From: Clostridia bacterium | GTDB taxonomy: Bacteria > Bacillota > Clostridia > DUPQ01 | Length of the DNA stretch: 34,892 nt | Assembly (NCBI GenBank): GCA_016938455.1 | Contig: JAFGUQ010000248.1 | Location: 1 to 34,892, forward strand | Direction of reading: 5' to 3' | Shown: positions 1 through 34,892 of the stretch, in pieces | Layout of the letters: each line of letters opens with the position of its first letter | Numbering within the stretch: the stretch's first letter is position 1 | The notes under the pieces: generated by a model | What the model was told of the DNA's origin: nothing | Database searches by the model: none | What the model saw: only the letters and a program-made list of their open reading frames with translations | Position numbers and translations under genes: made by a program

Positions 1-90
1 ATTACGGGTGATTACAGTCTCTTTATTAGCTGGGTTTATTTAATTTATATTCTTATTATACAGACAGGATATTGTGAGATTATGAAGTAA

Positions 91-111
91 TTGTGAACAA
101 TTTGTTAACAA
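91..111. repeat. Tandem 10-bp palindromic repeat upstream of galU
   Basis: TTGTGAACAA (91-100) and TTGTTAACAA (102-111) lie one base apart, an 11-bp period, so both face the same side of the helix. The second copy is a perfect palindrome and the first nearly so. This could be a double operator for galU or for a gene to the left of the window. No regulator can be named from the sequence. Confidence 0.4.
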
Positions 112-150
112 GTGAGAATTTTTCGATTATTCATTTTAAATAGTATGGTG

Positions 151-156
151 TATAAT
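151..156 (+). promoter_or_regulatory. Candidate -10 element of galU promoter
   Basis: A consensus TATAAT stands at 151-156, preceded by TG at 149-150. No good -35 hexamer lies 17 bp upstream (TATTCA at 128-133 matches three of six). The predicted start of transcription is near 163, giving a leader of about 25 bases with AAGGAGA at 174-180. A weaker alternative is TTGTTA 102-107 with GATTAT 125-130. Confidence 0.45.
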
Positions 157-187
157 ATGGTTATCAAACAAACAAGGAGATTAAGAA

Positions 188-1057
188 GTGAAAGTTAGAA
201 AAGCAGTTATACCTGCAGCGGGACTAGGGACCAGATTTTTACCGGCTACAAAAGCACAACCAAAAGAAATGCTTCCACTTGTTGATAAGCCAACCATACA
301 ATATATCGTTGAAGAAGCCGTCAATGCCGGTATTACTGACATAATCATCATCTCGGGAAGAGGGAAAAGAGCCATTGAAGATCACTTTGACAAGTCCTAT
401 GAACTAGAGGATATGCTGACGAAAAAAAAGGATTTTGAAACACTTGAAACGGTCAAGAAGATTTCTGATATGGCCAATATATATTATGTCAGACAGAAAG
501 AGCCAAAAGGACTCGGCCATGCTATTCTATGTGCAAAGTCTTTTATAGGGAATCATCCATTTGCAGTCATGCTGGGAGATGATGTGGTAGATGCAGAGAA
601 ACCCTGTATCGGCCAATTGATTGATGTATTTGATCAATACCAGAAAACAATTATCGGTGTTCAGCCAGTCAAAAAAGAAAATGTGTGTGATTATGGAATT
701 GTTGACTGTCAGAAAGTGGACAATAGAATTTACAAAATAAGAGATATGGTGGAAAAACCTGATATTGATAAAGCACCATCCAATATTGCCATCCTGGGAA
801 GATACATCATTACTCCTGACATTTTTGATCTGCTTGAAAATCTGGAACCTGGTAAGGGCGGAGAAATCCAATTGACAGATGCACTAAAAAAACTGCTGAT
901 GACGGATGAAGCATATGCATATGATTTTGTAGGAACGAGATACGATGTCGGTAAGAAAATAGGGTTCTTACAAGCTACAATAGAATTTGCACTTAAAAGA
1001 GATGACTTGAATAAGGAATTCAAGGAATATCTGATTAACCTGACTAAAAATATGTAG
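188..1057 (+). CDS. galU: UTP--glucose-1-phosphate uridylyltransferase
   Basis: Makes UDP-glucose from UTP and glucose-1-phosphate in the cytoplasm, feeding glycolipid, polysaccharide and galactose metabolism. The 289-residue product has the usual length for bacterial GalU. The N-terminal nucleotide-binding loop GLGTRFLPATKAQPKEMLP (about residues 12-30) is diagnostic, and a VEKP motif, ILGRYI and GGEIQLTDAL follow in the order expected for the family. The start is GTG at 188, supported by AAGGAGA at 174-180. The gene is monocistronic and ends one base before the stop of a convergent gene, so any shared terminator must lie at or inside the facing genes. The related enzymes RfbA/GlgC are less likely because the motifs and length fit GalU. 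Confidence 0.96.
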   Translation: MKVRKAVIPAAGLGTRFLPATKAQPKEMLPLVDKPTIQYIVEEAVNAGITDIIIISGRGKRAIEDHFDKSYELEDMLTKKKDFETLETVKKISDMANIYYVRQKEPKGLGHAILCAKSFIGNHPFAVMLGDDVVDAEKPCIGQLIDVFDQYQKTIIGVQPVKKENVCDYGIVDCQKVDNRIYKIRDMVEKPDIDKAPSNIAILGRYIITPDIFDLLENLEPGKGGEIQLTDALKKLLMTDEAYAYDFVGTRYDVGKKIGFLQATIEFALKRDDLNKEFKEYLINLTKNM

Positions 1058-1058
1058 A

Positions 1059-1766
1059 TTACCATCCGGAAATATGGTTTCTTTTAATGACACCGAAAAT
1101 ATTAGCTCTGAAATGAGGGTTTTCAAGGGACATCTTTTTAATGAGATCCCTTATCTCGCCTCTCTTGGAAACACCATCCATAGGACAGGGATTCTTCACC
1201 GGTTCGAGATGGTTCATATTAACATAGTATCTGACATCTTTTTCATACGAGTAAGCAAGCGGGCGTATGGAATGGATGTTTTTATTTGACAGATAAGTCA
1301 CAGGTGAAAAAGTATTCAACCGACCTTCGTAAAACATGCTCATCAGATAAGTCTCAATAACATCATCTTTATTATGTCCAAGTGCCACTTTATTAAATCC
1401 CTGACTTGCAATGACATCATTCAATGCCCCTCTTCTCATATTGGCGCATAATGAACAAGGATTGGCTTCTTTTCTGATATCAAAAACCACTTCTTTGATA
1501 CAGGTAGGAATGACTTCATAATCAACTTCAATTTCCTCACATAGCCTTTTTATTGGTGAAGTATCAAATCCGTCAAAACCGACGGAGACAGTAAACGCTT
1601 TCACCTCATATGAGACAGGTAGGTATTTACGCTGATTGGCTAAGACATGTAAAAGTGAAAGAGAGTCTTTGCCGCCTGATACGCCAACAGCAATTTTGTC
1701 TCCATCTTGAATCATATGATAATCATTAATGGCATTTCTAACTTGCCCTTCTAATACACTTCCCAT
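1059..1766 (-). CDS. ttcA: TtcA-family tRNA 2-thiocytidine synthetase (PP-loop)
   Basis: An ATP pyrophosphatase that in studied members thiolates cytidine 32 of tRNA. Visible motifs are the PP-loop SGGKDS (residues 30-35), CSLC at 104-107 followed by RRG, GHNKDD at 130-135, and a further Cys at 194 in NPCPMD. In E. coli TtcA two Cys of a CxxC plus one later Cys hold the Fe-S cluster, and all three are present. I chose the ATG at 1766 because AGGAGGT (1772-1778 on the minus strand) lies directly before it; an in-frame ATG at 1811 has no such site. The product is 235 residues. It faces galU with a one-base gap. The family is sure; the exact modified base is inferred. Confidence 0.88.
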   Translation of the reverse strand: MGSVLEGQVRNAINDYHMIQDGDKIAVGVSGGKDSLSLLHVLANQRKYLPVSYEVKAFTVSVGFDGFDTSPIKRLCEEIEVDYEVIPTCIKEVVFDIRKEANPCSLCANMRRGALNDVIASQGFNKVALGHNKDDVIETYLMSMFYEGRLNTFSPVTYLSNKNIHSIRPLAYSYEKDVRYYVNMNHLEPVKNPCPMDGVSKRGEIRDLIKKMSLENPHFRANIFGVIKRNHISGW

Positions 1767-1804
1767 TAAATACCTCCTACATAGTATAAATGAAAAATTA
1801 TATA

Positions 1805-1833
1805 TAGACAATATGTGCTTTTTATAGTAAAAT
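1805..1833 (+). promoter_or_regulatory. Promoter of tRNA-Pro
   Basis: TAGACA (-35, 1805-1810) and TAAAAT (-10, 1828-1833) are separated by 17 bp, predicting a start near 1840, about 12 bases before the mature tRNA 5' end. Confidence 0.6.
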
Positions 1834-1851
1834 GATTTTCGCTAAGCTTAT

Positions 1852-1927
1852 CGGGATGTAGCGCAGGTGGTAGCGCACATGGTTTGGGACCATGGGGCCG
1901 CAGGTTCGAATCCTGTCATCCCGACCA
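1852..1927 (+). tRNA. tRNA-Pro (anticodon UGG)
   Basis: A complete cloverleaf of 76 bases. The acceptor stem is CGGGATG (1852-1858) with CATCCCG (1917-1923). The anticodon stem CATGG/CCATG encloses the loop TTTGGGA with anticodon TGG at 1885-1887. The T arm carries GTTCGAATC. The CCA end is encoded (1925-1927), as is common in Bacillota. It has its own promoter and a terminator downstream. UGG with wobble can read all or most proline codons. Confidence 0.97.
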
Positions 1928-1940
1928 GAGACTTAGTTTG

Positions 1941-1984
1941 AAGAAGTTTAGTGCACCGGCATTTGACTTCTTTTTATTTTTTTA
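1941..1984 (+). terminator. Rho-independent terminator after tRNA-Pro
   Basis: AAGAAGT (1941-1947) pairs with ACTTCTT (1966-1972), with further pairing possible inside the loop around GTGC/GCAT, followed by a T-rich tract through 1983. It sits just before the hydrolase start at 1998. Confidence 0.75.
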
Positions 1985-1997
1985 AGAAAAGAGCAAG

Positions 1998-2873
1998 ATG
2001 ATGATTGAAAAATTAGCAGAAGTATTCAAACGTGAAGGAGCAAATGTCATCAGATACGCATGGTATCAGAATGGCATCATAAAAGGACATGAAATGGTTT
2101 CTTCCTATCCATGCTCAAACTGTTACTCGATATCCAAGAACTTCACTGCAACTGCAATCGGTATTGCCTATGATATGAATCTTCTTGATGTGGAAGATGA
2201 TATAGTTAAATATTTTGAAAACGAAATACCACTTAAACATGATCAAAACCTTTACAAAGTAAAAATAAAACACTTGTTGTCTCAGACGATGGGAATCGCT
2301 GCAGGAAATCTTTTTGAGAGTGACCGATATACCCACGGAACTGATGACTTCATTTCTGTTGCTTTATCTTCTGATATTCCATATGAGCCGGGCAAAAAAA
2401 TGGTTTACAGTAATTCGACTTATTATCTTTTATCCTGCATCATTGAAAAAGTCTCCGGTATGACCATGAACCTTTTTTTACAGAAATATTTATTTTCTAA
2501 AACAGGAATCAACAGCTATTCATGGGAATGCTGTCCAAAAGGACATACAATGGGAGCCACAGGATTGTATCTGTCAACCACTGATATGTTGAAGCTTGGT
2601 ATCTTATATATGAATAAGGGGATCTTCGAAGGGAACAAGATTCTCAGTGAGAAGTGGGTTGATATGGCCACGGTGAAAAGAGCGGGGGATGTGGACAATC
2701 CGACTGCTTTCAGTTTCTGGTTCAACGATGAAGGGGGATACAGAGGAAGCGGTGCCTATGGACAGCTGCTACTGGTTTATCCATCAAGGAAAATGGTGTT
2801 TGCTGCTCATTCTTTTGATTCGAATCATAATATCTATCAGATAACCAGTAAGTTTCTGAAAGAGGTCAATTAA
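1998..2873 (+). CDS. Serine hydrolase, beta-lactamase (class C/PBP-like) family
   Basis: A 291-residue member of the serine beta-lactamase-like superfamily, which includes penicillin-binding proteins, esterases and peptidases. The SxxK motif is SISK at residues 44-47 (nucleophile Ser44), the YxN motif is YSN near residue 135, and GSGAYGQ in the C-terminal half takes the place of the KTG/HxG motif. There is no signal peptide, so a cytoplasmic esterase or amidase is likelier than a secreted beta-lactamase. ATG codons at 1998 and 2001 are both possible, and the ribosome site is weak. Only 13 bases separate it from the tRNA terminator and I see no promoter of its own, so expression may depend on readthrough from the tRNA unit. 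The substrate cannot be told. Confidence 0.85.
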   Translation: MMIEKLAEVFKREGANVIRYAWYQNGIIKGHEMVSSYPCSNCYSISKNFTATAIGIAYDMNLLDVEDDIVKYFENEIPLKHDQNLYKVKIKHLLSQTMGIAAGNLFESDRYTHGTDDFISVALSSDIPYEPGKKMVYSNSTYYLLSCIIEKVSGMTMNLFLQKYLFSKTGINSYSWECCPKGHTMGATGLYLSTTDMLKLGILYMNKGIFEGNKILSEKWVDMATVKRAGDVDNPTAFSFWFNDEGGYRGSGAYGQLLLVYPSRKMVFAAHSFDSNHNIYQITSKFLKEVN

Positions 2874-2913
2874 AAACTGAGTTTAAATTAATCAGATTAA
2901 TCATGATAATTCA

Positions 2914-2942
2914 TTGACTGAGGCAAATCAGAGTGATACAAT
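2914..2942 (+). promoter_or_regulatory. Promoter of nrdJ
   Basis: TTGACT (-35, 2914-2919), a 17-bp spacer and TACAAT (-10, 2937-2942) with an upstream TG at 2934-2935 (extended -10). The predicted start is near 2949. The -10 lies inside the first NrdR-box-like palindrome. The direct repeat TTAATCA at 2888-2894 and 2897-2903 lies just upstream of the -35. Confidence 0.8.
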
Positions 2943-2983
2943 ATATTGTACTAAAGAAAAATACAAACCACTAAATATAGTGG
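2936..2983 (+). promoter_or_regulatory. Tandem NrdR boxes controlling nrdJ
   Basis: Box 1 (2936-2951) has the core CAATATATTG inside the perfect palindrome TACAATATATTGTA (2937-2950). Box 2 (2968-2983) has the core CTAAATATAG inside the 7-bp inverted repeat ACCACTA/TAGTGGT (2967-2984). Both fit the NrdR box consensus as I remember it (acaCwAtATaTwGtgt). The 16-bp gap and 32-bp centre spacing, about three helical turns, are those known for NrdR tandem sites. Box 1 covers the -10, so binding would repress. The assignment to NrdR is by inference; nrdR itself is not in the window. Confidence 0.75.
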
Positions 2984-3001
2984 TGCGTTGAGGGGGATAT
3001 C

Positions 3002-5242
3002 ATGAAACTATCTGATAATGCAATTAAAGTCCTTGAAAGAAGATATTTAGCAAGGAATGAAGCCGGTGAAGTCGTTGAAACACCGGATGAGCTCTTTAAA
3101 AGAGTCGCACATGCAATCGCTTTGGCAGACGACGGTTTTTTAAGTGAAGATGAAATCAAAGCATCGGAAAATGATTTTTATAATATGATGATCAATCTTG
3201 AGTTTTTACCAAACTCACCAACATTGATGAATGCCGGGAGACCTCTTGGTCAGCTATCAGCTTGTTTTGTATTGCCCATCGAAGATTCCATGGAGTCCAT
3301 TTTTGAAACAATCAAGAACGCCGCACTGATTCATAAGAGTGGTGGAGGAACAGGATTCAGCTTCTCAAGAATCAGATCAACCGGTGCTACAGTGAAAACA
3401 ACCGGAGGAGTGGCAAGTGGTCCCATAAGCTTCATGAAAGTTTTTAATGCCGCCACAGAAGCAGTGAAACAGGGAGGAACAAGACGAGGGGCCAACATGG
3501 GAATTCTAAGAGTTGACCATCCTGATATTTTGGCATTCATCTCCTGTAAACAGGACAATGTGGAAATTACCAATTTCAATATCAGCGTTGGAGTGACAGA
3601 GAAATTCATGCAGGCAGTTGAAAGCGGAGAGGACTATGACCTTATCGATCCATATACCAAAAAAGTGGTTACCCGATTAAATGCAGAGAAAGTTTTCAAT
3701 GCCATCGTGGAAAACGCATGGAATAATGGAGAACCTGGAATAATTTTCCTTGACCGTATTAATAAAGAAAATACTGTACCAGGTGTCGGCGAAATAGAAA
3801 GCACAAATCCTTGCGGAGAACAACCGCTGCTTCCCTATGAGTCATGTAATCTTGGTTCTATCAATCTCTTTACTATGCTTAATCAGGAAAAAACTGATTT
3901 TGATTATGAAAAACTGAAGAAAACAGTGATGAAAGCAGTTCACTTCCTTGACAATGTCATTGATGTCAATAAATATCCTCATAAAATGATTGATCAGATG
4001 ACAAAAGCCACCAGAAAAATAGGGCTAGGAGTCATGGGGTGGGCAGATGCATTATATGCCATGAAAATTCCGTACAGTTCACAAGAAGCAGCAGAACTTG
4101 GCAGAAAAATCATGAGATTCATTAATAATGAATCAAAAAAGGCATCCATCAATCTGGCAGAACTAAAAGGTGTTTTCCCCTATTATGATAAGAGTGTCTT
4201 TAAAGAACAGCAGATCAGAATAAGAAACGCCACCACTACTACCATTGCACCAACAGGAACATTAAGCATTATTGCTGATGTATCCAGTGGTATTGAACCT
4301 GTTTTTGCATTGTCATATATCAGGAATGTCATGGATAATGACCAGCTGGTTGAAGTTAATTCTATTTTTAAACAAGCATTAGAAGATTCTGGAGATTATT
4401 CTGAAGAACTCATGAGAAAAGTAGCTGAAGAAGGAACGATTTCTCACATGAAAGATTTTGACCAGAGCATTAAAGATGTTTTCGTTACAGCTCATGACAT
4501 TTCACCTGAGTGGCATATTAAGATGCAGGCGGTTTTCCAGGAAAGCACTGATAATGCCGTATCAAAAACAGTTAATCTGAAGAAAGAAGCAACAACAGAA
4601 GATGTCAAGGATGTTTTTTTGCAGGCTTATTCATTAGGCTGTAAAGGAGTGACATTATACAGAGACGGTTCAAGAGATTCACAGGTTCTTAATATCGGGA
4701 AGGTCAATGGTAAAACGACCAGCAGCGACCATAATCCCAGACCAAGACCCGAAGTCACCACCGGTTTCACACAAAAATACAAAATCGGGTGCGGAAATCT
4801 TTATGTGACTGTTAATTCAGATGAAAACGGAAATATTTGTGAAGTATTCACTAATACCGGAAGAGCAGGCGGTTGTCCATCTCAGTCAGAAGCGACAAGC
4901 CGTCTGGTATCCATTGCACTGCGTTCAGGTGTACCGACAAAAGAAATTGTTGATCAGCTAAAAGGAATCAGATGTCCTTCAACCATCAGACAGAAAGACC
5001 TTAAGGTATTATCCTGTCCTGATGCCATCGGGAGACTGATTGAAAAAGTTGAAAAAATGAACGGTGAAAAGGAATCAAAAGAATTTAAGGCATTTGACAA
5101 CGAAAAAGCAGTGGAAGTTAAAAAAGCACCTGTCGCAGTTGTTGATAAATTCACCAGACTATGTCCAGAATGCCATCAGGAGATGGAGCATGAGGGTGGT
5201 TGTGTGATGTGCAGATACTGCGGGTATTCCAAGTGCGGTTAA
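3002..5242 (+). CDS. nrdJ: Adenosylcobalamin-dependent (class II) ribonucleoside-diphosphate reductase
   Basis: Makes deoxyribonucleotides using a radical generated from coenzyme B12, so it works with or without oxygen. The 746 residues show Cys88 and Cys282 (likely redox pair), the radical-site motif NPCGE at 269-273 with Cys271 and Glu273, and YESCNLGS. A TSCPD-type domain follows (about 590-690, with GRAGGCPSQ and the later CP motifs) and a cysteine-rich tail (CPEC near 723 and CVMCRYCGYSKC at the end) that probably relays electrons or binds zinc. The ATG at 3002 follows AGGGGG at 2991-2996. It is transcribed alone from an NrdR-type promoter; I see no cobalamin riboswitch in the roughly 50-base leader. 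Confidence 0.96.
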   Translation: MKLSDNAIKVLERRYLARNEAGEVVETPDELFKRVAHAIALADDGFLSEDEIKASENDFYNMMINLEFLPNSPTLMNAGRPLGQLSACFVLPIEDSMESIFETIKNAALIHKSGGGTGFSFSRIRSTGATVKTTGGVASGPISFMKVFNAATEAVKQGGTRRGANMGILRVDHPDILAFISCKQDNVEITNFNISVGVTEKFMQAVESGEDYDLIDPYTKKVVTRLNAEKVFNAIVENAWNNGEPGIIFLDRINKENTVPGVGEIESTNPCGEQPLLPYESCNLGSINLFTMLNQEKTDFDYEKLKKTVMKAVHFLDNVIDVNKYPHKMIDQMTKATRKIGLGVMGWADALYAMKIPYSSQEAAELGRKIMRFINNESKKASINLAELKGVFPYYDKSVFKEQQIRIRNATTTTIAPTGTLSIIADVSSGIEPVFALSYIRNVMDNDQLVEVNSIFKQALEDSGDYSEELMRKVAEEGTISHMKDFDQSIKDVFVTAHDISPEWHIKMQAVFQESTDNAVSKTVNLKKEATTEDVKDVFLQAYSLGCKGVTLYRDGSRDSQVLNIGKVNGKTTSSDHNPRPRPEVTTGFTQKYKIGCGNLYVTVNSDENGNICEVFTNTGRAGGCPSQSEATSRLVSIALRSGVPTKEIVDQLKGIRCPSTIRQKDLKVLSCPDAIGRLIEKVEKMNGEKESKEFKAFDNEKAVEVKKAPVAVVDKFTRLCPECHQEMEHEGGCVMCRYCGYSKCG

Positions 5243-5262
5243 AGTTTATGTATAAATTATAC

Positions 5263-5285
5263 AAAAATATGCATATATTTTTATT
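5263..5285 (+). terminator. Possible weak terminator after nrdJ
   Basis: AAAAATAT (5263-5270) pairs with ATATTTTT (5275-5282) around a GCAT loop, followed by a short T/A-rich tail. It contains no G-C pairs in the stem, so its strength is doubtful. Confidence 0.35.
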
Positions 5286-5295
5286 TAATATTAAG

Positions 5296-5323
5296 TAGAC
5301 ACTTAAAGGTATTATGATATAAT
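5296..5323 (+). promoter_or_regulatory. Promoter of the small orphan gene
   Basis: TAGACA (5296-5301), a 16-bp spacer and an extended -10 TGATATAAT (TG 5315-5316, TATAAT 5318-5323). Confidence 0.65.
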
Positions 5324-5365
5324 ATTAGTTGAGTGATAATCACAATTGATTGGAGGAGTTTATAA

Positions 5366-5701
5366 ATGGCAAAGAAAATAACAAAAAATATAATTGCAGT
5401 TAAGGATTTTGAAAACACAGCAAAAAAAATAGCATCAGGTGCATTAAGAATGGATAAAGAACCAAGTGTATATAAAAGTCTTTTTGATAATGTAATGTTC
5501 TCATGTGATAATGTAGACGAACTAAAGAAATTCATTAAGCAGAATAAATTCAAAAGTAAAGATTGCATGCATTATTGGGAAGGCCTCATTGTTGGCGGAA
5601 GCACACTGATTACTACTACTTATGATACAACAGATGAAAACTTTGTTGAGAATACATGTGACAATAACAACTTGATTTATATAGCAAACTGGATTAAATA
5701 G
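5366..5701 (+). CDS. Hypothetical protein, 111 residues
   Basis: I do not recognise this protein. It starts at ATG 5366 behind a strong GGAGGAG (5352-5358), has its own promoter and ends before a clear terminator, so it is a real single gene. The N-terminal half is lysine-rich and probably helical (residues 1-65, with DELKKFIKQNKFKSKDCMHYW). The C-terminal half is short and beta-prone (LIVGGSTLITTTYDTT). It has no signal peptide or membrane segment and only three cysteines, without a clear metal-site pattern. It lies between nrdJ and a convergent protease gene, and nothing nearby points to its role. It is probably a small cytoplasmic protein of restricted distribution. Confidence 0.75.
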   Translation: MAKKITKNIIAVKDFENTAKKIASGALRMDKEPSVYKSLFDNVMFSCDNVDELKKFIKQNKFKSKDCMHYWEGLIVGGSTLITTTYDTTDENFVENTCDNNNLIYIANWIK

Positions 5702-5722
5702 TTAACAAAACAAGATTACAGA

Positions 5723-5756
5723 AAACCTCTTTTTAATACTTAAAGAGGTTTTTTTA
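5723..5756. terminator. Strong hairpin terminator between convergent genes
   Basis: AAACCTCTTT (5723-5732) pairs perfectly with AAAGAGGTTT (5742-5751) around a 9-base loop, followed by T residues through 5756. On the plus strand it ends the orphan gene. On the minus strand it lies just after the stop of the PrsW gene, where it may also act, but with a shorter U tract. Confidence 0.85.
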
Positions 5757-6446
5757 TTGCTCGTTTATATGGCGTTCCTTTGACAATTTGTAAAACCTTG
5801 TCAGTTTTTTCATATTATAAACCCATAGAAAAATGACATAAGGCAAAAAGATGAACAGGAAACTCATGTTTGTCATTAAAATGAAGTTGAAAAGACCATG
5901 GATAATGACAGGATAGATAATTGATTTACTTAAATATTTCTTCTTGTCTTTTTCATTATCTGTAAATTTCGCCATTGAAAGATAATAACCCATGGTAATA
6001 GCGAAGAGCATATGTGCAGGAACTGACAATAATCCTCTGATTACCCCCAGATTGGTAGTGGTAGCGGATTGAAATATCAGATATAGAATGTTTTCTATGG
6101 CAGCAAATCCCAATGAAGCAAAAGCACAGTAAATAATACCGTCAAGTTTTTCGTCAAATGCCACATGATTGTAAGCTACTTTTAAAACGATTTTACGTTT
6201 AAATGATTCTTCAATAAATCCTGCAATAAAGAACGTTTCAAAGATCACAGCTACAATTCCAGTGAAAATATTGAATCGCATAAAAAGATTTTCGAGAAGA
6301 ATGACCGGCAACGCTGACAGAAATCCATAAAGAAACAACTTGAAAAGCAGTTTAACAGGTTCTTTATCATACCGGTCTGTAAGATAAAGAAACGCAAGTA
6401 ACAGAAAAACAGGAATTAATGCTGTAATGATTAGTTGTACAATCAT
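5754..6446 (-). CDS. PrsW-family intramembrane metalloprotease
   Basis: A 230-residue polytopic membrane protein. Family signatures are EESFK (Glu79-Glu80 to Lys83), FDEKLDGIIY (97-106), LGFAAIENILY (112-122, with Glu118-Asn119), His145 in a membrane helix (VPAHMLF) and His183 in HGLFNF. These match the glutamate and histidine motifs of PrsW, which in Bacillus subtilis makes the first cut in the anti-sigma factor RsiW. About seven to eight hydrophobic segments are visible. The ATG is at 6446, with GGAGG near 6456-6460 on the minus strand. No sigma/anti-sigma pair is next to it, so its substrate is unknown; membership of the wider Abi/CAAX protease group is the main alternative. Confidence 0.86.
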   Translation of the reverse strand: MIVQLIITALIPVFLLLAFLYLTDRYDKEPVKLLFKLFLYGFLSALPVILLENLFMRFNIFTGIVAVIFETFFIAGFIEESFKRKIVLKVAYNHVAFDEKLDGIIYCAFASLGFAAIENILYLIFQSATTTNLGVIRGLLSVPAHMLFAITMGYYLSMAKFTDNEKDKKKYLSKSIIYPVIIHGLFNFILMTNMSFLFIFLPYVIFLWVYNMKKLTRFYKLSKERHINEQ

Positions 6447-6598
6447 AATATGAAACCTCCCAGAATATATATTTATTATACACTAAAAAAGCGAATTACT
6501 TATGGCAATAAAAAGAGTGAAGTAAAATCAAAAATGATAAGTATTTTGACTAAAAGTATAGTACAATATTAATAGAAAAAATTTATCGGAGGGGTACA

Positions 6599-7492
6599 AT
6601 GAAAGATATAAAAGTAGCGATAATAGGATTAGATACAAGTCATTCTCTGCAGTTTGCATCAAGAATGCAGGATGCTAATTGCGATATAACCCAGAAGGTA
6701 ATGGGATTACGTGCCATCAGCTGTTTGGCTTTTGTAACACCGTTTCAGGATGAAAAAGGAATTAAAGAACGTACTTTGGAACTTGAAAAACTGGGAGTTA
6801 AGGTCACCAGCAGTTTTGAAGAAGCAGTAGAAGGTGCAGAGGCATTGATGCTTGAGGTGAATGACCCTTCTTTGCATGTTGAATACTTTGAAAAATGTGC
6901 AAAACTGAAATTACCGATGTTTCTTGATAAACCGCTTGCTGACACCATAGAAAATGGAATAAAGATATATGAAATTGCAAAGAAATATGATGCTAAAGTG
7001 TTCAGTGCCTCTTCTTTGCGGTTTATGAAGGAAATTGACTATGCCTGTAAAATCATTCAGAAACCTGAAAGAGCTAATGTTTTCGGTGCACTTGGGATAG
7101 CTATGGCTGGAGAATCTGTTGTATGGTATGGAGTGCATACTTTTGAAATGCTCCAAAAACTTTTAGGAAGAGGAGCAACTTCAATCAGCGCACATCAGGA
7201 TGATAAAGGGGTGGTTGCCATCGTAAAATATAACGACAACAGAAGAGGAGTCGTTGAGCTGAATGAAGGAGCATGGGTATATGGCGGATCACTGAGAACA
7301 AGCCAGGATTGCGAATCATTTACTATTGATATGTCAACAGCATATAAGGGAGAACTGGATCAGGTATCCAAGTTTTTCCATGGTGGAGAAAATCCTGTTG
7401 ATTTCCTGGATACATTAGAAGTCATGAATATGCTTGATACCACTGTAAAATCACTTAAATCAGGTAAAGAAGAGTTATTGACGGAGATTTAA
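6599..7492 (+). CDS. Gfo/Idh/MocA-family oxidoreductase
   Basis: A 297-residue NAD(P)-type dehydrogenase-like protein. The N-terminal Rossmann strand KVAIIG is followed by LDTSHS (residues 11-16) in place of the usual GxGxxG turn, a variant I know from one Gfo/Idh subgroup. The motif FLDKPLA (109-114) corresponds to the family's EKP with Asp for Glu. The C-terminal half is the alpha/beta dimer and substrate domain. Members oxidise hydroxyls of sugars, inositols or their derivatives. ATG 6599 follows GGAGGGG (6588-6594). It is the first gene of a five-gene operon, three bases upstream of the URO-D gene. Substrate and cofactor are not readable; loss of the canonical glycine motif leaves catalytic activity open. 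Confidence 0.85.
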   Translation: MKDIKVAIIGLDTSHSLQFASRMQDANCDITQKVMGLRAISCLAFVTPFQDEKGIKERTLELEKLGVKVTSSFEEAVEGAEALMLEVNDPSLHVEYFEKCAKLKLPMFLDKPLADTIENGIKIYEIAKKYDAKVFSASSLRFMKEIDYACKIIQKPERANVFGALGIAMAGESVVWYGVHTFEMLQKLLGRGATSISAHQDDKGVVAIVKYNDNRRGVVELNEGAWVYGGSLRTSQDCESFTIDMSTAYKGELDQVSKFFHGGENPVDFLDTLEVMNMLDTTVKSLKSGKEELLTEI

Positions 7493-7495
7493 CCT

Positions 7496-8455
7496 ATGAC
7501 ACCAAGAGAAATAATGAAAAGAACCATAGAGTTCAATTCCCCAGAGCGAATGGCACTTAATTTACCAGACCCGTATACCGATGACATGATTTGGGTTTCC
7601 ATGGATAAAGACCCAGACCGAAGACATTCAAAAGGAACGGACGAATGGGGTTGTGTCTGGGATAATATCGGGGTCTGTCGTCTTGGTGAAGTGAAAGATT
7701 ATCCCCTGAAAACATGGGATGATTTTGATAAAATGTCCATTCCTGATATAAAAGATCAAAGCAGATGGACAACAATCAATAAGTTTGATAAATCAGAAAC
7801 TGATAAATTTGTGCTTTCATCAATTATGTCACTTTATGAAAGATGTCATTTTTTAAGAGGGCTTGAGAATCTGTGGGCAGACTTATATGAGAATCCTGAC
7901 GAAGTTAAGCATTTATTGAATATATTAACTGAAATGAATCTTTATGCCATTGAAAAGTATGCAGAAGCTGGAAGTGACGGTATCATTTTCTGTGATGACT
8001 GGGGGCTTCAGAATACGCTGATGATTTCTCCGAATCAATGGAGAGAGTTTTTTAAACCCTGTTATGCCAGGGAGTTCAAGAAAGCACATGAACATGGACT
8101 TAAGGTTTTCATGCACAGCTGCGGATATATTCTGGAAATTCTTGGAGACTTAGTGGAAATCGGTTTAGATGTGGCACAACTGGACCAGCAACTTAACATG
8201 GGATTGGATGAATTAGGTAAATATAAGGGAAAGCTGACTTTCTGGTGCCCGGTTGATATACAGGCAGTCATGCCGACCAACAATATTCCTTTAATCAGGG
8301 ACTACACAAATAAAATGGTAACTGCACTGTCAGACAGGCCAAGAGGTGGCTTCATAGGGAAAATCTATGCCGATCCTGATGCTGTAGGTCATTCAAAAGA
8401 AGCCGTGGATGAAATGTGCAAGGAGTTTGAAAAAATAAGCAAGAACTGGAAATAA
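7496..8455 (+). CDS. Uroporphyrinogen decarboxylase (URO-D) family protein with HxC motif
   Basis: A 319-residue TIM-barrel protein of the HemE/MtaA/CmuA superfamily. It is not a likely haem enzyme, since no other haem gene is nearby and the N-terminal arginine motif of HemE is absent. FMHSCG (205-210) contains His207-x-Cys209 and another cysteine follows in FWCPVD (Cys251). An HxC plus a distant Cys is the zinc site of corrinoid-dependent methyltransferases such as MtbA/MtaA, so a methyl transfer or demethylation role is plausible but inferred. Also visible is CDDWG (166-170) near the barrel active face. It is the second gene of the operon, starting three bases after the oxidoreductase and ending nine bases before the Memo-AMMECR1 start. 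The ATG is at 7496. Confidence 0.84.
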   Translation: MTPREIMKRTIEFNSPERMALNLPDPYTDDMIWVSMDKDPDRRHSKGTDEWGCVWDNIGVCRLGEVKDYPLKTWDDFDKMSIPDIKDQSRWTTINKFDKSETDKFVLSSIMSLYERCHFLRGLENLWADLYENPDEVKHLLNILTEMNLYAIEKYAEAGSDGIIFCDDWGLQNTLMISPNQWREFFKPCYAREFKKAHEHGLKVFMHSCGYILEILGDLVEIGLDVAQLDQQLNMGLDELGKYKGKLTFWCPVDIQAVMPTNNIPLIRDYTNKMVTALSDRPRGGFIGKIYADPDAVGHSKEAVDEMCKEFEKISKNWK

Positions 8456-8464
8456 GGTGATGTG

Positions 8465-9850
8465 ATGAATTTATTTATTGCTCCTCATCCTCCCATTATT
8501 CTAAAAGAAATTGGAAGGGGAGAAGAGAAAAAAGCCATTCAGACTATTAACGGTATTAAACAGATTGCAGAAGAAATAAAACGGATAAAACCAAAAACAA
8601 TTGCAGTGATAACCCCTCACGGGAATGTATTCAGGGATGCTTTGTGTGTCAATATGGAAGAAAAACTGGCCGGTGATTTTAAGAAATTCAATCATCCCGG
8701 CCTTTCTTATTCTTTTGATAATGATATTGAAAAATCGGGCAGGTTTATTGAATCATGCATGGACAGGAATATTTTATGTCTGTCTCTGGACAAACAGGCA
8801 GCCAAAGAATATGACATATCAGTTGATATAGACCATGGAGTGCTTGTCCCCATTCATTTCATCAAAGAAGTGTATCCCACTTTTAAATTAGTTCATATAA
8901 GTATAGGGTTTCTTTCTAAGACTGAACTCTATGAAGCAGGTAGAATACTTGGCGAAATCATGGATGAGGATGATGTGATCATTGCAAGCGGTGATCTTTC
9001 ACATCGACTAACCAAAGATGCACCTTCAGGATATAATAAAGCCGGAGCGGTTTATGATCAGTATATAGTCAACACATTCAAAGAGAATCATTTCATTAAT
9101 ATTCTTGATATTGATGATGAACTTGTCAATCAAGCGGGACAGTGTGCTCAGAAACCACTTGAGCTGTTTATAGGAGTATTAGAGGGGTATGAGACAAAAA
9201 GTTCAGTATTTTCATATGAAGGACCATTTGGAGTGGGTTATATGACTGCTCATATCAAAAGAGGCGGGAAAAGCAAAGAAAGCACACTTGCTGAATATTT
9301 GAAGAGAAAAGAAATCACCTTCACAGCAATGACAGAAAATGAAGATGAATATATTTCTCTTGCGAGAAATACCATTCATCAGTATATCAAAAACGCAATT
9401 AAGATAGAGGTTCCTGACAACTTAGCTCAGGAAATGTATAAAGATAAACATGGAGTTTTTGTTTCTATTAAAAAAGATGGAGAGCTTAGAGGCTGTATCG
9501 GTACTATTCTTCCTGCAAAGAAGAATATTGCAGAGGAGATTATTGAAAATGCTATTTCTGCTTCAACCAGAGATCCCAGATTTAATAAAATTGAAGAAAA
9601 TGAACTTAAAGATCTGAAAATCTCAGTGGATATCCTTTTCCCTCCTGAAGATATTGACAGCAAGGAAATGCTTGATGTAAAAGAGTATGGGGTCATCGTC
9701 TATAAAGGATTCCGGAAAGGACTTCTTTTACCCAATCTTGAAGGAATTGATGATGTGGATGAGCAAATCAGCATCGCACTTCGAAAAGCTAATATCCGAC
9801 CGGATGAAGACTACAAGCTACAGAGATTTAAGGTGGTGAGGCATAGTTGA
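8465..9850 (+). CDS. AmmeMemoRadiSam system fusion: Memo/LigB-like domain plus AMMECR1 domain
   Basis: A 461-residue two-domain protein. Residues 1-270 match the Memo/class III extradiol dioxygenase fold, keeping histidines His8 (APHPP), His52 (TPHG), His124 (DHGVLVP) and His180 (GDLSH) at the putative metal site. Residues 285-461 are an AMMECR1 domain with its hallmark LRGCIGT (341-347). Fusions or neighbouring copies of these domains with a radical SAM protein define the AmmeMemoRadiSam system, whose biochemical job is unknown to me. The ATG at 8465 is preferred to GTG 8462 because AAGGTGA lies at 8454-8460. It is the third gene of the operon and overlaps the radical SAM start by four bases. 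Confidence 0.92.
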   Translation: MNLFIAPHPPIILKEIGRGEEKKAIQTINGIKQIAEEIKRIKPKTIAVITPHGNVFRDALCVNMEEKLAGDFKKFNHPGLSYSFDNDIEKSGRFIESCMDRNILCLSLDKQAAKEYDISVDIDHGVLVPIHFIKEVYPTFKLVHISIGFLSKTELYEAGRILGEIMDEDDVIIASGDLSHRLTKDAPSGYNKAGAVYDQYIVNTFKENHFINILDIDDELVNQAGQCAQKPLELFIGVLEGYETKSSVFSYEGPFGVGYMTAHIKRGGKSKESTLAEYLKRKEITFTAMTENEDEYISLARNTIHQYIKNAIKIEVPDNLAQEMYKDKHGVFVSIKKDGELRGCIGTILPAKKNIAEEIIENAISASTRDPRFNKIEENELKDLKISVDILFPPEDIDSKEMLDVKEYGVIVYKGFRKGLLLPNLEGIDDVDEQISIALRKANIRPDEDYKLQRFKVVRHS

Positions 9851-10677
9851 AGCAGGCAAGTTATTTTATCAGCATGAAAAATAATGCAGTTAAATGTAAA
9901 CTCTGTCCCCATGAATGCGAAATCATGGAAAATCAAAGTGGTATCTGTGGTGTCAGAATAAACATGGATGGTGTTCTTTATACAAAAACATACAATCAGA
10001 TTTCATCGATTGCCATTGATCCCATTGAAAAAAAGCCAATCAGAAGATACAAACCAAACACCAAAATTCTGTCAGTAGGCACATTTGGCTGCAATTTTAA
10101 ATGTGGCTTCTGCCAGAACTACCATATTTCACAATTAACACCTGAACTGGAGGAAATGTCTTCTAACGAACTGCTTGATATTTCAGACAGACAGAAAGAA
10201 AGTATCGGGATTGCTTTTACCTATAATGAACCAACCATCTGGTATGAATATATTGAAGAAACAGCCAGAAAAAACAAAAAAGACACAATTCTTGTTACTA
10301 ACGGATTCATCAATAAAGAACCCTTACTGAATCTTCTTCCATATATCAATGCCATGAACATTGACCTGAAATCCATCAATCCTCATTTTTATGAGCGAGT
10401 TTGTAAAGGTAAACTAGAACCGGTCATGGAGACAATCAAAACAGCTCATGAACAAACTCATGTTGAACTGACTTTTCTTTCTATTCCTGACTTGAATGAT
10501 TCGATGGAAGAAATGAAGGAGCTATCAGAATGGATTGCGTCAGTTGACAAGAACATACCACTTCATATCATTCCTTTCAGACCGATGTATAAAATGAATG
10601 ATACTCCATATCAGACCCATGAAAAAATAGATAAACTAAAAAGCATTGCATTTAAATATCTTAGCTTCGTATATTAG
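9847..10677 (+). CDS. AmmeMemoRadiSam system radical SAM enzyme
   Basis: A 276-residue radical SAM protein with the cluster motif CNFKCGFC (Cys82, Cys86, Cys89) for the SAM-cleaving [4Fe-4S] centre. Upstream is a cysteine set CKLCPHEC plus GICG (Cys17, 20, 24, 34), as in pyruvate formate-lyase-activase-like proteins of this group. It begins at TTG 9847, overlapping the stop of the Memo-AMMECR1 gene by four bases, with AGGTGG and GAGG at 9831-9841; this suggests coupled translation and a joint function. The likely chemistry is radical modification of a protein or small molecule, possibly handed to the Memo or AMMECR1 domain. The target is unknown. Family assignment is firm; function is not. 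Confidence 0.92.
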   Translation: MKQASYFISMKNNAVKCKLCPHECEIMENQSGICGVRINMDGVLYTKTYNQISSIAIDPIEKKPIRRYKPNTKILSVGTFGCNFKCGFCQNYHISQLTPELEEMSSNELLDISDRQKESIGIAFTYNEPTIWYEYIEETARKNKKDTILVTNGFINKEPLLNLLPYINAMNIDLKSINPHFYERVCKGKLEPVMETIKTAHEQTHVELTFLSIPDLNDSMEEMKELSEWIASVDKNIPLHIIPFRPMYKMNDTPYQTHEKIDKLKSIAFKYLSFVY

Positions 10678-10690
10678 AAAGGAAACATCA

Positions 10691-13069
10691 ATGAAATACT
10701 CAAACACACATGAAAAAGCCTCATTTTTAATCGGAGGCATTGGTAGCGGAAACTTTTCAATCGGAAGCAGAGGTCAGCTGAAGTCCTTTGAAATGTTTAA
10801 TAAACCGGGAATCAACAACTATCTCCCTTTCACTTTTGCCTGCATCAAGATTAAAGAGAAAAACAAACCAGCCGTTTTAAAAGTGCTGGAAGCTAAATTC
10901 AATCAACCTTATGAAGGCTCTCATGGATTAGATGGTAATAATGCTTTTATGGCAGCAGGGCTTCCTAGACTTGAAAAATCAAAAATTTATGGAAAAGCAG
11001 CGATATGTCATGTTGATTTTTATGACAAACGATTGCCTGTTAAAATATCAATGAAAGCATACTCGCCGTTTATTCCCCTTGATGAAGATAATTCAGGGTT
11101 ACCATTAGGGCATATTGAATATACGATTGAAAATCTCTCTGATAAAGAAATCGATGTCAGTATTGCGTTTTCCATGTCTAATGCCACAGGTTCAGGACTC
11201 GATAATGATGAGTGGAAAGAAATGGCAAAAGATATGAAAAAGAAAAACACCTTTGTCGATATGGGTGTGTTAAAAGGCATTCATTACGAAAGCATCGGCT
11301 TAGAGAGCAATCAGATTAATTCTGGTGATATGGCGTTATTAACCTTTGATGAAAATGTGTCATATAAGGAACAGTGGTTGAATCAGGGTTATTACGATGG
11401 GCTCAATGAGTTCTGGAAGGATTTTAAAGAAAATGACAAGTTGAATCCACATCCTGAATATATTGATGGATTAGATAAACCTCAGTCCACCCCGGCAACA
11501 GCCAGTATCTGTGTTAATAAGATTATAAAAGCAAAAAGCAAACAGAACTATAATTTCCTGTTATCCTGGTATTTCCCGAACCGATATAATTCATGGGATT
11601 ATCAGAAAGTTAATTTCAGGCATGGTGAAGACGGCAGCATGACCAGAAACTATTATGCGACAAAATTTAAAAGCGCTATCGATGTGAGTGACTATTATAC
11701 TAAGAACAGGAAGCATTTTTTTAAGACTACTGAGCAATTTGAAAAAGCTTTGTATAAAACCACGATACCAAAACAATTTTTAGACAGCGTTGCTTACAAC
11801 ATGTCCATTATCAGAAGTACCACATGTTTCAGGATAGAAGATGGAACACTTCTTGCATATGAAGGGTGCTGCAATACTTTTGGCTGCTGCTTCGGATCAT
11901 GTACCCATGTATGGAACTATACACAGACATTGGCGTTTCTGTTTCCTAAGTTAGAAAGAACCATGAGGAGGGTTGAATTTCTGGTGGAAACTGATGAAAA
12001 AGGCAGCATGGCTTTTCGTTCAGTTCAGAAATTTAAACTAAAAAGATGGGAGTACCATCCAGCAGTAGATGGACAGATGGGAACAATCGTCAGACTCTAC
12101 CGCGATATTATGCTTTCAGGTGACTTAGAACTGTTAAATCAGGTATGGGATAAAGTGAAATTATCACTATCCTTTGCATTGGATTACTGGGACAGTGATC
12201 ATGATTATGTGCTGGATTCACAGCAGCATAATACCTATGACATAGAATTTTATGGCCCTAACTCGCTTGCTAACTCCATTTTTTTTGCAGCCGTCAAAGC
12301 TTCCATTAAACTTGCCAAAATCATGAAGGATGAAGAGCATATCAAGAAATATACAGAAATCTATGAAAAAGGAAGCAAGAAGATTGATGAGCTCTTATTT
12401 AACGGGGAATATTATCAGCAGAATCTTGATGACATTAATAAAATAAGACATCAGTATGGAACAGGATGTATCTCTGACCAGTTGCTTGGACAGACACTGG
12501 CTCATGTCGCTAATTTAGGGTACTTGTTTGATAAGGAAAATACAAAGAAAGCGGTTTATTCAATCTATAAATATAATCTTATCAAAGATCTGACCAACCA
12601 TGAAAATACAAACAGAACATATGGAGTCAATGATGAAGGAGGACTGGTTGTTTGTTCCTGGCCGAAAGGAAACAAACCGGCGCTTGAGTTCCCGTATTCA
12701 AGTGAAGTATGGCCAAGCCTGGAATACCATGTTGCGACTCACTTAATTTATGAAGGTTTTGTCAATGAAGCTTCAGAAATCATTAAAATAACAAGAGAGA
12801 GACAAAATGGTAAAAACAGAAATCCATGGAATGAAGTGGAGTGCGGATTCTTTTATGCCAGGAGTCTCGCAAGCTTTGGATTACTGATTGCCTGCTCAGG
12901 ATATCAGTATGATATGATTAATAACAAAATAGGATTTAATCCAAAAGTGAATGAAGATAAATTTAAATGTTTCTTCATCTGTGAAAAGGGATGGGGTATT
13001 TATGATCACAGGAAAAAGAAGATAAATACTGTTTATGGTGATTTGAGTGAGATTGAGTTAGATACTTAA
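10691..13069 (+). CDS. GH116/DUF608-type glycoside hydrolase (GBA2-like)
   Basis: A 792-residue cytoplasmic protein related to non-lysosomal glucosylceramidase and archaeal GH116 beta-glucosidases. The N-terminal domain opens with GGIGSGNFSIGSRGQ; the C-terminal part is an alpha/alpha toroid. GSCTHVWNY and FLFPKLERTM are family signatures. By remembered alignment to human GBA2 (Glu527/Asp677), Glu391 in AYEGCC is the likely nucleophile and Asp517 in NTYDIEF the acid/base. I chose ATG 10691 because AGAAAGGAAA (10676-10685) precedes it; an upstream in-frame ATG lies inside the radical SAM gene. There is no signal peptide, so it would act on imported or intracellular glycosides. It is the last gene of the five-gene operon. 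The substrate is not deducible. Confidence 0.85.
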   Translation: MKYSNTHEKASFLIGGIGSGNFSIGSRGQLKSFEMFNKPGINNYLPFTFACIKIKEKNKPAVLKVLEAKFNQPYEGSHGLDGNNAFMAAGLPRLEKSKIYGKAAICHVDFYDKRLPVKISMKAYSPFIPLDEDNSGLPLGHIEYTIENLSDKEIDVSIAFSMSNATGSGLDNDEWKEMAKDMKKKNTFVDMGVLKGIHYESIGLESNQINSGDMALLTFDENVSYKEQWLNQGYYDGLNEFWKDFKENDKLNPHPEYIDGLDKPQSTPATASICVNKIIKAKSKQNYNFLLSWYFPNRYNSWDYQKVNFRHGEDGSMTRNYYATKFKSAIDVSDYYTKNRKHFFKTTEQFEKALYKTTIPKQFLDSVAYNMSIIRSTTCFRIEDGTLLAYEGCCNTFGCCFGSCTHVWNYTQTLAFLFPKLERTMRRVEFLVETDEKGSMAFRSVQKFKLKRWEYHPAVDGQMGTIVRLYRDIMLSGDLELLNQVWDKVKLSLSFALDYWDSDHDYVLDSQQHNTYDIEFYGPNSLANSIFFAAVKASIKLAKIMKDEEHIKKYTEIYEKGSKKIDELLFNGEYYQQNLDDINKIRHQYGTGCISDQLLGQTLAHVANLGYLFDKENTKKAVYSIYKYNLIKDLTNHENTNRTYGVNDEGGLVVCSWPKGNKPALEFPYSSEVWPSLEYHVATHLIYEGFVNEASEIIKITRERQNGKNRNPWNEVECGFFYARSLASFGLLIACSGYQYDMINNKIGFNPKVNEDKFKCFFICEKGWGIYDHRKKKINTVYGDLSEIELDT

Positions 13070-13089
13070 GCAGGCAGAAACATAGCATT

Positions 13090-13132
13090 TGTTCATTTAC
13101 TGAGGATATTGTTCCTTAGAAAAAAGTGAACA
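13090..13132 (+). other. Imperfect long hairpin after the GH116 operon
   Basis: TGTTCA (13090-13095) pairs with TGAACA (13127-13132), and inside it CTGAGGA (13100-13106) pairs with TCCTTAG (13113-13119), the latter with one G-T pair, around a TATTGT loop. There is no U tract, so it may be an RNA 3' end, a weak terminator or an operator for the next gene. Confidence 0.4.
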
Positions 13133-13166
13133 TGAATACATAAGAGCAAAGGAAAGGATAACATGC

Positions 13167-13679
13167 ATGAGCTTAAAATCTTGCCTAATGATTGTTGATG
13201 TTCAAAAAGGAGTTTTTAAATTTAAACAACCTGTATATAACGAAGATATATTAGTATCAAATTTAAAACAAGTGATTAACTCAGCAAAAAGAAAAAACAT
13301 CAAAATTATCTATGTACAACATGAGAATGATTCATTTTTGAAAAAAGGGTCAGAAGAATGGGAAATAATTGACGATATTAAACCAATCACTGATGAAAAC
13401 CATATATTTCACAAAAAATTTCCAAGTGCTTTCAAAGAAACCGATTTATTGGATTATTTAAAGCAAGAAGGAGTAGATAAGATATATGTTGCAGGTCTGA
13501 TTTCAAATGGTTGTGTCAAAGAAACATGTCTGGATGGACTTAATAAACACTTTGAAATTGTGTTAATATCAGATGCTCACAGTACATTTTACAAAGATGC
13601 TGATAAAATCATTCATGAGACTAATGAAGAGATGGAGTCAAAAGGAGCAACCCTTCAAAAGTGCTCAGAATTATGGTGA
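13167..13679 (+). CDS. Isochorismatase-like cysteine hydrolase
   Basis: A 170-residue single-domain hydrolase of the isochorismatase/nicotinamidase fold. The triad is Asp11 (IVDVQ), Lys83 (FHKKFPSAF) and Cys116 (SNGCVKETC). Members cut amides such as nicotinamide, ureidoacrylate or N-carbamoyl compounds, or the vinyl ether of isochorismate; nothing nearby suggests siderophore synthesis. ATG 13167 follows GGAAAGGA (13151-13158). It appears to be transcribed alone or from a promoter in the 97-base gap. A paralogue of similar length lies at 23733-24269, sharing the VDVQ, KxxxSAF.ETDL and central cysteine motifs. Substrate unknown. Confidence 0.88.
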   Translation: MSLKSCLMIVDVQKGVFKFKQPVYNEDILVSNLKQVINSAKRKNIKIIYVQHENDSFLKKGSEEWEIIDDIKPITDENHIFHKKFPSAFKETDLLDYLKQEGVDKIYVAGLISNGCVKETCLDGLNKHFEIVLISDAHSTFYKDADKIIHETNEEMESKGATLQKCSELW

Positions 13680-13821
13680 TTAATAAAGAATGCTGATGAA
13701 TCAGGAAGAAGACTAAAAAGAAAAAACCAGAATGAGCATATTGAAGCTTTATATTCATATATAAAAAAAACAAATCTCTAAACAATGATGTTTAATATAC
13801 GGAACAGAGGAATCAAGATTT

Positions 13822-14352
13822 ATGGGAAACAATCAAATGATTTTTAAAGAGGTTATAGGAGTACAAAATTTTGCTGCTGGGGTAAATATTATTTTTAGAG
13901 AAGCAGTCAGGGCGGTCATTATAAATGGAGATAAATTATTAATGGTCCATAACAATAAAGGGGATTACAAGTTCCCTGGAGGTGGATTAGAAAAAGGAGA
14001 AGATCAATCTGCTGCATTACTAAGGGAAGTTCAAGAAGAAACAGGATATAGAATCAATGTAGTTAAAGAGAAAATTGGAATTGTCATTGAAAGAAGAAAT
14101 GATAAACATAGAGATAATACATTGTTTGAAATGACATCATATTATTATATTTGTGAAGTATCAGATGATAAGGGTTTTCAAGAACTGGATGATTATGAAG
14201 CAGATTTGGATTTTAAATCATTATGGATAAATATTGATGAAGCAATTAAAAAAAATGATAAAATAATAACCGAAAAAGAAGATAAGAATCCATGGGTTAT
14301 AAGAGAGTTATATGTATTAAAGCAATTAAAGAAATTTTTCTTTAATTCTTAA
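13822..14352 (+). CDS. Nudix hydrolase
   Basis: A 176-residue hydrolase of nucleoside diphosphates linked to another moiety. The Nudix box is complete from Gly54 to Tyr76 (G-x5-E-x7-REVQEETGY) and would bind Mg2+. The rest gives no clear substrate signature; candidates include oxidised dNTPs, ADP-ribose or nucleotide sugars. The ATG at 13822 follows AGAGGAA (13806-13812). It is the second of a plus-strand run of small accessory genes and is followed after 53 bases by a DUF1801-type gene. The 142-base gap before it holds no feature I can support apart from the ribosome site. Confidence 0.88.
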   Translation: MGNNQMIFKEVIGVQNFAAGVNIIFREAVRAVIINGDKLLMVHNNKGDYKFPGGGLEKGEDQSAALLREVQEETGYRINVVKEKIGIVIERRNDKHRDNTLFEMTSYYYICEVSDDKGFQELDDYEADLDFKSLWINIDEAIKKNDKIITEKEDKNPWVIRELYVLKQLKKFFFNS

Positions 14353-14405
14353 TTAGACTGAAGTGTTGAAATGCAAAGACACATTCAAATACAGCAGGTG
14401 ATATT

Positions 14406-14780
14406 ATGAAAGTTTTTGAAGAATACCTGAATAGAATTGACAATCTGGAGCAACGGGCCGGAGTAGAGCAAGTGTTGAGCCATATGGCAAACAGATTTCC
14501 TGTTTTGGAAACAAGAATTGCATGGAACCAGCCGATGTTTACTGACCATGGAACATTCATCATCGGTTTCAGTGTATCCAAGAATCATTTAGCGATAGCT
14601 CCAGAAAGAGAAGGAATCATTCGTTTTTCTGATGAAATCATTCAAGCCGGATATGACCATACTAAGGAGCTTATTCGTATTAGCTGGAATAAACCTGTCG
14701 ATTTTACATTACTTGAGAGAATCATCGAATTTAATATACTTGAAAAGAAAGACTGCAAAACTTTTTGGCGGACAAGATAA
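14406..14780 (+). CDS. DUF1801-type (YdhG/Fra-like) protein
   Basis: A 124-residue cytoplasmic protein resembling the DUF1801 family, some members of which (B. subtilis YdhG/Fra) are described as iron chaperones. Seen features are an N-terminal helical stretch, RIAWNQPMF, FIIGFSVSKNHLAIAP and a conserved aromatic/basic C-terminal half (IRISWNKPVDFTLLERII). ATG 14406 follows AGGTGAT (14396-14402). It lies between a Nudix gene and a longer DUF1801/YdeI protein. A role in iron handling is only a family-level guess. Two more DUF1801 proteins are in the window. Confidence 0.75.
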   Translation: MKVFEEYLNRIDNLEQRAGVEQVLSHMANRFPVLETRIAWNQPMFTDHGTFIIGFSVSKNHLAIAPEREGIIRFSDEIIQAGYDHTKELIRISWNKPVDFTLLERIIEFNILEKKDCKTFWRTR

Positions 14781-14833
14781 GACATTATATCGTGGTTGCT
14801 GATTTATAAAAAGGGTATAGTGTAAATATAGAT

Positions 14834-14862
14834 TTGATGTGCTGTAGAATTGAAAATATAGT
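14834..14862 (+). promoter_or_regulatory. Promoter of the DUF1801-YdeI gene
   Basis: TTGATG (14834-14839) and TATAGT (14857-14862) are 17 bp apart, predicting a start near 14869, 34 bases before the ATG. Confidence 0.65.
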
Positions 14863-14902
14863 AATCATAAGAATCATTAAATCTATTTGAGGAGGTTTCA
14901 AG

Positions 14903-15523
14903 ATGAAAAAAGAAAAATCTATAGAACAAATACCAGTTAATATAATGAATCCAAAAGTTGATGAATTTTTAAGTAATACAAAAAATTGGAAAAAGGAGTT
15001 TGAAAAGCTAAGAGATATCATTCTTGACTGCCAATTGACTGAAGAACTGAAGTGGGGTGTTCCCTGTTACACTTTTGAAGGTAACAACATCGCTCTGATA
15101 CATGGATTTAAAGAATATTGTGCCATATTATTTGTCAAAGGATCACTGTTAAAAGACAAAAATGGGATTCTGATTCAGCAGACAGAGAATGTTCAGGCAG
15201 CAAGGCAAATCAGATTCACTGATGTAGATGGAATCATTCAACTTGAAAATATTTTAAAAGAATATATCCATGAAGCAATAGAAGTGGAAAAAGCTGGTTT
15301 ACAGGTGGAATTCAAGAAGACAGAAGAATACATCATACCCGATGAGCTCAAAAGCAAATTCAGTGATAACAGTGATTTGGAAATTGCTTTTAAGGCATTG
15401 ACACCGGGAAGACAAAGAGCCTATATCTTCTTTTTTTCTGCACCTAAACAATCCAAGACGAGAGAGTCAAGGATTGAAAAATATATCCCACAGATTCTTG
15501 ATGGGAAAGGGCTGAACGATTAG
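14903..15523 (+). CDS. YdeI-like protein: DUF1801 domain plus YdeI/OmpD-associated C-terminal domain
   Basis: A 206-residue cytoplasmic protein. Residues about 20-125 form a DUF1801 domain (LKWGVPCYTFEGNNIALI, CAILFVKGSLL). Residues about 160-206 match the YdeI/OmpD-associated C-terminal domain, seen in FKALTPGRQRAYIFFFSAPK and TRESRIEKYIPQIL. The architecture is that of B. subtilis YdeI. No enzymatic motif is visible and the function of the family is not settled. ATG 14903 has the strong site AGGAGGT (14890-14896) and its own promoter, so it is a separate transcription unit. Confidence 0.85.
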   Translation: MKKEKSIEQIPVNIMNPKVDEFLSNTKNWKKEFEKLRDIILDCQLTEELKWGVPCYTFEGNNIALIHGFKEYCAILFVKGSLLKDKNGILIQQTENVQAARQIRFTDVDGIIQLENILKEYIHEAIEVEKAGLQVEFKKTEEYIIPDELKSKFSDNSDLEIAFKALTPGRQRAYIFFFSAPKQSKTRESRIEKYIPQILDGKGLND

Positions 15524-15547
15524 CTATCTACTATAAAATAGTGATAG
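15524..15547. repeat. Inverted repeat between YdeI-like and GNAT genes
   Basis: CTATC and ACTAT (split by one T) pair with ATAGT and GATAG around AAA, forming a hairpin directly after the upstream stop codon. It may be an RNA 3' stem or an operator; there is no U tract. Confidence 0.4.
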
Positions 15548-15592
15548 AATAAAGATAGACATGCAGGATAATAGTAATTATAAGGGGTATTA

Positions 15593-16087
15593 ATGAGTAT
15601 TCAATTAAGAACTGCAACTAAAGAAGATATAGATATTCTTGCAAAAATTCACTCAAGGTCCTTAAACGAAGCTTTCGGAGAAATATATAAAAAGCATTTT
15701 TCCTACGAAGACAGATATTCCGGCTTTACACATGAACTCAATTTAGGAAAACCGAATAATCTTTTAGTACTATATAACGATGAACCAATCGGGTTATTGA
15801 CATATGGTGGAAGTCGTTATGTTGAAATCGATGATGATTCAATTGAATTATGGCGGATTTATTTAGAGCCTGATTTCTGGGGCAGAGGGTTTGGCACACA
15901 AACTTTAGAAAAAGCATTAGAAATAATTAAAAGTTTGGGATACAAAAAAGTCATTCTCTGGGTTCTAGAAAAGAATATCAGAGCCAGAAGATTTTTTGAT
16001 AAAAACGGTTTTATTGACAGTGGAAAGCAACTAAAAGATCAGATAGGACAAGAAATCATTGATCTTATGTATGTCAAAGAGATATAA
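15593..16087 (+). CDS. GNAT-family N-acetyltransferase
   Basis: A 164-residue single-domain acetyl-CoA-dependent acetyltransferase. The acetyl-CoA loop is seen in WGRGFGTQTLEKALE (motif A) and motif B in NIRARRFFDKNGF near the C-terminus. The substrate could be a small amine, an amino acid or a protein N-terminus. ATG 15593 is preceded by AAGGGG (15582-15587). It belongs to the run of accessory genes and stands before a nucleotidyltransferase gene, a pairing that recalls antibiotic-modifying enzymes, but no resistance subtype can be recognised. Confidence 0.9.
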   Translation: MSIQLRTATKEDIDILAKIHSRSLNEAFGEIYKKHFSYEDRYSGFTHELNLGKPNNLLVLYNDEPIGLLTYGGSRYVEIDDDSIELWRIYLEPDFWGRGFGTQTLEKALEIIKSLGYKKVILWVLEKNIRARRFFDKNGFIDSGKQLKDQIGQEIIDLMYVKEI

Positions 16088-16126
16088 GGCAGAGCTGTTT
16101 AAAGAAAAATCGAGGAGGCAAGTTAC

Positions 16127-16771
16127 TTGAATTTAATTTATCTACTGAATGAATATATTAAGAAAATGGACATACAATATGCCATATGCGGGGGAAGTGC
16201 CATTGATATATTTGTAGGTTATAAAACAAGACCTCACAAAGATTTAGATGTCGCTGTTTTCTATCATGACAGAGACAAAATCATTCAATATATGCTAAAT
16301 GATCATTGGACTATCTATGAACCTTGTGGTGGTGAACTCCTTCATAAAATTAACAATATAGAAGAACAGTTACGTATTAAGTCAAATATCTGGTGTTTAA
16401 AGCAGGATAACCCACACTATATGTTCATTGAGAAAGAAAAAAATATGTTTACTGTTTCATTTGATGGCTCAGAACAGACTAAACTTGACTTTATCGAATA
16501 CCTGTTTAACAAACATGATGATACTCATTTTCTCTATGCAAGGAATAACAATGTAAAGAGAGAGTTAAAAAGGGCAATTATGAAAACTAAGGGCATCAAT
16601 TATCTTGCTCCGGAACTTGTTTTGTTATACAAATCAACATCAATGAATAATGAAAATCAGCATGATTTTAAACATACATTACCAAAGATGAATGAGAATC
16701 AGAGAATCTGGTTGAAAAATGCTTTACAATTTATGTATCCGAATGGACATGAGTGGATTGAGAAAATTTAA
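16127..16771 (+). CDS. Nucleotidyltransferase-fold protein (aminoglycoside adenylyltransferase-like)
   Basis: A 214-residue protein of the polymerase-beta nucleotidyltransferase superfamily. CGGSAIDIF (residues 21-29) and RPHKDLDVAVF with Asp39 and Asp41 form the GG(S/W)x and metal-binding motif seen in ANT(2'')-, LinB- and related adenylyltransferases. The C-terminal part (YLAPELVLLYKS) matches the helix typical of these enzymes. The start is TTG 16127, well supported by GAGGAGG (16112-16118). It may adenylylate a small hydroxylated compound such as an antibiotic, or be a detached antitoxin-type nucleotidyltransferase. The sequence does not decide, and a resistance role is only a possibility. 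Confidence 0.78.
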   Translation: MNLIYLLNEYIKKMDIQYAICGGSAIDIFVGYKTRPHKDLDVAVFYHDRDKIIQYMLNDHWTIYEPCGGELLHKINNIEEQLRIKSNIWCLKQDNPHYMFIEKEKNMFTVSFDGSEQTKLDFIEYLFNKHDDTHFLYARNNNVKRELKRAIMKTKGINYLAPELVLLYKSTSMNNENQHDFKHTLPKMNENQRIWLKNALQFMYPNGHEWIEKI

Positions 16772-16786
16772 TTATCAAAGGAAGAT

Positions 16787-16815
16787 TTGTTATTCCTCAA
16801 ATAAATAGGTATAAT
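16787..16815 (+). promoter_or_regulatory. Promoter of the membrane protein/lipoprotein unit
   Basis: TTGTTA (16787-16792), a 17-bp spacer and a consensus TATAAT (16810-16815). The predicted start is near 16822, leaving a leader of about 96 bases before ATG 16918 with no structure I could identify. Confidence 0.7.
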
Positions 16816-16917
16816 TTGTATAGGTGTTAAAAAGCAACCGATTGCCGCTGAAGCATTAAGTGTAAAGGGCATATATTAGGGAAAAAAAGCAATCAAATAT
16901 GAAGGGGAAGACTAAAC

Positions 16918-17490
16918 ATGATATTTTTATTTATTGTATTCATTTTATTAAGCATAATAGAACTGTTCTTGATTTACAAAGAAGTTGACAGAAATAAAAA
17001 ACGAGGGAAATTGTTAATGAAAATTAAATTTAGTCTATCAAGATATTTGGCGCTTATCATATGGATTATAGTTGGAGTTTTGAGCATTTGTGTAATAGTA
17101 AAAGATCTTAAAGAATTAAATATGAATAACGCAATAAATAAGGACTTTTTCATAGTGCATCTCGCAATGGTTATTAATTATATGATTCTTTCAGTTTGGT
17201 ATGTGATTAAGATAATCAACTCAGGAGAGATCAGAGAAAATGGGATTTCTGTTCTTGGAGGATTTGTTGATGTTTATGATATTAGAGGAGTAACATGGCT
17301 GAGTGAAAACAAACTGCAAATCAGTTTTATTGGTCATATCATTCATAGACAAACAAAAGTTAAGTGGAAGGTCAAAAAAAGCCAGATTGAAGAGTTAAAT
17401 AAAATATTTGAAGAAGTATATATAGTAGCAATTCATAATGAAACAATGATTAAAAAGACTAAGAAAGATGAAGAAAATGAGGAATATTAA
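16918..17490 (+). CDS. Small membrane protein, DUF5673-like
   Basis: A 190-residue integral membrane protein with hydrophobic segments at about 1-19, 42-62 and 80-98, then a cytoplasmic soluble tail. The tail (GEIRENGISVLGGFVDVYDIRGVTW, split here as IRENGISVLGGF and IRGVTWLSENKLQISF) resembles the DUF5673/PH-like tails of Bacillota membrane proteins, followed by a lysine-rich end. ATG 16918 follows AAGGGGAAG (16902-16910). It overlaps the next lipoprotein gene by 23 bases, so the two are co-transcribed. Function unknown; the family assignment is from memory of the pattern only. Confidence 0.7.
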   Translation: MIFLFIVFILLSIIELFLIYKEVDRNKKRGKLLMKIKFSLSRYLALIIWIIVGVLSICVIVKDLKELNMNNAINKDFFIVHLAMVINYMILSVWYVIKIINSGEIRENGISVLGGFVDVYDIRGVTWLSENKLQISFIGHIIHRQTKVKWKVKKSQIEELNKIFEEVYIVAIHNETMIKKTKKDEENEEY

Positions 17491-18244
17491 AAAGGAAGCT
17501 ATCTTGGTTATTATCTTAGTTAGTATGATTTGTCTTATATTATCATCTTGCACGAATACTGAGAATAATAGTATTAATGATGCTGGTAGTTTAGATATTA
17601 GTGAAATGTATCAGTCTAATGACAATTACAATTTTTCAAGTGAAAAAATAAGTCTTGATGAAAATGAAGTATTGAAATTTGAAATATCAATGTTTCCAGC
17701 TTTTATCCAGCCATTTGAAGTTGTAGATAGGAAACAGATAGAAGAAATGACTGACTATTTTACATCTCTAACATTAATTGAAACCAATCGTAATCCAAGA
17801 GATTATTTTGGGAGTGCATATGAAATAACCATTAGTCTGATTGATAATTCGACAAGAACATTTGGGTTTACCGGCAATATGTTCTTTACTGAAGGTGAAG
17901 ATTTTATTTATGAAATACTATATGAGCAGGGGATAGCCTTTAGTAAAATGATAGCAGAGATACTTGAAAGTAAGCATATTGAAGCAGGAGAACCTTCATT
18001 TACCGGGAAAATAGTTTCTGTTAATTCAGAAAAAAGTGGGCACAATATATCGATTGTTTTGAAGGATAAAAATAATAAGAAGCACCAAATATATGTAAAG
18101 GATGCAAGTATTATGGAATCATCTGGAAATGGCAGATTGATTTTATTTGAAGAAGATGAGGTTAGGGTGTTTTATGAAAAAGACAAGTATATTAATGATA
18201 ATGTGCTTATTGCAACCATTGCCTTTATAAAAGAAGCACCGTAA
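17468..18244 (+). CDS. Predicted lipoprotein, 258 residues
   Basis: I do not recognise the family. The N-terminus has a lysine-rich start, a hydrophobic core and the lipobox LSSC with Cys28, so it should be exported and anchored to the outer face of the membrane. The mature part is acidic and mixed alpha/beta (DLPs such as FEISMFPAFIQPFEVVDRK and TRTFGFTGNMFF), with a C-terminal OB-like strand-rich region (TGKIVSVNS, ISIVLKDKNNKKHQIYVKD). ATG 17468 overlaps the membrane protein gene by 23 bases; an ATG at 17477 is possible and neither has a strong ribosome site. Translational coupling to the upstream gene is likely. Confidence 0.78.
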   Translation: MKKMRNIKKEAILVIILVSMICLILSSCTNTENNSINDAGSLDISEMYQSNDNYNFSSEKISLDENEVLKFEISMFPAFIQPFEVVDRKQIEEMTDYFTSLTLIETNRNPRDYFGSAYEITISLIDNSTRTFGFTGNMFFTEGEDFIYEILYEQGIAFSKMIAEILESKHIEAGEPSFTGKIVSVNSEKSGHNISIVLKDKNNKKHQIYVKDASIMESSGNGRLILFEEDEVRVFYEKDKYINDNVLIATIAFIKEAP

Positions 18245-18282
18245 TAACATGAATGAATGAGCTGAGAAAGGAAAATAAGAAT

Positions 18283-18804
18283 ATGAAAAAATTTATAATT
18301 GTATTATTGAGTTTAACCTTAATTATGCTTATTGCTGGATGTACAAAAAAGACTAATATAGTTGAAGATACACGTTTTGAAGTATATATCTCAAGTATTG
18401 ATGACCTGGTTAATGGAGAATATGTCATGGAAGAGTTACCACTATTCACAAATAGTGACCTAATGTCAGTAAACTGGGAGAAGCAGGAATATTTATTTAC
18501 GAAAGAATTTTTAAAGAAACTACCAGCATCAGACACACAAAAAAAGACATACATTGGGGGATCAATATTATTGGGAACGAAAGCTAGAGATAAATTTAGT
18601 GTGTATGTAGACGGACAGTTTATATATGAAGGGGAATTTGAACAGTCAGTTTTCTCATCTTATCTTCCAACTGGAGCAATATTAAAAGATATTGAAAATG
18701 GAGTTTCTATCATTTTTACTGATATAAAAAACAGTGATTTAATTGATATGAGGTTTGATAACAGTATAAAAAAAGCCTTGACCGAACTAGGGTTGATTAA
18801 TTGA
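18283..18804 (+). CDS. Predicted lipoprotein, 173 residues
   Basis: An unrecognised small lipoprotein. The signal peptide ends in the lipobox LIAGC with Cys20, followed by a lysine-rich spacer. The mature domain of about 150 residues is strand-rich with no known motif. I placed the start at ATG 18283, just before the lysine-rich signal peptide, with GAAAGGA at 18266-18272; an in-frame ATG at 18253 lacks such a site. It follows another lipoprotein gene after 38 bases and is probably in the same unit, so the trio may form one envelope-associated system. Confidence 0.78.
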   Translation: MKKFIIVLLSLTLIMLIAGCTKKTNIVEDTRFEVYISSIDDLVNGEYVMEELPLFTNSDLMSVNWEKQEYLFTKEFLKKLPASDTQKKTYIGGSILLGTKARDKFSVYVDGQFIYEGEFEQSVFSSYLPTGAILKDIENGVSIIFTDIKNSDLIDMRFDNSIKKALTELGLIN

Positions 18805-18860
18805 TGCGTATGATAACAAAGAGTATAATTCAATATATCTAGTTAGGATTGTAAAATGTT

Positions 18861-19307
18861 ATGGTTGTAAAAATAGTAGTAGAAATGATTTCCGGGTGTA
18901 ATCTCAGATGGCGGTATTCTGAAATATCAGATACTTTTATTGCAGAGCAAATGAACAGTATTTTTCTGAGAAACCATGGATTCAGAGGAATCTATGGATG
19001 GGTTGAAGGGTATGGTCAACCGCTTAAACCTCATAATGATGTTCTGCTTATCACAGATAAAACACTTCAATTAGGAAATATTGTGAATGGGAAAATCATT
19101 GGTGTGTTTATCAGATGTGATGGTGATCATAAGCTGGTATGTGTGGAATGTGACAGGAATATTGAGGACTTAGAAGAATTACCCGATGAAGAAATTAAAA
19201 TGTTAAAAAGAATTTATCCCGGGAAATATGCAGGAGATGCATGGCTAGGTAGGGAAAAAGCACTGGTGGTACTTGGGAACCATGACAGAAGCGTTAAATG
19301 GGTATAG
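18861..19307 (+). CDS. Inorganic-pyrophosphatase-like hypothetical protein
   Basis: A 148-residue protein whose middle resembles the small soluble pyrophosphatase-like proteins of Bacillota: IYGWVEGYG, then a hydrophobic strand (NDVLLITDK), IGVFIRCDGDHKLVCVECD and an acidic segment DLEELPDEEIKML. The pattern YGxxEG ... VIGVxxRxDxDHKxVxVE is what I recall for these proteins, but the key aspartates of true family I pyrophosphatases are not all evident, so activity is uncertain. ATG 18861 has only a weak upstream site (TAGGA at 18845-18849). It lies 13 bases before a HAD phosphatase gene, which would fit a phosphate-ester theme. The assignment is tentative. Confidence 0.6.
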   Translation: MVVKIVVEMISGCNLRWRYSEISDTFIAEQMNSIFLRNHGFRGIYGWVEGYGQPLKPHNDVLLITDKTLQLGNIVNGKIIGVFIRCDGDHKLVCVECDRNIEDLEELPDEEIKMLKRIYPGKYAGDAWLGREKALVVLGNHDRSVKWV

Positions 19308-19319
19308 AAATGAGAATAA

Positions 19320-20090
19320 ATGAAAAACAAAATTGAAATGTTACTGTTTGATTTGGACGACACATTACTGAATTCAAAAAAGGAAATTACAAAAAGAACA
19401 GTAAGTGCCATTAATAAGGTTCACAACAATGGAATATTGATTGGGTATATTACCACCCGTTCACCACGCAAGGTTAAAGAGTATTTGAAAGACTTACCTT
19501 GTGATGCAATAGCATATTACAGCGGAGCAAAAGTTCTCTGCAATGATTCAGTCATATCAAATATATGTATTCCTTTTTCTGAGGGGATTAAATTAATTGA
19601 AGGGATGAAAGAAAAAGATTCTTCATGTAGAATAACGGCCTACTTTGAACCATACCATCTATTTAGAAATAATATTTATTTAATGGGTGAACCTGAAAAA
19701 TCATATAGTCTTCATGAAATAGAACCATATGATTTTCAGAGGATTATCATCACATCAGAAAACAACTCAATAGATAAAGAACTCATAAGTGATAGGATGA
19801 AAATGGTTTTGACAAAACACGGGAATGTAGTCATCACACACAAGGAAGCCAATAAAGGAAATGCCGTTATTAAAATAGCGGCTAACCTGGGTGTTGATTT
19901 AGAAAACATAGCCGCTTTCGGAGACGACATAAATGATATTGATATGTTTAAGGTTTGTAAAATGAAAATAGCAATGGCTAATGCAGTGGATGAATTAAAA
20001 GAAATCGCTGATGATATCACTGATTCAAATGACAATGAGGGTATTGCCAATTGGATAGAAAAAAACATGAATCTTAAGCATCAAGTATAG
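19320..20090 (+). CDS. HAD-superfamily (Cof-type) hydrolase
   Basis: A 256-residue phosphatase of the Cof/HAD-IIB type. Motif I is DLDDT (Asp11 nucleophile, Asp13 acid/base), motif III is the Lys in EANKGNAV, and motif IV is GDDINDIDMF. A cap domain (about residues 75-175) lies between, as in Cof proteins that dephosphorylate sugar phosphates and flavin or pyridoxal phosphates. It begins 13 bases after the pyrophosphatase-like gene, without a strong ribosome site, suggesting translational coupling. The substrate is not readable. Confidence 0.9.
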   Translation: MKNKIEMLLFDLDDTLLNSKKEITKRTVSAINKVHNNGILIGYITTRSPRKVKEYLKDLPCDAIAYYSGAKVLCNDSVISNICIPFSEGIKLIEGMKEKDSSCRITAYFEPYHLFRNNIYLMGEPEKSYSLHEIEPYDFQRIIITSENNSIDKELISDRMKMVLTKHGNVVITHKEANKGNAVIKIAANLGVDLENIAAFGDDINDIDMFKVCKMKIAMANAVDELKEIADDITDSNDNEGIANWIEKNMNLKHQV

Positions 20091-20112
20091 GGAGTAAGAT
20101 AGAGGTGTTTAT

Positions 20113-20561
20113 TTGAAAGAGTTAACTGAGTTTATTGTAAAAGCCAAAAAGAATACATATGCAAGTGGGTTGGGAAAAGTTGAATCCTCAAGACGATTAT
20201 CAACTGATTTATATTACAGAGAGAATGAATATGAATATGCAGACAGTTATTTTGGAGCCAAAGAATTCAGCGGACAAGAAGTAGTTTATAGAGACAATCT
20301 TCCTGTATGGAGCATGAACTATTATGGAAAGATTATAGATAAAAATTTTCTACTGAAATACTGGAATTATTAAAAAAGGCTTTACGATTGGTAGACTCTT
20401 CTAACCCATATAGAGGTCCTAGCCAGTATATCATTGGTGATATGAAATACACATGTTGTGCTGAAGGAGACTTAAGTTTTTTCAAAGGTGAAGAAAAGAT
20501 ATACTTTATGGATAAGAAGGTATATATACTGAACTTTCATGGTGGTAGAATTACCGAATAA
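20113..20561 (+). pseudogene. DUF5680-type protein gene interrupted by a frameshift
   Basis: The first part (TTG 20113, GAGGTG at 20102-20107) encodes YFGAKEFSGQEVVYRDN and WSMNYYGKIIDKNF, typical of DUF5680. Its frame stops at 20371-20373. The rest of the family continues in the -1 frame to the stop at 20559-20561 (TEILELLKKALRLVDSSNPY, then YFMDKKVYILNFHGGRI). The switch point is the run AAAAATTTT at 20341-20349. Joined by a -1 shift the product would be about 149 residues, a full-length domain. A one-base deletion, a sequencing error or programmed -1 frameshifting at A-AAT-TTT would all fit. Several members of the family are attached to helix-turn-helix regulators; this one is not. Confidence 0.75.
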
Positions 20562-20618
20562 AAATATCTTATAGCGAAACATGATTGTTCTAGAAGACAA
20601 TACAGAAGGAGCTTTTAA

Positions 20619-21221
20619 GTGAAAAACACCAAAGACTACTATAACAAAACAGCTGAGGAATGGGCTAAAGAGTGGTATGAAAATGAAACCATGTTACCAT
20701 GTCTAAAGGTCTTCATGAGCATGTTAAAAAAGAACCCCAGGATTCTTGATTTATGCTGTGGTGCTGGTTATGAAAGCATGCGTATGCATCAATTAGGAGC
20801 GGATGTGGTTGGCCTCGATTTCAGCAAAGAAAGTATAAAGATTGCTCGTGATAAAAACCCAGGTATTCAGTTTCATATTGGAAATATGTTAGAAGACTAT
20901 TCATATATTAATCAAGTTGATGGTATTACTGTGATTGCAGGGTTTGTTCATTTATCGAACAATGACCTAAGAACAGCTTTTACTCAAGCTGCTACTATTC
21001 TTAGGAACGAAGGTTTAATGCTGGTAGTTATTAGGGAAGGTATAGGGAAAAGAGAAAAACAGAGCTATATAACCATTGAGGGAGAGGAATATGATCGTGA
21101 ATTTTATGCTCATACTCTTGATGAATTGGTTGAGAATTCAAGTGATGTTTTTAAGTTTGTCGAGGAAATTCTACCAGATGAAAATGATTTCTGGAAAAAA
21201 TATATTTTTATGAAGGTTTAA
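20619..21221 (+). CDS. SAM-dependent methyltransferase (class I)
   Basis: A 200-residue Rossmann-fold methyltransferase. The SAM-binding motif I is ILDLCCGAGYES, followed by ADVVGLDFSKESI (acidic end of strand 2) and a post-I segment with HIGNMLEDY and VDGITVIAGFVHL. The start is GTG 20619 with AAGGAG at 20606-20611. The C-terminal region is short and gives no hint of the acceptor; many such proteins act on small molecules. It stands alone between the broken DUF5680 gene and a 267-base gap with two promoters. Confidence 0.88.
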   Translation: MKNTKDYYNKTAEEWAKEWYENETMLPCLKVFMSMLKKNPRILDLCCGAGYESMRMHQLGADVVGLDFSKESIKIARDKNPGIQFHIGNMLEDYSYINQVDGITVIAGFVHLSNNDLRTAFTQAATILRNEGLMLVVIREGIGKREKQSYITIEGEEYDREFYAHTLDELVENSSDVFKFVEEILPDENDFWKKYIFMKV

Positions 21222-21315
21222 AAAATGGATATAAAATACCTGTAGATGCTGGTATTACTAAATTATATTACCTGAAAATTTCTGTATAAACCTCCTTCGG
21301 ATAGGACCCTTCAAT

Positions 21316-21344
21316 TTGACCATGTATAAAAAATAACATATAAT
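21316..21344 (+). promoter_or_regulatory. Distal promoter P1 of the glycosyltransferase-like gene
   Basis: TTGACC (21316-21321), 17-bp spacer, TATAAT (21339-21344); predicted start near 21351, leaving a 138-base leader that contains the second promoter. Confidence 0.75.
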
Positions 21345-21413
21345 TAGAAAGTCAAGTTAGCAAAACTCTAGAAGTATATTTTAAATTCTAAAATTTTTAT
21401 CAAATGCAATAGA

Positions 21414-21442
21414 TTGTTAAGAAAAAAGACAGGACATATAAT
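21414..21442 (+). promoter_or_regulatory. Proximal promoter P2 of the glycosyltransferase-like gene
   Basis: TTGTTA (21414-21419), 17-bp spacer, TATAAT (21437-21442); predicted start near 21449, about 40 bases before ATG 21489. Both -10 elements occur in the same local string ACATATAATT. Apart from these promoters I see nothing in the 21222-21488 gap. Confidence 0.75.
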
Positions 21443-21488
21443 TGATGGTTGTTTTTAATGTAAATATCTTGACCGGAAAAGAGGAAAA

Positions 21489-22736
21489 ATGGGAACCAAG
21501 AACAAGAAAATAAATGTCGGGATAGGGTTTGTTACAGGGAGAAAAAATTTCAAGGACGTGGCAAAAGCTTATGTAAAGAACTGGAAACAGGATTCAGATG
21601 AAATAACTAAAAATATTTCAATTAATTTATTTGTTGCCTATGATTTAAGTTATCAAAAGACTTTAGTGAGTGATTATAAGAATCTGGATGATGAAGTGCT
21701 GGATATTGTTGATTCAGCTTATTACATTGGAGAGACAGTCATTGCTAATGAAGCAGATCATTTAATTGCGAAAAAAATTGTAAAGAAAAACGAAGTAAAT
21801 CTGATATTTGGGAGTGGTTATGCGAAGAAGAGGAATCTGATCCTGTATTTTGCCATAAAAAACAGGATGGATTACCTTATTTTCCTTGATGATGATGAAT
21901 ATCCGATGGCTGTCATGAAACTTGATAATAATATGGTATGGAAAGGGCAGGATGTTTTAGCTACTCATATCAGAAATCTTGATAAAGCAGATATTACTCA
22001 CGGACATCACTGTGGATATATTTCACCACTTCCTTATGTAGAATTCAATGATCAATTATCTGAAAATGAATTCAGAATATTCATTGAATCAATAAGCAAT
22101 GATATTATTACATGGGATTCTATTAAAGAAAAAATGCAAAAAGGTGGCATTACATATGCCGATATGGATATCATTAATACTGAAAAGACAAAAGTAGTCA
22201 AAGAAATTGATGGTATGAAGTTTATTTCGGGAGGTAACTTAGGGTTTAATCTGAAAAACACAGATAAGATTTTCCCGTTTTATAATCCACCTGGAGCAAG
22301 AGGTGAGGATACTTTCTTAAGCACCAGTCTTGGCAAAACAGATGTCTGGAAGGTACCAAGTTACACTTTTCATGATGGATTCGGAGCATATAAAAGCCTG
22401 TTAGAAGGAGTGCTGCCACAGAATCTGAAAAGTATTTATCATGATTATGGAAAGAATACAGAACGATTTTTAAAAGCAGCCATTGGCTGGATTAGATACA
22501 AACCACTCTTACTCTATATTATTAGAAGAGACAGCTATGAAGAAGAGATTAATGAAATGAGAGAGAACCTTACGCTTGTTTTACCAAGAATCAGTACATA
22601 TTTTGGAAATAATGCTTTTAACAGCTTGTTAAAAGAACTAGAATATTATCACTCTCATGTAAAAAAACATTTTGAGGAATTCAAAAAAACAGGTGAGGTC
22701 TGGTCTAAAATGCTTAGTTATCTGAAAACAATCTAA
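21489..22736 (+). CDS. GT-A-fold glycosyltransferase-like protein
   Basis: A 415-residue cytoplasmic protein. Near residue 130 the sequence MDYLIFLDDDEYPM has the hydrophobic strand and DxD-type acidic cluster (Asp134-Glu137) by which GT-A glycosyltransferases bind a metal and nucleotide sugar. Later, ISGGNLGFNL and PPGARGEDTFLS (GED) resemble the acceptor-side Asp/Glu of family 2-like enzymes, and a histidine-rich stretch DITHGHHCGYI lies between. The last 80 residues are helical and charged. ATG 21489 follows GAGGAA closely (21481-21486). It is expressed from two promoters. The sugar, the acceptor and even the exact GT family are uncertain. Confidence 0.7.
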   Translation: MGTKNKKINVGIGFVTGRKNFKDVAKAYVKNWKQDSDEITKNISINLFVAYDLSYQKTLVSDYKNLDDEVLDIVDSAYYIGETVIANEADHLIAKKIVKKNEVNLIFGSGYAKKRNLILYFAIKNRMDYLIFLDDDEYPMAVMKLDNNMVWKGQDVLATHIRNLDKADITHGHHCGYISPLPYVEFNDQLSENEFRIFIESISNDIITWDSIKEKMQKGGITYADMDIINTEKTKVVKEIDGMKFISGGNLGFNLKNTDKIFPFYNPPGARGEDTFLSTSLGKTDVWKVPSYTFHDGFGAYKSLLEGVLPQNLKSIYHDYGKNTERFLKAAIGWIRYKPLLLYIIRRDSYEEEINEMRENLTLVLPRISTYFGNNAFNSLLKELEYYHSHVKKHFEEFKKTGEVWSKMLSYLKTI

Positions 22737-22850
22737 TATGGCTGGCCATGATTTTTGGAGCAACACTAATAAATAGTAGCATAAGCAAGTTGAATCAGGG
22801 AGGAGTTTTATAAGTAAAATTAAGAAATACAACTCTTTTTCTGTTTTTTA

Positions 22851-23690
22851 ATGGACTGTATTCAAGAAAGAAGCAAGATAATCGTTGTTAAAAATAGTAT
22901 AATGGATAAGAAAATGATGAACTTGATTATAAAAAATGAAATAGAATATATCAAAAAGTTTTCAGAAGCGATAGAAAGTGAAAACTATATTAAATTTACT
23001 GATGAAAGCATACCTGATATGTACTCCCATAACTTTATCTTATTACAAAGAAACCTGTCAGATGATGAAATAAAAAAAGTAGTAACAGCTCAAATTGAAA
23101 CTTACAAAAGAGAAAATAAAAATTATTTGAATGTGGAGTTCAATTATGAATTAAACGAGGATACATATATAGATGAAAGAGCCAATCAGATTAACTATAT
23201 CTATATGACTATTGACACTGGTAAGTATCATTTATTGAAAGAAAATAGCTATTGCCAAATTAAAGAAGCTATTACAGAAGAGATTCTGAAAGATGGAGCT
23301 TTGATTGATATTGAAGTGAACAATGATGATGAAGATGACTTTGCAATCAGAAGATGCAACAGAAAACAGGAAGTTTACAGACATAGAAACGGAGTCCGTT
23401 TTTTTGTCTGCTATAACGACAACATGCCTGTGGGTATGTGTGAACTGTTTATTGGTGATAAGATTGCAAAGATTGAAGAATTTGATGTGCTAAAAAAGTA
23501 TCAGAGAAAAGGAATTGGAACGGCTATTATCAGGCATCTACTGAAAATCTGCAATGATGCTGGAATTAGCAGAGCTTATGTAGTGACATCAATTGATGAT
23601 TCTGCCAAAGAAATGTATCAGAAGTGCGGGTTCAAAGAGGTAGGATACAAAAAAGATCTGTATTATCAGTTTGACAAGTTTGATATATAA
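22851..23690 (+). CDS. GNAT-family acetyltransferase with long N-terminal region
   Basis: A protein of up to 279 residues. The C-terminal third is a GNAT domain: YQRKGIGTAIIRHLLKI is the acetyl-CoA loop and SAKEMYQKCGFKEVGYKKDL is motif B. The first 180 residues are acidic and lysine-rich and look like a diverged second GNAT-like or substrate domain. The start is unclear: ATG 22851 and ATG 22902 lack a ribosome site, while a strong GGGAGGAG at 22798-22805 has no usable start codon after it. The upstream part may thus be altered. It precedes a hydrolase gene by about 40 bases. Substrate unknown. Confidence 0.78.
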   Translation: MDCIQERSKIIVVKNSIMDKKMMNLIIKNEIEYIKKFSEAIESENYIKFTDESIPDMYSHNFILLQRNLSDDEIKKVVTAQIETYKRENKNYLNVEFNYELNEDTYIDERANQINYIYMTIDTGKYHLLKENSYCQIKEAITEEILKDGALIDIEVNNDDEDDFAIRRCNRKQEVYRHRNGVRFFVCYNDNMPVGMCELFIGDKIAKIEEFDVLKKYQRKGIGTAIIRHLLKICNDAGISRAYVVTSIDDSAKEMYQKCGFKEVGYKKDLYYQFDKFDI

Positions 23691-23732
23691 TAATATGAGA
23701 TAAATAGATATAAAGGGGAAAAGGTGAATATG

Positions 23733-24269
23733 ATGAATAAATTAGCTCTATTAGTTGTTGATGTTCAAAACGGATTAGTTTCAGAGGGTCCCTATGAAAA
23801 AGATGAAGTCATCAGCAACATAAAGAAGCTGCAGAAAGCTTGTCGGGATAACAGTGTTGAAGTCATATTCGTCCAGCATGATGAAAAAGAAGGCGGATTG
23901 CTTGAGCCCGGGAAAATAGGCTGGCAGATCTATTTTGACATCAAACCTGAAGAAGGCGAAAAAGTTTTCAGAAAACGTTTTAATTCTGCTTTTAGAGAAA
24001 CAGATTTAAAAGAATATTTAGATAGTCAAGGGATTACACAACTGATTATCACAGGAATGCAGACTGAATACTGTATTGATACGACTGTAAAAGTTGCTTT
24101 TGAATATGGGTATGAACTTTTTATTCCTGAAAAGACCAACACTACTTTTGATAGCGGGAATATTAAAGCGAAAGATCTGATTGAACTATATAATGACAGG
24201 ATTTTCAACTGGAATTTTGCTGAGGTAGTCAGCATTGAGAAGATAATAGCAATGATTAATGAAAGATAG
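23733..24269 (+). CDS. Isochorismatase-like cysteine hydrolase (second copy)
   Basis: A 178-residue paralogue of the hydrolase at 13167-13679. The triad is Asp10 (VVDVQ), Lys81 (FRKRFNSAF) and Cys114 (TEYCIDTTV). In-frame starts at GTG 23724, ATG 23730 and ATG 23733 are possible; AAGGTGA (23721-23727) fits ATG 23733 best, while AAAGGGG (23712-23718) would fit the GTG. It ends nine bases before a URO-D-family gene, so the pair is co-transcribed and perhaps acts in one pathway on the same small molecule. The amide or other substrate is not readable. Confidence 0.88.
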   Translation: MNKLALLVVDVQNGLVSEGPYEKDEVISNIKKLQKACRDNSVEVIFVQHDEKEGGLLEPGKIGWQIYFDIKPEEGEKVFRKRFNSAFRETDLKEYLDSQGITQLIITGMQTEYCIDTTVKVAFEYGYELFIPEKTNTTFDSGNIKAKDLIELYNDRIFNWNFAEVVSIEKIIAMINER

Positions 24270-24278
24270 GGGAATATC

Positions 24279-25397
24279 ATGACAAAGAACTTCACACAAC
24301 TGCATAAGGATGTCTGCTTTGATAAAAATAATAAAAAGGTCATCTGGCAACCAAGAATCAGCTGCTGGATTGATGATCATATCAGCAGAGATGGGCATTT
24401 ACCCGGGAAATATAATGGAATGACTAAACCGGAGCTTTACAGAGACCTTGGATGCTCTGCCAGAATTTATGAATTCAATGACTGCTTTGTCAGGACTGAT
24501 CATCATGATGTCGTAAGAACTGTGGAAGAAATAGGAGAACAGCAGAAGCTATATAAAATGAAGACTCCGATAGGTACCATTTCTTGTGTCATGAGAAGCA
24601 ATAACTCAAATACAGGAAGGTACTACGAAAAATGGTGGGTCAACAATGAAGAAGAGCTGAAAATACAGGAGTGGGCTGATTCGCGAGCTACATGGAGCTT
24701 TGACCAGAAACGATTTGAAGAACACTCAAAGGAATGGGAGGGGCTTGGGGCACCTTGTATATTCATGCCGAGAATCGGGATACAGCATCTCTACATTTCA
24801 AGCATGGGTTTCATGAATACTTCTTATGCGTTAGCTGATTATCCTGATGCGGTGAGAAAGTACTGTGATGCGCTTGAAGAAAACCAGATAGGGTTGATGG
24901 AAGTCATCAACCAGTCACCTATCGACATCATCAATTATGGGGATAATCTGCATGACGGATATCTGAGACCGGACATTTTTGAAGAGTATGTGTTGCCAGT
25001 TTACCAGACAAGAGGGAAACTGCTTCATAAGGGAGGTAAATTCACATACAGTCACTGGGATGGTGATGTCAAGAGAATCCTTTCATATGCCAAAGACTGT
25101 GAATTAGACGGGATTGAAGCCGTCACTCCGGTTCCGCAAGGTGATGTGACACTGGCTGAAGCGAAAGAGGCCATGGGAGATATGTTCATGATTGACGGTG
25201 TAGCTGCAATTCTTTTTGATGAGATATATACAGAAGAGCAGTTGATTGATCAGGTAAAGGAATGCATCTCACTTTTCGCACCTCATTTAATACTGGGCAT
25301 CTCTGATGAGATATCTTCAACAGGTGATATTGAAAGAGTCAGACTGGTTGGGAAAGTGGTTGATGAGTATAATGAAAGCATCTCAGAAAAAGCGTAG
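24279..25397 (+). CDS. URO-D-family protein, variant with HxD motif
   Basis: A 372-residue member of the uroporphyrinogen decarboxylase/methyltransferase superfamily. Near the position of the HxC zinc motif it has YSHWDGD (His259-x-Asp261), so the cysteine ligand is lost; the barrel signatures NYGDNLHDGYLRPDIFEEY and LDGIEAVTPVPQGDVTL remain. It is thus unlikely to be a zinc-thiolate methyltransferase of the classic kind and may be a decarboxylase, lyase or altered methyltransferase. ATG 24279 follows AGGGGAA at 24268-24274. It is co-transcribed with the isochorismatase-like gene. It is only distantly similar to the URO-D protein at 7496-8455. Confidence 0.82.
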   Translation: MTKNFTQLHKDVCFDKNNKKVIWQPRISCWIDDHISRDGHLPGKYNGMTKPELYRDLGCSARIYEFNDCFVRTDHHDVVRTVEEIGEQQKLYKMKTPIGTISCVMRSNNSNTGRYYEKWWVNNEEELKIQEWADSRATWSFDQKRFEEHSKEWEGLGAPCIFMPRIGIQHLYISSMGFMNTSYALADYPDAVRKYCDALEENQIGLMEVINQSPIDIINYGDNLHDGYLRPDIFEEYVLPVYQTRGKLLHKGGKFTYSHWDGDVKRILSYAKDCELDGIEAVTPVPQGDVTLAEAKEAMGDMFMIDGVAAILFDEIYTEEQLIDQVKECISLFAPHLILGISDEISSTGDIERVRLVGKVVDEYNESISEKA

Positions 25398-25506
25398 CTG
25401 ATACTGCTTAAGTAATTATCAAACATGTACATTTTTATGATGACTACATTACAATAATCCTGAAGTTGAACTGTGATAGAAGTGAAGTGAATATAAGGGA
25501 CAACCT

Positions 25507-25959
25507 ATGAATGCAGAACGATACAGCTTGAAAAACGCATTAAAATGCGGAGAAAATGGAGAGATTGAAGAATGGATTCATGATTTTCTCTGCAATGAAG
25601 GAAAGAACAAAGCGTTTTCAGACGGATTAAAACTGTTCAAAAGGTTCTATTATGGACCTGTTAAAATGCCGTTAAGCTTATTCAAACGATGCTGTGGTCC
25701 TGAAAAAGACATGAAATATATGATAAGTGAAAAATTGTTTGAAGCATATATCCGACAAATGATGAAAGAGATTGAAAAAGGATGGGATATTCCTCCTTTA
25801 ATCGTTAATTATGCTGACGGAGCTTTTGTGCTTAATGATGGGAATCATCGATTTGAAGCAATGAAAAGATATGGAATCGATGAATACTACATCGTCATAT
25901 GGATTACAGAAGAAGCTGATGCTGCTGCATTTGAAGATAAGTATCGTTGCTATCTCTAA
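25507..25959 (+). CDS. ParB/Srx-fold-like protein
   Basis: A 150-residue protein whose C-terminal half reads IPPLIVNYADGAFVLNDGNHRFEAMKR (broken here as PPLIVNYADGAFVLNDG and NHRFEAMKRYGI), the DGNHRxxA motif of the ParB N-terminal/sulfiredoxin-like fold that binds or cleaves nucleotides. There is no DNA-binding helix-turn-helix, so a chromosome-partition role is unlikely; small stand-alone versions of this fold are of unknown function. The N-terminal half is helical. The ATG at 25507 has AAGGGA (25496-25501) a few bases upstream. It is followed after 14 bases by a TIGR04076-type gene. Confidence 0.7.
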   Translation: MNAERYSLKNALKCGENGEIEEWIHDFLCNEGKNKAFSDGLKLFKRFYYGPVKMPLSLFKRCCGPEKDMKYMISEKLFEAYIRQMMKEIEKGWDIPPLIVNYADGAFVLNDGNHRFEAMKRYGIDEYYIVIWITEEADAAAFEDKYRCYL

Positions 25960-25973
25960 GTAATGAGGAAAGA

Positions 25974-26231
25974 ATGAGAAATAAAATGGAAGTAAAATTA
26001 ACAATCATTGAAAGCAGATGCAGATGCAAGTACCATAAAGAAGGAGAGACATATATTGTGAAAGATCTTTGTCCTCCAATATGTCACGAATTATGGCAAT
26101 GCATTTATCCCAGTGTTTATGTGCTGCTAAATAACGGAAATCTGGATTCAGGAGATGGAAAATCAAAGAAGTTTCGCTTTCGCTGTCCTGATGAAGGAAG
26201 AGTCTTAATTGAGGGAGAATTAAAAGAATAA
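25974..26231 (+). CDS. TIGR04076-family small protein
   Basis: An 85-residue protein matching the small TIGR04076 family of unknown function. Conserved features are CRCKYHKEGETY, DLCPPICHELW, IYPSVYVLL and a final FRCPDEGRVLIEGE. The cysteines (CRC, C in LCPPIC, and RCPD) suggest metal or Fe-S binding. I chose ATG 25974, which follows GAGGAA (25965-25970); ATG 25986 and an upstream in-frame ATG at 25947 inside the previous gene are less likely. Co-transcribed with the ParB-like gene. Confidence 0.85.
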   Translation: MRNKMEVKLTIIESRCRCKYHKEGETYIVKDLCPPICHELWQCIYPSVYVLLNNGNLDSGDGKSKKFRFRCPDEGRVLIEGELKE

Positions 26232-26257
26232 CATGAAATATTCATTTTCTGAAAATA

Positions 26258-26278
26258 TGATAGAATAGATATATTCTA
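26258..26278 (+). promoter_or_regulatory. Extended -10 with overlapping inverted repeat
   Basis: TG at 26258-26259 and TAGAAT at 26261-26266 form an extended -10 without a good -35. The 7-bp inverted repeat TAGAATA/TATTCTA (26261-26278, 4-base loop) covers it and could be a repressor operator for the GNAT-YoaP gene. A 12-bp palindrome TGTTCATGAACA lies downstream at 26311-26322. Confidence 0.45.
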
Positions 26279-26315
26279 AATTGTTTTGCAATATAAAAAT
26301 AGATAGGGGTTGTTC

Positions 26316-26354
26316 ATGAACAGGATAATTCATGGAGGTAATCATGAAGATTGA
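26316..26354 (+). other. Possible 12-codon leader ORF before the GNAT-YoaP gene
   Basis: ATG 26316 follows AGGGG (26305-26309) by six bases and reads MNRIIHGGNHED before TGA at 26352-26354, overlapping the next gene's start at 26344 in another frame. The ribosome site of the main gene lies inside it. It may serve translational coupling, or be chance. Confidence 0.3.
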
Positions 26355-27129
26355 AAGTTTAACCAGAGAAGATGAGAAACTGTATTTTGTCTGCCTTGAA
26401 GACTGGTCTACCGAAATGCCAGAAGCTTCTGACCACAAGGAACACTGGTATGAGAAAATGAAAGACAAAGGACTTGGGGTAAAACTTGCAAAAGATGATA
26501 ATGGAGTGATTGGAGGAATGATACAATACATTCCGATTGAATATTCTAATGCAGAAGGTAAAGACAGCTATTTCATTAATTGCATCTGGGTGCATGGCTA
26601 TAAGGAAGGAAGAGGAGATTTCAGAAAACAGGGTATGGGAAAAGCTCTTTTAAAAGCTGCTGAAGATGACGTGAAATCAAAAGGGGTATCAGGAATTGCT
26701 GCGTGGGGAGTGACTCTACCGTTTTTCATGAGAGCAGCATGGTATAAGAAGCAGGGATACATGATTGGGGATAAGGTAGGTATTCAGGCCCTTTTATGGA
26801 AACCTTTCAAAGAGGGAGCTGATGCACCAAAATGGATCAGACAAAAAAAGGCACCAGAAATGATTGACGGGAAAGTCACTGTCACCTCATTTATCAATGG
26901 CTGGTGTCCGGCACAGAACATTATTTTCGAAAGAGCAAAAAGAGCATCAGCAGAATTTGGGGACAAAGTCATTTTCAAGAAGTATGACACTTCAGAAAGA
27001 GAGACTTTTCTTGAATGGGGTATTTCTGATGCTTTATATATCAATGGAAAAACAGTTAATACAGGGCCGCCTCCTTCCTACGAAAAAATCAGGAAACTGA
27101 TTGAAAAAAGTGTGAAAAAAATAAAATGA
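26344..27129 (+). CDS. GNAT acetyltransferase fused to a YoaP-like thioredoxin-fold domain
   Basis: A 261-residue protein with B. subtilis YoaP-type architecture. Residues about 1-160 are a GNAT domain (GDFRKQGMGKALLKAAEDD is the acetyl-CoA loop; FFMRAAWYKKQGYMI is motif B). Residues about 175-261 resemble a thioredoxin-like domain: strand VTVTSFINGWCPAQNI with a single Cys where thioredoxins have CxxC, then ISDALYINGKTVNTGPPPSYEKI with a cis-Pro-like segment. The lone Cys argues against a dithiol oxidoreductase. ATG 26344 follows GGAGGT (26334-26339); the ATG at 26332 is less likely. Twenty-one bases before a DUF3795 gene, so probably co-transcribed. Substrate unknown. Confidence 0.85.
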   Translation: MKIESLTREDEKLYFVCLEDWSTEMPEASDHKEHWYEKMKDKGLGVKLAKDDNGVIGGMIQYIPIEYSNAEGKDSYFINCIWVHGYKEGRGDFRKQGMGKALLKAAEDDVKSKGVSGIAAWGVTLPFFMRAAWYKKQGYMIGDKVGIQALLWKPFKEGADAPKWIRQKKAPEMIDGKVTVTSFINGWCPAQNIIFERAKRASAEFGDKVIFKKYDTSERETFLEWGISDALYINGKTVNTGPPPSYEKIRKLIEKSVKKIK

Positions 27130-27150
27130 AGTATTCTGGAGGATATATTT

Positions 27151-27618
27151 ATGACAGACAGTCATCGAAATGAAACTGCCTATTGCGGGTTATACTGCAA
27201 AGACTGCATACCATCAAATGAAAAGCTTTTTACATTAGTCAATGAACTTGATCAATTGCTTGAAGAATTGAACTTTGAAAAATATGCAGCAGTCAAATCA
27301 AAAAGAAGCAGCATATTTGATAAGTATGATGACTTTAAGAGCGTCCTGATGGAAATAAAGAAAATAGAATGCAAAAAGGGATGCTTCAGAGGACCTGAAT
27401 CATTGCTTGGATGCAGCAAAAACTGCCAGATAAGGGAATGTGTCATAGAAAAGCATTTGAATGGATGCTGGGAGTGTGAAGAATATGGGAAGTGCTCAAA
27501 ACTTGAGAAACATAAAACCTTTCATCCCGGGTTAGAAAACAATCTGGATATGATCAAAGAATTTGGCATAGATAACTGGATTGATAAAAGGGGAATTCAT
27601 TATCATTGGAATAAATGA
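27151..27618 (+). CDS. DUF3795 cysteine-rich protein
   Basis: A 155-residue protein of DUF3795. It opens with the signature AYCGLYCKDC, and a second cysteine-rich half carries CKKGCFRGPESLLGC, CSKNCQIREC and CWECEEYGKC. At least a dozen cysteines suggest zinc or Fe-S binding. ATG 27151 follows GGAGG (27138-27142), and the gene trails the GNAT-YoaP gene by 21 bases, which suggests a shared mRNA. Function of the family is unknown. The usual length is about 120-190 residues, so it is complete. Confidence 0.88.
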   Translation: MTDSHRNETAYCGLYCKDCIPSNEKLFTLVNELDQLLEELNFEKYAAVKSKRSSIFDKYDDFKSVLMEIKKIECKKGCFRGPESLLGCSKNCQIRECVIEKHLNGCWECEEYGKCSKLEKHKTFHPGLENNLDMIKEFGIDNWIDKRGIHYHWNK

Positions 27619-27624
27619 TATAAT
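27616..27624 (+). promoter_or_regulatory. Extended -10 promoter of the PhzF gene
   Basis: TGATATAAT, with TG 27616-27617 and TATAAT 27619-27624, overlaps the stop codon of the DUF3795 gene. The -35 region TTCATT (27596-27601) is poor, as extended -10 promoters allow. Confidence 0.6.
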
Positions 27625-27657
27625 ACATTATTATATAGATAGAAAGACAGGGAAATC

Positions 27658-28437
27658 ATGAAAATATATCAAGTAGATGCTTTTGCAGAAAAGCCTTTCA
27701 GCGGAAATCCTGCAGCAGTATGCATACTGGAATCATACCCGAATGAAAAGTGGATGAAGGACATCGCCAGTGAAATGAATCTTGCAGAAACAGCATTTGT
27801 CGTTCCGACAGAAGACGGGTTCAGCCTTCGCTGGTTTACACCTACATCCGAAGTTGACCTTTGTGGCCATGCTACTCTTGCAAGTGCGCATATCTTATGG
27901 GAGGAAGGATATATCATAGAAAGTCAGACAGCAAACTTTTATACAAAAAGCGGATTGCTGACGGCTAAGAATGTTAACGGATGGATTCAACATGATTTAC
28001 CTCCCCTTCCTGAACATGAAGTAGAAGCTCCGAAGGGACTTATTGAAGCTTTGAATATCAAACCGGTTTATGTCGGTAAAAATGTTTTTGATTATCTGAT
28101 TGAAGTAGAATCAGAGGAGATGGTCAAAAATATGAATCCGGATTTTACAAAATTGCTGAAAATTCCCATGAGAGGAGTTATTGTCACAGCAAGATCAAAA
28201 GAGTATGACTTCATTTCTCGCTTTTTTGCACCTGAGGTCGGAGTCTTTGAAGATCCGGTAACAGGTTCCGCTCATTGTTCTTTAGCTTTATATTGGCAAA
28301 AGAAGCTTGAAAAAGACAGCTTTACTGCTTATCAGGCTTCAAAACGAGGTGGAATCTTAAAAGTGCAAATCGAAGGTGAGAGAATACTTGTTTCAGGAAA
28401 AGCAATCACTGTATTAAAAGGAAGTTTGCTTGACTAA
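27658..28437 (+). CDS. PhzF-family isomerase/epimerase-like protein
   Basis: A 259-residue protein with the duplicated diaminopimelate-epimerase-like fold of PhzF. Signatures are MKIYQVDAFAEKPFSGNPAAV at the N-terminus (in part KPFSGNPAAV), NLAETAFV with Glu44 as the likely general acid/base, DLCGHATLASAHIL and EDPVTGSAHCSLALYW. Studied PhzF isomerises trans-2,3-dihydro-3-hydroxyanthranilate in phenazine synthesis; no phenazine genes are nearby, so this is one of the many PhzF-like proteins of unknown substrate. ATG 27658 follows AGGGAAA (27649-27655). It has its own promoter and is followed after 11 bases by a deaminase gene. Confidence 0.92.
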   Translation: MKIYQVDAFAEKPFSGNPAAVCILESYPNEKWMKDIASEMNLAETAFVVPTEDGFSLRWFTPTSEVDLCGHATLASAHILWEEGYIIESQTANFYTKSGLLTAKNVNGWIQHDLPPLPEHEVEAPKGLIEALNIKPVYVGKNVFDYLIEVESEEMVKNMNPDFTKLLKIPMRGVIVTARSKEYDFISRFFAPEVGVFEDPVTGSAHCSLALYWQKKLEKDSFTAYQASKRGGILKVQIEGERILVSGKAITVLKGSLLD

Positions 28438-28448
28438 AGGAAAAAGGC

Positions 28449-29078
28449 ATGTGGGAAAAACTTGATGATAACTGGAAAGAAGTATTGAGACTTTCATGGG
28501 AAGCTTATATAAATGGCACTATACCGGTTGGCGCTGTCATTGTGAACGAGAAAAACGAAATTGTATCAAAAGGCAGAAACATGTCTTATGATGACAATAT
28601 AATACATCCGCTAGCCAGAACCTCTATGGGACATGCTGAAATGGTCGCCATGATGAACTTAAAGAAAAATGAACATCCGAATATCAGTGGCTATAAAGTC
28701 TATGTCAGTCTTGAACCATGTTATATGTGTTTCGGGACCATGCTGATGATGGGGATAAAAAAGGTATACTATTCTGCAAAAGACAATGAAACAGGCTCTT
28801 CTGTCATGGTGGATAAAACCGACTACATCATTAAATGTGGAATTGATGTCATCAAAAATCATGGAGAGATGGAGATATTTCAGATTATTCTTCATACCTC
28901 AAGGGGTCAGTTTAATCCGGTTAAAGGAATGATGGAACCTTGGGAAAAAGAATATGAAAATGCTGTTCCGCTGGGTCAGAAACTTCATGATGAACATTAC
29001 TTTCTAAACGCCATCAGGGAAAACAGAGATATATCAGACATATATGACGATGTTTTAAGCATGTATTATTCCAAATAA
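28449..29078 (+). CDS. Zinc-dependent nucleoside/cytidine deaminase-like protein
   Basis: A 209-residue member of the cytidine/deoxycytidylate deaminase superfamily. HAE (His62, Glu64) and PCYMC (Cys91, Cys94) form the zinc and proton-shuttle motif. Preceding PVGAVIV and KGRN segments are as in tRNA adenosine and guanine deaminases. The extra C-terminal 70 residues (GQFNPVKGMMEPWEKEYENAV) are not typical of TadA. Candidates are guanine, cytosine or other base deaminase. ATG 28449 has AAAGG sites at 28435-28447 and follows PhzF by 11 bases, probably in one mRNA. Confidence 0.87.
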   Translation: MWEKLDDNWKEVLRLSWEAYINGTIPVGAVIVNEKNEIVSKGRNMSYDDNIIHPLARTSMGHAEMVAMMNLKKNEHPNISGYKVYVSLEPCYMCFGTMLMMGIKKVYYSAKDNETGSSVMVDKTDYIIKCGIDVIKNHGEMEIFQIILHTSRGQFNPVKGMMEPWEKEYENAVPLGQKLHDEHYFLNAIRENRDISDIYDDVLSMYYSK

Positions 29079-29135
29079 TAACATGAAGGTATACATATTC
29101 ACGGAAAAGTTATATGATTATTTTATCATTATTAA

Positions 29136-29147
29136 AATCATATGATT
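29136..29147. repeat. 12-bp palindrome before the NYN gene
   Basis: AATCATATGATT is a perfect palindrome at 29136-29147, about 18 bases before the NYN gene start; TGAT/ATCA half-sites recur just upstream. It may be an operator, but no regulator is known. Confidence 0.35.
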
Positions 29148-29164
29148 AAACTCAGGAGGGGAAA

Positions 29165-29929
29165 ATGGAAAAAGACAAAAAAATAGCTGTATTGATTGAT
29201 GCAGATAATGTTTCAGATAAATATATCAAATTTATTATGGATGAAATATCAAATCATGGGACACCAACCTATAAAAGAATTTATGGGGACTGGACAAAGC
29301 CGAATGTAGGTTCATGGAAAGGTGTCTTATTGAATAATTCGATTACACCGGTGCAGCAGTACGGGTATACCACAGGTAAAAACGCTACCGATGCAGCGAT
29401 GATCATTGAAGCGATGGACATTCTTTATTCAAACAATGTGGACGGCTTCTGTATTGTGTCCAGTGACAGTGATTTTACAAGACTGGCAACAAGATTAAGA
29501 GAAGCAGGCATGTATGTTATTGGAATGGGGGAGAAGAAAACTCCAAAGCCATTTATTGCAGCTTGTGAAATATTCAAGTATCTTGAAGTGCTTGCAGAGT
29601 CACCGATAGAAGAAGCAAAGGAAGTTGAGAAAAAGGGAACTAAAAAAGAAGACATTAAAAAAGAAGGAATTACCAGCAAAGGAGATCTGATTAATTCAAT
29701 CAAAATGATTGTCAGGGATAATTCAGATGAAGACGGATGGATTAATTTAGGAGAAGCAGGAAGCAGACTGGTTAAAAGACATCCCGATTTTGATACAAGA
29801 AATTATGGTCACTCAAAACTATACCAGCTGATCAACAGCCTTAAGCAGTTTGAAATGGAAGCCAGGAAAATTCCTACGAACCCAGGCGGTACCAATTACT
29901 ATATTAAAAACAAAGAAGTGAAAGATTAG
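29165..29929 (+). CDS. NYN-domain RNase-like protein with C-terminal OST-HTH/LOTUS domain
   Basis: A 254-residue protein. The NYN (LabA/DUF88, PIN-like) domain covers about residues 5-145: VLIDADN (Asp12, Asp14), GKNATDAAMII (Asp76) and IVSSDSDF (Asp101, Asp103) supply the metal-binding acidic cluster of a ribonuclease. A charged linker (145-175, Lys/Glu-rich) leads to an OST-HTH/LOTUS-type domain (about 178-250, DLINSIKMIVRDN and FDTRNYGHSKLYQLINSL), an RNA-binding module. The same architecture is common in bacteria and its target is generally unknown. ATG 29165 follows AGGAGGGG (29154-29161). The next gene, an HD phosphohydrolase, starts directly after its stop. Confidence 0.92.
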   Translation: MEKDKKIAVLIDADNVSDKYIKFIMDEISNHGTPTYKRIYGDWTKPNVGSWKGVLLNNSITPVQQYGYTTGKNATDAAMIIEAMDILYSNNVDGFCIVSSDSDFTRLATRLREAGMYVIGMGEKKTPKPFIAACEIFKYLEVLAESPIEEAKEVEKKGTKKEDIKKEGITSKGDLINSIKMIVRDNSDEDGWINLGEAGSRLVKRHPDFDTRNYGHSKLYQLINSLKQFEMEARKIPTNPGGTNYYIKNKEVKD

Positions 29930-30514
29930 ATGAAAGAAAGACTGAAAAAACAGCTTGAGTTTATTATTGAAGTAGATAAAATAAAGCAGATTTTTCGAAA
30001 AACAAAACTATTTGATCAGTCAAGGTATGAAAATGATGCAGAGCATTCATGGCACTTGTGTTTAATGGCACTGGTGCTTTCAGAGTATGCGAACTTTGAA
30101 GTTGATATGCTGAAGGTTCTGAAAATGATCATAGTTCATGATATTGTGGAAATAGATGCCGGAGACTATATCATCTATACTGACCAGGTGGATGAGAAAA
30201 ACATGAAAGAGGAAGCAGCTGCGAAGCGGATATTCGGGATTCTTCCCGAAGAGATTGGCAGTGAATTAAAAGAGTTGTGGATCGAGTTTGAAAAAAGAGA
30301 AAGTAATGAAGCAAAATTTGCCGCAGCCGTTGACAGGCTGGAACCATTACTGCAGAACTTTCAGTCTGATGGATTTACCTGGAAAGAAAACAATATCAGC
30401 GGCAAGAAAATACTTAGTGTCAATGAGAGAATCAGCCTTGGATCAGAAAAATTATGGGACTACGCAAAAGGTATGATTGAAGGCTTTATTGAAAAAGGAA
30501 TCATAGAAAACTGA
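29930..30514 (+). CDS. HD-domain phosphohydrolase (YfbR/HDDC2-like)
   Basis: A 194-residue metal-dependent phosphohydrolase. EHSWH (His39, His42), HD (His70-Asp71) and a later Asp in AAAVDRLEP form the H...HD...D site. The layout resembles YfbR/HDDC2-type 5'-deoxynucleotidases, which dephosphorylate dNMPs. The ATG at 29930 immediately follows the TAG of the NYN gene, so the two are co-translated, which suggests a nucleotide/RNA turnover pair. The substrate is inferred from the family. Confidence 0.88.
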   Translation: MKERLKKQLEFIIEVDKIKQIFRKTKLFDQSRYENDAEHSWHLCLMALVLSEYANFEVDMLKVLKMIIVHDIVEIDAGDYIIYTDQVDEKNMKEEAAAKRIFGILPEEIGSELKELWIEFEKRESNEAKFAAAVDRLEPLLQNFQSDGFTWKENNISGKKILSVNERISLGSEKLWDYAKGMIEGFIEKGIIEN

Positions 30515-30589
30515 TTTGCAGCAGATCTGCTTTTAGTACTAATGAAAAATTCAAATAGAATAAATGACAGTTTCATAAGCGGTTGCTTA

Positions 30590-30619
30590 TTGATATGGAA
30601 TTTCGTAAAATGTTATTAT
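30590..30619 (+). promoter_or_regulatory. Promoter of the DUF1801/methyltransferase unit
   Basis: TTGATA (30590-30595), an 18-bp spacer and TATTAT (30614-30619), with TG at 30611-30612. It lies inside the region that a longer reading frame from 30542 would cover, which supports the shorter start at 30656. Confidence 0.45.
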
Positions 30620-30655
30620 CAGAAAACACATTTTAAAGATAGAGGTGATTTTGAA

Positions 30656-31045
30656 ATGAGTGATCATGTAATACTTACTATTGATGAATATGTTAAACAG
30701 TTTTCCCCGGAGATTCAAATCATATTGAATAAACTTCGAAAGCTTGTTCATGAAGCGGCTCCTGAAGCTACTGAAAAAATATGTTATCGGATGCCCACAT
30801 TCTTTTTTCATGAAAATCTGGTTCACTTTGCAGCATATGAAAAACACATCGGGTTTTATCCGTCTTCATCAGGAATAGAAGCATTTAAAGCTCAGCTAAC
30901 ACCATATAAATGGTCAAAAGGAGCTGTTCAATTTAAACTCAGTCAACCAATACCATACCCATTAATTGAACAGATGGTTCGTTTTAGAGTAAATGAAGTC
31001 TTAATGAAATTCAAGGAGGAACAGGAGTCATATGGGAACTGTTGA
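30656..31045 (+). CDS. DUF1801 (YdhG-like) protein
   Basis: A 129-residue DUF1801 protein: TIDEYVKQFSPEIQIILNKL, PEATEKICYRMPTFFF and HIGFYPSSSGIEAF are the family signatures (YdhG/iron chaperone-like). I chose ATG 30656 because GAGGTGA (30642-30648) lies just before it, whereas the in-frame ATG 30542 has no site and is non-homologous upstream. It overlaps the methyltransferase gene by 14 bases, so they are co-translated. This is the third DUF1801 protein in the window. Iron handling is only a family-level suggestion. Confidence 0.9.
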   Translation: MSDHVILTIDEYVKQFSPEIQIILNKLRKLVHEAAPEATEKICYRMPTFFFHENLVHFAAYEKHIGFYPSSSGIEAFKAQLTPYKWSKGAVQFKLSQPIPYPLIEQMVRFRVNEVLMKFKEEQESYGNC

Positions 31046-31838
31046 AAAGTATTATGATGATAATACTGAAGCTGAATGGATGCGCCTGGAAAGACATAAA
31101 ATTGAATTTGATATAACCAAAAGGTATTTGGATGAGTATGTCAAAACAGGAACCAGAGTACTTGACATCGGAGGAGGACCTGGAAGATACTCTTTGTATC
31201 TCTCTTTGAAAGGATGCCATGTTCATTTACTGGATTTATCTTCAAAAAACCTGGAGTATGCAAAGAACAAAGCCACTGAGCTAAAAATAGACATAGAAAA
31301 ATATTTTCACGCTGATGCACTGCATTTATCAGATAAAGTAAATGAACAATATGATGTGATATTATGCATGGGTCCTATTTATCATTTACCTGAAGAAGCT
31401 GACAGAATTAAGGTCATGAAGAACTGCATTCATCATTTAAAACCGGGTGGGATACTGATTGTATCTTTCATTTCAGCCTATGCACCGATTATTGATATCC
31501 TTAAGAAATATCCTGAAGCAATCAGAGGATATAAAGAAACTCTTCTTTCCTATCTGAAAGACGGCAGAAATATCGTCAGTCCCGAAAATCAAGGATTCAC
31601 AAACGCCTATTTCATGAATCCCAATCAGATGGCTTCTTTCATGAGCCAGTTTGACCTTGTTCAAAAAGTCTTGACTGGAATTGAAGGAATATCGGCACAG
31701 AGCGAAGAAAAGATCAATGCTTTAGAGGAGACTGACTATCAGGAATGGATTGATTTGATCTATGAAACATCAAAAGACCCTTTAACATGGGGAGCATGTG
31801 AGCATTTTCTATATATCGGTCAAAAGAAGAATACATAA
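31032..31838 (+). CDS. SAM-dependent methyltransferase (class I)
   Basis: A 268-residue methyltransferase. Motif I is VLDIGGGPGRYSLYL; VHLLDLSSKNLEYAK and VILCMGPIYHLPEEADRIK follow, and KPGGILIVSFISAY is motif III. The order fits UbiE-like small-molecule methyltransferases. ATG 31032 lies inside the DUF1801 gene's end, with AGGAG at 31023-31027 and AAGGAGG at 31013-31019. A TAACC/GGTTA inverted repeat follows the stop. The acceptor substrate is unknown; co-translation with DUF1801 is the only context clue. Confidence 0.9.
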   Translation: MGTVEKYYDDNTEAEWMRLERHKIEFDITKRYLDEYVKTGTRVLDIGGGPGRYSLYLSLKGCHVHLLDLSSKNLEYAKNKATELKIDIEKYFHADALHLSDKVNEQYDVILCMGPIYHLPEEADRIKVMKNCIHHLKPGGILIVSFISAYAPIIDILKKYPEAIRGYKETLLSYLKDGRNIVSPENQGFTNAYFMNPNQMASFMSQFDLVQKVLTGIEGISAQSEEKINALEETDYQEWIDLIYETSKDPLTWGACEHFLYIGQKKNT

Positions 31839-31874
31839 GGGTTAATCATACTTTGATGCTAACCGGAGGTGAGT

Positions 31875-32585
31875 ATGTCTGAAATAGTAAAAAGCATAAG
31901 AAAGCAAATGATAGAAAACAGCAGTGAGCAAGCCAGAAATGGATTGAAACGCTTTTTCAAAGATGAATTGTCTATTTATGGTTTAAAATCTGCTGTGATA
32001 TCAAAAATAGCCAAAGATAATTATCAACTCATTAAAGAATATAATAAAAAGGATATTTTTGATTTATGCAGTGAACTGTGGGAATCAGGTTATCTTGAAG
32101 AAACCTTCATTGCCTGTAACTGGGCATATAAACAAATGGCTATGTTTACAGAGGATGATCTTGATCTGTTTGAAACATGGATAAAAAATCATATTAACAA
32201 CTGGGCGTCCTGTGACTCATTATGTAATCATACCATAGGAAGCTATTTTGAGATGTTTCCCCATAAAGTCAGTAAACTACTTGAATGGACTAAATCAGAT
32301 AACAGATGGGTCAGAAGAGCAGCTGCTGTATCTCTGATTATACCTGCCAGAAAAGGGCTGTTTAAAAAAGAGATATTTGATATTGCAGAGGCACTTTTGA
32401 TGGATAAAGATGATATGGTACAAAAAGGATATGGCTGGATGTTAAAATCAGCAGCCGAAAACGATGTAGAGGCAGTTTATCAATTTGTTCTCAGTAAAAG
32501 GAAAGTGATGCCAAGAACTGCACTGCGATATGCAATTGAAAAGATGCCAATGGAAAAGAAAGCAGAGGCGATGAAAAAAATATGA
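31875..32585 (+). CDS. AlkD-type DNA alkylation repair glycosylase
   Basis: A 236-residue all-helical HEAT-like repeat protein that removes bulky or cationic alkylated bases such as 3-methyladenine and 7-methylguanine. Trp110, Asp114 and Trp188 stand one residue after the numbering I recall for the B. cereus AlkD active site (Trp109, Asp113, Trp187), in NNWASCDSLC and KGYGWML. RWVRRAAAVSLI is also characteristic. ATG 31875 follows GGAGG (31865-31869); GTG 31869 would overlap that site. Its last four bases overlap the start of a membrane protein gene. Confidence 0.92.
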   Translation: MSEIVKSIRKQMIENSSEQARNGLKRFFKDELSIYGLKSAVISKIAKDNYQLIKEYNKKDIFDLCSELWESGYLEETFIACNWAYKQMAMFTEDDLDLFETWIKNHINNWASCDSLCNHTIGSYFEMFPHKVSKLLEWTKSDNRWVRRAAAVSLIIPARKGLFKKEIFDIAEALLMDKDDMVQKGYGWMLKSAAENDVEAVYQFVLSKRKVMPRTALRYAIEKMPMEKKAEAMKKI

Positions 32586-33193
32586 ACAGGTTTGATAAAA
32601 TATTTAATGGTGTGATTATTGGAAGTGTAGCTCCGATTCTTTTATTTCTTTCAGGCTGGTGGATCAGTTTCCCGTTTGTCGAAGAAAAAAATATTTATAT
32701 TTTCATGTTAGGAGGTCTGATTGCAGGGTTAATTGTTGATATGGTGTTTTTAAAAAATATCATTGTTAAAGCTTATCTGTTGAAGAATTATCAACTTATT
32801 GGATTATACCTGTTTTTCAGTACTTGCATATATGGATTCTTTATGGGAGTTCCTGTATTCAACACAGCTATGGGCATTCTTGCCGGTATTTATATGGGAA
32901 GAAAAATGATTATTGAAAAATCCACAGATATAAACCTGAATAAAAAAGTAAGAGATGTCAGTTTATTTACTTCATTGATTCTGTTTCTTTTTTGCATTTC
33001 ATCAGGTTTGATTGCTATGATTGATGATTATACAGCATTGAACCTTGAAGGAATGTTTAAGCTGCCGTTTAAAGTAACTGACTTTCATATCGTGATAATG
33101 ATTGCTTCAGGGACTGTCTTTTTAGTGGTTTTTCAATATTTCTTGACGTATTTTACTTGTAGACAGGTGTTAAAGATGAATAGGGAAATATGA
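32582..33193 (+). CDS. Five-helix membrane protein, unknown function
   Basis: A 203-residue integral membrane protein with hydrophobic segments at about 10-28, 38-55, 70-88, 90-106, 125-148 and 170-193. I do not recognise a family. The ATG overlaps the AlkD stop (ATGA), so translation is coupled. No transporter or enzyme motif is evident. A functional link to DNA repair is not obvious and co-transcription may only reflect gene packing. Confidence 0.75.
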   Translation: MNRFDKIFNGVIIGSVAPILLFLSGWWISFPFVEEKNIYIFMLGGLIAGLIVDMVFLKNIIVKAYLLKNYQLIGLYLFFSTCIYGFFMGVPVFNTAMGILAGIYMGRKMIIEKSTDINLNKKVRDVSLFTSLILFLFCISSGLIAMIDDYTALNLEGMFKLPFKVTDFHIVIMIASGTVFLVVFQYFLTYFTCRQVLKMNREI

Positions 33194-33199
33194 TATAAT
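33191..33199 (+). promoter_or_regulatory. Extended -10 promoter of the lipoprotein gene
   Basis: TGATATAAT (TG 33191-33192, TATAAT 33194-33199) overlaps the end of the membrane protein gene, with no clear -35. The predicted leader of about 58 bases contains two mutually exclusive inverted repeats: GTGAC (33211-33215) with GTCAC (33242-33246), and ACAGTT (33223-33228) with AACTGT (33238-33243). Confidence 0.55.
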
Positions 33200-33264
33200 A
33201 TACCTTGTCAGTGACTTACTTTACAGTTAAAACAGACAACTGTCACCTGATGGGGGTCGTTAAC

Positions 33265-33873
33265 ATGAAAAAGAATATTTTTATCATTACCATAATAATT
33301 CTGATAGTAACATCAGGCTGCAGTTCTGATAATGAAATTAATGTTTTAAAGGAAGAAAACCGTGAATACATTCAGCAGATCACTGATTGTGAAGCGAAAA
33401 TCATGTCACTTGAAGAACGTTTAAACAAGGAAGTCATCAGCAGTGAACTGGAACTTAGAATAAAGAACCAACGGGACAATCGATTGTTTTTCACATTGGA
33501 AGAAAGAGAAAAGGTCGGACAAACAGTTTATATTGTCGGGAATATGATTGATCAAATCATTGAAGAGTATTCTTATGCTGATATGAAAGGGACAGGGCAG
33601 GAAGAGTTCTATAAAGTCGAGATTGCAGGGACAGTTTATGACTTCTCACTTTTTAAAGTGACATATGATGAATCAACAGAGGAATTTTCAGAAGGTGAAC
33701 TGATACAAAGCCTTGGTACTATCAGTAATATGATAGTGATGATTGAAACAACAATTCCAGAAGGTCTTCCCATGGAAAAGATAAAGTGGAAAGATGAGAA
33801 CGGGAATGAAAGCGAAATCCTTATCTCCTATGATGGATACGGATTCAACGGAATGATATTCTGGAATCATTGA
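33265..33873 (+). CDS. Predicted lipoprotein with coiled coil, 202 residues
   Basis: Starts at ATG 33265 behind GGGGGT (33252-33257); an in-frame ATG at 33205 has no ribosome site. The signal peptide ends in VTSGC with Cys19. Residues about 27-60 (NVLKEENREYIQQITDCEAK) form a coiled coil, and the remaining domain of about 130 residues is strand-rich and unknown. It should be exported, anchored to the membrane and perhaps oligomeric. It follows its own promoter and precedes the EFR1 gene by 55 bases. Confidence 0.82.
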   Translation: MKKNIFIITIIILIVTSGCSSDNEINVLKEENREYIQQITDCEAKIMSLEERLNKEVISSELELRIKNQRDNRLFFTLEEREKVGQTVYIVGNMIDQIIEEYSYADMKGTGQEEFYKVEIAGTVYDFSLFKVTYDESTEEFSEGELIQSLGTISNMIVMIETTIPEGLPMEKIKWKDENGNESEILISYDGYGFNGMIFWNH

Positions 33874-33928
33874 TACCATTAAAATAAACCATACAAGCAG
33901 ATTATGGAAAAGACAGGATAAAAACTTC

Positions 33929-34813
33929 ATGACAGAACATAAAAACAAAATCCATATTGTCTATTTTACCGGGACCGGTGGTACTGGATACGCAGCTGAC
34001 ACTTTGACTACTGCTTTTAAGGATAAGAATTACAAAGTCTACTGTTCTGAACTGTTACAGAGTAAACTGCCATCGATAAATGAAAATGAAACACTGGTTC
34101 TTATGTTTCCTGTGTATGCCGCAGATGCACCTCATGTCATCTATCGCTGGATTGCTTCCTTAACGAAGGTTATCAGTCAGAAAGCAGTCGTTGTTTCTGT
34201 ATCTGGCGGAGGAGAGATTTCACCTAACACCGCCTGTCGAATGAAATCAGTCAGACGGCTGATAAAAAAAGGATATCAGGTTGATAATGAATACTCGCTT
34301 TGCATGCCTTCAAATTTCATTATGCCCACTCATGATATACTCGCTATCAATTTATTGAAAATACTCCCTGGGAAGTGCGAGATTATTGTCAATGAAGTGA
34401 CTGGAAATATTAAAAGAAGAAAAAAAGTGAATTTCATAGACAGGATTATACTTTTATTATGTCATGGTGAAAAGATCGGATCAAAAATAGCAGGGAGACT
34501 GATGAGAGTGACAGACGATTGCAATGGATGCGGTCTTTGCGCGATACAATGTCCGAAATCCAATATAACAATGAAAGATAACAGACCAGAGTATCATTTT
34601 TCCTGTGAACTATGTCTTCGGTGTGTTTATCTTTGCCCTAAAAAAGCTGTTAAACTGCGAATATTGAAAAGGTTCGTTCTAAAAGAGGGATTCAATATCA
34701 ACAGTTACATAAAAAAAATACATGAGGATACTTTGATAAGTGAAGAGGGAATACCTGACGGATTTTTGTGGAAAGGTATTGTATCCTATTTACAGGACAT
34801 CAATATTTTGTAA
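33929..34813 (+). CDS. EFR1-family flavodoxin-ferredoxin protein
   Basis: A 294-residue electron-transfer protein. The N-terminal flavodoxin-like domain has the FMN phosphate loop FTGTGGTGYAA (about residues 11-21) and VLMFPVYAADAPHVIYRW. The C-terminal third carries two [4Fe-4S] ferredoxin motifs, CNGCGLCAIQCP and CELCLRCVYLCP. This matches EFR1-type proteins common in anaerobic Bacillota. The partner and substrate are unknown. ATG 33929 has a weak AGGA site (33915-33918). It lies 11 bases before a short-chain dehydrogenase gene, its possible redox neighbour. Confidence 0.93.
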   Translation: MTEHKNKIHIVYFTGTGGTGYAADTLTTAFKDKNYKVYCSELLQSKLPSINENETLVLMFPVYAADAPHVIYRWIASLTKVISQKAVVVSVSGGGEISPNTACRMKSVRRLIKKGYQVDNEYSLCMPSNFIMPTHDILAINLLKILPGKCEIIVNEVTGNIKRRKKVNFIDRIILLLCHGEKIGSKIAGRLMRVTDDCNGCGLCAIQCPKSNITMKDNRPEYHFSCELCLRCVYLCPKKAVKLRILKRFVLKEGFNINSYIKKIHEDTLISEEGIPDGFLWKGIVSYLQDINIL

Positions 34814-34824
34814 AAGGAGTTTTT

Positions 34825-34892
34825 ATGAATTATTATATGATAACAGGAACATCAAAAGGGCTTGGAGAGGCCATTGCTGATCAATTGATTAA
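34825..34892 (+). CDS. Short-chain dehydrogenase/reductase (partial, runs off the window)
   Basis: Only the first 22 codons are present. After ATG 34825, with AAAGGAG at 34813-34819, the translation MNYYMITGTSKGLGEAIAD has the TGxxxGxG NAD(P)-binding motif of the SDR family (TGTSKGLG). The nearest types in my memory are sepiapterin- or benzil-reductase-like SDRs, but the fragment is too short to decide. Confidence 0.85.
   Translation, partial: MNYYMITGTSKGLGEAIADQLI

Follow-up and report, generated by a model that had tools for sequence, protein, structure and literature searches.

Tandem NrdR-like boxes at a class II ribonucleotide reductase promoter and a candidate pair before ftsZ–nrdR in an uncultured clostridial lineage

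The original comparative study of NrdR is reportedly that of Rodionov and Gelfand (2005). According to the excerpts of later work on which this comparison draws, dATP together with ATP is required to form the DNA-binding NrdR tetramers and two boxes are necessary (PMC12051234; PMC9110341); dATP by itself does not give good DNA binding by NrdRs, which is obtained only when ATP (or ADP) is also present (PMC9110341; PMC12051234). NrdR operators have integer helical turns between the box centres, commonly with a spacer of 15–16 bp; in the four NrdRs studied, binding was tightest with 15–17-bp spacers, and a second spacer optimum lies near 24–27 bp (PMC12051234). Control by NrdR of its own gene is frequent (PMC9110341).

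Two described systems come closest to the locus considered here, the nrdJ gene in a window of 34,892 nucleotides (the whole stretch of DNA that was analysed) from a Clostridia bacterium genome assembly, which is fragmented (301 contigs) and 91.5% complete. As excerpted from PMC12051234, the nrdDG operator of Listeria monocytogenes has, like that of nrdJ, two boxes, a 16-bp spacer and an overlap with the RNA polymerase site; its box 2 lies 13 bp from the start codon, compared with 18 bp at nrdJ, and it serves a class III reductase with measured binding, whereas nrdJ encodes a class II enzyme and its operator is predicted from sequence. In Streptomyces coelicolor (PMC9110341, in excerpt), dual boxes precede a class II nrdJ, as they do in the window, but nrdR and nrdJ form one operon there, whereas nrdR of the window's genome follows ftsZ on another contig.

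The box pair at the nrdJ promoter

The features of the locus, in window coordinates, are as follows.

2914–2919, + strand: -35 element TTGACT of the nrdJ promoter (consensus scan)
2934–2942, + strand: extended -10, with TG at 2934–2935 and TACAAT at 2937–2942 (consensus scan)
2936–2951, + strand: predicted NrdR box 1, ATACAATATATTGTAC, over the -10 (sequence; pair conserved)
2952–2967, + strand: 16-bp spacer between the boxes (sequence)
2967–2984, + strand: possible 7-bp RNA hairpin over box 2 with a 4-nt loop, probably incidental (fold; pair counts)
2968–2983, + strand: predicted NrdR box 2, CCACTAAATATAGTGG, in the presumed 5' leader (sequence; pair conserved)
2990–2996, + strand: ribosome-binding site GAGGGGG (read from sequence)
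3002–5242, + strand: nrdJ, vitamin B12-dependent (class II) ribonucleotide reductase, 746 aa (NF006417, TIGR02504, Pfam)

The original prediction, made from the DNA letters, placed two palindromic NrdR-like boxes before a class II reductase gene, and both parts are confirmed. The encoded protein scores above the curated cut-offs of NF006417 (1190.7 bits; cut-off 961) and TIGR02504 (736 bits; cut-off 399.95), also passes the general alpha-subunit model TIGR02506 (370.8; cut-off 341.05), and contains the reductase N-terminal, barrel and TSCPD domains of Pfam. A B12 riboswitch before nrdJ was considered and rejected, as the only Rfam match in the window at the gathering threshold was a tRNA. The surroundings comprise a tRNA-Pro with a TGG anticodon (1852–1927), a beta-lactamase-fold (serine hydrolase) gene (1998–2873) and a PrsW-like protease gene on the minus strand (5754–6446); further along, a long run of open reading frames of about 120–415 aa, mostly on the same strand, occupies 13167–34813.

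Against the NrdR box consensus, which we take to be ACACWATATNTWGTGT, box 1 carries 3 mismatches and box 2 carries 2 (better strand), with the cores intact in both. The two centres are 32 bp apart, in keeping with the integer-turn spacing rule of PMC12051234, and the promoter scan and gene family together place the pair at the promoter of a reductase gene. That box 1 covers the -10 was likewise correctly foreseen: TACAAT lies inside the box, in a promoter-like arrangement TTGACT-17-TACAAT that matches the consensus at 10 of 12 positions (scan of 2914–2942). As this arrangement is one of 13 promoter-like matches in 2700–5500, where shuffled sequences gave a mean of 9.0, the promoter call alone is weak. 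Judged from the position of the -10, transcription should start near 2949, which would place box 2 within the leader, 18 bp 5' of the ATG at 3002.

The rarity of such sites depends on whether one box or two are considered. Single boxes are not rare: the window holds 12 at up to 3 mismatches from the degenerate consensus, only about twice the 5.17 expected, with 12 or more in 4 of 100 shuffled sequences. If single matches are taken as the measure, the pair might be put down to chance resemblance in AT-rich DNA. At up to 3 mismatches the two-box pattern CWANATNTWG-N22-CWANATNTWG (150 sites per strand) is not commoner than its reversed control (232). With 0 mismatches, the same pattern has one site in the 2,988,528 bases of the genome, the nrdJ pair, and the next sites listed carry 2 mismatches. 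A matrix trained on nrdJ pairs, the window's own included, gave this pair a score of 36.1, compared with less than 15 for every other 31- or 32-bp pair in the window, and no pair scored 19.8 or more in 4 Mb generated by a Markov model of the window's composition. Together with the conservation across genera described below, this leaves chance with a negligible probability.

Recurrence of the pair before nrdJ

Upstream regions were compared at 22 nrdJ loci, namely the window and 21 of 29 relative loci (from L008–L036); L026, L027 and L031–L036, which are partial or distant matches, were left out, and the second nrdJ copy of genome G009 yielded no locus. A pair at 31–32 bp scoring at least 24 was found at 18 of the 22, in a mechanical count that includes L016, where the top-scoring pair stands in a different register from the one aligned with the other loci. 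When these 22 regions were resampled with a Markov model, 3 of 4400 sequences gave such a score, and none of 4400 gave a score of at least 26, which 14 of the 22 loci attain. Box 1 lies 59–72 bp 5' of the start codon at 13 of the 22 loci, and elsewhere at -92 (L017), -75 (L018), -155 (L019) and -107 (L028). Four loci (L012, L025, L029 and L030) have no 31–32-bp pair scoring at least 24; in L029 and L030 (38% identity) the match begins at residue 53 or 62, so that their start codon is only extrapolated. At the family level the pair is present at 8 of 9 nrdJ loci, and no nrdJ locus was obtained from the family genomes G001 and G010. G009 itself carries near-equal nrdJ matches at C35:146–2392 and C29:5719–7965, possibly a duplication or a mixed assembly (6% contamination).

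The motif TGATACAAT recurs before nrdJ of relatives. L012 retains the TGATACAAT promoter without the palindrome, which points to the palindrome as a constraint apart from the -10. Conservation also extends to the right half of box 1, which the -10 does not cover.

The second box was also predicted to form a 7-bp RNA hairpin. Folding reproduces this structure, but the leader folds only modestly better than its shuffles (z -1.62), and 13 of 200 of these fold equally well. Box 1 could then be no more than an extended -10 and box 2 a leader hairpin that tunes messenger stability or translation, with NrdR uninvolved. Beyond the predicted fold, this explanation draws on co-variation of the box-2 arms, in which two-sided changes affect 4 of 7 pairs and 68.1% of cells are paired across 13 sequences (a covariation score equalled or bettered by 4 of 500 shuffles), and on the absence of two-sided changes from box 1. 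However, a palindromic protein site yields the same covariation pattern. All seven pairs are complete in just 4 of the 13 sequences (the window, L008, L009 and L011), with six in L010, and these all come from the nearest two genera, whereas more distant relatives keep box 2 without the hairpin. The conserved right half of box 1 and the constant spacing of 31–32 bp also speak against a promoter element and a hairpin alone, and we give that explanation little probability. The idea that box 2 serves chiefly to form a hairpin was rejected, as full pairing is confined to the nearest two genera; the predicted fold stands, as a lineage-limited feature that is probably, though with low certainty, a by-product of the palindrome.

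The repressor gene and the other reductase operons

The original prediction depended on the presence of nrdR in the genome, and its absence is now excluded: nrdR lies at C190:18057–18509 on the minus strand, on a different contig from nrdJ, and its product matches TIGR00244 over the full length at 188.1 bits (cut-off 124.65). Residues 1–148 align with solved NrdRs, presumably those of E. coli and S. coelicolor. The protein retains D15 and R17, residues named in the excerpted text of PMC9110341 as reading the sequence, and its Y131 corresponds in the alignment to Y128 of the S. coelicolor protein. The nucleotide contact K69 of S. coelicolor NrdR is replaced by isoleucine.

Class I (nrdA–nrdB, on C124) and class III (nrdD, on C195) reductase genes accompany nrdJ in the same genome. 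The proposed check of other reductase operons found candidate pairs before both, in each case the best over twelve spacings. At nrdA (L167, G000:C124; G000 is the window's genome) the candidate boxes, at -67 and -25, are 42 bp apart with a 26-bp spacer and score 10.2 and 7.6 by the matrix; at the other two of the three nrdA loci with a full-length match (G001 and G034), the pairs are 41 bp apart with sums of 27.7 and 21.3. The nrdD pair is weak in the window's genome (sum 15.2, with one box at only 1.8). Stronger nrdD candidates occur in members of the family, namely G003 (23.5), G002 (20.3), G004 (27.5; 32 bp) and G008 (26.9; 31 bp), and nothing was found in G029 and G025, among the 12 of 30 loci examined. 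The four-turn nrdA candidate resembles the long-spacer operators of Streptococcus pneumoniae; in contrast to that species, the window's genome would combine three-turn pairs (nrdJ, ftsZ–nrdR) with a four-turn pair (nrdA), a mixing of spacers that also occurs in Streptococcus suis (both as excerpted from PMC12051234).

A different palindrome-binding regulator might own sites that merely resemble NrdR boxes, as the match to the consensus is one of sequence. Such a regulator would have to explain a pair that stands before a reductase gene in many genera, with similar pairs 5' of the other two reductases and of ftsZ–nrdR, and we consider it very improbable.

The boxes are very probably an NrdR operator at the nrdJ promoter, through which NrdR loaded with dATP and ATP would repress nrdJ. 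Nucleotide dependence, tetramer binding and repression are extended to this locus by analogy with published NrdRs. As dATP accumulates, NrdR would load dATP and ATP and assemble into a tetramer, whose two zinc-ribbon pairs would hold the boxes across their spacing of three helical turns; the bound tetramer would cover the -10 and the presumed transcription start, switching nrdJ off. When dATP drops, ATP-loaded NrdR would adopt forms that bind DNA poorly, and nrdJ would be expressed. The dATP-sensed repression of nrdJ first predicted is thus supported in outline by the presence of nrdR and the recurrence of the pair, with one amendment: dATP alone would not suffice, as published NrdRs need dATP and ATP.

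A sequence-only model of the pair (R1) was also used to scan seven genomes. In G000, where 150 of 2362 first-look candidates were scored, it returned 14 matches, with nrdJ alone significant (E 1.2e-11). The ftsZ site (E 0.0897) ranked below C108:3018 (E 0.052) and C28:17358 (E 0.0556), and nrdD (E 0.263) below C291:10297 (E 0.149). Given the share of candidates scored, this outcome is no proof of further targets, nor does it exclude them. At two other places the neighbouring genes were named by eye. At C210:12451 a single strong palindrome, which we do not count as an NrdR operator, is flanked by a gene for a phosphonate-type transporter and one that is fucosidase-like. Two sister-genus genomes carry NrdR-box-like pairs (L234, G006:C180:6436; L232, G004:C193:5495) that follow the end of a polC-like gene and lie on the stretch separating it from a gene for an ABC-transporter ATPase.

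A candidate pair before ftsZ and nrdR

In the window's genome nrdR follows ftsZ head to tail, with 20 nt from the end of ftsZ to the start of nrdR, and a candidate pair with boxes 31 bp apart lies before ftsZ on the minus strand (L001:2883–2929, equivalent to G000:C190:19766–19812). The pair begins 122 bp 5' of ftsZ and, by the matrix, which was not trained on ftsZ sites, scores 22.2 in G000, 20.0 in G003 and 19.8 in G001. All 3 of the 3 same-genus genomes whose upstream region is covered thus show a conserved integer-turn pair before the nrdR-containing operon; in G002, the fourth genome of the genus, the contig breaks off 31 bp 5' of ftsZ. A Markov model with the composition of the ftsZ intergenic stretch gave scores of at least 19.8 10 times in 4 Mb, or about 0.0003 per 122 bp. 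Box 1 of this pair begins on the TAG that terminates the upstream gene, and TGTACA-17-TATAAT follows downstream, placing the pair just 5' of the presumed -35. The species share the box cores but diverge in the spacer and at the variable W positions. The 31-bp two-box pattern, whose second half was loosened after the ftsZ sites were known, has the ftsZ site as its sole perfect match in each of G000, G001 and G003; at up to 2 mismatches it is only slightly commoner than its reversed control, which counts against the site, as does the low significance of ftsZ in the R1 scan (E 0.0897).

The distribution of the pair is narrow. In G004 and G008, the two sister-genus genomes open to this comparison, where nrdR follows ftsZ too, no pair was found before ftsZ, and among 29 scannable ftsZ loci the next best scores after the three were 11.6 (L065) and 10.0 (L067). 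At the 30 nrdR loci, among 55 genomes with an nrdR match, that were scanned over up to 1500 bp upstream (less than 1500 bp at L260, L261, L263 and L272), scores above 10 occurred only in G000, G001, G003 and G031, the last with a pair scoring 24.0 at -70 of nrdR itself. NrdR autoregulation by way of the ftsZ promoter thus seems to have arisen recently, in the host genus.

The ftsZ pair predicts an NrdR autoregulation that would include ftsZ. We put at about even the chances that NrdR also controls ftsZ in the host genus, such that high dATP would lower the reductases, NrdR and FtsZ together; this joint lowering would tie the dNTP pool to division. The nearest described arrangement is that of Clostridium beijerinckii, where nrdR is also near ftsZ, in a spoIIGA-sigE-sigG-ylmC-nrdR operon downstream of ftsA/ftsZ, and where the authors speculate that sporulating cells might use NrdR to repress normal division (PMC6362236, in excerpt). 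Sporulation genes separate ftsZ from nrdR in that species, whereas in the window's genome nrdR directly follows ftsZ and the box pair precedes ftsZ. For Clostridioides difficile, an excerpted table on sporulation marks nrdR as lowered in a sigE mutant (PMC3789822). In the available portions of the open-licence papers, including PMC4898720, PMC3781837, PMC6925170 and PMC6362236, we found no description of NrdR boxes before ftsZ.

The predicted nrdJ operator is an ordinary NrdR operator of a switch type already known, and adds an uncultured lineage to those with this well-understood dNTP feedback. As the genome offers one NrdR candidate operators of both three and four turns, it bears on the relation of spacing to repression strength. 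The more promising lead is ftsZ–nrdR, outside the window, rather than nrdJ. Should that site prove real, the amount of the division protein FtsZ would be under the direct control of a sensor of the nucleotide pool. This would give a mechanism for the suggestion printed for C. beijerinckii (PMC6362236, in excerpt) and connect the supply of DNA precursors with cell division in a simple way that can be tested.
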